This document shows, piece after piece, positions 1 to 64,000 of a stretch of DNA of 64,000 nucleotides. Position numbers and translations under genes: made by a program. Below the pieces are notes generated by a model that was given only the letters and a program-made list of their open reading frames with translations, searched no databases and was not told where the DNA came from. This stretch comes from Micromonospora sp. LH3U1 (lineage in GTDB: Bacteria; Actinomycetota; Actinomycetes; Mycobacteriales; Micromonosporaceae). The stretch spans positions 2,913,501 to 2,977,500 of the forward strand of contig NZ_CP116936.1 in NCBI RefSeq assembly GCF_028475105.1, in the 5' to 3' direction. The first letter of the stretch is position 1. Each line of letters starts with the position of its first letter.

Positions 1-225
1 GCGTGGGCGGCTGTGGCGATTCGCCCGCCCATGGACTTGGTTCTGACGCCGCCGACCAGACCGTCAGCGGATACGAGCGGCGGGCGGGCACCCGTTCCGC
101 TGTCGCCGCGCTCCAACCGGTCCTACCGGTGAGGGCTGCCTGCGGTCGGCCTCATCGGCTCGGGCGGCACGACCACCGGAAAGGTGCACTCGCCCTCGGC
201 GTCTCTGGACTCGCTGGACGTGGGC

Positions 226-258
226 GGGCCGTCGGGACGCATCGCGCCCCGACGGCCC
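226..258 (-). terminator. Stem-loop after the Lys-C-like protease gene
   Basis: A perfect 11-bp stem, GGGCCGTCGGG (226-236) pairing with CCCGACGGCCC (248-258) around an 11-nt loop, starts 18 nt past the stop of the minus-strand protease gene. There is no U-run, as is common for actinobacterial terminators. The rest of 1-275 shows no convincing gene; reading frames there have no recognisable content or start signals. Confidence 0.65.
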
Positions 259-275
259 GTTGACGTCGGCTGTCG

Positions 276-1505
276 TCAGCCGTTGTCGATCAGACTGGCG
301 ATCTCGTTGTAGATCAGGTGAGCCTTCGCGCCCTGGTTCGACGGGCAACCGCCGAGGTGGTGCAGGGCGATCACCCGGTGGCTGGCGTTCAGCACCGGTG
401 AGCCGGAGTTGCCGCCGGAGGTGTCACAGCTGTAGCTGATGTTGTAGGTGTTGTAGTTCGCGTTCTTCACTGTGCACGTCGCACCGTTCTGGCTGTCCTC
501 GAAGATCGACAGTCGCTTCGGGTTGCCGTCGCCGTGCCCCGGGACGTACATCCGCGTGCCGGTGGTGGTGGCGGTCGTCGCCAGGTACAGGGTGCCGAAC
601 CCCTGGATGTTGGCGAAGTTGTTCACCGAGTACAGGGTGTAGTCCAGCTGGCTGGAGCCACCGCTGCTCACCTTGTAGAGGGTGGCGCCGCTTACCTTGG
701 TGCCGGCGCCCGGGTTTGAGCCGCCACAGGTGGCGCACTGGTAGTTGAACTGCATCTCACTGCCGCTGACGGCGGACTGCGTCGAGAAGCAGTGCTTGTT
801 GGTCAGCATGCGGTTGGTGTTGCCGACCCGCCAGGTCGTGCACATCCCTCCGCCACTGATCAGCAGCCGCGCCACCGCCCTGCCCTTGGCGTACTCGTTG
901 GGGTGGCTGCTCTGGTAGCAGACCACGTCGCGGCGGGCGTCGGTGCTGCAGACGGACTGCGTGGTGAAGTTGTTCTGCGTGATCTCCGCGGCGTCGTAGC
1001 CGCGCCAGAACCGGTCGATGGTCGCGGCGCTGCTGCGGGAGGCGCGGCTGCTGTGCAGCGTTACCACTGCGGTGTCGCCGTCCACCGACATGGCCCAGAA
1101 GCCCGGTTGTCCGTCCGTGGTGTAGTCCGCGCCGGTGGCCCGGTTGAGGTGGCGGTCGTACCGGTAGCTCTCCCGGCCGTCGGGGTTCGACACGGTCACG
1201 TACTCGCCGTCGGCGAGTCGCAGAGAGCTGAAGTGCACCTTGACGTACGACGCGCCGGGGTGCCGGATGATCTGCGTCCGGCCGTCCTGGGCGTAGGCCA
1301 GCGACCCGTTCATGGTCCGGAGTTCGCCGACCGTGGTGACGCCCTCGGCCGAGAACTGTTGCGATTCGGGTGCCCGCTGGGATTGCGGCGCGAGAGGTTG
1401 GACCGAGTACGCCTCGGCGGCGGGTACCGACAGCAAGCTCAGCCCGAGTGTGCCGGCGCCGAGCGCGACGGCCACCGTTCGTAGGCGGCGCAGGGCATGT
1501 TTCAT
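276..1505 (-). CDS. Secreted trypsin-fold serine protease, lysyl endopeptidase-like
   Basis: A 409-residue exported protease. Residues 1-32 form a signal peptide (basic start, hydrophobic core, AEA cleavage site), followed by a propeptide-like region to about residue 200. The catalytic domain shows His238 in LTNKHC, Asp288 in LDYTLY and Ser367 in GGNSGSP. The GHGDGNPKRLS segment and the paired cysteines resemble the Achromobacter lysyl endopeptidase group of chymotrypsin-fold enzymes; Lys specificity is inferred, not shown. The ATG at 1505 follows GGGAGGAG with good spacing. It is a single gene with a strong stem-loop after its stop, separated by about 300 bp from the next gene. Probably a nutrient-scavenging extracellular protease. 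Confidence 0.9.
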   Translation of the reverse strand: MKHALRRLRTVAVALGAGTLGLSLLSVPAAEAYSVQPLAPQSQRAPESQQFSAEGVTTVGELRTMNGSLAYAQDGRTQIIRHPGASYVKVHFSSLRLADGEYVTVSNPDGRESYRYDRHLNRATGADYTTDGQPGFWAMSVDGDTAVVTLHSSRASRSSAATIDRFWRGYDAAEITQNNFTTQSVCSTDARRDVVCYQSSHPNEYAKGRAVARLLISGGGMCTTWRVGNTNRMLTNKHCFSTQSAVSGSEMQFNYQCATCGGSNPGAGTKVSGATLYKVSSGGSSQLDYTLYSVNNFANIQGFGTLYLATTATTTGTRMYVPGHGDGNPKRLSIFEDSQNGATCTVKNANYNTYNISYSCDTSGGNSGSPVLNASHRVIALHHLGGCPSNQGAKAHLIYNEIASLIDNG

Positions 1506-1815
1506 CGTCGCTCCTCCCGAGGAACCAGCACCCAGACGTGCTTGCAGCCTTCATACTCGAAGCCGAGCAAACATGCAAATCTATCTATCTCTGGGGGTGT
1601 TGCTGTGGCCCCACCGCTTCGCCGATCGGGCGGCAGTATGGACATGCCATTCGGGTGGAAGGTCGGCATGCAAGTCGCAGTTGTCGACGCCGGCCGACGC
1701 GGCGTCGCAGATTTGCACCCAAGGCGGCGACGCGTGTCGCAGGTCCGGGCCGAGCACGACGATGGTCCCGACGAATCTGTCCGGGCGGCGCGTCGGGACA
1801 CTGTGGTTAGCTGGC

Positions 1816-1953
1816 TCAGCCGCTCTCGTCCACGAACTTGTAGTAGCTCATCCGGAAGCGTTGCAGCAGGGCACGCATGAACTCCGGACCGGCCTCCGGC
1901 GGAACCCGCGTCTCACCGACCGGCACGCCGTTGTCGTAGAAGTCCTGGGCCAA
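1816..1953 (-). CDS. Small hypothetical protein, 45 aa, TTG start
   Basis: A short reading frame with TTG at 1953 preceded by AGGAGG (1961-1966, 7-nt spacing). It encodes an acidic peptide (begins LAQDFYDNGVPVGETRV, ends YYKFVDESG) with high third-position GC. No family is recognised. The frame stays open upstream to 2035 but offers no ATG or GTG, so the Shine-Dalgarno sequence decides the start. It could be an independent small protein or the surviving 3' end of a larger gene; the former is favoured by the ribosome-binding site. Confidence 0.5.
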   Translation of the reverse strand: MAQDFYDNGVPVGETRVPPEAGPEFMRALLQRFRMSYYKFVDESG

Positions 1954-2185
1954 CCCGCTCCCTCCTGGTTCATCACGGCTTCGCCGGTCACCACAGGCTC
2001 GGCGGACGGAAAGCGTGCCACGCCTCAGCCGTGATCATGCCTCGACTACGGATCTCGTTGAAGCCGTCCACCGCACCGGCCAGCGCCGGCTGACCGGCAG
2101 TTCCCGGCCGGATGATCCATCGCCTCGTGGGCGCTGAGATGCTAGGAAGGGGACGTGCCTGACCTGACGAACTCCTCTTGATGCC

Positions 2186-2701
2186 ATGGCCCTGGAGACT
2201 CGGCGGCTGCTGTTGCGCCGCTGGCAAAGCGATGATCTAGACGGGTTCGCCGCGGTCAATGCGCAGCCCGAGGTGATGCGTTATATCCATGACGGCCGCA
2301 CCCTGGACCGGGCCGCGACCGCGGAGCGTCTGGCCAACTATCAGCGGCACTGGGACGAGCACGGCTTCGGCCTGTACGCGGTGGAGATCAAAGAGACCGG
2401 CGAGCTGGCCGGTTTCACTGGACTGGCGGTGCCGACCTTCCTGCCCGAGATCATGCCGGCCGTGGAGATCGGCTGGCGGCTCGGCCGTGCGTACTGGGGC
2501 CGGGGCCTGGCCACCGAGGCGGCCCAGGCCGTTGTCGCCCACACTCGTGCCGAGCTCGACCTGCGGCGGCTGGTCAGCATCCACATCGTCGGCAACGAGG
2601 CGTCCGCGCGGGTGATGGTCAAGCTGGGCATGTGGCTGGAGCGCGAGACCGTGCAGCCGGACACCGGCCGCCAGGTCCGGGTCTACGCGATGGAGCTGTA
2701 A
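2186..2701 (+). CDS. GNAT N-acetyltransferase, RimJ/RimL type
   Basis: A 171-residue acetyltransferase. It opens with the typical LETRRLLLRRW beta-1 strand, carries the acetyl-CoA binding stretch GRAYWGRGLATEA (about residues 99-111) and ends with the NEASARVMVKLGM motif (about 140-152) that marks RimJ/RimL-like enzymes acetylating protein N-termini or small amines. An in-frame stop at 2165 leaves the ATG at 2186 as the only plausible start; no good Shine-Dalgarno sequence precedes it. An 8-codon GTG frame (2155-2181) ends just before it. Substrate unknown; it stands alone. Confidence 0.88.
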   Translation: MALETRRLLLRRWQSDDLDGFAAVNAQPEVMRYIHDGRTLDRAATAERLANYQRHWDEHGFGLYAVEIKETGELAGFTGLAVPTFLPEIMPAVEIGWRLGRAYWGRGLATEAAQAVVAHTRAELDLRRLVSIHIVGNEASARVMVKLGMWLERETVQPDTGRQVRVYAMEL

Positions 2702-3024
2702 AACAGGCTTTCGCAGCCAGGACCGAGGCCGCCGATACGAAGGGCAAGCGGCACGATGGCCAGCCGAAAGGAAGGCCAGCTAGGAAGACGGCCGCCAGCG
2801 CCAAGGTGCGCGAGTTGATCGGTCAGGCTATTGAGAACCAGATGAGCGACAACCGGTTCGGCCTGATCCGCCGGGGGCGGTGCTGTTCGTGTGACACCCG
2901 CGCGTCCGGCGCCTCGCATGGGCGGTGCGCCGTCACGACGTGTTGCGCGAGCTACGCCGCAAGCAGTGAGGAATGCCAGCCGGTGCCACAGCGCGGCACG
3001 CTCACCTGACCCCCGGACAGCGGA
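2702..3024. other. Intergenic stretch with gene-like debris
   Basis: About 320 bp between the GNAT gene and the esterase stop. One plus-strand frame (roughly 2697-2880) reads as basic, protein-like sequence (ADTKGKRHDGQPKGRPARK, then KVRELIGQAIENQMSDNRF) but has no start codon of its own and loses character after 2880. It may be the remnant of a DNA-binding protein gene; no family is claimed. Confidence 0.3.
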
Positions 3025-4290
3025 TCAGCGACGACGGCGGGCCATCCACTGCCAGATGTGGGTGCCGTTGCGGCTCGGGTCGTTGCGGGCGACGTAGATC
3101 CAGGACCAGTGACCGGGGAACTGGTAGCCGTTCCAGACGACGTGGTCGTACAGGGTGATCAGTGATCCTGGGATGAGGTCGTGGGCGTGGATCGTGTTGG
3201 TCTGGGGTGGCACGGTGTCGTCGTCGCGCGAGGTGACCAGCCAGGTCGGCGTGTGAATCTTCGCCAGCTCCGCGTCGGTGATCAGCGGCGGTCCCTCCCC
3301 GCCGAGCGGCTCGATAACGCCGCAGATCGGTACCGACGCGGCGAACAGGTCAGGATAGGCAACGGTCATCTCCAGGGACATGTAGCCGCCGTTGCTGCAA
3401 CCGGCCACGTAGATCCGGTCGGGGTCGACACGCTTGCGGCGTACGAGGTCCTGGACGATCTCGCGGATCAGCGGGGCGAACCGGGGGCCGTCCTCCATCC
3501 AGTAGGAGGTGCTCTGCGGAGCGACGACGTACGCGCCGGAGAAGATCCGTTGAGCCTGCGGGGTGGCGAAGCCCAGCGCGCCGCGGTTGGCGCGCAGCGT
3601 GGTCTCGTTGTCGTAGTAGTCGTCGGGCAGTGAGGCACCCTCGCCGCCGCCGTGCAGCCAGAGGATCAGCGGCAGCCGAGCGTGGCGGGGCGAACGCTCC
3701 GGGGAGTACAGCCGGTACTTCAGGCCCGAGCCCGAGACGTGGTGGCTGAAGGCGTCCACCTCGGGGTTCGACAGCCGCCCCTGCGCGAAGCGCGTGATGG
3801 TGACTGGCGAGCCGTGGCGGCGGACGAGCGGGGCGGTCTGCCTGATGGTGTAGACGAGGTCCAGCCGGACGTTGCGGCCCCTGCTCACGATGTAGCCGAG
3901 GGTGCCACCGCCGAGTTGACCTTCGGCGTAGCTCAGCTCCAGCACGATGTTTCCGTGCCGGTCGAGCCGAGCCGCCGTCACCGTGCGGTCCAGGTCGTAC
4001 TCGCTGAAGATCAGATCGCCGGGAGCGATCGGGATCGGGCTGGTGGCCTTGGCATGCACGGTGAATGTGTCGGGGGTGAGCCCGGCGGGGTCGATCGGCC
4101 CGAACCGGCCGGTGTCGAGGGTGACCGAGGTGACCTGCTCACCACCGTCGAGCGTTCTCGCGTCAAGGGTGAAGCTCACGCTGGTGGGGTGGTGGCCACC
4201 GGCCTGGGCGGCGGGGCCGGGCAGCGCCAGGCCGATAGCCGCACCGGCGCCACCGGCCAGGACGTTGCGGCGAGTGACAGACGTGGACAT
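3025..4290 (-). CDS. Tat-exported esterase with N-terminal Ig-like domain (PHB-depolymerase/EstA-like)
   Basis: 421 residues from ATG 4290, chosen because it starts a twin-arginine signal (VTRRNVLAGG, residues 6-14, hydrophobic core, AQA) although the frame extends further upstream. Residues about 35-175 look like the Ig-like domain of Thermotoga EstA-type esterases; residues about 188-400 form an alpha/beta hydrolase: oxyanion WLHGGGEG (211-218), nucleophile Ser299 in AGCSNGGY, acid Asp357 or Asp358 in SRDDDTVPP and His394 in FPGHWSW. It probably hydrolyses short-chain or polymeric esters outside the membrane. A candidate promoter lies immediately upstream. Confidence 0.85.
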   Translation of the reverse strand: MSTSVTRRNVLAGGAGAAIGLALPGPAAQAGGHHPTSVSFTLDARTLDGGEQVTSVTLDTGRFGPIDPAGLTPDTFTVHAKATSPIPIAPGDLIFSEYDLDRTVTAARLDRHGNIVLELSYAEGQLGGGTLGYIVSRGRNVRLDLVYTIRQTAPLVRRHGSPVTITRFAQGRLSNPEVDAFSHHVSGSGLKYRLYSPERSPRHARLPLILWLHGGGEGASLPDDYYDNETTLRANRGALGFATPQAQRIFSGAYVVAPQSTSYWMEDGPRFAPLIREIVQDLVRRKRVDPDRIYVAGCSNGGYMSLEMTVAYPDLFAASVPICGVIEPLGGEGPPLITDAELAKIHTPTWLVTSRDDDTVPPQTNTIHAHDLIPGSLITLYDHVVWNGYQFPGHWSWIYVARNDPSRNGTHIWQWMARRRR

Positions 4291-4738
4291 GCGGGCCCCC
4301 GGTACCTTGCGACGTAGACACTCATCGACGAATGTCAACCTAGTGCCGCAGAGATCCGCTGGCAACCGATGCCGCCCCGGGTGATCAGGGCGCCCCAGCT
4401 CGTCGAAGCTACCGGGATGACGCCCCGATCGATCACGGGAGGAGAGCCGCCGCTCCACGGTGACCCAGGCGGGATCGGGGTCCTGCACCCATTGGCAGAC
4501 CTCCTCGTGGTAGGAGGGGGTGCCCGGCGGGAACGCCGCCCAAGCCGATGACCGGGTGGTTACGTCGGGCGCGGGTTCAGGTGCCCCTTGGTGCGCTAGG
4601 TGCGTAGCCGTGCCGGGTCTTTCCCTGCGCTTCTACGGCCTGGCGACCGACGTAAGGAAGTCTGTCGCGGATGCGTAGTGTCGTGGGTACGGTGGCCAAC
4701 GATCCGCACTCCGGTCCACGAGGAGCGTTCTGGCCACG
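4291..4738. other. Divergent intergenic region
   Basis: 448 bp between the esterase start and the HEAT-like gene, without a supportable gene. It holds the candidate esterase promoter. Apart from that no clear repeat or operator was seen. Confidence 0.5.
4311..4338 (-). promoter_or_regulatory. Candidate promoter of the esterase gene
   Basis: On the minus strand a consensus -35 TTGACA (4333-4338) is followed after 16 nt by TACGTC (4311-4316), 20 nt before the ATG at 4290. The -35 matches perfectly; the -10 is weak. Confidence 0.4.
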
Positions 4739-5977
4739 ATGACGGACCCGACGACGGCTGTCTGGTACTACCCCAAGCCAACAAGCTTCGCAGGTTCGCT
4801 CCAGCACGGCCTTGGTCGCGGCGCGTATCGCGCGTTGCGCAACCCGGCGACGCCACAGGCCGTACTCGCGTGCGTCAAGCGGGACTATCGCTGGGATTGG
4901 CTCGTTGACGAGCGCGCCATCTACCTGGCCCGGCTGATTCGTGATCTTGCGCTACCGATACCTCCGCTGCTCACCCTGCTGCACGAACACGTAGTCGACG
5001 ACGACAACACGTTCGACAACACCCTTGAGGTACTCGAGGTATTGGGCCGCGCTGGCGATCGGCATGTGATCGACGGGTTGCGGCGGTACGTGCACAGCGG
5101 TCCGCGCTGGGTCGACGTGCTCCACACGATCGCCCGCGACTGGTCCCGCGAGCTCTGGGACGATCTGTTGCCGGTCGCACGGGCCCGGCTCAACCAAGGT
5201 GACCACGCGGACGACGTGCTCTGGCGTAGCAGGCCATGGCGGGACTGGGCTGCCGCGGACGACCAGGTCGCCGCCGAAGTTGCGGCGTTCCAGCCACGAT
5301 CCACCTCACGACCACTTGAGCAGCAGTCGACTGAGGATCTCCTGACGATGCTTCGCACCGGTGCGACCGACCGGCAGAAAGACGCGTTGCGCGAGCTGAA
5401 CCGCCGAGGGCCGCAGCCGGCCCTGTTGCCGATTGTGGACGAGTTGCCCGCGAGAGAGCTTCACGCCCCGTTGGGCCGCGCCATCCGAATGCTCGGCTCC
5501 CAGGCACTCACACTGGCCCGAGCCTGGGCCGCACCCCCGATCCATCCGATGATCTGGACCGCCTGCCTGGTGCTGGCGAAGCACGGCGACGACTCCGACC
5601 TTCCGGCACTACTCGCCGGCTGGGACTGGCTAGACCGCAGGACGGATGACCGCTGTGGTTACGACGACCTCGCCGTGGGCATCGCCCGTATTGGTGGACC
5701 GGCCGCGCAGGCCGTGGTACCCCGGCTCCGCCAGGCCTGGTTCACCCCGCACACCTTCGAGCGGGCAGCGTACCTACGCGCTGTTGTAGCGCTCGACCCA
5801 GGTAACACGGAATCGTTGCTCACCGAGGGCTTGTGGGACTGCGAAAGCGACGTACGACAGTTTGCGGCGGAACACGTCCCACTCGACGACATGACGCGCA
5901 AACAACTGAGCTATCTCCGCGACGACCCGATAGAGACCTCCGAGGTACGCGCCACCGCCGCTGCTCGACTCAGCTGA
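4739..5977 (+). CDS. HEAT-like repeat protein of unknown function
   Basis: 412 residues, alpha-helical, rich in Leu/Ala/Arg with repeated helix-pair patterns such as LRTGATDRQKDALRELNRRG (about 204-223) and the C-terminal stretch ESDVRQFAAEHVPLD, which resemble HEAT/PBS-lyase repeats. No signal peptide, transmembrane segment or catalytic motif is visible, so it is probably a cytoplasmic scaffold or binding protein. The ATG at 4739 is preceded by AGGAG (4721-4725) at rather long spacing. It stands alone between the esterase and the IS630 remnant. Confidence 0.75.
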   Translation: MTDPTTAVWYYPKPTSFAGSLQHGLGRGAYRALRNPATPQAVLACVKRDYRWDWLVDERAIYLARLIRDLALPIPPLLTLLHEHVVDDDNTFDNTLEVLEVLGRAGDRHVIDGLRRYVHSGPRWVDVLHTIARDWSRELWDDLLPVARARLNQGDHADDVLWRSRPWRDWAAADDQVAAEVAAFQPRSTSRPLEQQSTEDLLTMLRTGATDRQKDALRELNRRGPQPALLPIVDELPARELHAPLGRAIRMLGSQALTLARAWAAPPIHPMIWTACLVLAKHGDDSDLPALLAGWDWLDRRTDDRCGYDDLAVGIARIGGPAAQAVVPRLRQAWFTPHTFERAAYLRAVVALDPGNTESLLTEGLWDCESDVRQFAAEHVPLDDMTRKQLSYLRDDPIETSEVRATAAARLS

Positions 5978-6141
5978 GCGAACACACCGCCTGCAGGGCA
6001 TCCCGTTGCGTCCCATGCGGCCGATGAGGTGCCAAACTTGCAGAACTCGATACTTAGGACGGCTCAGAAGGAGCCAAAGAACCGGTCTCAACAACTAATT
6101 TCGGGTGTCTGAAGTGACTAAACGGTGAGCGTCTGGATCAT

Positions 6142-6401
6142 CTAAAATCGGATCATGGAGAGCGCGTTTCGGCGGGTGGTGGTGCCGTGGCGCTTGTAGT
6201 CATGGGTGCGCCGCTCGGCCTGGTCGAATCGCATTGGTAGCAGCGGCGCGGCGCGATCCAGGGCCCGGATTGGGACTTCTCATCGACGCAGACCACCACG
6301 GCGTTAGTCGGCGGTTCGAGGTACAAAGCCGACCACATCACGGGCGTCTGAGGGTTCACCCCGGCTGCGGCGTCGACCTGGCTGCTACGCAATCCGCTCA
6401 C
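6142..6401 (-). pseudogene. IS630-family transposase remnant, frameshifted
   Basis: The minus strand from 6401 reads LYLEPPTNAVVVCVDEKSQ, the first-aspartate DDE region of IS630/Tc1-type transposases. After this point homology continues in the next frame as IRALDRAAPLLPMRFDQAE and RRTHDYKRHGTTT, so about one base is missing at the DEKSQ/IRALD junction. The frame then ends at TAG (6142-6144) with unrelated residues. N-terminal and C-terminal thirds and terminal inverted repeats are absent, so this is a dead fragment of about 260 bp. Confidence 0.8.
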
Positions 6402-6730
6402 GCCGTCATCCCGGCGGCGGCTCGCTGCGTGAGCGCGTCGAGGACGTCAACGTGCGCGGCCGATACCTGCACGTCGAGGCGCAGCGCATCGGCGTCGCGG
6501 GCGATGGTGAAGGAGAAGAACGAGCAGCAGGAGCTTTCCCGATCGGTCAGGTCCCGGGCGGTCGGCTCGGCGGCCGGGTCGAGGCGCCACCGCAGGTGGG
6601 TGGGGGACAGTCGTTGCTGTTCTCGCAGGGCGGTGGCGAACAGGTCGTCGAACTCGGCCAGCCGCAGTGGCCGTTGCGCGTTCGGCAAGGTGCACGATTC
6701 GGGCACCCACGTCTGGTCATCGGTGGTCAT
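6398..6730 (-). CDS. Small conserved protein with ESSCCSFF motif
   Basis: 110 residues, soluble, with Cys13 in ESCTLP and a vicinal Cys68-Cys69 pair in DRESSCCSFFSF. The beginning (WVPESCTLPNAQRPLRLAEFD) and the motif match, from memory, a small actinobacterial family often found next to MerR-type regulators; function is unknown and a thiol/metal-sensing or redox role is only a guess. The ATG lies 7 nt after a TACCGT box, suggesting a leaderless transcript from a promoter with a 19-bp spacer. The 3' end touches the IS630 remnant. Confidence 0.8.
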   Translation of the reverse strand: MTTDDQTWVPESCTLPNAQRPLRLAEFDDLFATALREQQRLSPTHLRWRLDPAAEPTARDLTDRESSCCSFFSFTIARDADALRLDVQVSAAHVDVLDALTQRAAAGMTA

Positions 6731-6737
6731 ACCGATG

Positions 6738-6768
6738 ACGGTAAGCCTCTACTCGGTACCGGATGCAA
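6738..6768 (-). promoter_or_regulatory. Promoter with 19-bp spacer, MerR-like architecture, leaderless
   Basis: On the minus strand TTGCAT (6763-6768) and TACCGT (6738-6743) are separated by exactly 19 bp containing CGGTACCG. The start codon follows the -10 box after 7 nt. An over-long spacer is the hallmark of MerR-activated promoters; the regulator gene is not adjacent, and no perfect dyad was found in the spacer. Confidence 0.45.
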
Positions 6769-6982
6769 GCCCACGCGCCGTGAATGGCGGGTCCTTCGCG
6801 CCTACATCGACCGCTCCCTGCGTCCGGGATTGGGCATCCCGACGCTGATTCCCCAGGTTTACCTGCGCTACGACCCGCATGCACGCAACCACTACTCGCC
6901 TGGCACGGCGCCGCTGTCCCGTCAGCGAATGGACTTTCTCCTGCTCCTGCCGCAGCGAAAACGGCCGGCCTGGCCGGCGGCG

Positions 6983-8212
6983 TCACGCCGTGCGGTAGTG
7001 GCCGGTGAGCCGGCCGAGCTTCATGGCCAGGTGCAGGCACAGTCGTTCGTTGCCGTCCTTGAGGTCGGTCCCGGCGAGCTGTTCCACCCGTTGCAGCCGG
7101 TAGTAGAGGGTGGTCCGGTGCAGTCGGAGCTTCTCGGCGGTGGCATGCGCGTTGCCCGCTAGGTCGAGGTATGCCTCCAGGGTCTCCAGCAGCACCTGGT
7201 GGGCGTCGTCGCGCAGCAGCCGCTCCAGCCCGGGATGGACGCCCGCGACGTCGAGATGCTGACTATCCAGTTGGGACAACACCCGGTAGATGCCCAGGCC
7301 GGCCCAGGACACCACCCGGCCCAGCGCGGGCAGTTGCGTACCGACCCGGGCGGCCTGCGCGGCCTCCTGGTAGGACTCGACCGCGCTGGACAGCCCGGCG
7401 CGAGGCTGGCCGATCCCGGTCACGGTCCGGTCCACCGAGGCCAGGCCCCTGGTCGCGGTGCCCAGCGCCTCGTCCAGGTGCCCGGCGGACGCTTCCGGCG
7501 AGGGGCGGCCGGCGACCCGGTCGCCGCAGACCAGCAGCACCCCGTGGTCGTGCCAGACGAGGTGCAGCGTCTCCCGCACCCCGATCCACCGACGGGTGGT
7601 GACCAGGGCCTGTTCCAGGGCGATCCGGGCGACCTCGTCGGGCTGCCGCCCGCCGGCCGGCACGAGCTGGGCGACGAGCGCGACGGTCGACCCGTCGGCG
7701 GCCACCACGCCCTCCTCCAGCAGCGCCCGCGCCGCGTGCTCGCGCGCCTGCCGGCTCTCCACCAGTAGGGTGCGGGTGGCCTCGGTCTCCCGCTGCGAGG
7801 CGAGCTCACCGAGCAGGTTCTCCCGGTACAGGGCCAGCGACAGGTCGGTGAAGGGGCCGGTCGCGGTCGCGATGTCGGCGTCGGTCATCGAACCGTCCGC
7901 GTCGATGAACCAGACGAACCCGAGCAGCAGGTCGTCGTGCCGGATCGGCACGCAGACCCTCGCCAGCAGGTCCAGTTCGGCGTACGCGGGGGTGCGGACC
8001 GGCGCGTGCGCCGTGAGCACGCCCATGCCCCGGAACCAGGCGATCACCTCCGGCGTCGTCTGCCGGCGCAGGATCGACGTCCGGCGGACGTCGTCCATCG
8101 GGCCGTCGTGCTCGCTGTAGGCGACCACCCGCTGCCGCCGGTCCTCGATGAGGGCGGGTCGCCCCACCCGGGCGGCGACGGCGTCGACGATTCGCTGGAG
8201 CTCACCGTGCAT
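6983..8212 (-). CDS. PucR/CdaR-family transcriptional regulator
   Basis: 409 residues from ATG 8212, chosen for the GGGGAG Shine-Dalgarno sequence at 7 nt, rather than the longer open frame. Residues about 1-160 form a GAF-like sensor (RPALIEDRRQRVVAYSEHDG, then LLLGFVWFIDADGSMTDAD); the C-terminus has the PucR helix-turn-helix NAHATAEKLRLHRTTLYYRL. It is divergent from the DapA-like lyase gene with a 259-bp shared promoter region, so it is probably that gene's regulator, responding to the catabolic substrate. PucR/DapA-like neighbours are typical of proline or hydroxyproline catabolism, which is a hypothesis here. Confidence 0.85.
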   Translation of the reverse strand: MHGELQRIVDAVAARVGRPALIEDRRQRVVAYSEHDGPMDDVRRTSILRRQTTPEVIAWFRGMGVLTAHAPVRTPAYAELDLLARVCVPIRHDDLLLGFVWFIDADGSMTDADIATATGPFTDLSLALYRENLLGELASQRETEATRTLLVESRQAREHAARALLEEGVVAADGSTVALVAQLVPAGGRQPDEVARIALEQALVTTRRWIGVRETLHLVWHDHGVLLVCGDRVAGRPSPEASAGHLDEALGTATRGLASVDRTVTGIGQPRAGLSSAVESYQEAAQAARVGTQLPALGRVVSWAGLGIYRVLSQLDSQHLDVAGVHPGLERLLRDDAHQVLLETLEAYLDLAGNAHATAEKLRLHRTTLYYRLQRVEQLAGTDLKDGNERLCLHLAMKLGRLTGHYRTA

Positions 8213-8471
8213 GTAACTCCCCTGGTTGCGCTGCGTGACAGGGATCGCGCGACCGCCAGTCCTTACCCTCCGGTGCGGGTGGGTCATCGCGCAAGGTCCA
8301 CTGTCGAAGTCACGACAAAAAGACGGGCGGCAACGCGACTGTTCCGGCATCTGTCCGAAGACCGGGGGCGACAGACGTTCCTAGGGTTCCGGTACGGACC
8401 GCACCAGCGGCGCCGCTGGTGCGGTGCGGGTGGGTTGTTGGACGGTGCCGGCGCGGAAAGGGGATTTCCGA

Positions 8472-9389
8472 GTGGGAACTGGTAGGCCCTGGCGGGGCGT
8501 GCTGGTCGCCATCACCACGCCGTTTCGCGCCGACCTGTCGGTCGACTTCGACCAGCTCCAGGAACACGTCCGTTGGCTCGCCACCGAGGGGTGCCACGGG
8601 GTCGCGCCGTGCGCATCGATGGGGGAGTACCGGGCACTCTCCGACGACGAGCGGGCCGCCGTGGTGAAGGCGACGGTGGAGGCCGCGCCGCCCGGCTGCG
8701 CGGTGGTGCCCGGCGTCGGCGGCTACGGCAGCAGGCAGGCCCGCCGCTGGGCGGAGCAGGCCGCCGAGGCGGGCGCCCACGGCGTGCTCGCGCGGCCACC
8801 CGACTGGCCCGCCGCCCGCGCCGCCGACGTGGTCGCCCACTATCGGGAGGTGGCGGCGGTCGGCCTGCCGGTGGTTGCCCACAACGAACCGTACGACACC
8901 CGGTTGGACCTTACGCCGGACCTGCTGGCGACCGTCGCCGAGATCGACGGGATCGTCGCGGTCAAGGAGGTGACCGGCGACGTACGCAGGCTGCACCGCC
9001 TGCGGGACCTCTGCCCGCACGTCGACGTGCTGGTCGGCGCCGACGACGTGGTGCTCGAACTGGTGCTGTGCGGCGCCACGGGATGGGTCGCCACCCTGCC
9101 CAACGCGCTGCCCCGCCAGGCCGTGCGCCTGTACGAGCTGTGCGTCGCCCGCGACCTGGGCCGGGCGCTGCCGCTCTACGCCGAGCTGCACCCGATCCTC
9201 GGCTGGGCCTCCCGGCCGGAAGCCGTGCAGGCCGTCAAGCTCGCCATGGAGTGCGCCGGGCGGTTCGGCGGGCGGTGCCGCCCACCGCGCGGACCCCTGT
9301 CCGGGCCTACCGCCGACCGGGTGCGCCGGGACGTGCTGCGGGCCCTCGCGGCAACGGCCGAACCGGCTTCCCGGACCGGCCCTGGCTGA
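8472..9389 (+). CDS. Dihydrodipicolinate-synthase-family lyase/deaminase
   Basis: 305 residues from GTG 8472, set by the GGAAAGGGG ribosome-binding site. It is a TIM-barrel class I aldolase: Schiff-base Lys165 in IVAVKEVTGD. The residues corresponding to the DapA proton-relay are changed: CASMGEY (47-53) replaces the GTTGE motif and VVAHNEP (134-140) has His137 where DapA has the catalytic Tyr. It is therefore not a lysine-biosynthesis DapA. A role such as 1-pyrroline-4-hydroxy-2-carboxylate deaminase (hydroxyproline catabolism) fits the divergent PucR regulator but is inferred. No partner enzymes follow. Confidence 0.82.
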   Translation: MGTGRPWRGVLVAITTPFRADLSVDFDQLQEHVRWLATEGCHGVAPCASMGEYRALSDDERAAVVKATVEAAPPGCAVVPGVGGYGSRQARRWAEQAAEAGAHGVLARPPDWPAARAADVVAHYREVAAVGLPVVAHNEPYDTRLDLTPDLLATVAEIDGIVAVKEVTGDVRRLHRLRDLCPHVDVLVGADDVVLELVLCGATGWVATLPNALPRQAVRLYELCVARDLGRALPLYAELHPILGWASRPEAVQAVKLAMECAGRFGGRCRPPRGPLSGPTADRVRRDVLRALAATAEPASRTGPG

Positions 9390-9567
9390 TCCGCCGGTGG
9401 GCGCCAGTCCTTCAGGTGTCGGAAGTCGCCGGCCCACCTGCCGACATCTGCACGGTGACCGGCACCGGCCCGCCCTCCTAGATTCGCTGCGCGGCCTGCT
9501 GACAGGTGTTCCGCGAACCCCCACCGGGACGCCAGCGCCGCGTTTCCCTCCGACGAGAGGTGGTTCC

Positions 9568-11613
9568 GTGCACCGTGCTACCCCCCACCGAGCCAGGCTG
9601 AGGCGGGCCGTGCTGGCCGCAGTCGTGGTGACCACGCTCGTGGCGACCGGGGCGGCGCAAGCCGCCGCGGCCCCGGCCAACCCGGCCGGCGGCGCCGCGC
9701 CGTTCCAGGTCCTCGACCCGCAGGCCTGGCAGAACCCGGACACGATGACCTGGAACGACTACAAGGCCGTGCCCGGCAAGAACTGGGCCGACCCGAGCGT
9801 GTCGGGCTCGGTCCGCAACTTCAAGATCGCCCTGGTGGCGCTCGACTATCCTGACGAGACCTTCGCGGTCTCCCAGCGGGCCCGCTCGACGGTTTTTGGC
9901 AACCCCCAGTCCGTCGCGACCAACATCCCCCGGGCGGACGTGCCGAAGTTCTACCAGGACTTCCTGAACACCCCGAACACCCTCAACAAGGGCCACACCC
10001 TGCACGAGTACTGGATGCAGGACTCCAACGGCCGCTACGGCGTCGACCTCGCCGGGTTCGGGCCGTACCAGATGCCGGCCAAGTCCTACCAGTACGGGCT
10101 GGACAACGGGTTCAACCCGGGCGCCTGTCCGAGCGGGGACGTGTGCGGCAAGAACATCCGCACCGACGGCCTGGGCGCCTGGCGCGCGGCCGTCGGCGAG
10201 GAGGTCGCCAACCAGTACGAGCTGGTGTTCATCCTCAGCGCCGGCCAGGACGAGTCGTCGACCTGGCAGGAGTTCGGGCAGATGATCTTCCAGAACAAGG
10301 AGGACGTGCCCGACGCCTGGGGCCCGCCGGACCCCAACCTCCCGAACTGGGCGAAGACCCGCTACGTGGACTGGACCTCGTGGAAGGCGGCGGCGACACT
10401 GTGGCCGAACGCCGGCGGCGGCTCCTCGACGCAGGGGGAGAGCTCCGGCATGGGCGTCTACGCCCACGAGCTGACCCATCTGCTGGGCATCGGCGACAAC
10501 TACAACAACCCATACGGCGAGCCGCTGCGCAGGGCGTACACCGGAATCTGGAGCATGATGTCGCGCGGGTCGTTCAACGGCCCGGGCGGTCCGCACACCC
10601 GCTGGCAGATCCCGCCGACCAACGGCGGCTCGATGGGCTCGCTGCACACCGTGCGGGACAAGCTAAAGATCGGCCTGCTCGGTGAGGAGCACGTGCTGCG
10701 GCTGTCGCGGGAGTCGCTGGCCTCCTCGGGCCTGGTGGTCGCGCAGGTCACGGCCCGGGCGGTCGACGCCGGCCCGAAGGGTCTGAGCGGCGTGAACATC
10801 GCGCTGAACAAGGACCTGTCGCCGACGTGTGGTGTCACCACCGACCCGTTGTGCGACGGTGGCAACTTCAACAACTACACCGTCGAGGTCGTCGACCGGA
10901 TGGGCGCCGACTCCTTCACCCCGGACGGCGGCGTGCTGCTCAGCAAGACGAAGAACGCCGACAGCGCGCCGTTTCAGTGGGTGGTGGACGCCAACCCGCA
11001 GAACATCGACATGATCGACTTCTACCGGCCCGACGGCACCCCGCAGAAGATCACCATGGGTGACTACCGGCAACTCTCCGACGCGCTGTTCCACGCCGGC
11101 GCGGACACCGGCAGCCAGTACGAGTACGTCGACGAGGCCAACCGGCTGCACTTCTACGTCATCGACCTCAAGCGGGACTCGGCCGGCTCGCTCTCCTACA
11201 CCGTGGCGGTGCGTTCGCTGGACGGCACCGGCGGGCCGAGCAGTCACGGCGTGCTGCTGGGCAAGGGCGAGGTGAGCGGCGGCGGCAAGCCGACCAACCG
11301 CGGGGTGACCTGCTCGTTCGAGCTGACCAACACCGGTTCGTACTCCGCCGGCGGGCAGCAGCACCCGGAGAACGTCACCGCCTACCTGAAGTCGGACGTC
11401 TACCGCCTGTCAGCGGAGGTGGCCGGCAAGGGCTGGCGGACCTGGCTACCCAACCAGCTCGCCACCGCGCAGTTCGGCAAGGCCACCACGGTCAAGGTGT
11501 CGGTGGGTGCCACCGCCGCCGCCGCGGACACCGGTTTCGTGAAGCTCACCGCCACCTCGGAGAGCGACCCGACGAAGACGGTGACCAAGCAATGCCGGGT
11601 CGAGAAGTCCTGA
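9568..11613 (+). CDS. Secreted M6-family (immune inhibitor A-like) metalloprotease
   Basis: 681 residues from GTG 9568, the in-frame start that precedes a signal peptide (RARLRRAVLAAVVVTTLVAT, AQA-AAA) and follows GAGAGG. Zinc ligands lie in HELTHLLGIGDN (His300, Glu301, His304). The domain (RNFKIALVALDYPDETF, then QDSNGRYGVDLAGFGPYQ) matches M6 peptidases; the C-terminal ~230 residues form beta-rich domains. It is an extracellular protease, heading a run of exported proteins; a stem-loop separates it from the next gene. Confidence 0.88.
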   Translation: MHRATPHRARLRRAVLAAVVVTTLVATGAAQAAAAPANPAGGAAPFQVLDPQAWQNPDTMTWNDYKAVPGKNWADPSVSGSVRNFKIALVALDYPDETFAVSQRARSTVFGNPQSVATNIPRADVPKFYQDFLNTPNTLNKGHTLHEYWMQDSNGRYGVDLAGFGPYQMPAKSYQYGLDNGFNPGACPSGDVCGKNIRTDGLGAWRAAVGEEVANQYELVFILSAGQDESSTWQEFGQMIFQNKEDVPDAWGPPDPNLPNWAKTRYVDWTSWKAAATLWPNAGGGSSTQGESSGMGVYAHELTHLLGIGDNYNNPYGEPLRRAYTGIWSMMSRGSFNGPGGPHTRWQIPPTNGGSMGSLHTVRDKLKIGLLGEEHVLRLSRESLASSGLVVAQVTARAVDAGPKGLSGVNIALNKDLSPTCGVTTDPLCDGGNFNNYTVEVVDRMGADSFTPDGGVLLSKTKNADSAPFQWVVDANPQNIDMIDFYRPDGTPQKITMGDYRQLSDALFHAGADTGSQYEYVDEANRLHFYVIDLKRDSAGSLSYTVAVRSLDGTGGPSSHGVLLGKGEVSGGGKPTNRGVTCSFELTNTGSYSAGGQQHPENVTAYLKSDVYRLSAEVAGKGWRTWLPNQLATAQFGKATTVKVSVGATAAAADTGFVKLTATSESDPTKTVTKQCRVEKS

Positions 11614-11645
11614 CCGGCGCCCGAGGTTGACCCCGTTCCTGCCGA

Positions 11646-11671
11646 GTCCGCGGCGGCCTACCGCCGCGGAC
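11646..11671 (+). terminator. Stem-loop after the M6 protease gene
   Basis: Perfect 11-bp stem GTCCGCGGCGG (11646-11656) with CCGCCGCGGAC (11661-11671) and a 4-nt loop, 33 nt past the stop. No U-run. It may end or attenuate transcription before the lipoprotein gene. Confidence 0.6.
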
Positions 11672-11698
11672 CCGGCAGGCGGGCGAGAGGAGGATGAC

Positions 11699-12133
11699 GT
11701 GCGGCGAAGCATCATGACTCTGCTGCCCCTGCTGCTGGCCGGCGCAACCGGCTGCGGCGCCGTCGGAGCCGCACAGGAGGCGGCCGATCCGACGACCGTT
11801 CGGGTCCTGGTTCGCGACATCAACATCCGGGCCGCGGGCGTGGACTGCGCCGGCACCGGTCCGTACCAGCACTTCCACAACCGGGCGCCGTTCCGCGTGC
11901 TCGACCCGGACGGGGCGGCGTTGGCCAGCGGGCAGCTGCCAGCGGGGACCGCGGTGGCCGCCTTCGCCGAGGACCTGGGGGTCGAACGCCTGCCCACCTA
12001 CTGCGAGTTCGCCGTCCCCGTGCGCGTACCGCAGCGGGCCTCCTATCGGCTGGAGGTGGACGGCCGGCCGGCGCTCGACCTGACGCCGGACAGCAGCGAG
12101 GGCCCGGCGCTGGTGGCGGTGGTCCCGTCATGA
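11699..12133 (+). CDS. Putative secreted lipoprotein of unknown function
   Basis: 144 residues from GTG 11699, chosen because GAGAGGAGG ends 5 nt before it. The N-terminus (RRSIMTLLPLLLAGATGCGA) is a lipoprotein-type signal with a plausible lipobox cysteine at TGC. The mature part is a small beta-rich domain with two further cysteines (VDCAG and TYCEF) that could form a disulfide. Its stop overlaps the ATG of the thioredoxin-like gene by 4 nt, so the two are co-translated and probably act together on the outer face of the membrane. Confidence 0.75.
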   Translation: MRRSIMTLLPLLLAGATGCGAVGAAQEAADPTTVRVLVRDINIRAAGVDCAGTGPYQHFHNRAPFRVLDPDGAALASGQLPAGTAVAAFAEDLGVERLPTYCEFAVPVRVPQRASYRLEVDGRPALDLTPDSSEGPALVAVVPS

Positions 12134-12708
12134 GGCACGCACTCCTGCCGCTGTTGCTGGCGGCGGCGCTGCTGGGCGGATGCAGCACGCCCGCGCCCGA
12201 GCCCGCGCCGGCGCCCGCCGGAGGGGCGGCGGCGCTGCCCGGGCCGGTCCCCGCCGACCTGGCGTTGCGCCCGGCGCCCGGCACCGCCCCGGCCGCCCCG
12301 GCGTTCACCGGCGCGCTGACCGATGGCACACCGTTCGCCGCCGCCGAGCTGTGGGCGCAGCGTCCCGTCGTGCTCACCTTCTTCAGCTCCTGGTGCACCA
12401 CCTGCGCCAGCCGTCAGGCCGCCCTCAGCGAGCTTGCCCGCAGCTATCGGGACCGGGTGGTCTTCGTCGGCGTGGCCGGCGCGGACCAGGCCGACGAGGT
12501 CCAGGACTACCTACGCGCTCACCGTGTGGAGTATCCGGTCGTCCTGGACGATCAGCAGACGATCTGGCGTTCGTACGCGGTGCGGGAGCCGCCGGCCGTC
12601 GTGCTGGTGGCCAAGGGTGGCGCCCTGCTCCGCGGCTGGCCGGGTGGCCTGGACGCCCCGACACTCGACCGGCGGCTGCGGGAGCTGGTGCTGGCCGGCC
12701 AGCCGTAG
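12130..12708 (+). CDS. TlpA/ResA-like thioredoxin lipoprotein
   Basis: 192 residues. Lipobox LLGGC with Cys18, an Ala/Pro-rich linker to about residue 55, and a thioredoxin-like domain with the redox motif Trp88-Cys-Thr-Thr-Cys92 in FFSSWCTTCASRQ. The cis-Pro loop is seen at REPPAVVLV. Such proteins reduce or oxidise cysteines of exported proteins or cytochromes. It overlaps the upstream lipoprotein gene by ATGA; that partner, with paired cysteines, is a possible substrate. No cytochrome biogenesis genes are nearby. Confidence 0.85.
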   Translation: MRHALLPLLLAAALLGGCSTPAPEPAPAPAGGAAALPGPVPADLALRPAPGTAPAAPAFTGALTDGTPFAAAELWAQRPVVLTFFSSWCTTCASRQAALSELARSYRDRVVFVGVAGADQADEVQDYLRAHRVEYPVVLDDQQTIWRSYAVREPPAVVLVAKGGALLRGWPGGLDAPTLDRRLRELVLAGQP

Positions 12709-12837
12709 TCCCGTCGCCCCAGGCACCCCGGTGCGGCCCCCGTCGAACCACATCTGGCGAAGTTCCTACACGTGCAGGTGGTGGCACGGGCCACCGGCTC
12801 GTAGCGTACGCAGCCTCGGACACATCAAGGAGACTGC

Positions 12838-14733
12838 ATGGCTACAGTGGGAACGCGCTGGCGCAGAGGCGTGGCCGTACTGTCCGCGACAGTGCTCGCC
12901 GCCCTCGGCGCGGCGCCGCAGGCGCTGGCGGCGGACGGCCCGCCGTCGATCGTCGTCCAGGACGGCGTCACCCAGCCGGTGTTCGGCTACGCCGACGCCA
13001 TTCGGGAACGCCTCTTCATCGACTCCACCTTCGACAGTGACAACGACGGTCTGCGCGACATCATCGCGTTCGACCTGATGCGGCCGGCGGCCACCGCGCA
13101 GGGGCTCAAGGCTCCCGTGGTGATGGACGCCAGCCCCTACTACTCGACGGTTTGTCGAGGCAACGAGTCCGAGTGCAAGGCGGACCTCGACGGCGACGGG
13201 CTGCTGGACAAGTGGCCGTTGTTCTACGACAACTACTTCGTGCCGCGCGGCTACGCGGTCATCCTGCTGGACATGGTCGGCACCAACAACTCCACCGGCT
13301 GCCCGACCACCAACGCCAACCAGGACAACCTGAGCGCCAAGCAGGCCATCAACTGGCTCAACGGCCGGGCCACCGCCCGTAACGCCGCCGGCCAGATCGT
13401 CAAGGCGGACTGGCACAACGGCAAGACGGGGATGATCGGCAAGTCGTACGACGGCTCGCTGGCCATGGCCACGGCGGTAACCGGCGTGAAGGGCCTGACC
13501 ACCGTCGTGCCCATCAGCGGACCGACCGAGTACTACGACTACGTGCGCAGCAACGGCGTGGTGACCCGCGGCAACAGCTACGTGGCGTCGCTGGCCAACA
13601 CGGTCACCAACCCCGAGCGCCGGGAGTACTGCAAGCCGGTGCGCGACGCGATAGGCGCGGCCGACGGCGACGAGCACGGCGACTACACGGCCTTCTGGAA
13701 CGAGCGCAGCTACGTCAAGAAGGTCCCCAACGTCACCGCCAGCGTGCTGCTCTACCACGGCCTCAACGACGACAACGTCCGCCCGGACCACTTCAGCAAG
13801 TTCTGGTACGCCCTGGCGGAGAACAACGTGCCGCGCAAGCTGTGGCTGTCGCAGGAGGGCCACGTCGACCCGTTCGACTCGCGCCGAGCGGTGTGGGTGT
13901 CGACGCTGCACCGGTGGTTCGACTTCTGGCTGCAAGGCGTCGCCAACGGCATCATGGACGAGCCGCGGGTGGACCTGGAGCGGTCCGCCGACGTGTGGGA
14001 GACCCACGCCGACTGGCCGATCCCCGGCAAGGCCGACACGGAGGTGTTCCTCCAGCCCGGCACCACCGGCGCGGGCGGTCTCGGGCTGGTGCCGACCGCG
14101 AAGCCGGCGACCGGGGCGTTCCAGGACAGCCGCACACAGAGCCAGAACACCATGATCCTCAACCCGGACGTGGTGCAGCCCAACCGGCTGGCCTTCCTCT
14201 CCGCGCCACTCTCCGCGCCGCTGCACATCTCCGGCACCCCGACCGTGCAACTGCGGGCCTCTGCCGACCAGACCGACACCAACCTCGGGGCGATCCTGGT
14301 CGACTACGGCACCGACGAGCGGGTCGCGCACCGGGCCTCCGGCGAGGGAATCGTCACCCTGACCACGGAGGACTGTTGGGGCGAGAGCAGCCCGACGGAC
14401 GACGGCTGCTACAAGCAGACGACGAAGCGGGTGGCCACGGCTGACTACGAGCTGGTCACCAAGGGCATCATGGACGCCCAGAACCGGCAGTCGATCCGCG
14501 TCGCCGTGCCGCTGGTGCAGGGGGAGTCGTACAACTTCAGCTTCCCGCTGCTGCCGGAGGACTATGTCTTCAAGCCTGGCCACCGGATCGGTGTGATCAT
14601 CGTGGCCAGCTACCCGCAGTACTCCAGCCAGGCGGACACCACCGCCGCGAACCTGCAGGTCGCGCTGAAGAGCAGCAACATCGTCCTACCCGTGGTCGGC
14701 GGCACCGCCGCCGCGCACGCCGCCGGCCTCTGA
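12838..14733 (+). CDS. Secreted Xaa-Pro dipeptidyl-peptidase-like hydrolase (S15)
   Basis: 631 residues; AAGGAG lies 7 nt before the ATG. Residues 1-32 form a signal peptide. The alpha/beta-hydrolase domain has the nucleophile Ser203 in GKSYDGSLA, acid Asp311/Asp312 in GLNDDNVRPDH and His342 in QEGHVDPF; the C-terminal jelly-roll domain (about 380-625) is that of the CocE/NonD and PepX family. It releases Xaa-Pro dipeptides or acts on related esters outside the cell. An 18-bp stem-loop follows the stop. Confidence 0.88.
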   Translation: MATVGTRWRRGVAVLSATVLAALGAAPQALAADGPPSIVVQDGVTQPVFGYADAIRERLFIDSTFDSDNDGLRDIIAFDLMRPAATAQGLKAPVVMDASPYYSTVCRGNESECKADLDGDGLLDKWPLFYDNYFVPRGYAVILLDMVGTNNSTGCPTTNANQDNLSAKQAINWLNGRATARNAAGQIVKADWHNGKTGMIGKSYDGSLAMATAVTGVKGLTTVVPISGPTEYYDYVRSNGVVTRGNSYVASLANTVTNPERREYCKPVRDAIGAADGDEHGDYTAFWNERSYVKKVPNVTASVLLYHGLNDDNVRPDHFSKFWYALAENNVPRKLWLSQEGHVDPFDSRRAVWVSTLHRWFDFWLQGVANGIMDEPRVDLERSADVWETHADWPIPGKADTEVFLQPGTTGAGGLGLVPTAKPATGAFQDSRTQSQNTMILNPDVVQPNRLAFLSAPLSAPLHISGTPTVQLRASADQTDTNLGAILVDYGTDERVAHRASGEGIVTLTTEDCWGESSPTDDGCYKQTTKRVATADYELVTKGIMDAQNRQSIRVAVPLVQGESYNFSFPLLPEDYVFKPGHRIGVIIVASYPQYSSQADTTAANLQVALKSSNIVLPVVGGTAAAHAAGL

Positions 14734-14739
14734 TCGGCT

Positions 14740-14787
14740 GATCGGCGGGCCGCCCGGCGCGGCTCATCACCGGGCGGCCCGGCGATC
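14740..14787 (+). terminator. Strong stem-loop after the S15 peptidase gene
   Basis: GATCGGCGGGCCGCCCGG (14740-14757) pairs with 14770-14787 over 18 positions with a single mismatch, around a 12-nt loop, starting 7 nt past the stop. Very stable; no U-run. Confidence 0.8.
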
Positions 14788-15163
14788 AACCCTCCGCGGA
14801 GGACGTCGATCGCCGGGCCGTCCCGCAGCTCGCCACCCAGATCGGCACTGACGCCCGCCGGGGCGGACACCCTGGGGATGTCTCGTAACCCCGGCGTCTG
14901 TCTGCCGAAGATGATCCTCGAGGAGGCCTCAGTGCAGGTGATCACCGCACCCCACACGAAGTAGATTTTCCCGATCACAGGGCTGCGGCCAACCCAAGCA
15001 TTGTCGGCGGGTCGGGCATCCGCCGGATCAACGTCATCTGGGACACCGACGCCGCAATCCGATGCGCCAACCGGGTGCCCGGTTAGGCAGCCGCATGGAT
15101 GTGTCTGGCAGCACCGCGTACGGGAGACCGGCGGGGCATGTTCTCGCCCGGGTCATCCGACGT

Positions 15164-15194
15164 GTCCGTCGACGGAGGGCACTCGCCGACGGAC
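15164..15194 (-). terminator. Candidate terminator after the methyltransferase gene
   Basis: GTCCGTCG (15164-15171) and CGACGGAC (15187-15194) form an 8-bp stem with a 15-nt loop, 19 nt beyond the minus-strand stop at 15213. Confidence 0.35.
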
Positions 15195-15212
15195 CTCGCC
15201 GGAAGACGGAGG

Positions 15213-16052
15213 CTACGGTTTGCGGGCGAGGAGCCCGACAAAGGTGTGATAGGTGTCGGTCTGCTTCGGAGCGGGCGTACCCGGCTCTGGACGCCACTCG
15301 GCCAGCGGCACCAGCCCCGGTTCCAGCACCGTCAGCCCATCGGCGAACGAGAGGATCTCCTCGTCGGTACGCCAGCGGCCGGTGCCCAGCGACTCGTTGA
15401 AGACCCGCTCGACCTCGCGGGCCTTGCGGGAGCCCTCTGGGTCTCGCTCGGCCGGGTCGCGGAAGTGCGAGATCGCCACGTAGCTGCCGGAGGGCAGCGC
15501 GTCGATCAACGCCGCCGCCACCGCTCGCGGATCCTCGTCGTCACCAAGGTGGTGCAGGATCGCGAAGAGCAACAACCCGATCGGCCGGTCGAAATCGAGG
15601 AACCGACGTACGTCCGGATGGTTGAGGATTTCCTGCGGTGCCCGAACGTCCGCCTGGATCACCGTCGCGGTGCCCTCCGCGGCGAGCAGGGCCCGTCCGT
15701 GTGTCAGGACGATCGGATCATTGTCCACATACACGACCTGAGCCTTCGGGTTCTGCTCGGTGGCGACCTCGTGCACGTTGCCCTGGGTGGGCAGCCCCGA
15801 TCCGATGTCGAGGAACTGGTCGATGCCCGCCTCGGTGACAAGGAAGCGAATCACTCGACGCAGAAAGGCCCGGTTCGCCTGGCCGGCTGCCGGCCCGTCC
15901 GGTGTGATCCGCAGGGCGTGCTCGGCGACCTTTCGGTCGACCTCGAAGTTGTCCTTGCCGCCCAGGAAGAAGTCATAGACCCGGGCCACGCTGGGAATAC
16001 GGGGGTCGATGCCGGGGGGTGCCGCCTTGTCGCGGGTCACAGGCGTCTCCAT
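15213..16052 (-). CDS. SAM-dependent methyltransferase, DUF574 family
   Basis: 279 residues with the signature RVYDFFLGGKDNFEVDRK (about 24-41), SAM-binding FLDIGSGLPTQGNVH (about 79-93) and acidic loop VYVDNDPIVLTHGRALL. This family is strongly expanded in Streptomyces and Micromonospora relatives; structures bind SAM but substrates are mostly unknown. No clear Shine-Dalgarno sequence precedes ATG 16052. It overlaps the 3' end of the amidohydrolase remnant by 16 nt and is monocistronic. Confidence 0.9.
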   Translation of the reverse strand: METPVTRDKAAPPGIDPRIPSVARVYDFFLGGKDNFEVDRKVAEHALRITPDGPAAGQANRAFLRRVIRFLVTEAGIDQFLDIGSGLPTQGNVHEVATEQNPKAQVVYVDNDPIVLTHGRALLAAEGTATVIQADVRAPQEILNHPDVRRFLDFDRPIGLLLFAILHHLGDDEDPRAVAAALIDALPSGSYVAISHFRDPAERDPEGSRKAREVERVFNESLGTGRWRTDEEILSFADGLTVLEPGLVPLAEWRPEPGTPAPKQTDTYHTFVGLLARKP

Positions 16053-16381
16053 TCGATTATGAGCGCAGGCTGAGGTCTGCGGGCGGTGCCGGCGTTGCGG
16101 CGAGTGTAGCGATCGTGAGGGTTAAATTTCGCCCCGACTGGTATCGCTCCCAGCCCGGCAGCCTTCAGTCTGGCCAGCGAGTCTTCGACGCCCATGTCGA
16201 ACGGGTAGTCCGAGCCCAGCAGCACCCGGTCCGCACCGACCGCAGCCACCAGCGCGTGCAGTGCCTCCGGAGTGTCCACCAGCGAGTCGAACCAGATCCG
16301 CCGCAGATGATTGCCCGTCGCGCACAGCAGCACGATGCCGTTGCGGGCGAAGGCGGCACACGCCGCATCCGACTGACGCTC
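16037..16381 (-). pseudogene. Amidohydrolase (ACMSD-like) C-terminal remnant
   Basis: The minus-strand frame reads RRIWFDSLVDTPEALHALV then GADRVLLGSDYPFDMGVED, the conserved C-terminal end of amidohydrolase_2 (ACMSD-like) metalloenzymes including the metal-binding aspartate in GSDYPF. An in-frame TGA at 16382-16384 cuts it off on the 5' side and the N-terminal two thirds with the HxH motif are missing. It is a truncated relic; its last codons run into the methyltransferase gene. Confidence 0.7.
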
Positions 16382-16795
16382 TCAGTCCAGCCGCCGGCCC
16401 CGACCCACTTCAGACGTCATGCGGTCCAGCGTGGATGGGTCAACCCGGCCGGGCATGAGTCGGCGTACTCAGGTTTGCTCGGCGAGGGCGCGCGGGAACT
16501 CGACCCGGTCGCACGGGTTGCCGTCGGCGTGGGTCGACATGTCGGGTCGCCGGCAGGTGGTGATGCTGTGGCCGGCTACGCGCAAGGCGGCGCTGACTGC
16601 GCGTGTGACCGCCTCGGCGGGCTGGTTCGGCGCGGTCGTGGTGTTGCTCGTCCTCGCGGTGGTTGCGGTGAGCGGTCGAGATGTCGCGCTGGTGCGGGCC
16701 GGTTAGGTCGCGTTGGACCTGGCGGCCCGACATGCCGCGCCGCCGAGCGCAGGCGCGCTCGGGTGACGTGCAAGACATCGGCATCCCTGGACCTG
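16382..16795. other. Region upstream of the copper ATPase
   Basis: No secure gene. A plus-strand frame ending at 16706 has a C-terminal hydrophobic helix (GWFGAVVVLLVLAVVAV) but no ribosome-binding site and a poor N-terminus, so it is not called. A csoR gene is not present here. Confidence 0.35.
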
Positions 16796-16814
16796 CATAC
16801 CCCTGGGGGGTATG
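16796..16814 (+). promoter_or_regulatory. CsoR-type copper-responsive operator
   Basis: Inverted-repeat sequence CATACCCCTGGGGGGTATG, the pseudo-palindromic TACCCC/GGGGTA arrangement known for Cu(I)-sensing CsoR repressors. It ends 21 bp before the ATPase start codon, where a bound repressor would block transcription until copper rises. Confidence 0.75.
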
Positions 16815-16835
16815 TTCACCACGAGGAGGATCACG

Positions 16836-18989
16836 ATGTCGCACGACCACCAGCACCACCAGATGAACAGCTCCACCGAGTCGGTAGACCGGGTGAACGG
16901 CCACGGTGACCACCCCGGTCACTTGAAGGAACCCGGCGGGCGCGATGCCCCCGCAGGGAAGCACGACGCGCGCGCCGGGCACGGCGGGCATGACAAGCAC
17001 GCCGGGCACGACCCGGAGGCGTTTCGGCGCAAGTTTTGGCTGAGTCTGGCGTTGACGGTGCCGATCGTGGTGACCAGTCACATGGTGATGGACTGGTTTG
17101 GCTACCAGCTGGACTTCCCGGGGATCGAGTTGGTGGGTCCGGTGCTGGGCACGCTGGTGTTCGCCTACGGCGGGTGGCCGTTCCTGCAGGGCGCGGTGCG
17201 AGAGGTCCGCGACCGGGCGCCGGGGATGATGCTCCTGATCGCGATGGCGATCACCGTCGCCTACGTCGCCTCTCTGGCGACGGCGTTGGGCGCGTTCGAC
17301 CTGGACTTCTGGTGGGAGCTGGCCGCCCTGGTCACGATCATGCTGCTTGGGCACTGGCAGGAGATGAAAGCCATCGGCCAGGCCCAGGGCGCGCTGTCGG
17401 CCTTGGCGGCGCTGCTGCCCGACGACGCCGAACGCCTCGGCGGCGACGGTCAGCCCGAGCAGGTGCGCGTCAGTGACCTGGACGTCGGCGATGTGGTCCT
17501 CGTGCGCCCAGGCGGGCGGGTGCCGGCCGACGGGCGGATCACCGACGGCCACGCGGAGCTTGACGAGTCGATGATCACCGGTGAGTCCCGTCCGGTGCCC
17601 CGCGAGGAGGGGGATCGGGTGGTGGCCGGCACGGTGGCCACCGACGCGGCGATCCGGGTCCGGGTCGAGGCCGTCGGTGAGGACACCGCCCTGGCCGGCA
17701 TCCAGCGCCTGGTCACGCAGGCGCAGCAGTCCAGCGGCCGGGCGCAGGTGCTGGCTGACCGGTTCGCCGCCTGGCTGTTCTACATCGCCACCGCCACGGC
17801 CGTGGTGACGCTGCTGGCCTGGACGGTGCTCGGCAACCTCGACCAGGCGGTCGTTCGCACGGTGACTGTGCTGGTGATCGCCTGCCCGCACGCCCTCGGC
17901 CTGGCCATCCCCCTGGTGATCGCTCTGTCCACCGCCGTCGCCGCCAAGGGTGGCATCCTGGTCAAGGACCGCCTCGCCCTGGAACGGATGCGCACGGTCG
18001 ACACGGTCCTATTCGACAAGACCGGCACTCTGACCCGCGGCGAGCACGCCGTCACCGGCGTTACCGCCACCGCCGGCAGCAGCGAGGCCGACGTCCTGGC
18101 GATCGCGGCGGCCGTGGAAGCCGACAGCGAGCACCCCCTCGCCCGGGCCATCGTCACCGCCGCCGAGCAGGGCGACCGGCGCACCGCGACGGGGTTCCAG
18201 TCACTGGCCGGGCGTGGGGTGCGCGCCGAGGTCGACGGCGTCAGCTACGCCGTCGGTGGGCCGGCGCTCCTGCGCGAACTGCACGCCACGGCGCCGGATG
18301 ACCTGCGCCGCCAGCAGGAAGAGTGGTCTGGCCGAGGAGCTGCGGTGCTGCACCTGCTGCGTCTCGACGGCGACCAGGCCAGCGCGATCGGCGCTCTCAC
18401 ACTCGAAGACCAGGTTCGTCCCGAAGCGCGGCAGGCCATCGCCGAGCTGCGGCAGCAGGGCGTCCGTAAGATCGTCATGATCACCGGTGACGCCCGTCCG
18501 GTCGCCGAGGCGGTCGCCGCGGACCTGGGCTTCCGCCCGGGCAAGGACGAGGTGTTCGCGGAGGTGCTGCCGGCGGACAAGGACGCCACCGTGGCCGAAC
18601 TGCAGCAGCGGGGTTTGCGGGTGGCGATGGTCGGTGACGGCGTCAACGACGCCCCCGCGCTGGCCCGCGCGGACGTTGGTATCGCGATCGGCGCGGGCAC
18701 CGACGTCGCCATCGAGTCGGCCGGGGTGGTCCTGGCCTCCTCCGACCCGCGCGCAGTCGCAGGGGTGATCCGACTGTCGCGCGCCTCCTACCGCAAGATG
18801 ATTCAGAACCTGGCCTGGGCCGCCGGCTACAACGTGATCGCCCTGCCGCTGGCCGCCGGCGTTCTCGCCTGGGCCGGGGTGACCCTCAGCCCAGCGGTCG
18901 GGGCCGTGCTGATGTCCGCCTCCACCATTGTGGTCGCCCTCAACGCCCAACTCCTGCGCCGCGTGCACCTGCGCCCCGCGAGCGAGTGA
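16836..18989 (+). CDS. copB: Copper/silver-translocating P1B-type ATPase, CopB-like (CPH motif)
   Basis: 717 residues from ATG 16836, chosen over an in-frame ATG at 16812 (inside the operator) because GAGGAGG precedes it by 6 nt. The N-terminus is His-rich (about 14 His in the first 58 residues) without CxxC domains. Motifs: TGES 248-251, metal-site Cys350-Pro-His352 in the membrane, phosphorylation Asp394 in DKTGTLT, and GDGVNDAPALA. CPH plus a His-rich N-terminus marks the P1B-3 (CopB) subgroup exporting Cu and Ag. The CsoR-type box upstream supports copper control, and the DUF6153 gene follows. Confidence 0.9.
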   Translation: MSHDHQHHQMNSSTESVDRVNGHGDHPGHLKEPGGRDAPAGKHDARAGHGGHDKHAGHDPEAFRRKFWLSLALTVPIVVTSHMVMDWFGYQLDFPGIELVGPVLGTLVFAYGGWPFLQGAVREVRDRAPGMMLLIAMAITVAYVASLATALGAFDLDFWWELAALVTIMLLGHWQEMKAIGQAQGALSALAALLPDDAERLGGDGQPEQVRVSDLDVGDVVLVRPGGRVPADGRITDGHAELDESMITGESRPVPREEGDRVVAGTVATDAAIRVRVEAVGEDTALAGIQRLVTQAQQSSGRAQVLADRFAAWLFYIATATAVVTLLAWTVLGNLDQAVVRTVTVLVIACPHALGLAIPLVIALSTAVAAKGGILVKDRLALERMRTVDTVLFDKTGTLTRGEHAVTGVTATAGSSEADVLAIAAAVEADSEHPLARAIVTAAEQGDRRTATGFQSLAGRGVRAEVDGVSYAVGGPALLRELHATAPDDLRRQQEEWSGRGAAVLHLLRLDGDQASAIGALTLEDQVRPEARQAIAELRQQGVRKIVMITGDARPVAEAVAADLGFRPGKDEVFAEVLPADKDATVAELQQRGLRVAMVGDGVNDAPALARADVGIAIGAGTDVAIESAGVVLASSDPRAVAGVIRLSRASYRKMIQNLAWAAGYNVIALPLAAGVLAWAGVTLSPAVGAVLMSASTIVVALNAQLLRRVHLRPASE

Positions 18990-19050
18990 AGCGCGGCGAA
19001 CCGCGGGATCGGCCGGGATCAGCGGACGGCGGCACGCTAGCGTGGAACGC

Positions 19051-19359
19051 GTGACCGAGCGAGCAGCACGAATCGGACACCTGGTCCGGTTCGTGCTGCT
19101 GGCCTGCCCCCTCATCGGGCTGGCCGCCATGCACAGCCTCGGCCACGACCCATTGTCGATGCGACCAGACAGCGGGTACACCAGCCACACCACCGCCGTA
19201 CTGGCCCCGCCCGCCGACCACGACGGATGCACCAGCGACACCTGCGACCAGCAAAAGGTCACACCGGCGGCCGGCGCTGCGTGGACCGCGCAACACCAAT
19301 TCGGTGGAGCACTGTTCGGTGAACACCTTGGCCAACTGATGGCGGTCGGCTGGTCGTGA
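19051..19359 (+). CDS. DUF6153-like small membrane protein
   Basis: About 102 residues from GTG 19051 (GTG 19042 is an alternative). One transmembrane helix (LVRFVLLACPLIGLAAMHSLGH) is followed by an extracytoplasmic tail with His and Cys residues (DHDGCTSDTCDQQK), a plausible metal-binding patch. It resembles DUF6153 proteins of actinobacteria, which often sit in copper-resistance loci. It lies 61 nt downstream of the copper ATPase and is probably cotranscribed; a strong hairpin follows. Role in copper handling is inferred. Confidence 0.7.
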   Translation: MTERAARIGHLVRFVLLACPLIGLAAMHSLGHDPLSMRPDSGYTSHTTAVLAPPADHDGCTSDTCDQQKVTPAAGAAWTAQHQFGGALFGEHLGQLMAVGWS

Positions 19360-19417
19360 CGGTCGGCATCAAGGCTGCGCAAGCCACGACTGGCCTTCCT
19401 CCATCCCCCGCCACTCC

Positions 19418-19456
19418 ATCGCCCGCCGGGCCGCTGACGGCCGCCCGGCGGGCGAT
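19418..19456 (+). terminator. Stem-loop closing the copper operon
   Basis: ATCGCCCGCCGGGC (19418-19431) pairs perfectly with GCCCGGCGGGCGAT (19443-19456), a 14-bp stem with 11-nt loop, 59 nt after the DUF6153 stop. Nothing else is recognised in 19360-19631. Confidence 0.7.
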
Positions 19457-19631
19457 CCGACCCGCGAGGCAGCCGATGGATCCGAACCCGGCAAACTTCG
19501 CGGTCGTCACCCTGTGCACCACCCGAGCGGCCCTGCCGCAGCTCTACGGCCGCAGCGGCAGGTGGGGATCGGACGATCGTCAGCCCCCACCTTCATCGCC
19601 GCATTCGGACAATTGAGCGATGCTGCCGGCG

Positions 19632-19766
19632 TCAGCGCCCGGTGGACACGATGTTTGAGGAGTGCCCGTTCTGCTCGTCGCGCTTCAGGCGCTTCGCAGT
19701 CTGCTTCTCCTTGATCGTCTTACCCTTCTTCTTGACGTTCGCCTTGGTCGTCGAGTCCTTGGACAT
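19632..19766 (-). CDS. Small Lys-rich protein, 44 aa
   Basis: A short protein (MSKDSTTKANVKKKGKTIKE, ending SSNIVSTGR) with 13 Lys/Arg in its central 25 residues, so strongly basic and probably disordered. ATG 19766 is preceded by AGGAGG at 8-nt spacing, which overrides the longer open frame upstream. Similar tiny Lys-rich proteins occur in actinobacteria, function unknown; nucleic-acid or ribosome association is a guess. It is divergent from the lipoprotein gene at 19937. Confidence 0.7.
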   Translation of the reverse strand: MSKDSTTKANVKKKGKTIKEKQTAKRLKRDEQNGHSSNIVSTGR

Positions 19767-19936
19767 GATCGAACCTCCTGGAGCAGGTCGGTGAACGTGC
19801 AGCGTGGTACTCGCCTGAATCGCGGCGTGCAGGTGACGGAGACCCGCGCGACGGGCGCGGAGTCCTTCACTGCACGCTGACCCTACGCTGTTCCAGCTCC
19901 AGGGCTCCGGCAAAGTCGGGCCACTAGACTCCACGC

Positions 19937-20539
19937 ATGCAGCATTGCCGACTTTCCTCCGCCAAACGCACAGCGATCGGGGCGTTACTGCTGGTCTTGG
20001 CCGTAGCCGGCTGCAACTCCAAGGCGGAATCGTCCTCCGATGCCAGGTGGTCGAGCCCTGACACCGCCGCTACCGCGACCGCCTCCCGCGCTGCTTTCCC
20101 CCCAAGTCCCCGTGACGCCGAACCTTCCGCATCTTCCTCCTCCACCGCGGACGAATCACGGGAGGCCGAAGCGGCACAGGAGCCCAAAGCGGCACAGAGG
20201 ACGGAGGCGCCGAGCGGGGGCGGCACCAAGTACACGGCGTGTGCCGACGGCGACTGCAAAGTGTCCTTCTCCGGTTCGGTCAAATTCCCACTCGGCAGGT
20301 GGACGGTGTCGTCCTCCGTGGAGGATGGCGGTGTCAGGGTGCGACTGACCGACGCCAATGGCAGGGGCGGCGGTGGCGGCTTCATGGCAGGCCCCGGGTG
20401 CACTGTGGCGATACACGCCGACGGCGGCGGGCGAGTCGGATGCGACCAACCCGGAGCCGAGCCCAAACCGGGAGGGTGGGTCGTACACCTGCTGGAACTG
20501 GACGGGGACACCGCGGTCATCCGAGCGATCCTGGGCTGA
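19937..20539 (+). CDS. Putative lipoprotein with disordered Ser/Ala/Glu-rich linker
   Basis: 200 residues. Signal peptide ending in lipobox LAVAGC with Cys26, a low-complexity linker (about 27-95, Ser/Ala/Pro/Glu) and a small beta-rich C-terminal domain (TKYTACADGDCKVSFSGSV, then GGWVVHLLELDGDTAVIRA) with two close cysteines. The ATG comes 6 nt after a TAGACT box, suggesting a leaderless transcript. The domain is not assigned; a surface-anchored binding role is possible. Confidence 0.75.
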   Translation: MQHCRLSSAKRTAIGALLLVLAVAGCNSKAESSSDARWSSPDTAATATASRAAFPPSPRDAEPSASSSSTADESREAEAAQEPKAAQRTEAPSGGGTKYTACADGDCKVSFSGSVKFPLGRWTVSSSVEDGGVRVRLTDANGRGGGGGFMAGPGCTVAIHADGGGRVGCDQPGAEPKPGGWVVHLLELDGDTAVIRAILG

Positions 20540-20577
20540 CTGTGAGGATCGCTGTCGCAAATCGCCTCGGTCCGCTG

Positions 20578-20597
20578 AGCTGTCTGGTTAGACAGCT
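20578..20597 (+). terminator. Hairpin after the lipoprotein gene
   Basis: AGCTGTCT (20578-20585) and AGACAGCT (20590-20597), perfect 8-bp stem with loop GGTT, 38 nt past the stop. Confidence 0.55.
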
Positions 20598-20742
20598 GCG
20601 AGGGTGAGTAGCCGATCCATTTCGGCCACAGGCCAGCGTCGGTGCTGCGGCGCTCGTTTGCGCCACCCACTCGCTACACCGAGATGGCCGGGCTTCTGCC
20701 GATCAGACGATTTTGAGATGCCGTGGTGAGCGCATGAAACGC

Positions 20743-20780
20743 CGAACGGCGGCCCGCTGAATCAGTCGGGCCGCCGTTCG
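20743..20780 (-). terminator. Strong terminator after cspA
   Basis: CGAACGGCGGCCCG (20743-20756) pairs perfectly with CGGGCCGCCGTTCG (20767-20780), 14 bp with a 10-nt loop, 12 nt past the minus-strand stop; the minus-strand RNA continues with a short U-run. Confidence 0.8.
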
Positions 20781-20791
20781 CAGAGTGTGGA

Positions 20792-20995
20792 TCAGAGCGG
20801 GCGGATGTTCTCCGCCTGCGGGCCCTTCTGGCCCTGGGTGACGTCGAACTCCACCTTCTGGTTCTCGTCGAGGCTGCGGAAGCCGCTCGCCGAGATCGCG
20901 GAGAAGTGGGCGAAGACGTCGGCGCCGCCGTCGTCCGGGCTGATGAAGCCGAAGCCCTTGTCGGCGTTGAACCACTTCACGGTACCTGTAGTCAT
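20792..20995 (-). CDS. cspA: Cold-shock protein, CspA family
   Basis: 67 residues, a single cold-shock domain: [16 protein letters not shown] with RNP1 at 13-18 (KGFGFI) and RNP2 at 27-32 (VFAHFS). It binds single-stranded RNA/DNA and acts as an RNA chaperone. ATG 20995 is set by AAGGAG and by the family N-terminus, although the frame continues upstream. A terminator follows, and a hairpin with a U-rich tail lies about 85-130 nt upstream in what is probably the 5' leader, so regulation may be post-transcriptional. Confidence 0.93.
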
Positions 20996-21080
20996 GTCTG
21001 CTCCTTCGCAGGCTGTTAGAGACCGCACTGTGCGGACCCCTTACGCCGCCGCGTTGATAACCCGCGTCGAAACGACACGA

Positions 21081-21126
21081 AAAACGAAAAGCGCCTGGAT
21101 GGGTTTCAGATACCCCATTAGGCGCT
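21081..21126 (-). promoter_or_regulatory. Hairpin with U-rich tail upstream of cspA (attenuator-like)
   Basis: Read on the minus strand: AGCGCCT, A, ATGGG, loop, CCCAT, CC, AGGCGCT, then TTTCGTTTTTCG. The stem has 7 + 5 bp (21090-21096 with 21120-21126; 21099-21103 with 21114-21118) and a rare U-rich tail. It is either an intrinsic terminator/attenuator in the cspA leader or the terminator of an upstream minus-strand transcript, but no intact gene lies upstream. Confidence 0.5.
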
Positions 21127-21248
21127 GGAAAACGTCTACGGAAATCAAAACTGCAACTCGGTTACCGTAGCACATGACGCTGGACCGTTCTCGAGCGAGA
21201 TGGGACACCGTGGCGGTGTAGGAGGACACGGCATGGTTGAGCAGGCCG

Positions 21249-21431
21249 CGAAGGAGCCGGCTCATCGAGTCGCCGCTGTCCCCGGTGCTCCAAGACCCGC
21301 TTCCAGTACGAGCCGTACGCCCGCCGGGTACCGGCGCTGACCGCCGCCGCTACCACCGGCACGTACTCGGAGAACGTCGGCGCGGGTGGACGGTCGGAGG
21401 CTGCCTCAACGAGGTCGGCCGGCGGAATCCA
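21249..21431 (-). pseudogene. Tyrosine recombinase (integrase) N-terminal remnant
   Basis: The minus strand reads PPAPTFSEYVPVVAAAVSAG then TRRAYGSYWKRVLEH and RRLDEPAPS, the core-binding (SAM-like) start of tyrosine recombinases. Homology stops at 21249 and the catalytic domain with the R-H-R-Y residues is absent. It is a fragment left by a past mobile element, lying directly upstream of the cspA leader. Confidence 0.6.
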
Positions 21432-21760
21432 GCCTCCCTGAGCCCGGGAAGCGGCGCCTGGTCACCACCGCCGGATACGCGCCCACTGCCGACGCCCTCG
21501 ACGGGCCGTGGCGTAAAACCGCCGACCACATTCCCGGCGCTCGGCTGTTCACGGTGGGCAGGCTGCGAGGAGCCGTTTGCGTGAATCGTTGGAAGAGGGA
21601 TCCCGGCCTCGGCGGCTGCGAGTTCAGAGCGGATCACTTCGAGCAGTCGGCCGATCCAGTTGGTGGCTCATTCGCCCGGTCCACTAGCAGGGCTAGCGCG
21701 TTAAGGGCTTGACGGAACTTGGGGCTTCTCAACCTCCAACCGGACGCCTACCATGAGCCG
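21432..21760. other. Intergenic stretch
   Basis: 330 bp beyond the integrase remnant. No additional recombinase motif, repeat or supportable gene was seen; a TACCAT box close to 21761 is the likely -10 element of the next gene. Confidence 0.4.
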
Positions 21761-22120
21761 ATGATCGAGCAGAGTCAGCGGCGCGTTCCTATGCCGGTCG
21801 CCGCCGCCTCCGTGATTCTGCTCGTGGCGGCCGCGCTCCCGGCGTCGATGATGTTTACGACTGGTCCATCCATGGCCACCGGGTTGATAGGGGTGCTTCT
21901 TCTCCTGGCGTTGGCGTACGGCCTGTGGCGTGGTAGCGGGCGGGCCCGGTTTTGGACCACCGTCTTCGCGGCCGCCAGCGTTGTGTACGGCGTCGTCGCG
22001 ATCACCAAGGCTGAAGAGTCAGGCCTGCTGCAGATGGTTGGTGCGGCGGTCATCGTCGGTCTGTTGCTGGTGCCCGCATCATCTCGGCGGTGGTTTCACG
22101 ACTTGCCGGCGGAGGAGTAG
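21761..22120 (+). CDS. Small integral membrane protein
   Basis: 119 residues with four hydrophobic segments (about 10-30, 36-54, 63-80, 86-105): MPVAAASVILLVAAALPAS, ATGLIGVLLLLALAYGLW, FWTTVFAAASVVYGVVAI and GLLQMVGAAVIVGLLLVPA. ATG 21761 lies 6 nt after TACCAT, so a leaderless start is likely; the frame extends upstream without a ribosome-binding site. No family is identified. Its 3' end is close to a minus-strand protein-like fragment at 22096-22250. Confidence 0.7.
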   Translation: MIEQSQRRVPMPVAAASVILLVAAALPASMMFTTGPSMATGLIGVLLLLALAYGLWRGSGRARFWTTVFAAASVVYGVVAITKAEESGLLQMVGAAVIVGLLLVPASSRRWFHDLPAEE

Positions 22121-22368
22121 CGCCGGCCGCGTCCACGTTGTGCTTCCACCTCCCGCAGAACCTCGTCGGTGAGCGGGTCGTCCGGCGGCCAGAGGTGTCG
22201 AAGACAGTCGCGGCCTGAAGCACGCGCTGACGATGGCCGGTGCCAGTGGCAGGAGCGGATTCAGCGCCATGTCGGTGTTGCGCGGTAGGTGCATCGACGC
22301 CTGGGCTGAGGTCTACGACCATGATCACGCTGACGATGCCGACGCGTGGAGGTACCCGGACGGGGAAG
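22121..22368. other. Short region with possible gene fragment
   Basis: On the minus strand a frame ending at 22096 reads CLRHLWPPDDPLTDEVLREV, protein-like with high third-position GC, but it begins right after an in-frame TGA and has no start codon. It may be a gene remnant; no family was recognised. Confidence 0.3.
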
Positions 22369-22878
22369 CTATTCCCTTGGATGCAGGAGCAGTTCAGCGA
22401 TCTCCTGTACTCGTTTCACGGTGATGCCGCTGTGCTGTTCCACTGCTAGCGGGTGGTCGGTTGGTTCGAGTACCACGTGTGGGCGAGTGCCAACTGGCTC
22501 GGAGTGCACCTCTGTCTTGAGGTTCAGTGTTCCCACGGGGTATGCCGGAAGCTCGGTCGATAGCCAACCGAAATACGCCGGTTCCTGCTCCCGGCCGGGG
22601 GTGGTCCACAGGTCCAGCGTGCGGCGGAAGCTGTCCCTGCTGAGGGAGACCCAGACGCCCCACTCGAAGTCGTCCTCGCCGTCGAGGACAGGGATGATCA
22701 GCCGGGCCCGGATGAAGTAGTGCTGCGCCTGGATGACGCAGGTCTCGTCTTCGAGAATGCTGCGCTCGTCGCTGGCGAGATCGTCGCGCCAGTACGCCGG
22801 CGCTTCGGCCCCGTAGGAGAATGGGAGGCCTCCGTGGCGCTGGCCGCAGCCGCGGCAAACGAACCCTTGATCAATCAT
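22369..22878 (-). CDS. DUF2199 domain protein
   Basis: 169 residues. N-terminal treble-clef-like metal site (FVCRGCGQRHGGLPFSYG, Cys8, Cys11, His15) followed by WRDDLASDERSILEDETCVI and EDDFEWGVWVSLSRDSF, all characteristic of DUF2199, a family of unknown function often encoded near toxin-immunity or unknown housekeeping genes. ATG 22878 is 6 nt from a TACCGT box, consistent with leaderless expression. No operon partner. Confidence 0.8.
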   Translation of the reverse strand: MIDQGFVCRGCGQRHGGLPFSYGAEAPAYWRDDLASDERSILEDETCVIQAQHYFIRARLIIPVLDGEDDFEWGVWVSLSRDSFRRTLDLWTTPGREQEPAYFGWLSTELPAYPVGTLNLKTEVHSEPVGTRPHVVLEPTDHPLAVEQHSGITVKRVQEIAELLLHPRE

Positions 22879-23001
22879 GGCGCGACGGTACAGCCCCTCT
22901 ACCGGGCCGGATAGCGGGTGTCTCTCCCAGCGCCCAAGAACGTCACCGCCGAAGCGGCAAGGGTGGGTGCGGTTGCAGCCGGGAGGTGTTCGCCTGCGTC
23001 C

Positions 23002-23736
23002 TCAGATGCGGTGGAGGCCTATTCTCAGCTGGCGGATGACTTGCCACTGCGCTTGGTCGGTTGTGGGTCGGGGGAAGCCGCCGTGCCGAAAAGCCCAGTT
23101 CAGGTAGGACACCAGGGGCATGCCCGCCTCGCCCACGACGTGCGCGTCGGCGGATGCGTCGGGAAGGATGATGCCGTAGGGGCTACCACCGCTGACGTTG
23201 TCCTTGTGGAAGTGGTCGGGCGCAACGGGCAGTAGGAATAGCTCGCCCTGGTCTTCCTGCCACGCCTCGATCTCGTCCGCGAAGTACTCGCGGATGTCGC
23301 TGTCCGGGTAGCGGGAACCCGCCAGCTCCAGCACGAGCGGGTCAGCCGCTGCGGAGTTGGGCCACTGCGGGTGCGTTCCGACCAGCCACACGTCACCCAC
23401 GATGCGGATCCACGACGACAGCACCATAGGGAGCGGGCCGAGACGCTGTTCCAGCCAGTGAAGGTGCTCTTCCGCCATGGAATCGGGTGGCGTGTATGGC
23501 TCCGTCGGAGTCTGGTCATCGTTGTTCTCGTGGAATCGGTAGCCCTGCTCGCGTAGGCGCGCGACCAGTGTTTCGATATTGCTCCGTGCTCGGCGGGCCA
23601 TCTCGTCGCATACGGCCTGCGCCTCTGGGGCGAAGGCTGGTTCACGGACGCGGCTGCCGAGCTGCCGCATCTCATGCCAAACCTGATCCTGTTGCCCGGT
23701 GACGTAGCGGTTTACCCAGTCCAGGTGCTTAGTCAT
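23002..23736 (-). CDS. Conserved hypothetical protein, 244 aa
   Basis: Cytoplasmic protein from ATG 23736 (MTKHLDWVNRYVTGQQDQVW). The N-terminal 90 residues are helical; the C-terminal part has the stretches GPLPMVLSSWIRIVGDVWLV and NVSGGSPYGIILPDASAD and ends FRHGGFPRP. The layout recalls SMI1/KNR4-like or related actinobacterial hypothetical families, but no assignment is secure. An ATG three codons upstream is an alternative start. It is not obviously linked to the neighbouring genes. Confidence 0.7.
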   Translation of the reverse strand: MTKHLDWVNRYVTGQQDQVWHEMRQLGSRVREPAFAPEAQAVCDEMARRARSNIETLVARLREQGYRFHENNDDQTPTEPYTPPDSMAEEHLHWLEQRLGPLPMVLSSWIRIVGDVWLVGTHPQWPNSAAADPLVLELAGSRYPDSDIREYFADEIEAWQEDQGELFLLPVAPDHFHKDNVSGGSPYGIILPDASADAHVVGEAGMPLVSYLNWAFRHGGFPRPTTDQAQWQVIRQLRIGLHRI

Positions 23737-23880
23737 CGCGATCATGGTGCCGCAGGGTGATCTCTTGAAGCAACGGTGGAGCGTTGACGGTCGCGCAAGG
23801 GAGGACTTCGTCATCTGTCGAGTCGACAGCGACCGTCAAGCCACGGCCCGAGCCCTCACAGCAGACGGCGGCCGGCGACA

Positions 23881-24516
23881 TCAGCGTCGGATGAGGCCGA
23901 GCTGGGTTGCGGTTGCGACGGCGGCGGTGCGGGACTCGACGCCGAGCTTGGTGTAGATGCGGACGAGATGGGACTTGACCGTGCCTTCGGTGAGGTGAAG
24001 TCGGGAGCCGATCGCCTGGTTGGACAGGCCGTCGGCGACCAGGGTGAGGACTTCGATCTCACGGCCGGTCAGGGCGGTGCGGGGGTCGCGTAGCCGGCTC
24101 ATGAGCCGGTCGGCGACGGCGGGGGCCAGGGTGGTGCGGCCGGTGGCGGCGGTGCGTACGGCGGCGGCGAGGTCTTCGGGCGGAGCGTCTTTGAGGAGGT
24201 AGCCGGTGGCGCCGGCTTCGATGGCGGGCAGAGCGTCAGCGTCGGTGTCGTAGGTGGTGACGATCAGTACGCGGGGTGCGCCGGGACGGGCGGTAATGGC
24301 GGCAGTGGCCTGAGCGCCGCTCATTCCTTTGCCGAATTGCAGGTCCATGAGGACGACGTCGATGTCACCGTGGCCGGCGCGGGTCACGGCTTCCTCGGCG
24401 GTGGCGGCTTCGGCCACGACTGTGATGCCGGGTTCGGTTTCCAGTACTGCGCGCAGCCCGGCCCGAACTATGGGATGGTCGTCGGCCAGGAGCAGGCGGA
24501 TGGGCTTGTCGGTCAC
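23881..24516 (-). CDS. NarL/FixJ-family response regulator
   Basis: 211 residues from GTG 24516. Receiver domain with acidic pocket ADDH (11-14), phosphoacceptor Asp58 in DVVLMDLQ, and Lys in LLKDAP; C-terminal LuxR-type helix-turn-helix (LTGREIEVLTLVADGLSNQA, then HLTEGTVKSHLVRIYTKLGV). The start overlaps the kinase stop by 4 nt (GTGA), so the pair is one translational unit. It probably controls the divergent ABC transporter genes at 25905-27673. Confidence 0.92.
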   Translation of the reverse strand: MTDKPIRLLLADDHPIVRAGLRAVLETEPGITVVAEAATAEEAVTRAGHGDIDVVLMDLQFGKGMSGAQATAAITARPGAPRVLIVTTYDTDADALPAIEAGATGYLLKDAPPEDLAAAVRTAATGRTTLAPAVADRLMSRLRDPRTALTGREIEVLTLVADGLSNQAIGSRLHLTEGTVKSHLVRIYTKLGVESRTAAVATATQLGLIRR

Positions 24517-25733
24517 GAGTTTGCCTCGACGCTGTTGTCGGTGGGGGAGACAAGGGGCAACTGGGCGGCCAGGGCGGTGCCGCGGCCCGGGGCGGATTCG
24601 ACGGTAAGGGTGCCGCCGAGGGCCAGGACGCGGGCGCGCATCGCGGGCATCCCGAATCCGCCGTTCTGCGCGTCGGGTGCGGGAAGCCGGTGAGGGTCGA
24701 AGCCGCGCCCGTTGTCGATGATGTCCACGGCGACGTGGTCGCCGAGGTAGCTGAGGGTGACGTCGGCGGTGGTTGCCTCGGCGTGGCGCACGGTATTCGC
24801 GAGGGCGGACTGGACGATGCGCAGCAGGGCTGCCTCGTGCTCGGTTGGCAGCGGCCGGGGAGCGCCGGTGAGATGGAAACGTGCGGTAAGCCGGTGGCGA
24901 GCGCTGGTGGTGGCGCACAGCCGTTCCAGGGCGCCAGCCAAGATCGTGTCTTCGAGGTCAAGTGGGGCGAGGGCGGCGACGAAACGGCGAGCCTCGGCGA
25001 GGTTGTCAACGGCGGCCTGGCGGGCCTGCTCGACGTAGCGGGTGGCCTTCTGCGGTGTGGAGGGCAGTGCCCGTTCAGCGGCGCGCAGCAGCAGTTGGAT
25101 GCTGGATAACCCTTGAGCGAGGGTGTCGTGGATTTCCCGGGCGAGGCGCTCGCGTTCGGCGAGCACGCCGGCGGTGTGCTGTGCCGTGGCCAAGTCGGTC
25201 CGGGCCGCAATGAGTTCGTCGATCAGCTTCCGGCGGTGTTCGCTCTCGCGGTACAGGGCCTGGTACCCCCACACCACGGCGATTGACACGGCAGCGCCGA
25301 GTGCCGGGCCGATAGCCATCGCCGGGCTGACGGAACTCTGGCGAGCGCCGAAGCCTGCGATGGCCGCCGCCGCGGTGATCGCTACGGCGGCCAGACCGCT
25401 GCGGCGTGACAGCAGGTGCAGTTCAAGGAAGTAGAGAGGGAAGGCCACCCACACCGCGTCGGCCGACAGGATCAGAAGCATCAGCCACATGGCGACCACG
25501 GCGGTCAGCCATACCGTGGCGGCCCGCCGGGAGCGGCTGATGTGGTGCAGGAAAGGTCCGGCCGTGTAGACCAGTCCAAACGCTGCGGCGGCGGCGATGA
25601 CCGTCCCGGCGTGCGGACGGCTGTCAACTACCGCCCGTCCGGCGGTCAGGGCGAGCAGGCCGACGATCAGCAGGTGCACACACCAGGTCAGGGTGCGGGT
25701 GGCGGGCGTCAAGGCCGTATCAGTCATCCTCAC
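24513..25733 (-). CDS. Sensor histidine kinase (HisKA_3 type)
   Basis: 406 residues from GTG 25733 (ATG 25727 also possible). About five or six membrane helices span residues 15-160 with almost no extracytoplasmic loop, suggesting sensing within the membrane. The dimerisation/phosphoacceptor helix has His202 in AREIHDTLAQGLSS, and the ATPase domain ends with GFGMPAMRARVLALGG and PGRGTAL. It phosphorylates the overlapping response regulator. Intramembrane kinases next to an exporter often respond to membrane-active compounds; this is inferred. Confidence 0.9.
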   Translation of the reverse strand: MRMTDTALTPATRTLTWCVHLLIVGLLALTAGRAVVDSRPHAGTVIAAAAAFGLVYTAGPFLHHISRSRRAATVWLTAVVAMWLMLLILSADAVWVAFPLYFLELHLLSRRSGLAAVAITAAAAIAGFGARQSSVSPAMAIGPALGAAVSIAVVWGYQALYRESEHRRKLIDELIAARTDLATAQHTAGVLAERERLAREIHDTLAQGLSSIQLLLRAAERALPSTPQKATRYVEQARQAAVDNLAEARRFVAALAPLDLEDTILAGALERLCATTSARHRLTARFHLTGAPRPLPTEHEAALLRIVQSALANTVRHAEATTADVTLSYLGDHVAVDIIDNGRGFDPHRLPAPDAQNGGFGMPAMRARVLALGGTLTVESAPGRGTALAAQLPLVSPTDNSVEANS

Positions 25734-25904
25734 AGTTCTTCCAGCCTAGGCAGTCATCCGCCGGGACGGCCTCGATCAAAAGTTAGAACCGGCGTGCAGC
25801 CTTTCGACCCACCAGGAGCTGTCGTGCGCCAGATGCGGACTCAGAGGGTGCGCGGCGACGCTGGAGACCTACCACTTCCACCCCATGAAGGGCAGGTCAA
25901 AGCC

Positions 25905-26993
25905 GTGTTCGTCGCCTGGAGAGATCTGAAGTTCGCCAAAGGGCGTTTTGCCCTGATGGGAACTGTCATCGTGCTGATCACCCTGATGGTCGGGCTGCTG
26001 TCCGGGCTGACCGCCGGCCTCGGTCAGCAGAACATCTCCGCGATCACCGGCCTGGCGGCCAACAAGATCGCTTTCAACGCGACGGGCGCCGGTGAGAAGC
26101 TATCGTTTTCGAACTCCACCGTCACCGAGGACCAATGGCAGCAGTGGGCCCGGACCCCGGGCGTGCAGAACGCCCAACCGCTGGGCATCACCACCACCAA
26201 GGCCGCCGCCGGCGACAAGAGCATCGGGGTCTCCGCATTCGGCGTCCAGCCCGGCTCGACGCTCGTCCCGGCAAGCAGCAAGATCAACGAACGCGCGGCA
26301 GTCCTGTCCACCACCGCCGCTGACAACCTCGATGTGGCCATGGGCGACACCTTCACCCTCGGCGGGCAGCAGGTGAACGTCGCCGCCGTGCACGGAGACG
26401 CGTCCTTCAGCCACACCCCCGTCGTCTGGATCAGCCTGGGCCTGTGGCAAAAGCTGGCACCTCCCACCGACAAGCCCAATGGTCCCACCGCCACCGTCAT
26501 CGCCCTGACCACCAACGCCGACGCCGACGTTCGGGCCGCCGATAAGGCCACCGGCACCAAAACGGTCGCCAAGACCGACTCGCTGTCCGCGATCGGCTCC
26601 TACACCTCCGAAAACGGCTCCCTGCAGCTCATGCGCGGCTTCCTGTTCGCGATCTCCGCACTCGTCATCGGTGCCTTCTTCACCGTCTGGACCATTCAGC
26701 GCAGCGGCGACCTCGCCGTACTCAAAGCCTTGGGCGCCTCGACCACCAACCTGCTCAAGGATGCGCTCGGCCAAGCCGTCGTCCTGCTGACCGGCGGCAC
26801 ATTGCTCGGCACTGGCATCGCGGCCGGCCTCGGCGCCCTCGTCGCCGGCGCGGCCGTGCCCTTCATCCTCACTCCCGCCACCATCCTCGTCCCGGCCGCC
26901 GTGATGATCGCGCTCGGAGCGCTCGGGGCTGCCCTGTCTATCCGTCGCATCACCTCCGTCGACCCGCTGACCGCCCTGGGGAGCGCCCGATGA
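25905..26993 (+). CDS. ABC transporter permease, FtsX/MacB type
   Basis: 362 residues from GTG 25905, preceded by a GAAGGGCAGG stretch. One N-terminal helix (FALMGTVIVLITLMVGLLSG), a large extracytoplasmic domain (about 45-235) and three C-terminal helices, the MacB/FtsX arrangement. Its stop overlaps the ATPase start (ATGA). Together they would form a 2+2 transporter moving lipids, peptides or antibiotics out of the membrane. It is divergent from the two-component system by about 170 bp. Confidence 0.88.
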   Translation: MFVAWRDLKFAKGRFALMGTVIVLITLMVGLLSGLTAGLGQQNISAITGLAANKIAFNATGAGEKLSFSNSTVTEDQWQQWARTPGVQNAQPLGITTTKAAAGDKSIGVSAFGVQPGSTLVPASSKINERAAVLSTTAADNLDVAMGDTFTLGGQQVNVAAVHGDASFSHTPVVWISLGLWQKLAPPTDKPNGPTATVIALTTNADADVRAADKATGTKTVAKTDSLSAIGSYTSENGSLQLMRGFLFAISALVIGAFFTVWTIQRSGDLAVLKALGASTTNLLKDALGQAVVLLTGGTLLGTGIAAGLGALVAGAAVPFILTPATILVPAAVMIALGALGAALSIRRITSVDPLTALGSAR

Positions 26994-27673
26994 GCCTTAA
27001 CTTGCACGACATCACCCTCACCTACCCCGACGGCGATACCCGTCTGACTGCCCTGGACCACGTCACCCTGAATGTGCCCAAGGGCAGTCTGACTGCCGTC
27101 GTCGGCCCCTCCGGCTCCGGAAAGTCCACCCTGCTCGCCGTCGCCGCCACCCTCATCAGCCCCGACGCCGGCACCGTCACCATCGACGGCACCACGACCA
27201 CCGGGCTGAACCGCCGAGAACTGACGACCCTGCGCCGGAACAAGATCGGCATCGTGTTCCAGCAGCCCAACCTGCTGCCGTCGCTCACCGCAGCCGAACA
27301 ACTCCAAGTCATGGCACAGCTCGACGGACGATCCCCGGCCAAGGCCCGCAGTCGAGCCATGGAACTGCTCGACGACGTCGGCCTCGCCGCGCAGGCAGAG
27401 CGGCGCCCTCACCAGTTGTCCGGCGGCCAGCGCCAGCGCGTCAACATCGCCCGTGCGCTGATGAACGACCCCACCGTGCTGCTAGTCGACGAACCCACCA
27501 GCGCCCTCGACCACCAAAGAGGTGCCGCCATCATCGACCTGATCGCCCATCTCACCCATCAACAGACCACCGCTACCGTGCTCGTCACCCACGACCACAC
27601 CCGCCTCATCGCAGTGGACCAGATCGCGGAGGTTCACGACGGCCGACTCAAAGTGCCCACGCTGATGCAGTAG
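26990..27673 (+). CDS. ABC transporter ATP-binding protein, LolD/MacB type
   Basis: 227 residues. Walker A GPSGSGKS (39-46), Q-loop FQQPNLLPSLTA, signature LSGGQ (143-147), Walker B LLVDE (164-168) and H-loop His in VLVTHDHT. It energises the FtsX-type permease with which it overlaps by 4 nt. No periplasmic adaptor gene is present, as usual in actinobacteria. Confidence 0.93.
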   Translation: MSLNLHDITLTYPDGDTRLTALDHVTLNVPKGSLTAVVGPSGSGKSTLLAVAATLISPDAGTVTIDGTTTTGLNRRELTTLRRNKIGIVFQQPNLLPSLTAAEQLQVMAQLDGRSPAKARSRAMELLDDVGLAAQAERRPHQLSGGQRQRVNIARALMNDPTVLLVDEPTSALDHQRGAAIIDLIAHLTHQQTTATVLVTHDHTRLIAVDQIAEVHDGRLKVPTLMQ

Positions 27674-27852
27674 GTACTGTTCTGGAAAAGCCCGACAGTC
27701 GGCCGAATTCCCAGACGTGCTCCACCAAGATGCGGACCTGGCCGCCCCACAGCATCCCCGCGCGAATCGGCTGACCGCCATTGCCAGGCATCTGATCGAT
27801 GTTGCCCGACAAGCTCTGGGTCGGGGGGTGACGAGCGACGACGGCCACACGC

Positions 27853-28311
27853 GTGCCTGGCGGTATCGTGCCCAGCGTGCTGCGACGGTGGACCCTGACG
27901 ATCCTGATGGTGGCGTGCGGTGTGCTGGTGGCGGTGGCGCAGTTGGAAGCAGGCCCGTCCACCGTCGGCGGTGCCGAGTTGCTGATCTTCTTGGCGCTGG
28001 CACTGCTGCTGTCGCCGTGGGCCTTCCCCCGCTCGGTGGGCGCCGCCGAAGCGCAGCGGGCCAGCGCGGCGGACGGCCGGCCGATCGTGTTCTGGCGCCC
28101 CGGCTGTCGCTACTGCCTCCAGCTCCGGTTCTCCCTTGGCCGGCTCGCCCGGCGGGCGCACTGGGTGGACATCTGGCACGACCCGGCGGGTGCTGCCGCC
28201 GTCCGGGCGGTAGCCGGCGGCAACGAGACCGTGCCCACCGTCGTGCTCCGTGGTCAGGCTTTCGTGAACCCCGACCGGGCCTGGCTCCGCGAGCAGCTCC
28301 GCTCATCCTGA
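27853..28311 (+). CDS. Membrane-anchored glutaredoxin/mycoredoxin-like protein
   Basis: 152 residues from GTG 27853 (later GTG codons are alternatives). Two hydrophobic segments (about 13-30 and 42-58) precede a thioredoxin-fold domain with Cys85-Arg-Tyr-Cys88 in FWRPGCRYCLQLR and the cis-Pro region ETVPTVVLRGQ. This matches mycoredoxin-like proteins that reduce mycothiol mixed disulfides; the membrane anchor is unusual for the family. The 180 bp before it contain no recognised gene. Confidence 0.82.
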   Translation: MPGGIVPSVLRRWTLTILMVACGVLVAVAQLEAGPSTVGGAELLIFLALALLLSPWAFPRSVGAAEAQRASAADGRPIVFWRPGCRYCLQLRFSLGRLARRAHWVDIWHDPAGAAAVRAVAGGNETVPTVVLRGQAFVNPDRAWLREQLRSS

Positions 28312-28718
28312 GTACGCCCGTCAGACGGCGGGATGGGGCCGTCGGCCGGATCACCCAGGAACCCTGCCTCGGTGGCTGGCATCAATGATCACCCACCATT
28401 TGGACGACTGCCAGCAAACCGACCCGTCACCGGGCCAGCGCAGACGTCGCAGCAGACCAGGAGGTAGTGACGAGGAACGCCTGGCTTGCGATGACTTGTT
28501 CCTCCCTCACCAACGCCGGATGAGCGATCAAAGTGGGTGGTGTCGTTCGTGGACTCGATTGCCCATCCGGGCAAGGCGGAACCCGGAACCCGGCGAACGC
28601 CCGCGCTGGCGGCAACCACGAGTACGGTTTCGGTGCTCGACAAGCACGGGCATCGGCGGTACGTCGCCGGGGCGGGAGCGGCCAGCCCGGTGGCGACGGA
28701 CCGGGGGAGGGAGCGAGG
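28312..28718. other. Intergenic stretch
   Basis: 407 bp with no secure gene. Frames on both strands are open for 70-130 codons but lack ribosome-binding sites and recognisable content. GGGGGAGGGAG at the right end serves the ThuA-like gene. Confidence 0.4.
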
Positions 28719-29429
28719 GTGGCGCAGCAGAGAGCATTGGTGGTTCGGGGCGGGTGGGAGGGGCACCAGCCGGTCAAGGCGACGGAGTTGTTCATCCCCT
28801 TCCTCGAACGTAGCGGCTATGCCGTACGGGTTGAGGAGTCGACGGAGATCTACGCCGATGCCGCCGAGATGGCCGACACCGACCTCGTCGTGCAGTGCGT
28901 GACGATGTCGCAGATCACCCCGGACCAGTCGGCGGGCCTCAGCGCGGCGGTCATCGCCGGTACGGGTTTCACCGGCTGGCACGGCGGTATCGTGGACTCG
29001 TTCCGCGCGTCATCCGAGTACCTGCATCTGGTGGGCGGCCAGTTCGCGACCCATCCGGGTCAGGAGCCGTGCGAGCGTCGCGGTGGCGCGGAGGACAACT
29101 TTCTGCCCCACACGGTGCGCATCACCGACCTCGGCCGGGAGCATCCGATCACCGCGGGAATCGAGGACTTCGACCTGGTCACCGAGCAGTACTGGGTGCT
29201 GCACGACGACCTGATCGACGTACTGGCCGTCACCACCCACCCAACGCAGCCGTGGCATCCATGGCACCGGCCGGTCACCTCGCCGGCGATCTGGACCCGA
29301 CTCTGGGGTGCGGGGCGCATTGTCGTGACGACCCCGGGTCACAGCCTTGACGTGCTGGAGCACGCAGGCGTCCGTACCGTCATCGAGAGGGGGATGATGT
29401 GGGCGACCCGCACCGCGTCGGCGTCGTAG
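28719..29429 (+). CDS. ThuA-like (trehalose utilisation) domain protein
   Basis: 236 residues from GTG 28719, set by GGGGGAGGGAG about 8 nt upstream. ThuA-like class I glutamine-amidotransferase fold: ALVVRGGWEGHQPVKATELF at the start, TGFTGWHGGIVDSFR and the C-terminal TSPAIWTRLWGAGRIVVTTPG. Such proteins accompany sugar oxidoreductases and probably bind or modify carbohydrates. It overlaps the following dehydrogenase by 31 nt, so the two are coupled and likely act in one sugar-catabolic route. Confidence 0.85.
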   Translation: MAQQRALVVRGGWEGHQPVKATELFIPFLERSGYAVRVEESTEIYADAAEMADTDLVVQCVTMSQITPDQSAGLSAAVIAGTGFTGWHGGIVDSFRASSEYLHLVGGQFATHPGQEPCERRGGAEDNFLPHTVRITDLGREHPITAGIEDFDLVTEQYWVLHDDLIDVLAVTTHPTQPWHPWHRPVTSPAIWTRLWGAGRIVVTTPGHSLDVLEHAGVRTVIERGMMWATRTASAS

Positions 29430-30517
29430 GTCTCGGGGTCATCTCCCGCGCGTACCTGCACACACTCGCCAACCACCCGGCGGTGAGCATCGCCGCGGTG
29501 GCCGACCTCGACGGCGCCCGGTCGGCTGCGGTCGCAGCCATGATTCCCGGCGCCGAGGCGTTGAGCGTCGAGCGCCTGCTCGCCCACCCAGACGTGCAGA
29601 CGGTGCTCAACCTCACGATCCCTGCGGCGCACGCCGATATCTCGCTCGGCGCGATCGACGCGGGCAAGAACGTATATGTCGAGAAGCCGCTCGCCGTGAC
29701 GTTCCCGGACGGCCACTCGATCATCAAACGGGCCGCTTCGGCTGGCGTCCGCGTTGGGTGCGCGCCGGACACCGTCCTGGGTACGGGTACGCAGACGGCG
29801 CGGGCGGCGATCGACGGCGGGCTCATCGGACGCCCGTTGTCCGCGTCGGCCGTCATGGTCACGCCAGGGCACGAGCGCTGGCATCCCAACCCCGACTTCT
29901 ACTACGCCCCGGGCGGCGGCCCGTTGCTGGACATGGGGCCGTACTACATCTCGGCGCTCATCCACCTGCTCGGGCCGGTTCGCGCGGTGGGCGGAGCCGT
30001 CAGCCGCCTGCGCGCCGAGCGCGTCATCGGCTCGGGCCCGCGCATCGGCCAGCGGATTCCGGTGGAGGTGGACACCCACGTGACCGGCGTGCTCGAGCAC
30101 GCCAACGGTGCTCTCTCCACCATCACCACGAGCTTCGACGGCGTCGCGACGACGGCCGCACCGATCGAGGTACACGGGGAGACCGGCACGCTCGCCGTAC
30201 CCGACCCGAACGACTTCGACGGTGAGGTCCGCCTCTTCGCGCTCGGCGGCACCGAATGGCGCGTTCTCGAGCCGCAGGCCGGTTACGCCGAGGGTTCCCG
30301 AGGCATCGGTCTGATCGACCTTGTCAGGGCCGACGGTCAGCGTCCGCCGCGTGCTGGCGGCGACGTCGCGCTGCACGTACTCGAAACGATGACGACCCTG
30401 CTCCAGTCGGCAGCCGAAGGCCGGCGGATCGAGCTGACGACGGTGGTGGAGCGGCCCGCACCAGTTCCGCTCATTCCGGTCGAGCACTGGAAGGCGTACG
30501 ACTCATTCGGACACTGA
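29399..30517 (+). CDS. Gfo/Idh/MocA-family oxidoreductase
   Basis: 372 residues from GTG 29399 with GAGAGGGGG upstream. N-terminal Rossmann fold GVVGLGVISRAY (8-19) for NAD(P), the EKPLA motif (NVYVEKPLAV, about 98-107) and the C-terminal substrate domain with GPLLDMGPYYISAL. It oxidises or isomerises a sugar or inositol derivative. Coupled with the ThuA-like gene; sugar transporters or hydrolases are not adjacent. Its last 47 nt overlap tail-to-tail with the MFS gene. Confidence 0.9.
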   Translation: MGDPHRVGVVGLGVISRAYLHTLANHPAVSIAAVADLDGARSAAVAAMIPGAEALSVERLLAHPDVQTVLNLTIPAAHADISLGAIDAGKNVYVEKPLAVTFPDGHSIIKRAASAGVRVGCAPDTVLGTGTQTARAAIDGGLIGRPLSASAVMVTPGHERWHPNPDFYYAPGGGPLLDMGPYYISALIHLLGPVRAVGGAVSRLRAERVIGSGPRIGQRIPVEVDTHVTGVLEHANGALSTITTSFDGVATTAAPIEVHGETGTLAVPDPNDFDGEVRLFALGGTEWRVLEPQAGYAEGSRGIGLIDLVRADGQRPPRAGGDVALHVLETMTTLLQSAAEGRRIELTTVVERPAPVPLIPVEHWKAYDSFGH

Positions 30518-31709
30518 ACGGGGGCCGGGTGGCGGTCGGCGCTGGCTCGACGGCCCGGCCCCGCCGCGCGTCCACGGCGAGCAGCGCGAGGGCGACCAAC
30601 GTCAGCAGCCCGCCGACGAGTGCCAGCGGGCGTGCCCCCGAGGTGGGCAGGAGGGCGCCGCCGAGCAGTGATCCGCCGGCAATGCCGGCGTTGAAGGCGG
30701 TGCTGACGCCGGCCGACGCGATGTCGGTGCTGCCCGGAGCCAGTTGCAGCATCCGGCTCTGCACGGCGGAGCCGAACGCCGCGTAGGCGAGACCGAACCC
30801 GGCGAGCAGTGCCACCACGCCGGGCCGGAGCGCGCCGAGCGCGTACAGGCCGAACAGCGAGGCCGCGCCGATGCTCAGCGGCGTCAGCAGGGACGCGATC
30901 GGCTGGGAGTCCAGGGTCCGGGCCGCGGCCAGGGTGCCGATGACGCCGGCGGCGCCGGAGACGAACAGCAGCGGCGCCAGCGCCGCGTCGGCGAAGCCGC
31001 TGACGTCGAGCAGGAACGGTGTGACGTAGGTCTGCAGGGTCATGAAGCCGCCGATGCCGAAGGCGGTCGCGATCAGCAACAGGGCGAAGCGGCGCCCGTC
31101 CGGTGCGGTGCCCCGGGCGGCGCCGCCAGCGGCCGGGGGATAGGAGGGAAGGAGGACGAACACCGCGGCGGCCATCACCAGACCGACCCCGGCGAGCACC
31201 GCGAACGCGGCGCGCCAACCGGCCTGCTGCCCGAGCCAGGTGCCGAGGGGTACGCCGAGCACCGGGGCGAGCGTTGCCCCGGCCGCGAACAGCGCCACCA
31301 CCCGGCCGCGCACCGCGACCGGGAAGGGCCCGGTAACGGTCGCCGTGGCGATGGACCAGAACAGCGCCTGGGCGAGGGCGGTCACGACGCGGGATCCGGC
31401 CAGCACGGTGTACGTCGGCGCGAGCGCGGCTGTGGCGTTCCCGGCGGCGAACAGGAGCATCGTGACGCCGAGCAGTTGACGCCGGGGTATCAGCTGGGTC
31501 AGCCGGGCCAGCGGCACGGACGCCAGCACGACCACGACGGCGTACCCGCTGACCAGCAGACCCACCTGCGCGCGCGACCGATCGAGATCGGGTGCGATGT
31601 GGGTCAGCAGACCGACGGGTAGCAACTCGGTCGTGATGAACGCGAACGCGGCAAGGGAGAGCGCGACGAGCACGGCCCTGGCCCTTCGCGGCGACACCTC
31701 CGGAGCCAT
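30471..31709 (-). CDS. MFS exporter, DHA1/AraJ-like
   Basis: 412 residues with about 12 transmembrane helices. Helix 1 ends FAFITTELLPVGLL, the signature of the AraJ/SotB/PbuE branch of drug:H+ antiporters; motif A-like RLTQLIPRRQLL lies between helices 2 and 3. It likely exports sugars, nucleosides or drugs. Its 3' end overlaps the convergent oxidoreductase gene by 47 nt. ATG 31709 follows a G-run and a TACGGT box further upstream. The C-terminal 20 residues are basic and disordered. Confidence 0.88.
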   Translation of the reverse strand: MAPEVSPRRARAVLVALSLAAFAFITTELLPVGLLTHIAPDLDRSRAQVGLLVSGYAVVVVLASVPLARLTQLIPRRQLLGVTMLLFAAGNATAALAPTYTVLAGSRVVTALAQALFWSIATATVTGPFPVAVRGRVVALFAAGATLAPVLGVPLGTWLGQQAGWRAAFAVLAGVGLVMAAAVFVLLPSYPPAAGGAARGTAPDGRRFALLLIATAFGIGGFMTLQTYVTPFLLDVSGFADAALAPLLFVSGAAGVIGTLAAARTLDSQPIASLLTPLSIGAASLFGLYALGALRPGVVALLAGFGLAYAAFGSAVQSRMLQLAPGSTDIASAGVSTAFNAGIAGGSLLGGALLPTSGARPLALVGGLLTLVALALLAVDARRGRAVEPAPTATRPPFSVRMSRTPSSARPE

Positions 31710-31949
31710 GGCTCACCCCCCATTCATGGTCACCGTAATCGAGGGGCCCGACCCCCGCGCCGGTGAGTAGCACCTGGGAGCGGCAAGTCACAACCACCGG
31801 CCGTCCCGCCGCAGCAGACCACCGAAGCGGCGCTCCTGGTCGCCAGTCACCGCCCGCGGCACCTGTCTCGTCGTCTGCCTCGCGGGATCACACTCGTTGC
31901 CGGATCTGACTACGCTTTCCATTGACTCGGACGCTTCGTTGGAGGGCGC

Positions 31950-32372
31950 ATGTCGGTGAATGGACCGGCGGGCGGGGAGTTCGCTCGCATGCTGGACGCG
32001 ACGGTTGGCGCGTTGCGCGCCACCGGTGCTGCGCCGGAGGATGAGGAGACCGCGCGCCTGCGCCGGATCGGTGAGTCCGCGGAGGGGCAGGTCCGTGCCG
32101 AGTTTGGCGCCGATGGCCGGCTGGAGTCGCTCACGCTGGACCCGCGGATGATGCGGCTCGGCTCGGCCGAGGTCTGCGACCACGTGATCTCGGCCGTGAA
32201 CGCGGCGATCGACTCGATGCGCGGCGGCGGCCCCGCGCTGGCGTCCGGCGACCTCTCGCAGCTCACCGAGCAGCTGGAGCAGGTCCGTGACACGGCCGTG
32301 CCGCGACTCGGCGCGTTCCTGCAGGCGCTCACGGACGCGCAAGAGCGGATGGCCCGGGGAGGTGCCCGATGA
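31950..32372 (+). CDS. YbaB/EbfC-like protein heading the toxin operon
   Basis: 140 residues; GGAGGGC precedes ATG 31950. The core GQVRAEFGADGRLESLTLDP (about 50-69), the RMMRLGSAEVCDHVISAVN stretch and helical ends resemble YbaB/EbfC nucleoid-associated proteins. In actinobacteria such proteins commonly begin WXG100/polymorphic-toxin loci, where they may act as chaperone-like or secreted partners rather than DNA binders. Its stop overlaps the WXG100 start by 4 nt (ATGA). Confidence 0.8.
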   Translation: MSVNGPAGGEFARMLDATVGALRATGAAPEDEETARLRRIGESAEGQVRAEFGADGRLESLTLDPRMMRLGSAEVCDHVISAVNAAIDSMRGGGPALASGDLSQLTEQLEQVRDTAVPRLGAFLQALTDAQERMARGGAR

Positions 32373-32692
32373 GCGGCTTCGAGGTCGAGCCCGCGTTGCT
32401 GCGTTCCGGCGGCAACGAGGTCATCGGCGCCGCCGAACGCTTCATCGGCCAGCTGGAGAGCTTCGAGGCGCAGATGCAGGGGTACGGCGAGCCGTGGGGC
32501 GCCGACGACATCGGCTCGCTGATCGGCATCGCGTACACGGAGGCATCCACCTGGGTCCTGGACTGCATCGGCGTGGCCGCCGAAGAGATCGGATCGGCCG
32601 GCAGTGACCTGACGCAGATGGCCGAAAACTACGAGCTGGTCGAGGAAGCGTCCGCGAACGCGCTGCGGGACATCCAGGGAATGCTGGGGTGA
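32369..32692 (+). CDS. WXG100-type ESX/T7SS protein
   Basis: 107 residues, predicted as a helical hairpin with a turn at GYGEPWGADDIG (about 39-50), the WxG-like motif of type VII secretion substrates. The N-terminal FEVEPALLRSGGNEVIGAAE and C-terminal LTQMAENYELVEEASANALR helices fit ESAT-6-like proteins. It lies between the YbaB-like gene (4-nt overlap) and the larger WXG-domain gene (4-nt gap) and probably pairs with the latter for export. No EccC/EssC ATPase is in the window. Confidence 0.82.
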   Translation: MSGFEVEPALLRSGGNEVIGAAERFIGQLESFEAQMQGYGEPWGADDIGSLIGIAYTEASTWVLDCIGVAAEEIGSAGSDLTQMAENYELVEEASANALRDIQGMLG

Positions 32693-32696
32693 CGGC

Positions 32697-33191
32697 ATGG
32701 GACTTCAGCTGCCGGGTGAGCTGATCACGGCACTCAGCTGGATCGGCTACACCTGGCCCGAGGGCGATGAGGAAAAGCTGTTTGAAATGGGCCAGGCCTG
32801 GCTGGACTTCGCCGGCACGGTCGCCGACGCCTCCGGAGAGGCCGGCTCGGCTGCGGCTGCGGTCTGGTCGCAGCACCAAGGCGAGTCGGTGCAGGCGTTC
32901 CAGAAATGGTGGTCCAACCCGGAGAGCGGTCCCGGCACGCTGCCGGATTACTCCCAGGCCGCGATGCTGATCGGCACCGGCCTGATCATCGCCGCCGCGA
33001 TCGTGCTCGCGCTGAAGATCCAAGTGATCGTGCAGTTGGCGATCCTCGCGTTCGAGGTGGCGCAGGCGATCGCCACCGCCGTCGTCACGTTCGGCGCGTC
33101 GCTGGCCGAGATTCCGATCTTCCAGATGATCACGCGGGAAATCGTCGGCCTGCTGATCGACCAGGTAATCCAGGAACTCCTCGATGCGTAG
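32697..33191 (+). CDS. Stand-alone WXG100-like export domain with membrane segments
   Basis: 164 residues. It begins MGLQLPGELITALSWIGYTW, the conserved start of the WXG100-like N-terminal domain that in many actinobacterial polymorphic toxins is fused to a C-terminal toxin. A helical region with AVWSQHQGESVQAFQKWW is followed by two hydrophobic stretches (about 89-108 and 113-132). Here the protein stops after QVIQELLDA. The toxin is encoded in another frame whose ATG (33184) overlaps the last 8 nt. It is probably the secretion or membrane-translocation carrier of the nuclease. Confidence 0.82.
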   Translation: MGLQLPGELITALSWIGYTWPEGDEEKLFEMGQAWLDFAGTVADASGEAGSAAAAVWSQHQGESVQAFQKWWSNPESGPGTLPDYSQAAMLIGTGLIIAAAIVLALKIQVIVQLAILAFEVAQAIATAVVTFGASLAEIPIFQMITREIVGLLIDQVIQELLDA

Positions 33192-33714
33192 CAAGGCGCC
33201 GAAGAGCTCGAAACAACGAGGCAACGCGGGCAAGCCGAAGGTTGGCAAGGGCGTCCGCGCGGCGGTGAAGAAAGCCGCCGCCAAGCCGGTGGTGCGCAAC
33301 AACGACCTGCCCGAGGTCACTATCAAGGTGCAGCGCAAGTCGCTCCACGCGCGCGGCCAGTTTGACCGCAAGATGAACGCGCTGAAGAAACTCAGCGACG
33401 AGGGCAAGCTGTTCAAGCAGGCGAACCCGGTCGCCCGGGACAAGAAGATCACGGCCGACTACAAGAAGCGCATCCGGCAGAAGATCTTCGACAAGTACTG
33501 GCCCCACGACAAGAAGATGGCGAACAACCTCGCCGCCCGGCTCCGCAAGCAGCAGCCCGACCATGTGTGGGAGCTGCAGCTCGGCGGTGCCGACGACGTT
33601 AGTAATCTGAAGCTCCTGCACGGCAGAACGAACTGGGATGTCGGCGGGCAAATCTGGCATCAGATCAAGAACCTGCCCGATGGAACACCGATCCGAATAG
33701 AGGTAGTGGATTGA
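33184..33714 (+). CDS. HNH-type nuclease toxin, basic N-terminus
   Basis: 176 residues. Residues 1-120 are very Lys/Arg-rich. The C-terminal ~50 residues carry an HNH/EndoVII-like core: Asp126-His127 in QPDHVWELQLGG, Asn141 in VSNLKLL and Asn150/His159 in RTNWDVGGQIWHQI, followed by NLPDGTPIRIEVVD, the usual end of such polymorphic-toxin DNases. ATG 33184 lies within the end of the WXG-domain gene (ATGCGTAG overlap); no strong Shine-Dalgarno sequence, so translation is probably coupled. Two immunity genes follow. Activity is inferred from motif and context. Confidence 0.82.
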   Translation: MRSKAPKSSKQRGNAGKPKVGKGVRAAVKKAAAKPVVRNNDLPEVTIKVQRKSLHARGQFDRKMNALKKLSDEGKLFKQANPVARDKKITADYKKRIRQKIFDKYWPHDKKMANNLAARLRKQQPDHVWELQLGGADDVSNLKLLHGRTNWDVGGQIWHQIKNLPDGTPIRIEVVD

Positions 33715-34253
33715 ATCCCGAGCTGCGGGAGCTCATCGCTGAGCTGCGTACCGGCTTGGAGGCCGACCAGCCCGCGACGCTGGCCTGGGCCCAGATCAAC
33801 GAAGGCGCTCCGGCCGACAAGATTCCCGCCGGTCTGCCGCAGCCGGTCCGGGAGCTGCTGGAGACCGCCAACGGTATTCTGGCCGGCGCGTTCGACCTGC
33901 CCGCAATCGCGGACATCGATGACATTCAGTACTACATCGAGCAGATGCCCGAGTTCACCGGCGTCGCCGACGAACCCGCCGAGTGGCTGGTCATCGGCAC
34001 GCTGCACGACGAGCCGCTGCTGATCCGGCGCGACACCGGCGCGGTCTGGTACTTCCCGGCGGAGACCACCGACGAGTGGTTCACCCGTGAGCTGTTCCTC
34101 GACGTCGCGCCGGACCTTGACTCGTTCCTCGTCTACTACGTCTTCGGCGCCGGGTACGGCGAGATCGGCTTCGACGACGACGAGTGGTGGGGCTTCCTTG
34201 ACGAGCACGATCTGACCACGCCCGGCGACGAGGACGAGGAGACGGACGATTGA
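33711..34253 (+). CDS. SUKH (SMI1/KNR4-like) immunity protein
   Basis: 180 residues, acidic, from TTG 33711 which overlaps the toxin stop (TTGA). Features: LPQPVRELLETANGILAGAF, the SMI1/KNR4-type entry, then WLVIGTLHDEPLLIRRDTGA and the aromatic VWYFPAETTDEWF, ending in an Asp/Glu-rich tail. SUKH proteins neutralise nuclease toxins; its acidic charge complements the very basic toxin. A GAGGTAG sequence precedes the TTG. It should protect the producer and kin from the HNH toxin. Confidence 0.82.
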   Translation: MNPELRELIAELRTGLEADQPATLAWAQINEGAPADKIPAGLPQPVRELLETANGILAGAFDLPAIADIDDIQYYIEQMPEFTGVADEPAEWLVIGTLHDEPLLIRRDTGAVWYFPAETTDEWFTRELFLDVAPDLDSFLVYYVFGAGYGEIGFDDDEWWGFLDEHDLTTPGDEDEETDD

Positions 34254-34789
34254 CCGCAACACACGAGGAGCTCACCGCGCTCTGGGGCGCCGACGGGATG
34301 ATCTACTTTCCGCTCGACCGGTTTGACGACGTCCTCGGCCCGCTGACGCCGGAGCTCTTCCCGCCGTTCGGGGCCATCCCGGTCGATGTGCCGATCCTGT
34401 TCACGGTCGACGTCGACGTCTCCGGCATGGAGCTGTTCTCCAAGTTGAAGATCGAGATCGGCGACGCGAGTCCCCGCATCTACATCGTCCTCGGTAGCTC
34501 ACCCGAGGACCCGCAGATGCTTTTCTGCCTCGACTCGCTGACCGGATCCGTCGTGTTGCTGGACCTGGAGACGCCCAACTTCGAGACGGTCAACGCGACG
34601 TTCGCCGCGTTCGTCGAGTTCCTCTACCGGCTCGGGCAGCTCATCGCGACAGACCCGGGCGGCCGGGCCCGCGCCGCCCGCGCAGCCGCGATCCGCACCG
34701 ACCTGATGGACGTCGACTCGTCCGCGTTCGCCGACCCGAAGTCCTGGTGGAGCATGGCCTTCGATCAGCTGGAATCCACCAGCCGATAG
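34250..34789 (+). CDS. SUKH-4-like immunity protein
   Basis: 179 residues from TTG 34250, overlapping the previous stop in TTGA and preceded by GAGGAGA. ELTALWGADGMIYFPLDRF, VPILFTVDVDVSGMELF, IYIVLGSSPEDPQMLFCLDS and NATFAAFVEFLYRLGQLI match the SUKH-4 pattern (small alpha/beta immunity proteins). A second immunity gene in the same operon may cover an alternative toxin or be a captured orphan. The end of the coding region abuts the start-less third immunity-like frame. Confidence 0.75.
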   Translation: MTATHEELTALWGADGMIYFPLDRFDDVLGPLTPELFPPFGAIPVDVPILFTVDVDVSGMELFSKLKIEIGDASPRIYIVLGSSPEDPQMLFCLDSLTGSVVLLDLETPNFETVNATFAAFVEFLYRLGQLIATDPGGRARAARAAAIRTDLMDVDSSAFADPKSWWSMAFDQLESTSR

Positions 34790-34863
34790 CCTCGTCACCA
34801 AGAGGTACGGCCGCCTGCTTCTGTCCCGCATTCGAGGCGGCGAAGCACGACGCGCGAAACGTC

Positions 34864-35238
34864 TCGTCGGTCGCCGTAGGCTTCGACCGGCTCCACACGA
34901 TCTGTACGGAGCTGACCGAGCGGGATGACCCGCAGCAGTGGGCACCGCTGCTCTACGCCGTCATGGAACGTCTCGACGAGGCGGATCTGGGTAGTCCTGG
35001 CCCGCTCGTGCACACCCTGGAGACCTGGCATGGCTACCGTCCGCTGCTGGTCGCGTCGCTGCGCCGCAAACCGACTCCGTTGACCGTGTGGATGGCCAAC
35101 CGCGTGCTCAACGGCAATCCACCGGATACTCATCAGTGGTTGCAACTGCTGCGGGAAGCGGCGAACCATCCCGTGGCATCGTCTCAAGCCCAGGCCGATG
35201 CCCGTGGCTTCCTCAAGTACCAGGCCACGCGGTCGTAG
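34864..35238 (+). pseudogene. Immunity-like ORF lacking a start codon
   Basis: From about 34864 a coherent reading frame encodes FDRLHTICTELTERDDPQQW, LYAVMERLDEADLGSPGPLV, HTLETWHGYRPLLVASLRRK and WLQLLREAANHPVASSQAQ, a helical acidic protein that resembles small proteins found beside polymorphic toxins (from memory). No ATG, GTG or TTG with a ribosome-binding site lies near the start of homology; extending the frame upstream runs into the preceding immunity gene with unlike sequence. It is probably an orphan immunity gene that lost its 5' end; a non-standard start is the alternative. Confidence 0.5.
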
Positions 35239-35321
35239 CGGCCAGCGACGGCATCCCGGTCAGCTCGACTCAGGTTCCGATTGCGACAACGACCCCGCGG
35301 GTGACCGCACTGCTCGCACAG

Positions 35322-35981
35322 TCACTCGTACCGGTACCTCAGCGAGTCCGCCTCCGCCTGCTCGATGTCAGCGATCGTCAGCTCCGGCATCCGCAGCTGG
35401 GCCAGCGTCACCTCGGCCGAAGTCGGCTGGGTGTCCGCCGGGAGCCACTGCTCCGGCTTCCAAGCCCCGCTGCGTAGCAACGCCTTGGGGCAGTGCGGGT
35501 AGACCTCCTCGATCCCCAGCACCAGCGCACTGGCCGGCGGCTTGCCCACGGCGGTCAGTTGCGACAGCAACTCCGGGCGAGTGGAGACGCAGGCCCGGCC
35601 GTTCACCCTGAGCGTCGTGGTGCGCCCCGGGATGACGAACAGCAGCCCGGCCCGCCCGGTGGCGACGATGTTCTGCAGGGTGTCCAGACGCTTGTTGCCA
35701 GTCGCGTCCGGTATCGCCACCGTCCGTGCGTCCAGGACGGCGACGAACCCGGCGGGGCCGCCGCGCGGGGAGACGTCACAGTTGCCCTCGGCGTTCACGC
35801 TGGCGATCAGGACCAACGACGAGCAGCCGATCAACCGCCGGGTCTGCTCGGTGAGTTCGGTCATCTGCTTCCGCACGGCCGCGTCGCTGGGGAGTTCGTA
35901 GGCCCGGCGCAGCGCCTCCTGGTCGGACACGGCGTCGAGGCGCAGCGAGTCGAAGGCACTGGCGGCAAGGGCTGGCGTCAT
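35322..35981 (-). CDS. Pyridoxamine 5'-phosphate oxidase-like flavoprotein (MSMEG_1061 type)
   Basis: 219 residues from ATG 35981, which follows TAGGGT after 7 nt (leaderless-type). Split-barrel flavin-binding domain: LVLIASVNAEGNCDVSPRGG, FVAVLDARTVAIPDATGNKR and VATGRAGLLFVIPGRTTTLR. The C-terminal HCPKALLRSGAWKPEQW is typical of the actinobacterial FMN-binding subfamily related to MSMEG_1061. Likely an FMN or F420-dependent reductase of unknown substrate. Stands alone. Confidence 0.88.
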   Translation of the reverse strand: MTPALAASAFDSLRLDAVSDQEALRRAYELPSDAAVRKQMTELTEQTRRLIGCSSLVLIASVNAEGNCDVSPRGGPAGFVAVLDARTVAIPDATGNKRLDTLQNIVATGRAGLLFVIPGRTTTLRVNGRACVSTRPELLSQLTAVGKPPASALVLGIEEVYPHCPKALLRSGAWKPEQWLPADTQPTSAEVTLAQLRMPELTIADIEQAEADSLRYRYE

Positions 35982-36135
35982 GCCGCCGACCCTAATGGAC
36001 CGACCGGCTGACGACCGTCCCAGACCACCTACCTGCCAGAACCTTGACGCAGGTTGCGACGCATTGTCGAATTTCGTGGACACGAAGTTCACGATCGAAT
36101 GCTACGGCTGCCCGCCAGGCCAGACTTCGGGTGTG

Positions 36136-36600
36136 TCAGAGCAGCCTCGTGGATTGCTTCCAGAGGTCCTCCGCCCGGAAGTACCTGGCAGTGAACTCCT
36201 CTTCCAGGGGGCCCGTGTCCGTCTCATCCGTCCACCAGCCTGGCCAGACGTCGACACCGGAGGGCTCGCTGATGGTCGCGAGGACAGTGGAGCATCGGTG
36301 GCAGCGCCGAGGTGCCGAGTCCCGGAACTGCCCGCCGCAGTCGCATCGCCGTAGTCGCGCCTCAAGTGCCGCCATCAGCGTTGGGTAGGTCTCGTCGCGG
36401 GCAGGGAGCGCGTCCGCGATGGCCATGACCGTGCTGTCGTAGCAACTGACATCTACCCGCATTAGGCAGCTGTCGCAGTAAAGGAAGTAGCAGTCCAACA
36501 GCGGCGAGTGGTCGAGGCGGTAAAGGCGCTCGTGGCACTCCGGACAGGTAATCTCCTCGCCGTTAAGCCAGTTGTCGTCTAATTCGTCCGGTTGGCTCAC
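36136..36600 (-). CDS. Zinc-ribbon-rich hypothetical protein
   Basis: 154 residues from GTG 36600. Four CxxC-type knuckles are visible: ITCPECHERLY, LYCDSCLMRV, RRCDCGGQF and RRCHRCSTVL, enough for two zinc ribbons, separated by a helical segment (DALPARDETYPTLMAALEAR). The C-terminal part is acidic and aromatic (VDVWPGWWTDETDTGPLEEE). It may be a nucleic-acid or protein-binding protein; no family is recognised. The longer open frame upstream shows no such features, so the GTG was chosen. Confidence 0.7.
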   Translation of the reverse strand: MSQPDELDDNWLNGEEITCPECHERLYRLDHSPLLDCYFLYCDSCLMRVDVSCYDSTVMAIADALPARDETYPTLMAALEARLRRCDCGGQFRDSAPRRCHRCSTVLATISEPSGVDVWPGWWTDETDTGPLEEEFTARYFRAEDLWKQSTRLL

Positions 36601-37149
36601 GGCTTGATTGTTCCACGGTCTGAAGGCGCTGCGGCGGCGGTGGTGCGCCCGCGACCTTGGGGTCAACGTCGACGGTGTGCGGCAACCTCGGCAGGCCGAG
36701 CGGGAGACGTCGGACCGAAAGGCGTGTAGACGCCCGCGCAGTCGGCGAAGTTCCTCAAGTACCACGCAGGCCTCGGTCCGAACTGGACCGTGAGCCGTCG
36801 GCAGCGGTGTCGTCGGAGCCGGATGAAGAGTCGTCGCGGCACGGACGGCGGCGGCGGCGAGAACGTCCTCTGGTACCCACGACTCATCGCACTGTCGCCG
36901 CAGCAGGGCCGACAACCTATGGAGTGGGTACCAAGCCCGAAACCGTAACTTTGTTCCAGGGGACAATTTGGGCGGCACAAGATCGGTTGATGGCCAACGC
37001 GATCCCAGCGGTTTGTTGGGCTCCGACCACCTGCGGTTCCAGCACGGCGGTGTCCTGAGGGGCCAGGAATCGGGACAGTGCGCCGACGTGCCCGTCAACA
37101 GTCAGGCCAACCCGACCGCGGCAGCGGATGTGCCTGGTGGATGGTGTGG
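36601..37149. other. Intergenic region with degenerate operator copy
   Basis: About 550 bp. It holds the degenerate inverted repeat at 36948-36969. A minus-strand frame (about 36915-37140: GHVGALSRFLAPQDTAVLEP, then GIALAINRSCAAQIV) is protein-like but has no convincing start and no known family; it is not called. Confidence 0.35.
36948..36969. promoter_or_regulatory. Degenerate copy of the monooxygenase-cluster operator
   Basis: ACTTTGTTCC (36948-36957), spacer AG, GGGACAATTT (36960-36969). The left arm is identical over 10 bp to that of the perfect repeat at 41232-41253, the right arm matches 6 of 10. It lies beyond the 3' end of the dehydrogenase gene. Confidence 0.45.
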
Positions 37150-38328
37150 TCAGGGGTGTGACGACGCGACGATCGTGTCACCCGGCATTGCTGGGTCGAT
37201 GAGAATCTTGGCGTGGGTCTCCGGGTCGGCCAGGGTCTCGAAGGCGTGGGGGACGCCCGTCAGCCCGACCCGCCCGGTGGCGATCGGTGCCGCGTCGATG
37301 GTTCCGGCGGCCAGTGCGTGGAGCGTGTCGCGGAACTCCAGCGGCGTGTATCCGACCACGAACCGCAGGTCCTGTTCCTTGTTCACGGCCAGCGAGGGCC
37401 GGATCTTGTCGGCGCCCATGCACACGCCGACGACGACGATGCGTGAGTGCCGCGGCGCGGCGGCCAGAATGTTGTCGATCATGCCGGGTACGCCGACGCA
37501 CTCGAACACGACCGGCCGTTTGGGCCGGGTCTTGCCGGCCTTGTCCAGCAGCCGCCAGGCCGCCCACCAGGGGACGGGTAGCTTGTGCAGGCCCTGCATC
37601 GCGTCGATGCCGGCGTCGTACTCCGCGGTCATCGTCTCGTGGAACCCGTGGCCGCCGGTGGCCGCCCATGGTGAGTCGACGGCTGGGTCGACGACCACAT
37701 CGGCCCCGCATGCCCTCGCCAGCGCCCGCCGGCCGGCAGAGAAGTCGCTGGCGATGATCGTCGCCACGCCCCGCGCCTTGAGCACGGCGATCACCGCCAG
37801 CCCGACCGGGCCGCAGCCCAGCACGATCGCGACGTCCTTCTTCGTCACCTCGCCGCGGTTCACGGCGTGCCAGGCCACCGCCACCGGCTCCGTGAGTGCG
37901 GCGACGTCGGCGGCGAGCCCATCGGGTACGACCATGGTCAGCGCTTCCTGCACCACGACGTACTCGGCGTACCCGCCGGCGGCGGCAGCGGACAGGCCGA
38001 TGCCGTCGACCTGGCCGTCACGTCGGACCAGCGGGACGGCCACGACCGGCGCTCCTGGCCTGATGCGGCCGGTGGTCGACGGGCCGCGGTCGGCCACCTC
38101 GCCGTAGAACTCGTGGCCCAGCACGACGCTCTCGTGCGAGCGCAGGTAGCGGGGGTAGCCGCACAGCGTCAACGTCTCGGCCAGCTCGTCGGCGTGCGTA
38201 CGGGCGTGCAGGTCCGAACCGCAGATGCCGCATCGCCTCACCGCCACGAGCAGCTGCCCCGGGCCGGGCTGCGGGGTGGGCAGCTCCACGGTTTCGAGGC
38301 GGCCGCCGGTGAGGGTCACGGCTTTCAT
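37150..38328 (-). CDS. Zinc-dependent alcohol dehydrogenase (MDR family)
   Basis: 392 residues. Catalytic zinc ligands appear in RRCGICGSDLH and GHEFYGEV (Cys, His, Glu); the nucleotide fold has VLGCGPVGLAVIAVLKARG. The four-cysteine structural zinc lobe is absent. It starts with ATG 38328 inside the stop of the monooxygenase gene (ATGA), so it is the last gene of an MFS-monooxygenase-dehydrogenase operon. It probably oxidises the alcohol that is the monooxygenase substrate precursor or the product of ester hydrolysis. Confidence 0.9.
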   Translation of the reverse strand: MKAVTLTGGRLETVELPTPQPGPGQLLVAVRRCGICGSDLHARTHADELAETLTLCGYPRYLRSHESVVLGHEFYGEVADRGPSTTGRIRPGAPVVAVPLVRRDGQVDGIGLSAAAAGGYAEYVVVQEALTMVVPDGLAADVAALTEPVAVAWHAVNRGEVTKKDVAIVLGCGPVGLAVIAVLKARGVATIIASDFSAGRRALARACGADVVVDPAVDSPWAATGGHGFHETMTAEYDAGIDAMQGLHKLPVPWWAAWRLLDKAGKTRPKRPVVFECVGVPGMIDNILAAAPRHSRIVVVGVCMGADKIRPSLAVNKEQDLRFVVGYTPLEFRDTLHALAAGTIDAAPIATGRVGLTGVPHAFETLADPETHAKILIDPAMPGDTIVASSHP

Positions 38329-39794
38329 CGGCGGTCTCCTGTGGTGAGTTGGTAGACGTCCTCGCGCCAGCGGACGGCCTGCCGGCGGTAGCGGAAGGTC
38401 CAGTCCGGGTAGATGGTCGCGTTACGGCCATTCGCGTCCTGATAGAAGGTGCGGCAGCCGCCCACCTCCCACACTGTTCTGGCCAGTTTGCGGTCCAGTT
38501 CGGCGTTGTATGCCTCGTGCGCTGGTCGCTTCACCTCGATGGCCGTGCCTCCCGACCGTTCGAGGGCGCGGATGGCGTTCGTCACGTGCTCTATCTGCGC
38601 CTCGATCATGTAGACCATCGAACTGTGACCCAGACCGGAATTCGGCCCGAGGAACATGAAGAAGTTCGGGAAGCCGGGCACGGAGACGCCGAGGTACGCC
38701 TTGGGGGAGCCGGCCCAGACGTCGTTCAGCAGACGGCCGTCGCGTCCGCGTACCTTGTCGGCGAACGGGATGTCGGTGACGTGGAAGCCGGTGCCGAAGA
38801 TGATCGTGTCGACCTTGCGCTCCACGCCGTCGGCGCCGACCACGGCGTCCTCGCGGATCTCCCGCAGGGCGTGCGGCACGAGTTCGACATTGGGCTCCTG
38901 TAGCGCCGGATACCAGGTGTTCGACGGCACGATCCGTTTGCAGCCGAGCGTGAAGCCAGGTGTGAGCAGCCGCCGCAGCTGCGGGTCGGCGACCTGCCGC
39001 TCCAGGTGTTTGCGAGCGACGCCTTCCAGAACAGTCATCAGCTTGGGGCGCTTGGCCATGCCGAGCACGAGCAGTTCCTTGCTGAGGTAGACCTTGCCAC
39101 GTTCGAGTTTCTGCCGCCACGGCTGCGCCCGGAACCTGGCCCGCTCCGCGTCGCTGATCGGCCGCTTGTCGTGTGGGGTGATCCACGGGGCGCTGCGCTG
39201 GAACACGAATAGCCGGCTGGCCACGGTGGCCAGGTGCGGCACGTACTGGATCGCCGAGGCTCCGGTGCCGATGGACGCGATCCACTTGCCGGTGAGGTCG
39301 TAGTCGTGGTCCCACCGCGCCGAGTGCATGATCTTGCCCTGGAAGATGTCGAGGCCCGGCACGTCGGGGAGCTTGGGTTCGGTCAGCGGGCCCACCGCGC
39401 TGACCAGCACCTGGGCGGTCCACGGGCCCGCGCTGGTGTCCACGTGCCACAGCTGGTCATCCTCGTCCCATCGAGCCGCCTCGACGCCGACGCCGGTGCG
39501 CAGGTGCGGGCGCAACCCGAAGTCGTCGATGCAGCGCCGCAGATAGGCACGGATCTCCGGCTGCGGGGAGTAGGTCGAGGACCAGTCCGGGTTGGGGGCG
39601 AACGAGAACGAGTACAGGTGGGACGGGACGTCGCAGGTGCAGCCCGGGTAGGTGTTCGACTGCCAGACGCCGCCGACCTCGGGCTCGCGTTCGAGAATGG
39701 CGAAGTCGGTGACCCCGGCCTCGCGCAGGGCTCGTCCGAGCCCGATCCCCGAGAATCCGCCGCCGACGATCACAACCCGCATGTGCTGGTTCAT
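38325..39794 (-). CDS. Baeyer-Villiger-type flavin monooxygenase
   Basis: 489 residues from ATG 39794. FAD motif VIVGGGFSGIGLG (8-20), the Baeyer-Villiger fingerprint FQGKIMHSARW (F151, G153, H157, W161) and NADPH motif SIGTGASAIQ (174-183). It inserts oxygen next to a ketone, giving an ester or lactone, with FAD and NADPH. It overlaps both neighbours by ATGA. With the dehydrogenase it makes an alcohol to ketone to ester route; no esterase is in the operon. Expression is probably controlled by the divergent PucR-type regulator. Confidence 0.92.
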   Translation of the reverse strand: MNQHMRVVIVGGGFSGIGLGRALREAGVTDFAILEREPEVGGVWQSNTYPGCTCDVPSHLYSFSFAPNPDWSSTYSPQPEIRAYLRRCIDDFGLRPHLRTGVGVEAARWDEDDQLWHVDTSAGPWTAQVLVSAVGPLTEPKLPDVPGLDIFQGKIMHSARWDHDYDLTGKWIASIGTGASAIQYVPHLATVASRLFVFQRSAPWITPHDKRPISDAERARFRAQPWRQKLERGKVYLSKELLVLGMAKRPKLMTVLEGVARKHLERQVADPQLRRLLTPGFTLGCKRIVPSNTWYPALQEPNVELVPHALREIREDAVVGADGVERKVDTIIFGTGFHVTDIPFADKVRGRDGRLLNDVWAGSPKAYLGVSVPGFPNFFMFLGPNSGLGHSSMVYMIEAQIEHVTNAIRALERSGGTAIEVKRPAHEAYNAELDRKLARTVWEVGGCRTFYQDANGRNATIYPDWTFRYRRQAVRWREDVYQLTTGDRR

Positions 39795-41107
39795 GCCGGC
39801 ACCTCGCCCGCGAGCATCGCCTCGTGGTCCGTCTTGACGGAGCGGGAGGCGGCCAGCATGCCGATCGCCGCCACGGCGAAGGCTACGGGCACGCCGATCA
39901 TCATCGCGGTCTGCAAGCCCTGTGCCGTGGCAGCGGTGGTATCCGCCGACTGTGCGGCGAGGGCGTCGGAGAGGATGCCGACGACGATCGGGCCACCCGC
40001 GCCGCCCAGCAGATAACCGACGGCGAACATCAGGCCGATCGCGCCGGCGCGCTGCTGCGGGCCGATCACGTCCGACACGATGGGTACGGCCGCGGCCAGG
40101 TAGATGATGCCGAGCAGATAGGCCAGGCTCAGGAACAGCACGAGCTGCCACAGCCTGTCCCGGTTCGCGGCGAACCCCACGAGCGCGAACACGGCGGCCG
40201 CGGCAAGGCTGTACGCGGCGGTGCGTACCCGTGCGCCGAGCGACCTGCGGGCTGCGCGGTCCAGCAGGCGGCCGCCTATGAGCAGGCCGATCAGCCCGGT
40301 GATGCCGATGACGACCCCGCCGATCACGCCCGCGTCGACCAGGTCGAGGCCGTAGTAGCGCTGCAGGACCGGGGTGAGGAAGGTGCCGATCGCGTACGCC
40401 GCGAAGTTGTAGCCCGCGAAGCCGATGATCAGGCCGTACATCGAGCGGACTCGCAGCAGCGACCGCAGTGACGACCGCTGCGGTGCGGCCGCAACGGTCA
40501 TGTCGTCGGCGGCTCCGCGCCGAGGTTCACGGATGCGGAGGACCAGGACCGCGACGATGAAGCCGGGGACCGCTGCGATGAGGAACGGCGCCCGCCAGCT
40601 GTCGAACGTGACGGCGAGGGCGCCGGCGGTGAGGAACGCCAGCAGCGTGCCGATCGGGAAGCCCAGCATGAACAGGGAGTTGGCTCGGGAGCGGCGCTCG
40701 CTGGGGTAGAGATCGGAGATCAGTGAACCGGTCGCCGGCCCGTAACTCGCCTCGCCCACTCCGACGCCGACGCGGGAGGCAAGGAAGCTCCAGAAGCTGG
40801 TCAGCACGCCGCCAGCGGCGGTGAACGCGCTCCACACGATCAGGCCCCAGCCCGCCACCATCGTGCGCGGAATCCGGTCGGCGAGACGGCCCAGTGGAAC
40901 CCCGGCGACGGCGGCGACCAGGACGAACGCCGAGGCGAGGATGCCGACCTGAGTGTCGTCGAGCCCGTATTCCTCCTTGATTGGCTCCAGCACGACCGCC
41001 GGTAACGCCCGATCGTAGAAGTTGAGCAGGTTGCCGATGAACAGCAGCGCCAGCACATAACCGGCTTTGGAGTGTGAGCGTGGAGCCTCCACCGGGGATT
41101 TCGTCAT
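39791..41107 (-). CDS. MFS transporter, Spinster/ACS-like
   Basis: 438 residues from ATG 41107 (GAAGGGAA upstream); a longer frame to 41173 is possible. About 12 helices; NLLNFYDRALPAVVLEPIKE in helix 1 and PLGRLADRIPRTMVAGWGLI for motif A are typical of Spinster-like and organic-anion MFS carriers. As first gene of the monooxygenase operon it likely imports the ketone- or alcohol-bearing substrate. The promoter region with the perfect inverted repeat is shared with the regulator. Confidence 0.88.
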   Translation of the reverse strand: MTKSPVEAPRSHSKAGYVLALLFIGNLLNFYDRALPAVVLEPIKEEYGLDDTQVGILASAFVLVAAVAGVPLGRLADRIPRTMVAGWGLIVWSAFTAAGGVLTSFWSFLASRVGVGVGEASYGPATGSLISDLYPSERRSRANSLFMLGFPIGTLLAFLTAGALAVTFDSWRAPFLIAAVPGFIVAVLVLRIREPRRGAADDMTVAAAPQRSSLRSLLRVRSMYGLIIGFAGYNFAAYAIGTFLTPVLQRYYGLDLVDAGVIGGVVIGITGLIGLLIGGRLLDRAARRSLGARVRTAAYSLAAAAVFALVGFAANRDRLWQLVLFLSLAYLLGIIYLAAAVPIVSDVIGPQQRAGAIGLMFAVGYLLGGAGGPIVVGILSDALAAQSADTTAATAQGLQTAMMIGVPVAFAVAAIGMLAASRSVKTDHEAMLAGEVPA

Positions 41108-41231
41108 GGGTTTCCCTTCGCCGAGGAGGAGGCTCGGGACGACGTCGGTGCACTCGTCCATGAGCTGCGCCACAGTCTTGCCCGCAAGGACACGGCTAGC
41201 TACGGAGCGTCAACCAAGATTGGGAGGCACT

Positions 41232-41253
41232 ACTTTGTTCCGTGGAACAAAGT
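41232..41253. promoter_or_regulatory. Perfect inverted-repeat operator in divergent promoter
   Basis: ACTTTGTTCC (41232-41241), spacer GT, GGAACAAAGT (41244-41253): a 10-bp perfect repeat. It lies between the MFS operon and the regulator gene, 8 bp upstream of the TAGGCT box of the latter, overlapping its -35 region. Likely binding site of the adjacent regulator. Confidence 0.7.
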
Positions 41254-41273
41254 CCATGTCATAGGCTCGGGCG

Positions 41274-42485
41274 GTGACGGATGCGACCCACGTGGTGTGG
41301 CCGGTACGGCGACGAATGCCGGATCTCGTCACGCTCGACAAGGCCACCAGGAAGAAGGTGGCCACAGCCGTCGAACTGCTGCGGGCGCGCAAGGACGCGT
41401 ACGGTGACCAGTTCCTGAAGATCACGCGGGAGCACCTGCCCGGCTACCGGGGTTTGCCGGACGACGAAATCCGGGCGACCGCGCAGCGCTTCATGGACAC
41501 CCTGGTCGCCGAACTGTCCGACCTGCGCGTCCCCGATGAGGCCCTGCGCAAGCTGGTCCAGGCGGTTGCCGCCCGCAGCGCGGTTCGCGGGATCCCACCG
41601 GACGTGCTGGCCACCGGCTACCAGTTGGGGTCACGTGCGATGCTGGGCGTGCTGGACGAGGTGGGCGCTGAGGTCGGCCTGCCGCCGGATCTGGTTCTGG
41701 CGATCCACGACAACACCTGGGAATTCTCCAACGAGGCGTCCGCGGTGTTCGCGCGGGTGCACCACGACCTCGCGCTCGAACGGGCACGCTTCGACGCCGA
41801 ACGCCGCTCCACGTACGCCGGTGGGGTGCTGCGCGGCACGTTCACCGCCGAGCAGGTCAACCGCGATGCCCACCTGTTCGGCTTCGATCCGCGCGTACGC
41901 CATGTGCCGCTCGCGGCGCGGGCCGCGTCGACCGGCGACGCCGACACGATCCGCCGCGCGATCGCGTCCGCGCTGCATGTACCCGCGGACCGGTTACTCT
42001 TCGCCGAGGTCGGCGCCACTCTCGGCTTCATCGCCCCGCAGGTGCCCGACCAGCTCACCGGCCACCTCGTGGCGGCCGGCCCGGCGGTTCCGCTGGATCA
42101 ACTCCAAACGGCGTTCGCCGAGGCGGTGCTGGCCCTGGACACCGCCGAACGGTTCGGCCAATCCGGCGTCGTACGGTTGGCGGACCTCGGGCCACGGCCC
42201 CTGGTGCTGGCTGGTGCGCAGATCGCGGCTGGCCTCGTCGCACGTCACCTGGACGCCCTCGACCGCTCCGGCCGGGCGAACAATGACATCGCCGAGACCA
42301 CGAGGGTCTACCTGAACTGCGATCAGCAGGTCCGCGACACCGCCCAGCGGCTCGCCGTGCACCAGAACACGGTGCGCTACCGGGTGCGCCGCTTCACTGA
42401 ACTCACCGGCCTCGACCTGCGCCGCACCGAGGACCTGGTCACGGCGTGGTGGCTGCTGCATCGCCGTCGTCCCTCAGCCCCATGA
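41274..42485 (+). CDS. PucR/CdaR-type transcriptional regulator
   Basis: 403 residues from GTG 41274, 6 nt after TAGGCT (leaderless). The N-terminal half is a helical sensor of the RsbT co-antagonist/GGDEF-like group; the C-terminus carries the PucR helix-turn-helix VRDTAQRLAVHQNTVRYRVR followed by FTELTGLDLRRTEDL. It faces the MFS-monooxygenase-dehydrogenase operon across a promoter region with a perfect inverted repeat, so it probably controls that operon and itself. Confidence 0.88.
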   Translation: MTDATHVVWPVRRRMPDLVTLDKATRKKVATAVELLRARKDAYGDQFLKITREHLPGYRGLPDDEIRATAQRFMDTLVAELSDLRVPDEALRKLVQAVAARSAVRGIPPDVLATGYQLGSRAMLGVLDEVGAEVGLPPDLVLAIHDNTWEFSNEASAVFARVHHDLALERARFDAERRSTYAGGVLRGTFTAEQVNRDAHLFGFDPRVRHVPLAARAASTGDADTIRRAIASALHVPADRLLFAEVGATLGFIAPQVPDQLTGHLVAAGPAVPLDQLQTAFAEAVLALDTAERFGQSGVVRLADLGPRPLVLAGAQIAAGLVARHLDALDRSGRANNDIAETTRVYLNCDQQVRDTAQRLAVHQNTVRYRVRRFTELTGLDLRRTEDLVTAWWLLHRRRPSAP

Positions 42486-42594
42486 GGGGTACGCCGCTAC
42501 GAGGATGTTGGTGCGGCGCGCCGAGAAGCGCGCATCGACGCTCCGAAGTGCTCGCCCTGCTCATTCAGCCACCGCGGGAAAAGGAGGGGCTAGC

Positions 42595-42984
42595 GTGTTT
42601 CGTGTGCCCGAGGAACCCGACGAACACTTTCTGATGCACGAGGAGTCGGTGTTGGCCAGTCTGGTCGAGCTGTCCGGCGTCGAGATTCTGTGGTGCGATG
42701 ACTTCTACGACGGAGCGATCGACGGGCTGGCCCGGTGGGACGGGCGGGAGTTCTGGCTCGCGGCTGTCTATCCACTGGACCATCGCCCCCGGCGCTATGT
42801 CCTGCACGAGATCAGGGCGGCGGGCGTCGAGGCGGCGTCAGCGCGGCACCGTCAACTGGGCGCCTACGCTGAGGCCTCCCGCCATGGACGCCTGGACTCG
42901 ACACAGGAGCGAGCGTGGGGCCAAATGTGGGCGAGTCGGCCGGATTACCGCAGCGCCCCGGCTGTTGGATGGTTCACCGCCTAA
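42595..42984 (+). CDS. Hypothetical protein, 129 aa
   Basis: GTG 42595 follows AAAAGGAGGGG at 7-nt spacing, which defines the start. The sequence includes LVELSGVEILWCDDFYDGAI, DGLARWDGREFWLAAVYPLD and RRYVLHEIRAAGVE, an alpha/beta small domain with aromatic residues. No family is recognised; the size and layout suit an immunity-like or cytoplasmic accessory protein. It lies 110 bp after the regulator gene and may be expressed independently. Confidence 0.7.
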   Translation: MFRVPEEPDEHFLMHEESVLASLVELSGVEILWCDDFYDGAIDGLARWDGREFWLAAVYPLDHRPRRYVLHEIRAAGVEAASARHRQLGAYAEASRHGRLDSTQERAWGQMWASRPDYRSAPAVGWFTA

Positions 42985-43119
42985 CCGCTGTCAACGCCTG
43001 TCGCGCTTCCGGTGACGGCGGCGCGAGCAGCCTCGCGCGTGGACTGGCCATCAGCCAGCGTCGACATGACCAACCGGGCCGCCGTACCAGATCGCACGGT
43101 CGCGAGCTCGCCTATCGCC

Positions 43120-45858
43120 TCATTGCGCCGAGACCCCGACACCGAGGGCGGTGAGGTCTCGCCGGCCCTCGGCGGCACGGTCGGGTAACAGCAGGAGCGT
43201 GCAGGCTCGCTCGAACCGGGCGCCGATGCGCTCCCATCCCGCCACAGAGGCGGTGAGGGCGGCGGCGTCGCCGTGCAGACGGCCTCGGGCGCGGGCGGTG
43301 CAGGCGGCGGCCCACGCGCTCTCGTGCCGCTCGGCGGCCGACAGCAGGTCAGGGGCGTCGGGGAGTTCGGCGACGACGGCCAGTTCGGCGCCCACCGCCC
43401 GCGAGTAGGGCGGAGACCAGCTGCGGACGCCGTTGAACGTCAGGCGGACAAGCGCGGCGGCGTCCTCGACCCGCCCGGAGTGTACGGCGAGCCGCGCGTC
43501 GACCATCGACACGAACGTGGAGTGCGGGGGTAGCTCCCCGATGACCTCGATCGCGCGGGAACGCCACAGCGCGCATCCCTCGTCGTCGCCGCGCAGCCCG
43601 TGGACGAGGGCGACCGCGGCCATCGGCGGCGACATCGTGCCGGTTCGCGGACGGCCGGCCCGCCGCCAACCCTCCCACGCGGTGCCCGCCATCCGCAGCG
43701 CCTCGTCGAAGCGTCCGCTGAGCACCAGCGGCGTGATCAGGAGGGCGGCCGAGTGATAGGAGCTGCCGGTGAGATCGTCGTTCATGGTCCGTTGGCCGAT
43801 CGACAGGGCGGCCGGCAGGTCACCAACGCCGAGGGCGGCCAGGTGGGCCATCCGGTACGTGTCGACGATCTCCGGGGCGGCGTTCGGGTCGTGCCGGGAC
43901 ATCGCGGATAGCAGGGTCAACCGTTCGTCCGTGATCCGGCGAACGTCCGCGCTCCGCCCCGCCACCATGTCGGCCGTGGCTACCGCGTCCAGAGCCGCGC
44001 TGATCAGCACCGGATCGCCGGTGGCCCGGGCGGCTGCCACGGCTGCCTCGGCGAGCGCCGGGTCGGCCTCGTACCCGTCGGAGGTCGCGGCCCAGGCCGC
44101 CGCCTCGGCGAGGCGGGCCGCCACCACGGCGTCGCTCGACCCGTTGGCTGCCGACGCCGCCTCGTCGAGGAGGTCACGCAGGCGCTCGTACGGAACCTCG
44201 GCGGCGAACCCTGCGGGGTGCCGCCGCGCGGTGGTGACCGCCTGCGCCAGCGCGATGGCCGTGGCCCCACGATCCCCGGCCGCGCGGGCCCGCTGAGCGG
44301 CGGCCAGCAGCAGGTCGAAAGGCTGCTGACCGTCGTCACCGATGGCATGCGTGACGGCGGAGGCCGCGCACAGGTCCGCCGCGGCTTCGCCCGGAGCGGG
44401 GGCCCGTTCGGCGGCGGTCCGGTAGTGGCCGAGCGATTCCATCAGGAACCGCCGTGAGTAGGCGAGGTGTGCCAGTGCCTGGGCCAGCCGGTGCGGCAGC
44501 TCACCCGGGCCTTCGGGGGAGATGGCGAGGGCGGCTCTCAGATCGTCGGCGACGCCGTCGAACTCTTCGTACCACTCGTCGCCGTCCAGCCTCGTCTCCA
44601 GCTCGGTGGCGACGTCCGCCGCCCAGTGCAGGTGCCGGTCCTGGATCTCCGGCCGCTCGCCCGACACGTCCAGCTGTTCGATGGCGAACGCGCGCACCGT
44701 CTGCAGCAGTCGCCACCGGACCGCTCCGCCTCGGCGGTGCACGCTGACCAGGCTCTTGTCCGCCAGCCTGCCAAGCACGTCGGCAACCGCACCGCGGGTG
44801 CTACCGGTCGGGCTCACCCCGGCGACGGCGGCGAGGTCGAACGCTCCGGCGAAGACGGCGAGCCGCCGGAACAGTGCCTGTTCCTCGTCATCGAGCAGGT
44901 CGTGGCTCCAGCCGATGACTGCGCGCAGCGAGCGGTGCCGCTCGTCCACACCCCGACCGCCGGCCACCAGCCGTAGCTGGTCGTCGAGCGCGGCCAACAA
45001 CCCGTTCTCGCCCAGGGTGGCACTACGGGCCGCGGCCAATTCGATCGCCAGCGGCATGCCGTCCAGTCGCGCGCACAGCTTGGCGACCACCACGGGGTCC
45101 GCCCCGAACCCGGGGTCCGCGGCGGTAGCGCGGTCGATGAAGAGCCGCTCGGCGTCGGACTCCAGCGGCAGCGGGCCCAGCGGTACGGCACGTTCACCCC
45201 GTACGCCGAGGCGTTCCCTGCTGGTGGCGAGGATGTGGGTGCCGGGGCAGGCGGCCAGCACCCGCTCGGCGAACGGTGCCACCACGTCGATCACATGCTC
45301 GCAGTTGTCCAGCACCAGCAACGATCGACTCTCTCCGAGCCGCTCCACCACAGCGTCCTCCAGCGACTGCTGGGGGCGCTCGCTGACGCCGAGCGCGGTG
45401 GCCACTGCCTGTGCGACGTACCCGCCACGGGCCGGGACGAGGTCGACGAACGCGCCGCCGGAGGGAAAGGAGGGCCCTGCCGCGCCGGCGATCTGGCCCG
45501 CCAGCCGGGTCTTCCCCACCCCGCCTGGTCCCACCACGGTCACGAGTCGGGCGCCGCGCAGCGTCTCCATCAGGTGCTCGCGCTCCACGCTCCTGCCAAC
45601 GAAGGTGGTGAGCGCCGACGGCAGGCCGGCCAGCCGCCCGGGTACCGGGGCCCCCGCCTGCACCTGTACGGCGAGCTCGCCGAGCGCCCTTCGGTCGGCG
45701 ACACCGTACTTGCGCAGCAGCGAGGAGACGTGATTCTCCACGGTCCGCACGGAGATGTGCAGCCTGCCGGCGATGTCGGCGTTGGACATGCGCGCGCCGA
45801 GCATGACGAGCACCTCGACCTCTCGCTTCGACGCTCCGGCGGGATGGGTGACGTCCAT
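43120..45858 (-). CDS. Large STAND regulator with N-terminal LuxR helix-turn-helix
   Basis: 912 residues. Residues about 8-65 form a LuxR-type DNA-binding domain (SKREVEVLVMLGARMSNADI, then HISVRTVENHVSSLLRKYGV), here at the N-terminus. A STAND ATPase follows: Walker A VGPGGVGKTRLA (about 108-119), Walker B SLLVLDNCEHV, GMPLAIELAAARS. The rest is TPR-like helices. Such proteins switch on target genes when a ligand or partner binds the sensor helices. It is divergent from the RibD-like reductase gene (136 bp between them), a plausible target. Confidence 0.88.
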   Translation of the reverse strand: MDVTHPAGASKREVEVLVMLGARMSNADIAGRLHISVRTVENHVSSLLRKYGVADRRALGELAVQVQAGAPVPGRLAGLPSALTTFVGRSVEREHLMETLRGARLVTVVGPGGVGKTRLAGQIAGAAGPSFPSGGAFVDLVPARGGYVAQAVATALGVSERPQQSLEDAVVERLGESRSLLVLDNCEHVIDVVAPFAERVLAACPGTHILATSRERLGVRGERAVPLGPLPLESDAERLFIDRATAADPGFGADPVVVAKLCARLDGMPLAIELAAARSATLGENGLLAALDDQLRLVAGGRGVDERHRSLRAVIGWSHDLLDDEEQALFRRLAVFAGAFDLAAVAGVSPTGSTRGAVADVLGRLADKSLVSVHRRGGAVRWRLLQTVRAFAIEQLDVSGERPEIQDRHLHWAADVATELETRLDGDEWYEEFDGVADDLRAALAISPEGPGELPHRLAQALAHLAYSRRFLMESLGHYRTAAERAPAPGEAAADLCAASAVTHAIGDDGQQPFDLLLAAAQRARAAGDRGATAIALAQAVTTARRHPAGFAAEVPYERLRDLLDEAASAANGSSDAVVAARLAEAAAWAATSDGYEADPALAEAAVAAARATGDPVLISAALDAVATADMVAGRSADVRRITDERLTLLSAMSRHDPNAAPEIVDTYRMAHLAALGVGDLPAALSIGQRTMNDDLTGSSYHSAALLITPLVLSGRFDEALRMAGTAWEGWRRAGRPRTGTMSPPMAAVALVHGLRGDDEGCALWRSRAIEVIGELPPHSTFVSMVDARLAVHSGRVEDAAALVRLTFNGVRSWSPPYSRAVGAELAVVAELPDAPDLLSAAERHESAWAAACTARARGRLHGDAAALTASVAGWERIGARFERACTLLLLPDRAAEGRRDLTALGVGVSAQ

Positions 45859-45994
45859 CCCTCCATCATGGTCGACGCTGGATCAGTAGTGCGTAGTCCC
45901 ATGAGTGGTGGAATGCGTGGTCGCCGCCGATGCCCGTCCCGCCCCCCGTGCAGCAGGCTCTACCCGAGTTCAGCGAAATCACCTGGGAGACATC

Positions 45995-46591
45995 ATGGGA
46001 CGCGTTGTTCTGTCCATCTTCACCAGCGCCGACGGGGTCGTCGTCAACCCGCAGCGGTTCACCTTCCAGTTCGTCAGCGAGGACTCCATGCGGACCGGGC
46101 TGGCGCAACTGCGGGCCGCCGACGCGCTGCTGCTCGGCCGGGTCACCTATGAGGGGTTCGCCGCGTCCTGGCCGAGCATGACCGACGAGGCGGGCTTCGC
46201 GGACAAGATGAACAGCATGCCCAAGTACGTCGTCTCGACGACGCTGGACCGGGGCGAGTGGAACAACACCACCGTCATCAGCGAGAACGTCGCCGAGACG
46301 ATCACCAAGCTGAAGGCCGAGGTGCACGGCGACATCCTGATCTACGGCAGCGTCGCGCTGGTCAGGTGGCTGCTGCGCAACGAACTCGTCGACGAACTGC
46401 GCCTGGTCACCTACCCCGTCGTGATGGGTGGTGGCGTGCGCCTCTTCGAGGAGTCGGGTGAGCCGGCGGTCCTGCGGCTGGTCGGCGCGCAGGCGTTCGA
46501 CTCGGGCGTGGTCATGCTGACCTACGCCCCCAGCGGGGACAATCTCGTCGGGTGGGGGCCGGAGCCTGGGGCCCCAGACGGTGAAGGATAA
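45995..46591 (+). CDS. RibD/dihydrofolate-reductase-like protein
   Basis: 198 residues from ATG 45995 with GGGAG upstream. VVLSIFTSADGVVVNPQRFT, ALLLGRVTYEGFAASWPSM, PKYVVSTTLDRGEWNNTTVI and DILIYGSVALVRWLLRNELV are those of the YyaP/RibD C-terminal family, which binds NADPH and reduces pteridine- or riboflavin-precursor-like compounds; true substrate unknown. It lies between two STAND regulators and 82 bp before the DUF1801 gene. Confidence 0.9.
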   Translation: MGRVVLSIFTSADGVVVNPQRFTFQFVSEDSMRTGLAQLRAADALLLGRVTYEGFAASWPSMTDEAGFADKMNSMPKYVVSTTLDRGEWNNTTVISENVAETITKLKAEVHGDILIYGSVALVRWLLRNELVDELRLVTYPVVMGGGVRLFEESGEPAVLRLVGAQAFDSGVVMLTYAPSGDNLVGWGPEPGAPDGEG

Positions 46592-46673
46592 GAGCGAGCC
46601 GGCGCTCGGCCCTCGGCTGCGACACGTTCTACAGACCCGTGCTTTTCAACGAACAGTGCTGAAGGAGAAGACC

Positions 46674-47018
46674 GTGAACGACGATGTCACCCAGTACATC
46701 AACAAGACGCAGCCGTGGCAGATGGACGTATGTGAAAAACTACGTGCGATGATAGACCAGACCATCCCAGGTGTCGAGGAACGGCTTCAGTACGGCAAGC
46801 CGCACTACCTCAAGAACGGTCATTACGCGGCCGTCATCGCGGTAGCCAAGTCCAAGGTCTCGTTCATGGTCTTCAACGCGACGGAGATCCCCGAGGTCAA
46901 GGGATTCCTCCGGGCAATGGGCAACGGTGAACGCAAAACTGTCGACATCAAAGAAGGGCAGGACGTCGACTACGGCTCACTCGCCAGCATCCTGGGAAAG
47001 ACCACGGCCGCCTTGTAG
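46674..47018 (+). CDS. DUF1801 (YdhG-like) protein
   Basis: 114 residues from GTG 46674, preceded by AAGGAG at 7 nt. VTQYINKTQPWQMDVCEKLR, IPGVEERLQYGKPHYLKNGH and KSKVSFMVFNATEIPEVKGF match DUF1801, a small alpha/beta family thought to bind iron or act as a chaperone-like protein; function unsettled. Probably cotranscribed with the RibD-like gene. Confidence 0.87.
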   Translation: MNDDVTQYINKTQPWQMDVCEKLRAMIDQTIPGVEERLQYGKPHYLKNGHYAAVIAVAKSKVSFMVFNATEIPEVKGFLRAMGNGERKTVDIKEGQDVDYGSLASILGKTTAAL

Positions 47019-47168
47019 GTGCAGCGTGTCTGCCGGGGCAGGGTCTGATCGATCTGATCCGCCGCGATCAACAAATAGTAGTGATCCCAGCATCGACGAA
47101 AGAGAGCCGAGAACCCATCTGCGTACGGAAGCGATCTTCGGCGGGGTGCCGTGACGCTGACGCGGATC

Positions 47169-49838
47169 TCACGCCACGCGCGGCGGCGTCGGTTCCTGGC
47201 GGCGCTCGGTGCCGTGCGGCGGGATGTACGGGAGGAGCTCGGCGAGCTTGGCGGTGTTGCCGAGCCGGGTGAAGATCGCGCGAGCTTCCTCGAACGCCCG
47301 TCGCGCGGCCAACGGCTCGGTCTGCGCGTACGCCTTGCCCAGATTTGTGAGCGCCGCGGCCTGCATCGAATGCCATCCGCGGGTGCGCCAGATCGCTACC
47401 GATTCCTCGAGGTGGCCGATCGCCCGTGCGGGGCAGCCGTCGGCCAGCTCGATCTCGCCCAGCACCTCCAGCGCCTGGGCCAGGTGGTGGCTCATGTGGT
47501 ACTCACGGCTGAGCAGCACCGACGTCTCGGCGATGCTACGCGCGGCCGGATCACCCCGTTGAAAGTCCAGCCGTGCCAGCGCGAGCAGCGTCAAGACCTC
47601 GGTGTACGTGTCGCCGTAGTGACGCGAGATGCTCAGCGACTCGCGAAGCATGCCGTGGCTACGTTCGAAGTTGGCGAGCTCGCGATGGGTGATGCCGGAG
47701 AACTGCAGGACGGTCGCGACCCAACGCGGATTGCCCAGGGTCCGCGCCTCGTCCAGTGCATCGGCCAGGCCAGCGGCGGCGTCGTCGAACCGCCCCTGCT
47801 CGTAGTAAGCGACTGACAGCGCCAACCGGGCCCGGATCCGGCCCCCCCGGTGCTCCGACCGGTTGGCCCACTGGAGGGCACGGGTGGCGTAGGTGATTGC
47901 GGTGGTGCGGTCGCCCGCCGCGGTGAGCGCCCAGGAGCACATCACGGCGGCGTCGCTCATGCCCTGCTCGTGCCTCAGGAGGGTGAACATGTCCAACAGC
48001 CGGAACGCCTCGTCGTGCAGCCGGGACATCGCGTCGCCGTCGCCGCCGTCGGTGATCCACGTGGTCACGTCGATCAGGCCGCGTAGCATGACCGCCTCAC
48101 CGAGCAGGTTGCCCGCCGCGCGGCACGCAGACATGACCTCGGTGTTGGTGTCGACCCAGTCGCTGTACATGCCGCGCACGTCGAAATACTTCTCCATGCA
48201 CCCGGCCAGGTCGAACGCCACGTCGTCGAGGCCGAGCAGACAGACCTGCCGGATCAGGGACAGCAGCGCCGCCCTCTCGGCATCGAACCACAGGCCCGGG
48301 TCGATACTCGGCGTGTACCGCTCGACCCAGCCCATGACCGGGCGCGGCGCGGGTCCGCTGATCGCCGCGTAGCACGGCCCTGGGATGTGTCCAGCCATCC
48401 GCTCGGTGAGGGCCAGCCAGCCGCCGAACCCGCGGGTGAGCGCGGCCGCAAGCGACTCACCGGTCTCCTCGACCGTGGCGCGCTCCCGAGCGAAGATCCG
48501 TACCAGGTCGTGGAAGCGGTAGCGCTGCTGCCCGGCCGCATCGGTGTCGGCGGCCGTCAGCAACTGCGCATCCACCAACGCTTCGGCGTGCTCGACGCCG
48601 GTGTCCAATGTCGAGTCGAGCATGGCTGCGGCGAACCAGGCCGGAAAGTCCGGCAGGTCGAAGAGGCCGAGCAGCCGGAACAGCCGCTGTGCCGTCGGGT
48701 CGAGCCCCTGGTAGCTCAGCGCCAGCGAGGCGCGAACCTCCAGGTCACCGACTGCCAACTGGTCCAGGCGGCGTCGCTCGTCGCCGAGCATCGTCGCCAG
48801 GTGTCCGAGGTGCCATTTGGGCCGGGCGGCGAGGCGCGCCCCGGCGACGCGCACCGCCAGCGGTAGCCCACCACACAACGCGATGATCTGCGCCGCCCCG
48901 GTGTGCTGTGCGGCCACCCGCTCGTCCGTGGTGATGCTGGCCAGGAGCCGGATCGCCGTCGTAGGTGCAAACACGTCGAGGTCGACGCGACGGGCACCCT
49001 CGATGCCGGTCAGCCGTGCCCGGCTGGTCACCAGGACAGCGCAGGTCGCCGTGCCCGGCAGCAGGGGTCGGACCTGGCTCTCGGTGGCCGCGTTGTCCAA
49101 GACCAGCAGCACCGAGCGGTCGGCGAGGCGGGTGCGGTACAGCTCGGCACGTTCGGTCTCGTCCGCCGGAATTCTCTGGTTCGGTACACCCAGCGCGCGC
49201 AGAAACCGGGCCAGGACGTCGCCGGACTGCAACGGCGACGCGTCGGCACCGCGCAGGTTGACGTAGAGCTGACCGTCGATGTATTTGGCGGCCAGCCGAT
49301 GGGCGACGTGGACGGCGAGGGCCGTTTTGCCGACGCCACCCATGCCACTGATCGTCGCGATGGCCGGGGCGTGGTGGCGTCGGCCGGGTCCCGTCGGGCC
49401 CGACAGGTGCTCGTACAGCGGTACCACATGCTCCTCGCGGCCGGTGAAGTCGGCGATGTCGGCGGGCAGCATGGCAGGCACGGGTCCACCGTCCGGTGCG
49501 GGCTGCGGCGCGTCGTGCGTGACAGGTGCCGCGCCATCCGGCCGGGCCGTTGCGGCGGCGAGCGCATTGCGTGCCGCGACCCACGTGGCGACCGCCGCCC
49601 CGTCGAGCCCGCAGGCGCGGACGAACGTCGCGACGATGTCGCTCCTGGGCAGGCTGGCGCGGGCGAGCATCGAGGCGGTCGTACTCGCCGGCAGCACCTC
49701 ACCGGCGGCCTCCGCCCGACGGGCCAGCTGCCGGTACGACAGGTCTGACCACGCTCTCAACTGGCGGAGAGCGGCAATGAACTCGCCCGGCCCGTTGATC
49801 CCATTCGGGTTCGGCGAACCACCAACATGCTGAGTCAT
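47169..49838 (-). CDS. XRE-HTH / NB-ARC / TPR STAND regulator
   Basis: 889 residues. N-terminal XRE-like helix-turn-helix (FIAALRQLRAWSDLSYRQLA, ~20-75), NB-ARC ATPase with Walker A ISGMGGVGKTALAVHVA (~160-176), Walker B SVLLVLDNAATESQV, GLPLAVRVAGARL, and C-terminal TPR repeats such as GNPRWVATVLQFSGITHREL and GRFDDAAAGLADALDEAR. This architecture is abundant in filamentous actinobacteria (AfsR-like without the SARP domain), mostly uncharacterised regulators of secondary metabolism or differentiation. Confidence 0.9.
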   Translation of the reverse strand: MTQHVGGSPNPNGINGPGEFIAALRQLRAWSDLSYRQLARRAEAAGEVLPASTTASMLARASLPRSDIVATFVRACGLDGAAVATWVAARNALAAATARPDGAAPVTHDAPQPAPDGGPVPAMLPADIADFTGREEHVVPLYEHLSGPTGPGRRHHAPAIATISGMGGVGKTALAVHVAHRLAAKYIDGQLYVNLRGADASPLQSGDVLARFLRALGVPNQRIPADETERAELYRTRLADRSVLLVLDNAATESQVRPLLPGTATCAVLVTSRARLTGIEGARRVDLDVFAPTTAIRLLASITTDERVAAQHTGAAQIIALCGGLPLAVRVAGARLAARPKWHLGHLATMLGDERRRLDQLAVGDLEVRASLALSYQGLDPTAQRLFRLLGLFDLPDFPAWFAAAMLDSTLDTGVEHAEALVDAQLLTAADTDAAGQQRYRFHDLVRIFARERATVEETGESLAAALTRGFGGWLALTERMAGHIPGPCYAAISGPAPRPVMGWVERYTPSIDPGLWFDAERAALLSLIRQVCLLGLDDVAFDLAGCMEKYFDVRGMYSDWVDTNTEVMSACRAAGNLLGEAVMLRGLIDVTTWITDGGDGDAMSRLHDEAFRLLDMFTLLRHEQGMSDAAVMCSWALTAAGDRTTAITYATRALQWANRSEHRGGRIRARLALSVAYYEQGRFDDAAAGLADALDEARTLGNPRWVATVLQFSGITHRELANFERSHGMLRESLSISRHYGDTYTEVLTLLALARLDFQRGDPAARSIAETSVLLSREYHMSHHLAQALEVLGEIELADGCPARAIGHLEESVAIWRTRGWHSMQAAALTNLGKAYAQTEPLAARRAFEEARAIFTRLGNTAKLAELLPYIPPHGTERRQEPTPPRVA

Positions 49839-50087
49839 GCGTCCCCCGCATCGACGTCGCTCTAGTTGATCACCCTAGTCCCCGACTGGTTGTGGAGCCA
49901 GGGGCGTTCAGGGCTGCCCGAGACAGACCCAGAAACCGAATCCATTGTGGTGGCTGGTCTCAGCTGAAGCGACGGCCGCACATCCAGAACGGTGACCGAC
50001 ACGTATCCATCTCCGAGCTCGGCCCGGGATAGGCGGGCAACTCGCTGCCTTCGGCGGTTCGTGACCTGCGGCCGATCGACGGGAGCG

Positions 50088-50110
50088 TGACAGGGAGCGG
50101 TCCCTGGTCA
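50088..50110 (-). terminator. Hairpin at the end of the ATP-grasp gene
   Basis: CAGGGA (50091-50096), loop GCGG, TCCCTG (50101-50106), extendable by outer GA/TC pairs with a bulge; it abuts the minus-strand stop at 50108-50110. Nothing else is recognised in 49839-50107. Confidence 0.4.
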
Positions 50111-50956
50111 GCGTTCGCCGCTGAGTAGTGCGGCGTTGAAGTCGTCAGGTTTGACGGTGGTGGGACGGTCGCTGACTTGGCCGTCTCCGAGTTCGATGAC
50201 GCGCCAGACGCCGTCGTCTCGCTGGGCGAGATCGACGGTGACGAACGGCAGGCCGAGCGCGGCGACCAGCGGCGTGGTCGCGGTGAGGTCGAGGTCGGCG
50301 GGTGGGAGGTCGTTCGGGGTGTCGGGGTGCGCTCCGATGAGTGCGCAGGTGCCGTTGATCCACCAGGTACGGACCTCGGCGGTGGTGAAGCGTTCGAAAC
50401 GGCGCAGGACGAAGCCGCCGGTGACGTCGTCGCCGCGTAGTTCGAGGAATCGGGCCCCGACCTGCCAGGCGGTGGCAGCGTCGCTGAGGTCGGGGATGAA
50501 CGCGGCTTCGTGCCAGTGGTGTTTCATCGACTTCGTGTAGTCACGCAGCACGGCCGGCCCCTCGCCGAGATCCGTGCGCGCCTGGTCGAACGCAGTCCGG
50601 TCGGTGCCGGTGGTCCAGGCGGAGGTCGGGGTGACCGGTGCGAGTGCGGCGTACCAGCCGGGGAGTTCGTGGGCGCGGCGGTACTGGTCGCTGCTGGTTC
50701 GTAGGGTCACGCCGCGGACGGCGAGCGCCTCGGCGAAGGCCTCGTACTGTTCGCTGCGGAGCATCCAGCCGCGGTAGACCGCGACCCCGCCGGTCGGGAC
50801 CGTGGCGACGGCCCGCGCCGGGTCGTTCTGGGTCAGGGCGTCATGGTCGACCAGCGCGACGTCGAGCCCGGCGTCGCGGGCCGCGAGGGCTTCGGCCGCG
50901 AAGTGGTCGTCGGGCCGGCGTGGCCGCAGAGGGTTCGCGGGTACCAGCAACATCAC
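50108..50956 (-). CDS. ATP-grasp domain protein (R2K-like)
   Basis: 282 residues. An ATP-grasp fold is suggested by GPAVLRDYTKSMKHHWHEAA (nucleotide-binding strand with Lys), GGFVLRRFERFTTAEVRTWW and the C-terminal metal/ATP site VDLAQRDDGVWRVIELGDGQ followed by a conserved Asn region. The layout fits the R2K clade of ATP-grasp ligases, which are linked to peptide or RNA-modifying systems. Start ATG 50956. No partner is adjacent; substrate unknown. Confidence 0.8.
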   Translation of the reverse strand: MMLLVPANPLRPRRPDDHFAAEALAARDAGLDVALVDHDALTQNDPARAVATVPTGGVAVYRGWMLRSEQYEAFAEALAVRGVTLRTSSDQYRRAHELPGWYAALAPVTPTSAWTTGTDRTAFDQARTDLGEGPAVLRDYTKSMKHHWHEAAFIPDLSDAATAWQVGARFLELRGDDVTGGFVLRRFERFTTAEVRTWWINGTCALIGAHPDTPNDLPPADLDLTATTPLVAALGLPFVTVDLAQRDDGVWRVIELGDGQVSDRPTTVKPDDFNAALLSGER

Positions 50957-51073
50957 CAGGGCATCATGCCCGAGGCGTGGCGGGGGCGATACCCGATATT
51001 CCTCCGGGCTGGATCGGCTCCGAGTGACCCCGGATGAGTGTCGAAGACCGCGGTCCCCAGAACCGGTGGGCGG

Positions 51074-52588
51074 CTATTCGAGGTGGAAGGTGGCGGAGGC
51101 ACGCTCGGCGCTCGAACTTACCGCTTCCACGTAGAGCAGTCCGTCGCGGTGACGCACATATCGGCCCGGGAAGTTCTGTGACTCCAGGGAGAGCCCGTCG
51201 CTGGCGGCCAGGCCGGATTGGCGACGGAAGCTCGCGTCGCCGCCGAAGAGGGTCGAGCCGTCGTTCCGCTCGACGTACAGGGCGAAGCCACGGTGACGCA
51301 GGTAGTACCCCGGGAAGTTCGTCGACTCCAACGACACCGATCCGCCCCCGGCCAGGCCGGTGACGATGCGGAACTGGGAGTCGGCCAGGTTCGCCACGTT
51401 CGGCTCGACTCGGGTCCGGTAGTCGTAGTGTCGGATGTAGCTGCTGGTCAGATCATGTGACCGCAGTCGAACCGGGGTGGTCCCGTCGGGCACCGGGATG
51501 CCGAAGTTCGGGGTGCCATCGGCGTTCCAGTACAGCTTCTGAACCCTGGTCCGTCGGTTCGGGTCGTTGAGCGGATCACCGTTGATGTCGCGGTAGTTGC
51601 GGTCGTGATAGACCAGGATGTCGCTCTGCCCGTCCTCGGAGACGGTGAACGAGTTGTGGCCGGGGCCGTACTGGCCGGTGGCCGCGTTGCTGGCGAACAC
51701 CGGGTTGGGGCTCTTGCTCCAGGAGCCGGCGTCGAGCAGGTTCGCGGTGGCGGAGGCGCTCAGCATCCCAAGGCAGTAGTTGGCGTCCGTGGCGCTGGCC
51801 GAGTAGGTCAGGAAGAGGCGGCCGTTGCGTTGGATCACCGCCGGTCCCTCGGCGACCCGGTAGCCGCGGGTCTCCCAGTCGTACGTCGGCACGACCAGCC
51901 GGGTCACCGTGCCCGTGATCTGCCAAGGGTTGGCACCCATCCGAGCGAGGTAGACGTTGGAGTTGTTGGATATGCCCGGCTCCTGCTGCGCCCAGGTCAG
52001 ATAGCGCACCCCGTTGGCGACGAAGGTCGATGCGTCCAGGCTGAAGGTGTCCCAGGGTGTCGTGATCCGGCCACGTTCGGTCCACGAACCGGTCAGCGGA
52101 TTCGCGCTGGAGTTCTCCAGCACGTACATCCGGATTCGCCACACGTCATCGGTCCGGCCCGCGGCGAAGTAGACGTACCACCGGTTGTTGATGAAATGGA
52201 TCTCTGGTGCCCAGATGTGGGCGCCCATCTCTCCGCTGGTGTGCCGGCTCCAGATCGTCGTTTCCGCCGCCGTCGCCAGGCCCTGCAAGGTGGTCGCACG
52301 TCGCAGTACGATCCGGTCGTACTGCGGCACCGTCGCGGTCATGTAGTAGTAGCCGTCGGTGTGCCTGACGATGTGCGGGTCGGCCCGCTGGTTCACCAGC
52401 GGGTTGGTGTAGTTGACGGCCGGTGCGGCGTACGCCGGCCCGGCCACCGGCAGGCTGGCCGACACGGCGAGCACCACCAACACCGCGGCCACAACCGACC
52501 GTAGGCCTCGGGGGCCACAGTTGCCGGCAGGCCCCGAACCGACGGCTCGGCGGGTAACTGGACCGGTTCGGTGGAGTGGCAGCGGCAT
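51074..52588 (-). CDS. Secreted GH43 glycosidase with C-terminal AbfB (CBM42) domain
   Basis: 504 residues from ATG 52588 (GGAGG 5 nt upstream). Signal peptide to about residue 55. Five-bladed propeller GH43 domain: catalytic base Asp in VNQRADPHIVR, GAHIWAPEIHFINNRWYVYF and general acid Glu in RVAEGPAVI. The last ~140 residues form an arabinofuranose-binding AbfB beta-trefoil with repeats SLESTNFPGYYLRHRGFAL and SLESQNFPGRYVRHRDGLL. It probably removes arabinose from arabinan or arabinoxylan. A LacI-type operator lies 84 bp upstream. Confidence 0.92.
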   Translation of the reverse strand: MPLPLHRTGPVTRRAVGSGPAGNCGPRGLRSVVAAVLVVLAVSASLPVAGPAYAAPAVNYTNPLVNQRADPHIVRHTDGYYYMTATVPQYDRIVLRRATTLQGLATAAETTIWSRHTSGEMGAHIWAPEIHFINNRWYVYFAAGRTDDVWRIRMYVLENSSANPLTGSWTERGRITTPWDTFSLDASTFVANGVRYLTWAQQEPGISNNSNVYLARMGANPWQITGTVTRLVVPTYDWETRGYRVAEGPAVIQRNGRLFLTYSASATDANYCLGMLSASATANLLDAGSWSKSPNPVFASNAATGQYGPGHNSFTVSEDGQSDILVYHDRNYRDINGDPLNDPNRRTRVQKLYWNADGTPNFGIPVPDGTTPVRLRSHDLTSSYIRHYDYRTRVEPNVANLADSQFRIVTGLAGGGSVSLESTNFPGYYLRHRGFALYVERNDGSTLFGGDASFRRQSGLAASDGLSLESQNFPGRYVRHRDGLLYVEAVSSSAERASATFHLE

Positions 52589-52671
52589 CTGTCCTCCGTG
52601 CGGTTGGTGAGCAACCATCGATCAGCACAGGTGATACCGGCCTGCGGTGTCGTAGTCGATCCGGTGACGCA

Positions 52672-52687
52672 ATGTTGGCGCTAACAT
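52672..52687. promoter_or_regulatory. LacI-family-type operator upstream of the GH43 gene
   Basis: ATGTTGGCGCTAACAT: palindromic except for one position on each side of GCGC, close to the TGTTAGCGCTAACA-like boxes used by LacI-type repressors of plant-polysaccharide genes in actinobacteria. It sits 84 bp upstream of the start codon; no lacI gene is in the window. Confidence 0.65.
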
Positions 52688-52869
52688 CGATGGATGTCAA
52701 GGCGCGCTGCTGTCGGCGCGGCGTTTGCCAGTGGCGGGACGCGGGAGCCCGGAGCGGTCGTCACATCGGGCGACGTGGTGCGCAACGGCAAGGAGTCGCT
52801 GTACTCGGCTGCCGCGCTACTCCGGCTCGCAATCGTTGACCGGCCGGGCCAACTGCCCTGACCAGCCAC

Positions 52870-52908
52870 CGCGCCGGCGGCGACCTGATGATGGCCGCCG
52901 CCGGCGCG
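52870..52908 (-). terminator. Stem-loop after the repeat protein gene
   Basis: CGCGCCGGCGGC (52870-52881) pairs with GCCGCCGGCGCG (52897-52908), a perfect 12-bp stem, 9 nt past the minus-strand stop. Confidence 0.7.
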
Positions 52909-52916
52909 GCCCGGCG

Positions 52917-54002
52917 TCAGAGCCGGGAGGTGAAGGTGGCCAGGAAGCGGTGCGGTGTGACCACGCCGGCGTTGTCGAAGCAGATGACGTCGACGTCGGC
53001 GTTGGTGGTGTACGTCCAGGGTTGGGTGAGGTGGCAGTAGTTGCTGCCGGAGCCCTGCGCCACCACCTGGGCGTGCGTCTCCTTGATGCCGATCTGCGGG
53101 AAGGTCGCCAGGTAGCGGCCGGCGGGCGCCAGCGCTGCCACCGTGTTCGCGCCGACGCCGAGCACCGAGTTGTCGTTGGTCGGCCCGCCGACGGCGGTAC
53201 CCAGGTAACCGAAGTACGACGGCGGGCCGAGGGATCCGATCACCGGCCGCCGGCGGTGGTACGAGAGGGCGAAGTCGGTGTTGGTGAACGCGCCGGCCTG
53301 GTCGTAGCAGAAGACGTACACCTGCACGTCGCTGCCGACCGCGTTCCAGGAGTAGACCTTGCACCGGCGGGGACCGGCGTTCGGCTGCACGGCGGTGACC
53401 TGCACGTTGCCGGCGAGCAGCCCGGCCAGCCCCACCCCGGGCAGCCGCACCAGGTACTGCCCGACGCCCAGCGGCCCCACCGCATTCGCCACGCCCGTGG
53501 AGTTGTACGACTGCACCACCACGCCGCTGCCCCACTGCACGTACGCGTGGGAGGTGCCGGCCGGCAGCACGCCCGAGCTGGTGGTCCAGAGCACGGTGAA
53601 CGGGGTGTCCTCGCGCGTGCCGCCGGGCTTGTGGCACTGCACGTCGACGATCTCGTCGGCGCCGGACTGGAACCAGCGGACCACCTCGCAGTAGTGCCCG
53701 GTCCGGTTCACCGGGGTCACGTGTGGCACGCCCCGTGAGCTGGCACCCACCTGCGGGAAGCGGACCTGGAACCGACCGGGTGCGAGCTTGACGCCGTCGG
53801 CCCAGGCGGCAGGGAACGCGGTCTTCCAGCTACCCCACTGCCGGCTGGTGTCCAGCACGGTCCAGACCGGCACGGTGGGGTCCTTGACGTACGCGAACCC
53901 CCAGCGGTCGGCGGTGGCCGCCGCGGCCGGTGCCGCTGGTGCGAGTGCGCTGGCGGCCAGAACGGCGGCCAGTGCTGCGGTGACGAACGATCGGAGACGC
54001 AT
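52917..54002 (-). CDS. Secreted protein with three ~105-residue cysteine-paired repeats
   Basis: 361 residues from ATG 54002, set by GGAGGAACAC. Signal peptide 1-30 (AAAAT). Three repeats follow, each built as a strand FPQVG/LPGVG/FPQIG entry, a first Cys (GHYCEVVRWF, RRCKVYSWN, NYCHLTQPW), a second Cys about 20 residues on (VDVQCHKPGG, VYVFCYDQAG, VDVICFDNAG) and a closing TPFTVLWTT / TDFALSYHR / HRFLATFTS strand. Each probably forms a disulfide-closed beta domain. No known family is claimed; a cell-surface or binding role is likely. Monocistronic with its own terminator. Confidence 0.82.
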   Translation of the reverse strand: MRLRSFVTAALAAVLAASALAPAAPAAAATADRWGFAYVKDPTVPVWTVLDTSRQWGSWKTAFPAAWADGVKLAPGRFQVRFPQVGASSRGVPHVTPVNRTGHYCEVVRWFQSGADEIVDVQCHKPGGTREDTPFTVLWTTSSGVLPAGTSHAYVQWGSGVVVQSYNSTGVANAVGPLGVGQYLVRLPGVGLAGLLAGNVQVTAVQPNAGPRRCKVYSWNAVGSDVQVYVFCYDQAGAFTNTDFALSYHRRRPVIGSLGPPSYFGYLGTAVGGPTNDNSVLGVGANTVAALAPAGRYLATFPQIGIKETHAQVVAQGSGSNYCHLTQPWTYTTNADVDVICFDNAGVVTPHRFLATFTSRL

Positions 54003-54115
54003 GTGTTCCTCCATTCGACGGGAACATGTCGGGGAGGAGTGTGCAGGTGGTGACGCTATGGTCACAGTCGGCTACCGTGCGCTCCGCTGTCGGGTGTCCG
54101 CCACTCGCCAGCGAG

Positions 54116-54802
54116 CTACTGGGGAGGGGGTCGGTCGCTACCGCCGCCGCTGGGAAGCCGCCCCGTGAGGGTCTCGCGTAGATCGTCGGGCAGCCCGTCG
54201 ATCTCGACCAGCTCGGGCAGCAGCCCCGGCTCGGTCATGTACGCCCGGAACGCCTGCGCGATCGTCACCCCGTGCGCCGGACGGTCCTCGACGATCACCG
54301 GATCGCCGGCCCACACCTCGCCCGGCTCCACCACGCGCAGGTACGCGCCCGGACGGTTCGCCCGGGTGAACGTTTTCACCCAGCGCGGCTCGCCCATCTT
54401 GTGCTGGAACGTGACGCACGGAATGCGGCCGAAGGTCGGCTGGAGGACCAACCGTGGACCGATGCGCCACCGCTCGCCGATGACCGCGCCGTTGACGTCG
54501 ACCCCCTCGGTCGTCAGGTTCTCGCCGAAGAGCCCGTTGGACAGCCGGCGGCTCAGCCGTGCCTGCCACCAGTCGTAGTCCTCCCGCGCGTACGCGTACA
54601 CGGCCTGGTCGTCGCCGCCGTGATGCTCGACGTCGAAGATCTGGTCACCGACCAGGCCGCTGTGCAGCCCGGTCGTCTTGGGCCCCGGCGCGCGCACGGC
54701 AACCAAGCGGTCAACCGGCCGCTTGTTGATGCCCGTGACACCAACGCCCTTGGCCGGGTTGGGCTCCGGCACCGCGAGATTGACCGAGACAATCCTGCTC
54801 AC
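54116..54802 (-). CDS. MOSC-domain protein (YiiM-like)
   Basis: 228 residues from GTG 54802, 7 nt after TAGGTT (leaderless); the frame extends upstream without support. MOSC features: GLVGDQIFDVEHHGGDDQAV, GLFGENLTTEGVDVNGAVIG, RIGPRLVLQPTFGRIPCVTF with the conserved Cys. MOSC proteins bind molybdenum cofactor and carry sulfur; YiiM-like members detoxify N-hydroxylated bases with a reductase partner, which is not adjacent here. Confidence 0.88.
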   Translation of the reverse strand: MSRIVSVNLAVPEPNPAKGVGVTGINKRPVDRLVAVRAPGPKTTGLHSGLVGDQIFDVEHHGGDDQAVYAYAREDYDWWQARLSRRLSNGLFGENLTTEGVDVNGAVIGERWRIGPRLVLQPTFGRIPCVTFQHKMGEPRWVKTFTRANRPGAYLRVVEPGEVWAGDPVIVEDRPAHGVTIAQAFRAYMTEPGLLPELVEIDGLPDDLRETLTGRLPSGGGSDRPPPQ

Positions 54803-55026
54803 GCCCAGCAACCTAACCGCCCTGGCCACCGCCCGCCGAGCCATTTCTCGCCATCCGCCGAGGCACCCCTGGCAGCCCAGCAGCCCAGCAGCGGGCAGCG
54901 GCAATTGCACCGCGACTCAAGGCGGACGGCGTAGGAGAGCGGTCCCTTGCACCCCTTTTCCGGCTGGCAGCGCTGGCCGTGGCCGGGGCTGTCACTGACC
55001 GGGGGCTGACAGGCTAGTTTGCTCGG

Positions 55027-55467
55027 ATGAGTCTCCTCGATGACGTCGCGCGGCGTGACAATTGGCGATGCTGGGTGTGTGACGAGCCGGTCGACGCGGA
55101 CATGTCGGTGAACGACCCGCGTGGTCCCAGCGTCGACAGCCGCACCGCCGACAAGAAGGCCAAGGTCGCCGAGCGACTCGCGCACCGTGCCTGCAACACT
55201 CGCAAGGGCGCGGTCAAGGTGGTCATCGCCTGGCCGGACCGTCTGCACGTGGTGGAGCCCGCGCCGCTGATCACCGTCGCCGAGCGACTCGAACGCAAGG
55301 GTGGCCGCGAGTTGGTCGCCCGCTGCCCGAGCAAGAAGGACGCCCAGGAGGCGGCGGACTGGCTGGTCGACCGGTTCTCCCGGCTGGCACCCGGACTCCC
55401 GGTGACCGCAAGCGTCGACGCAGGCGGCGGACAGTATCTCGTCACCCTGGCCACCGGCCGCCGCTGA
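55027..55467 (+). CDS. Small HNH-like zinc-finger nuclease-type protein
   Basis: 146 residues; ATG 55027 lies 6 nt after TAGTTT, consistent with a leaderless mRNA. N-terminal half: RRDNWRCWVCDEPVDADMSV with Cys15 and Cys18, then RLAHRACNTRKG with His53, Cys56 and Asn57, the treble-clef zinc site and HNH-like core. The C-terminal half (GGRELVARCPSKKDAQEAAD) is a separate alpha/beta piece. It may be a nucleic-acid nicking enzyme; cellular role unknown. A hairpin follows. Confidence 0.8.
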   Translation: MSLLDDVARRDNWRCWVCDEPVDADMSVNDPRGPSVDSRTADKKAKVAERLAHRACNTRKGAVKVVIAWPDRLHVVEPAPLITVAERLERKGGRELVARCPSKKDAQEAADWLVDRFSRLAPGLPVTASVDAGGGQYLVTLATGRR

Positions 55468-55478
55468 CCGGTGGCCCT

Positions 55479-55505
55479 GGGCCGACGACGCGAGGTCGCC
55501 GGCCC
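55479..55505 (+). terminator. Stem-loop after the small HNH gene
   Basis: GGGCCG, A, CGAC, loop GCGAG, GTCG, C, CGGCCC: ten base pairs with one internal A/C mismatch, 12 nt past the stop. Confidence 0.6.
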
Positions 55506-55518
55506 ACCACCCCTCTTG

Positions 55519-55662
55519 CTACCGAACCCGCAGCTGCTGGTGGACTGCCGCAGCGGGAGCGTAGGTCGGGTCACCGGAGTAGGCGACGTGGACCGGGTAC
55601 GCCCCTGCTGACAGTCCGGTGGTCGGCAGGTTGATGACGGCCGCCCCGCCGGTCAGCGGCGG
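55519..55662 (-). pseudogene. Ig-like repeat domain remnant
   Basis: The minus strand reads AAVINLPTTGLSAGAYPVHV then AYSGDPTYAPAAA, the second half of a bacterial Ig-like (Big_3-type) domain, with a stop at 55519. No signal peptide, start codon or upstream repeats remain. It is the 3' scrap of a secreted multi-repeat protein. Confidence 0.55.
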
Positions 55663-55747
55663 ACGTTTCACCCTCGCGTAACGGGTATTCAGGCGTACCG
55701 ACGCGGCCGGCGGCTGAACAGCGTCACGGAGTAAGGGAGTACGTGTC

Positions 55748-56461
55748 ATGCCCGATCAGCCCACTATCGTCTTCGTGCACGGCGCGTTCGCCGAGTCGGC
55801 GAGCTGGAACGGTGTGATCGAGCGGCTGGGCGCCGCGTACGACTCGGTGGCCGCCGCCAACCCGCTACGGGGCGTCGCGAGTGACGCCGCGTACGTGCGG
55901 GATGTGGTACGCGGGATCGGCGGCCCGGTCATCCTCGTCGGCCACTCGTACGGCGGCATGGTGGTCACGCAGGCCGCAGCCGACGAACCATCGGTGCGGG
56001 CCCTCGTGTACGTCAACGCCTTCTGCCCGGACACCGACGAGTCGGCGCTGTCGCTGTCCGGGAAATTCCCCGGCAGCACGCTCGCCGACACGCTGGTGCA
56101 GTACCCGGTGTCGACCGGTGGCAACGAGGTGGCGATCGGTCAGGACTCCTACCACGCGCAGTTCGCCGCAGACGTGTCGGCCGACCTTGCCGCGCTCATG
56201 GCCCGGACCCAGCGACCGATCACCGAGCAGGCCCTGGGTGACAAGCTCTCCGGCGACCCCGCCTGGCGCTCGCTGCCCAGCTGGTTCGTGTTCGGGGACG
56301 CCGACAAGAACATCCCCGTCGCCGTGCATCGATTCATGGCCGAGCGGGCCGACCCGCGGGGTCAGCGCGAGGTCGTCGGTGGTTCACACGCGATGGCGGT
56401 GTCCACGCCGAGCGAGGTCGCCGAGACGGTCATCGAGGCGGTCCGTGGCGTGAGCGGCTGA
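55748..56461 (+). CDS. Alpha/beta hydrolase
   Basis: 237 residues; GGGAG precedes ATG 55748. HGAFAESASWNG (oxyanion loop), nucleophile Ser in LVGHSYGGMVV (about 62-71), acid Asp in WFVFGDADKNIPV and His in GGSHAMAVS near the C-terminus. It belongs to the short, lid-poor esterase group common in actinobacteria (salicylate esterase/hydroxynitrile-lyase-like). Substrate unknown, cytoplasmic. Monocistronic. Confidence 0.9.
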   Translation: MPDQPTIVFVHGAFAESASWNGVIERLGAAYDSVAAANPLRGVASDAAYVRDVVRGIGGPVILVGHSYGGMVVTQAAADEPSVRALVYVNAFCPDTDESALSLSGKFPGSTLADTLVQYPVSTGGNEVAIGQDSYHAQFAADVSADLAALMARTQRPITEQALGDKLSGDPAWRSLPSWFVFGDADKNIPVAVHRFMAERADPRGQREVVGGSHAMAVSTPSEVAETVIEAVRGVSG

Positions 56462-56552
56462 CGTTCCCTGCCCGAACCGGCGGCGGGGCGACGCGGGCGG
56501 TGGCGGTAATTGGCGATGCGGTCCAGGACGGCGGTGCGGCAGACTGGCCGGC

Positions 56553-57158
56553 ATGGTCACCTTGATGCGCAGCGTCGCCGAACTGACCAACGCGGTGCGT
56601 GCGGGTTCCCCGGTGAAGTTTCTGTTCTTCTGGGGTCACCAGCCGCAGCGTGACGGCAGCATCGGGGCAGGTTGCCTGAGCCAATGGTGGCCAGCGTCCT
56701 TCAGCGTCGACGGGCGGGAGTTTCCCTCGGCCGAGCATTACATGATGTGGCGTAAAGCCATCTTGTTCGGCGACGAGGCGGTAGCCGCCAAGATCCTGAC
56801 GGTGACGCACCCTCATGCGGCGAAGACGCTCGGCCGGCAGGTCGAGGGGTTCGACGAGCAGGCCTGGGAGCGGCATCGCTATGACATCGTGGTGGCGGGC
56901 GCCGTGGCGAAGTTCGGCCAGCACCAGGAGCTACGCGAATATCTGGTCGACACCGGTGAGCGCGTGCTTGTGGAGGCCAGCCCGGTAGACCGGTTGTGGG
57001 GCATCGGTCTGGCTGTCGATCACCCACACGCCATCGACCCCGCGCGGTGGCGCGGGTTGAATCTGCTCGGTTTCGCTCTCATGCAGGCCCGCACCGTCCT
57101 CGCCGGCGCGGCGACCCGTGGGGAAGCGACGGACGGCGCCCTGCGGTCAACGAGGTAA
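56553..57158 (+). CDS. NADAR-family protein (YbiA-like N-glycosidase)
   Basis: 201 residues. CLSQWWPASFSVDGREFPSA, EHYMMWRKAILFGDEAVAAK and ASPVDRLWGIGLAVDHPHA match the NADAR/YbiA fold, members of which hydrolyse N-glycosidic bonds of riboflavin intermediates or remove ADP-ribose from modified guanine. No DarT-like ADP-ribosyltransferase is adjacent, so a housekeeping-type repair role is likely. ATG 56553 or 56565 may be used. Its end meets the M1 peptidase gene tail-to-tail (12-nt overlap). Confidence 0.9.
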   Translation: MVTLMRSVAELTNAVRAGSPVKFLFFWGHQPQRDGSIGAGCLSQWWPASFSVDGREFPSAEHYMMWRKAILFGDEAVAAKILTVTHPHAAKTLGRQVEGFDEQAWERHRYDIVVAGAVAKFGQHQELREYLVDTGERVLVEASPVDRLWGIGLAVDHPHAIDPARWRGLNLLGFALMQARTVLAGAATRGEATDGALRSTR

Positions 57159-58472
57159 CGGGGGCAGCGCCGGGCTGTCGAGCCACGCCGCGAACAGGCC
57201 GTCCAGGGGCTCGTGGGCGAAGCGCTGGGCGTGTGAACGGAACTGCTCGGTCGTCACTGTCGCGTGCTGGCGCTCGGCAACCCAGGCCCGCAGGAGCGCG
57301 AAGAACGACTCGTCGCCGATCCTCTTTCGCACGGCATGCACCGTGAGCGCGCCACGCTTGTAGACCAGCGGGTCGAACATCCGGTCGACGCCGGGGTCCG
57401 CGACGACGACGTCCCTCGGGCGATTCGCGACGCGGGCGTACCACTGCGCGGCCAGGGCGTCCGCCGGCACGTCGCCGCAGACGCCGGACCACAACCACTC
57501 GGCGTACGTGGCGAAGCCCTCGTTGAGCCAGATGTGCCGCCAGTCCGCCACCGTCAGGCTGTTGCCGAACCACTGGTGGGCCAGTTCGTGCACGACAAGC
57601 CGCTCGTGCGTGCGCCGCCCGTCGACGTGGTTCCGGCCGAAGATGGCCATGCCCTGCGCTTCGACCGGATCGTCAAGGTCGTCGTCGGCGACCACGACGA
57701 CGTACTCCCGGAACGGGTACGGCCCGAAGAGCCGCTGCAGCGCCGCCATGATCTCGCCGTGCCGGCCGAAGTCGTGGGCGACGTGCCTGCGCAGCGCGGG
57801 CGGGATCGCGGCGCGCTGCACCACCCCGCCGGCGGCCAGGTCCACCAGCTCGTAGCGTCCGATCTGGACGCTCATCAGGTACGGCGAGGTGGGCTCGTGC
57901 CGCTCGTACACCCAGGTCGTGCTGCCCGCGCCACGCCGCCGGAGAACGGGATCACCGGTCACCAGGACGGTGTACGGGGAGGAGGTCGTGACCGCCACCC
58001 GGAAGGTGGCCTTGGCGCCGGGCTGGTCGTCGCACGGGAACCACGACGGTGATCCGTTCGGCTGGCTGGCCACGAGCGCACCGTCGGTCAGCTCCTCCCA
58101 CCCGAGTTCGCCCCAACGGCCGGAGATGGGCACCGGCTTCCCCGCGTACCGGATGTCCACCCGGAAGGTGTCCCCGGCGCCGATCGGCCGCTCAGGCTTG
58201 ATCTGCAGCTTGTCCGGCCGGTGGAGGTATTTTGCCGGGCGCCCGTCCACCCGGACGTCCTGTACGCGGAGCCGACCGAGGTCGAGCGTGAACCGCGACA
58301 GGTGCTGCACGGCCACCGCGGTGATGTCGGCCCGGCCGCCGAGCCGGTTCGACGCGACCCGGTAATCGAGGTCGAGGTCGTAGTGCAGCACCCGGTAGCC
58401 GCCGTTGCCGTGCTCGGGCAGGTACGAGTCGCCCGAGCGTTCGGCGCCGGGCGTGGCACCGGGCGACGTCAT
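57147..58472 (-). CDS. M1-family zinc metallopeptidase coupled to the Pls-like synthetase
   Basis: 441 residues from ATG 58472, which overlaps the synthetase stop by 4 nt (ATGA). The M1 zinc site HELAHQWFGNS (His295, Glu296, His299) with Glu318 in WLNEGFATY is complete. PVEAQ (269-273, Glu271) takes the place of the GAMEN exopeptidase motif. No signal peptide. The gene lacks the C-terminal ERAP-like domain, so this is a short M1 form. Coupling to a Pls/PosA-type gene suggests it processes or degrades the product polymer. Confidence 0.88.
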   Translation of the reverse strand: MTSPGATPGAERSGDSYLPEHGNGGYRVLHYDLDLDYRVASNRLGGRADITAVAVQHLSRFTLDLGRLRVQDVRVDGRPAKYLHRPDKLQIKPERPIGAGDTFRVDIRYAGKPVPISGRWGELGWEELTDGALVASQPNGSPSWFPCDDQPGAKATFRVAVTTSSPYTVLVTGDPVLRRRGAGSTTWVYERHEPTSPYLMSVQIGRYELVDLAAGGVVQRAAIPPALRRHVAHDFGRHGEIMAALQRLFGPYPFREYVVVVADDDLDDPVEAQGMAIFGRNHVDGRRTHERLVVHELAHQWFGNSLTVADWRHIWLNEGFATYAEWLWSGVCGDVPADALAAQWYARVANRPRDVVVADPGVDRMFDPLVYKRGALTVHAVRKRIGDESFFALLRAWVAERQHATVTTEQFRSHAQRFAHEPLDGLFAAWLDSPALPPLPR

Positions 58473-61400
58473 GCCGACCGCGCGACCGGCGCCGGCCAGG
58501 TCGCGATCGGGTTGCCCAGCCACCGGCTGTCGCACGGAACGGCGTCGCCGCGGGTCACCAGCGAACCCGGTCCGACGGTGGTCCGCGCGCCGATGCTCGC
58601 GCCCGGCAGAACGATGCCGTGCGGGCCGAGCGCGGCTCCCGCGCCCAGTACGACCTCATCCATGCTCATCACACGATCATGGAACAGGTGGGTCTGCACC
58701 ACACAACCGCGGTTCACCGTGGCGCCGTCGCCGAGCCGCACCAGGTCGTACTCGGGCAGCCAGTAGGTCTCCAGCCAGACGCCCCGGCCGATCTTCGCGC
58801 CGAGCGTGCGCAGCCACAGCGTGAGGAGCGGCGTGCCGGTCGCGAAGCGGACGAGCCACGGCGCGGCGAGGACCTCGACGAACGTGTCGGCGAGCTCGTT
58901 GCGCCACACGAAGGAGGTCCACAGCGCGCGCTCGGTGGCCCGGAACCGCCCGACCAGCAGCCACTTGGCAGCCGTCGCGATGGCGGCGGCGGCGATCGCC
59001 GCACCCAGCAGCACCGGCCCGGAGACGAGCGCCGCCGCTCCCCACCCAGCGGTTCGCCAGACGAACGCGAGGACGGCCAGGACGCCGACCGCCAGGGCGG
59101 CGGCGAACATCACCGGGACGATCCGGCACAGCTCGATCGCGGCCCGGGCCAGCTTCAGCCGAACCGGCGGGTCGAAGGTGCGGCTGGTGTCCGCGGCTTC
59201 CACGGTACGGCGCAAGGGCATCGGCGGTGCGCCCAGCCACGACGAGTCCTTCTTCGCCTTGAGCGGCGCCGACGACAGCACGCCGACGAGCCCGCGCTTG
59301 GGCACCGATCTGCCGGGCGCCGCCATCCCGGAATTGCCGAGGAATGCCTGCTTGCCGATGCGGGCCGGAGCGACACGCAGCCACCCGTGGCTCAGCTCGT
59401 ACGTCGCGACCATGGTGTCGTCGGCCAGGAAGGCCCCGTCCGCGACCGTGGTCATCGTGGGCAGGGCGAGCACCGTGGAGGCCTCCACTCCGCGCCCCAC
59501 CTTGGCCCCCAGCAGCCGTAACCACACCGGTGTGAAGAGGCTGGCGTAGAGCGGGAACAGCCCGACCCGGGCCATCCCCATCAGCCGCTCGGTCGTCCAG
59601 ACCTGCCACGCCACCCGCCCCTGCACGGGGTGGTACCCGGCGCGCAGGCCGATGCTGAGCGCCCGGACGGCCCCGAGCACCAGCAGCGCATAGCCCACGA
59701 CGTAGGCGACGGTCGCCACCGCGACGGCGGCCAGCACCGCACCGACTGTCGGTCGGACCGTGAGGGTCCAGCCGAGCAGGGCGAGCGCCGGCAGAGCGGC
59801 GACGACCGGTACCAGCCCCAGCAATTGGGCGGTCACTCCGTACGCCATCGGCCAGAGGCGTGACCCCGTCCGCGACTGCGTGGGACGCTGCCCGGGCCAC
59901 CCGGCCGAATCCTTGGCAGCGGGTGCGGCCGGTGAACCGGCCCAGAGCTGGTTCGCCGGTACGGCACCGGTCACGGCCGAGCCCGCGGCGATGCGCGCGC
60001 CCTTGCCGACCCGAGCGCCCGGCATCAGGGTGCTGCGGGATCCGACCCGGGCGCCGGCGCCGACGCGTACCTTGCCGATGCGGACGACGTCGCCGTCGAC
60101 CCAGTGGCCGGACAGGTCGACCTCCGGCTCGATCGCCGCGCCGCGGCCGAGCTTCAGCAGGCCAGTGACCGGCGGCGCGGAGTGCAGGTCGACGTCGGCG
60201 CCGATCTGCGCGCCGAGCGCCTTGGCGTAGGTGATCATCCAGGATGCTCCGGCGACGCTGGTGGCGCCGGTCAGCTCGGCGAGTCGTTCAGCGGCCCACA
60301 GCCGCAGGTGCACGCTGCCCCCGCGCGGGTAGCTGCCCGGGCGTACCCCCCGGAGCAGCAGTCGCGCTCCTCCGGCGGCCACGGCGATCCGGCCGAGCGG
60401 GCTGAACAGCAGCGCCCAGCCCAGCGCCACCCACCACCAGGACACGGTCGCCGCCCAGGGTGCCGGAGCCAGCAGGGCGAGAACGTTGCCGAGGGCGGCC
60501 AGGACGGTCAGCCAGCGGAGCCCGACCAGCGCGAGCATCGGCACCATGAGCACGGCCTGGATCAGCCCGGCACGCCGGGGCGTCGGCCGGACCTCCCGAC
60601 GCGTTGCCACCGTGCTGTCGAGCGCGTCGAGTACGGCCGCGAGCCGCGACAGCTTCGGGTGGAGGTAGATGTCGGCCACCGAGACCCGTGGGTGCCGCCG
60701 CCGGATCCACGCCACCAGTTGCGCCGCGTTCAGGCTCCCGCCGCCGTGGTTGAAGAAGTCCGCGCCCGCCTCGGTGGGGCGTACGCCCAAAATCTCCGCC
60801 CAGCCGCCAGCGAGCCAGTCCTCGGTCGCGGTCAGCTCACCCGCGGTGTCCTCAGCGGTGGCCAGCGGCCAGGGCAGCGCGGCCCGGTCCACCTTGCCGG
60901 ACGTACGGGTGGGCAGCGCATCCACCACGGCCAGCAGCGGAACGAGCGCGGCCGGCAGTTGCTCACGGATCCGCAGCGCCGCCATCGCGGAGTCGAATGC
61001 GACGCCGTCCTGCGGCACCACGTACCCCACCAGCAGTTGATTGCCCGCGGCGGTCCGCTGCACCGCCGCGGCTGCACCGGCGACTCCCGGCAGTGCCTGT
61101 AGTGCGGCGTCGATCTCACCCAGCTCGATCCGGCGTCCGCCGAGTTTGACCTGTTCGTCACCGCGCCCGACGAACAGAAGCCCCTCGGGTTCCGCCCGGA
61201 CGATGTCCCCACTGCGGTAGGCCCGCTGCCAGCCGAGCGCGGGCAGCACCGCGAACTTCTCGGCGTCCTTGCCCGGGTCCAGGTAGCGGGCGAGTCCCAC
61301 CCCGCCGATCACCAGCTCGCCGGTCTCGCCCATCCCGACCGGAGCGCCGGACCCGTCGACGACCGCGAGCTCCCAGCCGGCCAGCGGCAGCCCGATGCGT

Positions 61401-62383
61401 ACCGGTCCCTCGCCGGTCATCCGCGCGGCGCAGGCGACCACGGTCGCCTCGGTCGGTCCGTAGGTGTTCCAGACCTCGCGGCCCTCGACGGCCAGGCGCT
61501 GCGCGAGCTCAGGTGGGCAGGCCTCCCCACCGAAGATCAGCAGCCGGACGTCCTCCAGCGCCTCGACCGGCCACAGTGCCGCGAGCGTCGGCACGGTCGA
61601 CACCACGGAGATGCGCTGCTCGGCCAGCCACGGACCGAGGTCGACGCCGCTGCGGACGAGCGACCGCGCGGCCGGCACCAGACAGGCGCCGTGCCGCCAC
61701 GCCAGCCACATCTCCTCGCAGGACGCGTCGAACGCCACCGACAGCCCTGCCAGGACCCGGTCCTGCGGGCCGATGGCCTCATCGGCCTCGCCGGCGAGAA
61801 ACAGTTGCGCCTCGGCGTCCACGAAAGCCGCCGCCGCGCCGTGGCTGACCGCGACACCCTTCGGGGTGCCCGTCGAGCCGGAGGTGAAGATGATCCAGGC
61901 GTCGTCGGCCGGGCCGGGCCGGCCGCTCCCGCCCTCGGGAGTACGGCGAAGCGACACCGTCAGCCCGTCACCGAGCACCGCGGCGACGTCCGCCTCGGCG
62001 AAGACGAGCTCGGCGCGTTCCTCGGGATCGTCCGCGTCGACCGGCACGTAGGCCGCGCCCGCCGCGAGCACACCGAGGATCGCCAGGTACAGCTCGGCCG
62101 TACCCGACGAGATCCGGACGCCCACCCGGTCGCCGCGGCCAATCCCGTGCCGGGCGAGCGACGTTCGTACGGCCTCGACCTCGTCGGCCATGTCGCGGTA
62201 CGTCAGTGCCGTGGCGCCGCTGTCGAGAGCGCGGGCGTCGGGGTGTGCGCGCACGGTCTCGTCGAGAATGTCGACAAGTGTGCGGCGGACCGGGGCCGAG
62301 GAGGAGCGGAACACCGCGGGGGCCGCCGGTGCGGTGCCCATCGGCGGAAGTGTGCCCGGCCGCGAATCAGTCGTCATGGTCAC
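58469..62383 (-). CDS. Pls/PosA-family non-ribosomal peptide synthetase
   Basis: 1304 residues. Adenylation domain: IIFTSGSTGTPKG (164-176), LSVAFDASCEEMW (214-226), NTYGPTEA (306-313), YRSGD (389-393), Lys497 in TRTSGKVDR. Carrier domain with phosphopantetheine Ser550 in FNHGGGSLNAAQL. Then about six hydrophobic segments from residue 600 and three blocks of left-handed hexapeptide repeats (for example RIGKVRVGAGARVGSRSTLM). There is no condensation or thioesterase domain. This is the architecture of poly-lysine and related isopeptide synthetases. Start is GTG 62383 or ATG 62377; neither has a Shine-Dalgarno sequence. Confidence 0.92.
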   Translation of the reverse strand: MTMTTDSRPGTLPPMGTAPAAPAVFRSSSAPVRRTLVDILDETVRAHPDARALDSGATALTYRDMADEVEAVRTSLARHGIGRGDRVGVRISSGTAELYLAILGVLAAGAAYVPVDADDPEERAELVFAEADVAAVLGDGLTVSLRRTPEGGSGRPGPADDAWIIFTSGSTGTPKGVAVSHGAAAAFVDAEAQLFLAGEADEAIGPQDRVLAGLSVAFDASCEEMWLAWRHGACLVPAARSLVRSGVDLGPWLAEQRISVVSTVPTLAALWPVEALEDVRLLIFGGEACPPELAQRLAVEGREVWNTYGPTEATVVACAARMTGEGPVRIGLPLAGWELAVVDGSGAPVGMGETGELVIGGVGLARYLDPGKDAEKFAVLPALGWQRAYRSGDIVRAEPEGLLFVGRGDEQVKLGGRRIELGEIDAALQALPGVAGAAAAVQRTAAGNQLLVGYVVPQDGVAFDSAMAALRIREQLPAALVPLLAVVDALPTRTSGKVDRAALPWPLATAEDTAGELTATEDWLAGGWAEILGVRPTEAGADFFNHGGGSLNAAQLVAWIRRRHPRVSVADIYLHPKLSRLAAVLDALDSTVATRREVRPTPRRAGLIQAVLMVPMLALVGLRWLTVLAALGNVLALLAPAPWAATVSWWWVALGWALLFSPLGRIAVAAGGARLLLRGVRPGSYPRGGSVHLRLWAAERLAELTGATSVAGASWMITYAKALGAQIGADVDLHSAPPVTGLLKLGRGAAIEPEVDLSGHWVDGDVVRIGKVRVGAGARVGSRSTLMPGARVGKGARIAAGSAVTGAVPANQLWAGSPAAPAAKDSAGWPGQRPTQSRTGSRLWPMAYGVTAQLLGLVPVVAALPALALLGWTLTVRPTVGAVLAAVAVATVAYVVGYALLVLGAVRALSIGLRAGYHPVQGRVAWQVWTTERLMGMARVGLFPLYASLFTPVWLRLLGAKVGRGVEASTVLALPTMTTVADGAFLADDTMVATYELSHGWLRVAPARIGKQAFLGNSGMAAPGRSVPKRGLVGVLSSAPLKAKKDSSWLGAPPMPLRRTVEAADTSRTFDPPVRLKLARAAIELCRIVPVMFAAALAVGVLAVLAFVWRTAGWGAAALVSGPVLLGAAIAAAAIATAAKWLLVGRFRATERALWTSFVWRNELADTFVEVLAAPWLVRFATGTPLLTLWLRTLGAKIGRGVWLETYWLPEYDLVRLGDGATVNRGCVVQTHLFHDRVMSMDEVVLGAGAALGPHGIVLPGASIGARTTVGPGSLVTRGDAVPCDSRWLGNPIATWPAPVARSA

Positions 62384-62573
62384 CGGGCGTGCACCATCTT
62401 CACCTCGCGGGTCGGCCTCATCCAGGCGTGCGGCATGCGGACCCGCCCTGGGCAGCCCTCAACGCTACGTCGCACCAGCGGAAAAGCGGCCGCAACACAG
62501 CGGATTCGTGTCCACCACCACACTGCGTCTCCCGCCAGAGGCTTGACACAGAGCGGTGCCGTCAACCTGACAG

Positions 62574-62600
62574 GCCCGGGCCGTGGGTCGCGGCCCGGGC
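62574..62600 (-). terminator. Stem-loop after the KAS III-like gene
   Basis: GCCCGGGCCG (62574-62583) pairs perfectly with CGGCCCGGGC (62591-62600), 10 bp with a 7-nt loop, 12 nt past the minus-strand stop; it separates this gene from the synthetase gene. Confidence 0.65.
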
Positions 62601-62611
62601 GTTCCCGGCGG

Positions 62612-63640
62612 TCAGACGATCTCGATCACCGCGGCGGTCCACATGAAACCGATGCCAGCGCCGATCGTGACAAGGCGGTCGCCGGACTTCAGGCGGTTCG
62701 TCTCGTACAGGTGGTTGATGCCGGCGAACTGGTCGCAGTTGCCCATGTGGGCGTAGTCCAGGCCCCACTCGTACGTGGTGGTGGCCGGGTCGAGATCGAG
62801 CGTCTTGTAGAAGCTCCACTCGGCGATCGGCCGGATCAGCGTCGCGTGGACGAACCACTGCGCGTCCTTGAGGGTCATCTCGGCCTCGTCGAGGAGCTGC
62901 TCGAGCACCCCGGCCACCCTCTGGCCGACCAGGCCCACGGCGTCGTCGTACGCGTCCTCGTTCTTCATCAGCCAGTCGTCCTTGCGGGCGGTCAGATTCA
63001 CCGGCTTGCCGTCGTCGAACGGCGTCCTCGACCACGGCTCGGGACCGCGGTAGAGCGGCTCCAGGCTCGGCTCGGTGGCGCTGACCGTGCTGATCACCTT
63101 GGCGAATCCGCCGCGCTTGGAGACCACGGCCGCGGCGGCGCCGTCGCCGAAGACGGTCTGGTCGTCGCTCGTCCACCGGTCGATGAACGGCAGGTGGAAG
63201 GCGTCGCCCGAGGTGATCAGCGCGGCGGTGGCCGACGGGCGGGCGATCAGGTGCGAGGCGGCGAGCTCGATGCCGCCGAGTAGGCCGTTGCTGCCCTGGC
63301 GGATCTCCATGGTGACCGAAGCGCCGTTGGCGCCCACGGTCTCCTGCTGCACGTAGTGTGCGGGGCTCCAGAACTCCCGGCCCTGGTGTCCGACGTACGC
63401 GTGCAGCACCGCGTCGAAGTCCTCGGGTCGGTGCCCGGAGCGCTCCACCGCCTGCCGTCCCGCCACGGCCGCCATCACCGGGCCGGACTCGCCGGGCCCG
63501 GCCACCCGGACCGCGCGGATGCCGTTGGTCTCGGCGGCGGTCGCGTCGTAGACGCCGTCAGCGACCGCCTGCTCGGCGGTGTAGACCTCCTCCGGCAGGT
63601 GTACCCCGAGCCCGGCCAGATAGATGTTGTCCCAACGCAC
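62612..63640 (-). CDS. Ketoacyl-ACP synthase III-like protein with Ser nucleophile
   Basis: 342 residues from GTG 63640, set by AAGGAGG 7 nt upstream. Thiolase fold of KAS III/chalcone-synthase-like proteins: NIYLAGLGVHLPEEVYTAEQ at the start and a C-terminal GNCDQFAGINHLYETNRL. At the position of the catalytic Cys it has Ser117 in EIRQGSNGLLGGIE. Such Ser-bearing members (DpsC/CerJ type) transfer acyl groups in secondary metabolism rather than starting fatty acids. It lies upstream of the Pls-like gene, separated by a hairpin, and may acylate its product. Confidence 0.85.
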   Translation of the reverse strand: MRWDNIYLAGLGVHLPEEVYTAEQAVADGVYDATAAETNGIRAVRVAGPGESGPVMAAVAGRQAVERSGHRPEDFDAVLHAYVGHQGREFWSPAHYVQQETVGANGASVTMEIRQGSNGLLGGIELAASHLIARPSATAALITSGDAFHLPFIDRWTSDDQTVFGDGAAAAVVSKRGGFAKVISTVSATEPSLEPLYRGPEPWSRTPFDDGKPVNLTARKDDWLMKNEDAYDDAVGLVGQRVAGVLEQLLDEAEMTLKDAQWFVHATLIRPIAEWSFYKTLDLDPATTTYEWGLDYAHMGNCDQFAGINHLYETNRLKSGDRLVTIGAGIGFMWTAAVIEIV

Positions 63641-64000
63641 AGCGCCTCCTTGTGGTCGCACCATTTGCACCGAGCATGGCGGGCCCGGCTCGACCGGCCC
63701 TTGAGCGCGACTCAGCGCCGGCTGAAGACGACCTCGCGGGTGGGTTGATCAGCGCGGCCGGCCCCGGCCGGGCGGCCTCCGCGCCGTCCGGTGCGGCGCC
63801 GAGGACAGCGACCCGTACCGCGGCCGGCACGGCTGCGGTCGGGTCGTTCGCACTGTCGGGGCCGTGCGTTCCGGCAGGGGTACCGGGGTGGCCGACTCGC
63901 CCACACTGATCAGTCCTTGTGCGATCCAGCCGGCGACCCGCCGGATCACGATGCCCAGGGTGGGCCACAGGCGCGCCATGCCGTGAGGTTGCCTCAGCGC
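63641..64000. other. Right end of the window
   Basis: About 360 bp. A minus-strand frame from ATG 63979 (MARLWPTLGIVIRRVAGWIA, 76 codons, ending 63749) is possible but lacks a ribosome-binding site and loses codon bias in its second half; it is not called. The region may contain the promoter of the KAS III-like gene. Confidence 0.35.

Follow-up and report, generated by a model that had tools for sequence, protein, structure and literature searches.

The window that we analysed, a 64-kb stretch of the Micromonospora sp. LH3U1 genome, contains a gene for a PucR/MabR-type regulator (pucR; 41274-42485, plus strand, 403 aa) that faces a three-gene operon on the minus strand. The first gene of this operon encodes an MFS transporter (39791-41107, 438 aa), and is followed by genes for a Baeyer-Villiger-type flavin monooxygenase (BVMO; 38325-39794, 489 aa) and a zinc-dependent alcohol dehydrogenase (ADH; 37150-38328, 392 aa), with ATGA overlaps between MFS and BVMO and between BVMO and ADH. 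The listed MFS reading frame (39791-41173) opens at a GTG at 41173; we favour the ATG at 41107 as the likely start codon, based on an RBS-like GAAGGG and on alignment with the orthologs. Type I BVMOs are recognised by the fingerprint FxGxxxHxxxW(P/D), flanked by two GxGxx(G/A) motifs. Here, the FxGxxxHxxxWD form of the fingerprint (FQGKIMHSARWD) occupies residues 151-162, with GGGFSG at residue 11 and GTGASA at residue 176, and the closest solved structures are those of steroid and cyclohexanone monooxygenases. A type I BVMO encoded beside a dehydrogenase is the arrangement expected of alcohol-ketone-ester/lactone routes; the cassette shares this arrangement with actinobacterial BVMO clusters, but includes no esterase or lactonase. 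No tRNA was found in the window.

The regulator has the C-terminal HTH of the PucR family (HTH_30, PF13556; E = 3.8e-18, above the gathering score). Its putative GGDEF-like domain, a type of domain that occurs in about half of PucR-family members, scores 23 bits against PF17853, just under the cut-off of 24.5, and the fold matches structures 9f80 and 3onq. The AlphaFold model (mean pLDDT 85.7, with N-terminal blocks mostly at 84-93) resembles 9f80, the C-terminal structure of MabR, with E = 1.1e-9 and ~21% identity over the aligned structure, and the N-terminal helices match globins with Foldseek probabilities of up to 1.00, but with weak E-values of 0.02-0.1. We predict from these comparisons that the regulator shares the architecture of MabR, which consists of globin, GGDEF-like and HTH domains (PMC11617747).

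The intergenic region between pucR and the MFS gene contains a perfect 22-bp palindrome, ACTTTGTTCCGTGGAACAAAGT (site 1; 41232-41253), in which two 10-bp arms with no mismatch are separated by a 2-bp spacer; its core is TTTGT(N8)ACAAA, and it lies 20 bp ahead of the pucR start codon. A partial palindrome, ACTTTGTTCCAGGGGACAATTT (site 2; 36948-36969), lies ~4.3 kb away, 180 bp past the stop codon of the ADH gene, and has the same left arm as site 1 with three mismatches in the right arm. An earlier reading of the window from its letters alone (the sequence-only reading) had described both inverted repeats; they are real, at exactly these coordinates, and the number expected from shuffling is 0.00. 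A half-site near 36605 was set aside, since it has eight mismatches and ~18 places that distant are expected per 64 kb. Sites 1 and 2 are the only matches within three mismatches in the entire genome (7,090,248 bases), where base composition predicts ~0.02 such matches, or ~2e-6 per 600 bp; the motif does not recur frequently in this genome. The genome has one other intact TTTGT(N7-10)ACAAA, beside a ROK-family gene, which we take as unrelated. At this locus (G000:C1:5593730-5593747; L139), a TTTGT(N8)ACAAA lies within a longer palindrome between the ROK-family regulator gene and a gene for a membrane-protein-like product, and may serve there as a separate operator or terminator. Across all genome contigs, the exact palindrome occurs in two other stretches, from Dojkabacteria and Bacteroidetes metagenome assemblies, presumably by chance. 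A search of open-access papers for both half-site words returned, among the matches listed, none that evidently concerned this motif.

Matches within three mismatches occur in six of 200 genomes from the family, including our own, and a reversed control pattern matches in five genomes. Taken alone, the relaxed pattern does not rise above background; only gene context separates the two informative matches from the rest. Two of the five matches outside our genome lie between pucR and the MFS gene in genomes from two further genera of the family (G088 and G044), where the whole cassette is present and colinear with ours; the repeat is present upstream of both orthologous operons, as the sequence-only reading had asked to be checked. 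Around the other three matches (G076, G048 and G038), the stretches taken contained no cassette gene; G076 gave a single weak match to the dehydrogenase. Identities of the encoded proteins to those of G088 and G044, respectively, are 70 and 72% for PucR, 81 and 78% for the MFS transporter, 77 and 81% for the BVMO, and 75 and 78% for the ADH. The DNA homology shared with these two cassettes spans 37188-42473, ending at the outer genes, with unrelated flanks, and neither locus has a second site (0/2; best match, eight mismatches).

The cassette is rare. A protein search with the regulator in 354 genomes of the family found four matches, namely our own, G088, G044 and G042, and our own genome was the single one of 160 from the genus with a match. 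The G042 match (L087, 8661-9381) is a frameshifted pucR remnant covering residues 158-399 with 71-73% identity; the other three cassette genes are absent from this locus, the palindrome comes no closer than six mismatches in 19 kb, and we regard the remnant as another decayed copy. Samples of the class (394 genomes) and the order (249 genomes) yielded, besides our own genome, distant relatives of the regulator only. By itself, the zinc-dependent dehydrogenase has relatives in 49 of the 394 class genomes at E = 1e-80, our own included; in 20 of the dehydrogenase-bearing genomes, the 15-kb neighbourhoods gave no MFS or PucR match and two weak (~25%) monooxygenase matches. In plasmids, searches at a threshold of 60% identity recovered none of the cassette genes. 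This sporadic distribution would be most simply accounted for by horizontal transfer. Upstream of nine distant PucR homologs (25-32% identity) the motif is absent, with best matches at 8-11 mismatches. One further genome, G370 (L078, 7201-8226 and 14410-15807), encodes a distant PucR homolog ~6 kb from a BVMO that is 45.6% identical to ours, with a further PucR homolog ~12 kb away, which hints at a wider association of PucR-type proteins with BVMOs. Among the open-access papers searched, none combined PucR, Baeyer-Villiger monooxygenase and operon.

Alignment of the three cassette promoters identifies several conserved elements, and conservation here rests on these three sequences. Each of the three carries the core TTTGT(N8)ACAAA unchanged, and TTTGT and GAACAAAGT are among the palindrome letters that do not vary. 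A second box, CTTGGTTGACGCTCCGTAG (41200-41218, minus strand), lies towards the MFS gene at 12-13 bp from the palindrome and consists of CTTGG followed by CNCCGTAG; it is found in all three loci and, as described below, in the DNA around site 2. This box is conserved equally with the palindrome, making it an alternative candidate binding element, and it may be either a promoter element or a second contact of the regulator. A third block, ACTGTGGCGCAGCTCATGG (41158-41176, minus strand), lies farther from the palindrome than the CTTGG box, in the 5' region of the MFS gene, and includes ACTGTGNYGCASCTCATGG. It is nearly identical in all three cassettes; by eye, its reading frame in G044 would run for ~14 codons to a TGA and in the other two reads on into MFS, and the block may act as DNA or RNA control rather than as coding sequence. 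On the pucR side, a -10-like TANNNT hexamer (41262-41267, plus strand) precedes the start codon by 6 nt, at a distance of 8 bp from the palindrome, and reads TAGGCT here and TACGCT in both orthologs, at an equal distance from the pucR start in all three. This position suggests that the pucR mRNA is probably leaderless, and the palindrome just upstream of the hexamer suggests that pucR is autoregulated. By eye, no sigma-70-like or other standard promoter could be placed on the MFS side. We considered an ECF-sigma element, given the GGAAC within the palindrome, and dropped it because G088 and G044 have AGAAC when read towards MFS.

What binds site 1? The sequence-only reading had named the adjacent PucR-type protein as the natural candidate, and this is well supported by the synteny of the palindrome with pucR in the orthologs, by the likeness of its half-site to that of MabR, and by the predicted MabR architecture of the regulator; the cassette's own PucR-type protein very probably binds at site 1. 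MabR (Rv2242), the fasII regulator of mycobacteria, is a PucR-family activator with the recognition sequence TTTTGT(N)9ACAAAA (PMC5541348), and the half-sites are alike, with a spacer one base shorter in the cassette. In common with MabR and its Streptomyces orthologue FasR, the regulator gene here adjoins the operon that it would regulate; unlike them, its putative target is a catabolic MFS-BVMO-ADH cassette rather than fatty-acid synthesis. A second precedent is GabR of Corynebacterium glutamicum, a PucR-type activator that is encoded divergently from its own operon and binds two 21-bp intergenic inverted repeats (PMC7652997). The resemblance extends to the divergent gene, the local regulator, the transport-and-catabolism operon and inverted repeats of ~21 bp; GabR differs in having no GGDEF-like domain and two nearby repeats, where the cassette has one repeat and a non-palindromic box. 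The same paper reports 24-bp repeats for AdeR, 17-bp repeats for PutR, and a non-palindromic binding site for PucR of Bacillus subtilis (PMC7652997).

An alternative possibility is that a different, unlinked regulator, such as a TetR-type repressor, binds the palindrome. Regulators of other families commonly use perfect palindromes of about this size near promoters as their operators. Nonetheless, pucR accompanies the palindrome in all three cassettes, and the half-site agrees with that reported for the PucR-family protein MabR. We also searched with a 75-position model built from the three intergenic regions, excluding site 2. Its near full-length matches in our own genome are the cassette promoter and site 2 only (E = 2.4e-4), and in G088 and G044 the cassette promoter alone is convincing, with all others at E = 0.118 or worse. 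Matching so few places fits a local regulator, and we consider an unlinked one rather improbable.

The similarity of site 2 to site 1 extends far beyond the palindrome, across 131 bp (36885-37015, minus strand) in the same orientation as site 1. With the window excluded, a profile built from the G088 and G044 control regions only detects site 1 with E = 1.1e-38 and 36885-37015 with E = 2.1e-10 and a score of 35.3 bits. It also picks up the site-1 palindrome on the other strand (E = 0.011), and random sequence gave at most 11.6 bits in 50 stretches of 64 kb. In addition to the palindrome, this DNA contains a copy of the second box, CTTGGTACCCACTCCATAG (36917-36935, minus strand), with the form CTTGG...CTCCATAG and with the palindrome-box spacing kept, and a pucR-like start (36990-37015, plus strand), in which an ATG opens MANAIPAV, to be compared with MTSAIPTA and MTSPFPAA at the ortholog starts, before homology stops after ~8 codons. 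Its identities to the three promoters are 73/131, 75/121 and 77/129, making it about equidistant from all three cassettes and thus unlike a recent copy of site 1. We conclude that site 2 is best explained as belonging to the decayed remains of a further, diverged copy of this control region. Among 65 letters invariant across the cassettes, the remnant retains 26 of 28 in the palindrome and box and 23 of 37 elsewhere (Fisher p = 0.0076), a pattern that fits constraint before the copy died, and also fits residual function or binding. One half-site has been damaged, from TTTGT to ATTGT.

The remnant lies outside the conserved DNA block, among other fragments. To its left is a frameshifted, phage-type integrase fragment (36651-36767, plus strand), which matches Phage_integrase, aligns as protein in two frames and has an in-frame stop; most of the fragment is 84-90% identical to intact integrase genes of nine related genomes. 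To its right, between the remnant and the dehydrogenase gene, is a fragment of a GH97/ricin-B-lectin gene (37025-37117, plus strand), with 81% identity to a gene that is intact at another place in this genome. Farther left is a gene for a small cysteine-rich protein (36155-36602), with 83-88% DNA identity in about a dozen members of the genus, with unrelated surroundings in those looked at; scanned as the longer frame 36136-37098, it gave no Pfam match.

That the resemblance of site 2 arose by chance might be imagined for a lone partial palindrome 4.3 kb from its partner, but we rejected this given the shuffles, the genome-wide count and an independent profile that detects the full 131 bp at E = 2.1e-10; with the genome-wide E of 2.4e-4 from the 75-position model and 11.6 bits as the best from random sequence, its likelihood is next to nil. 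The sequence-only reading had suggested that one regulator binds both sites, perhaps by looping, in which case both would be live operators bridged across the operon. Most core letters are indeed kept at both sites, site 2 is the sole other site in the genome, and PucR-type proteins are described as able to form tetramers or octamers (PMC11617747, PMC7652997). The difficulty is that site 2 does not belong to the conserved cassette: neither orthologous cassette has it, and it lies beyond the conserved block, amid debris, in a decayed copy with one damaged half-site. We therefore rejected looping as the leading reading and regard it as very unlikely.

The same reading had offered a second controlled promoter as an option, which holds historically, in that site 2 appears to derive from one; at present, no intact gene lies directly behind it. 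A promoter still working under PucR control could point leftward, to the gene at 36155-36602, or run rightward and antisense into the 3' end of the ADH gene, and the better preservation of the regulatory letters than of the rest of the remnant, with palindrome and box at the proper spacing, would be expected of such a promoter. However, more than 300 bp and the integrase fragment separate the remnant from the leftward gene, which is kept in several members of the genus without the remnant DNA upstream, and the rightward -10-like hexamer is damaged (CAAGAT); on balance, we think a working promoter unlikely, if not extremely so. It is also conceivable, at somewhat long odds, that the regulator continues to bind the remnant, which would then act as a titrating decoy or as an antisense promoter facing the dehydrogenase 3' end. 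If so, a dead cassette copy would now serve in the regulation of the living cassette.

We consider it probable, judging from sequence comparisons, that site 1 is the PucR-bound switch of a mobile cassette and that site 2 is a remnant of a second copy of its control region. According to this account, pucR and MFS-BVMO-ADH would form a self-contained catabolic cassette with a sporadic distribution, whose PucR/MabR-type regulator would bind 41232-41253 through the TTTGT half-sites, as a dimer or a larger oligomer. When its effector is present, the regulator would most likely activate the MFS-BVMO-ADH operon, by precedent within the family, and it would also control its own, probably leaderless, promoter. 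Recombination would have cut off another, diverged copy of this region, leaving site 2 beside the integrase and glycosidase-lectin fragments; we infer that this copy belonged to a second cassette, mostly lost in rearrangements.

Given that few binding sites have been mapped for PucR/MabR-type regulators, the palindrome provides a testable candidate operator for a member of this group outside fatty-acid synthesis. The candidate operator is tied to a putatively mobile oxidation cassette, and an inducer of the cassette could reveal the substrate of its BVMO. Lastly, the locus suggests that what looks like a pair of operators can be a live promoter together with the fossil of a second copy.
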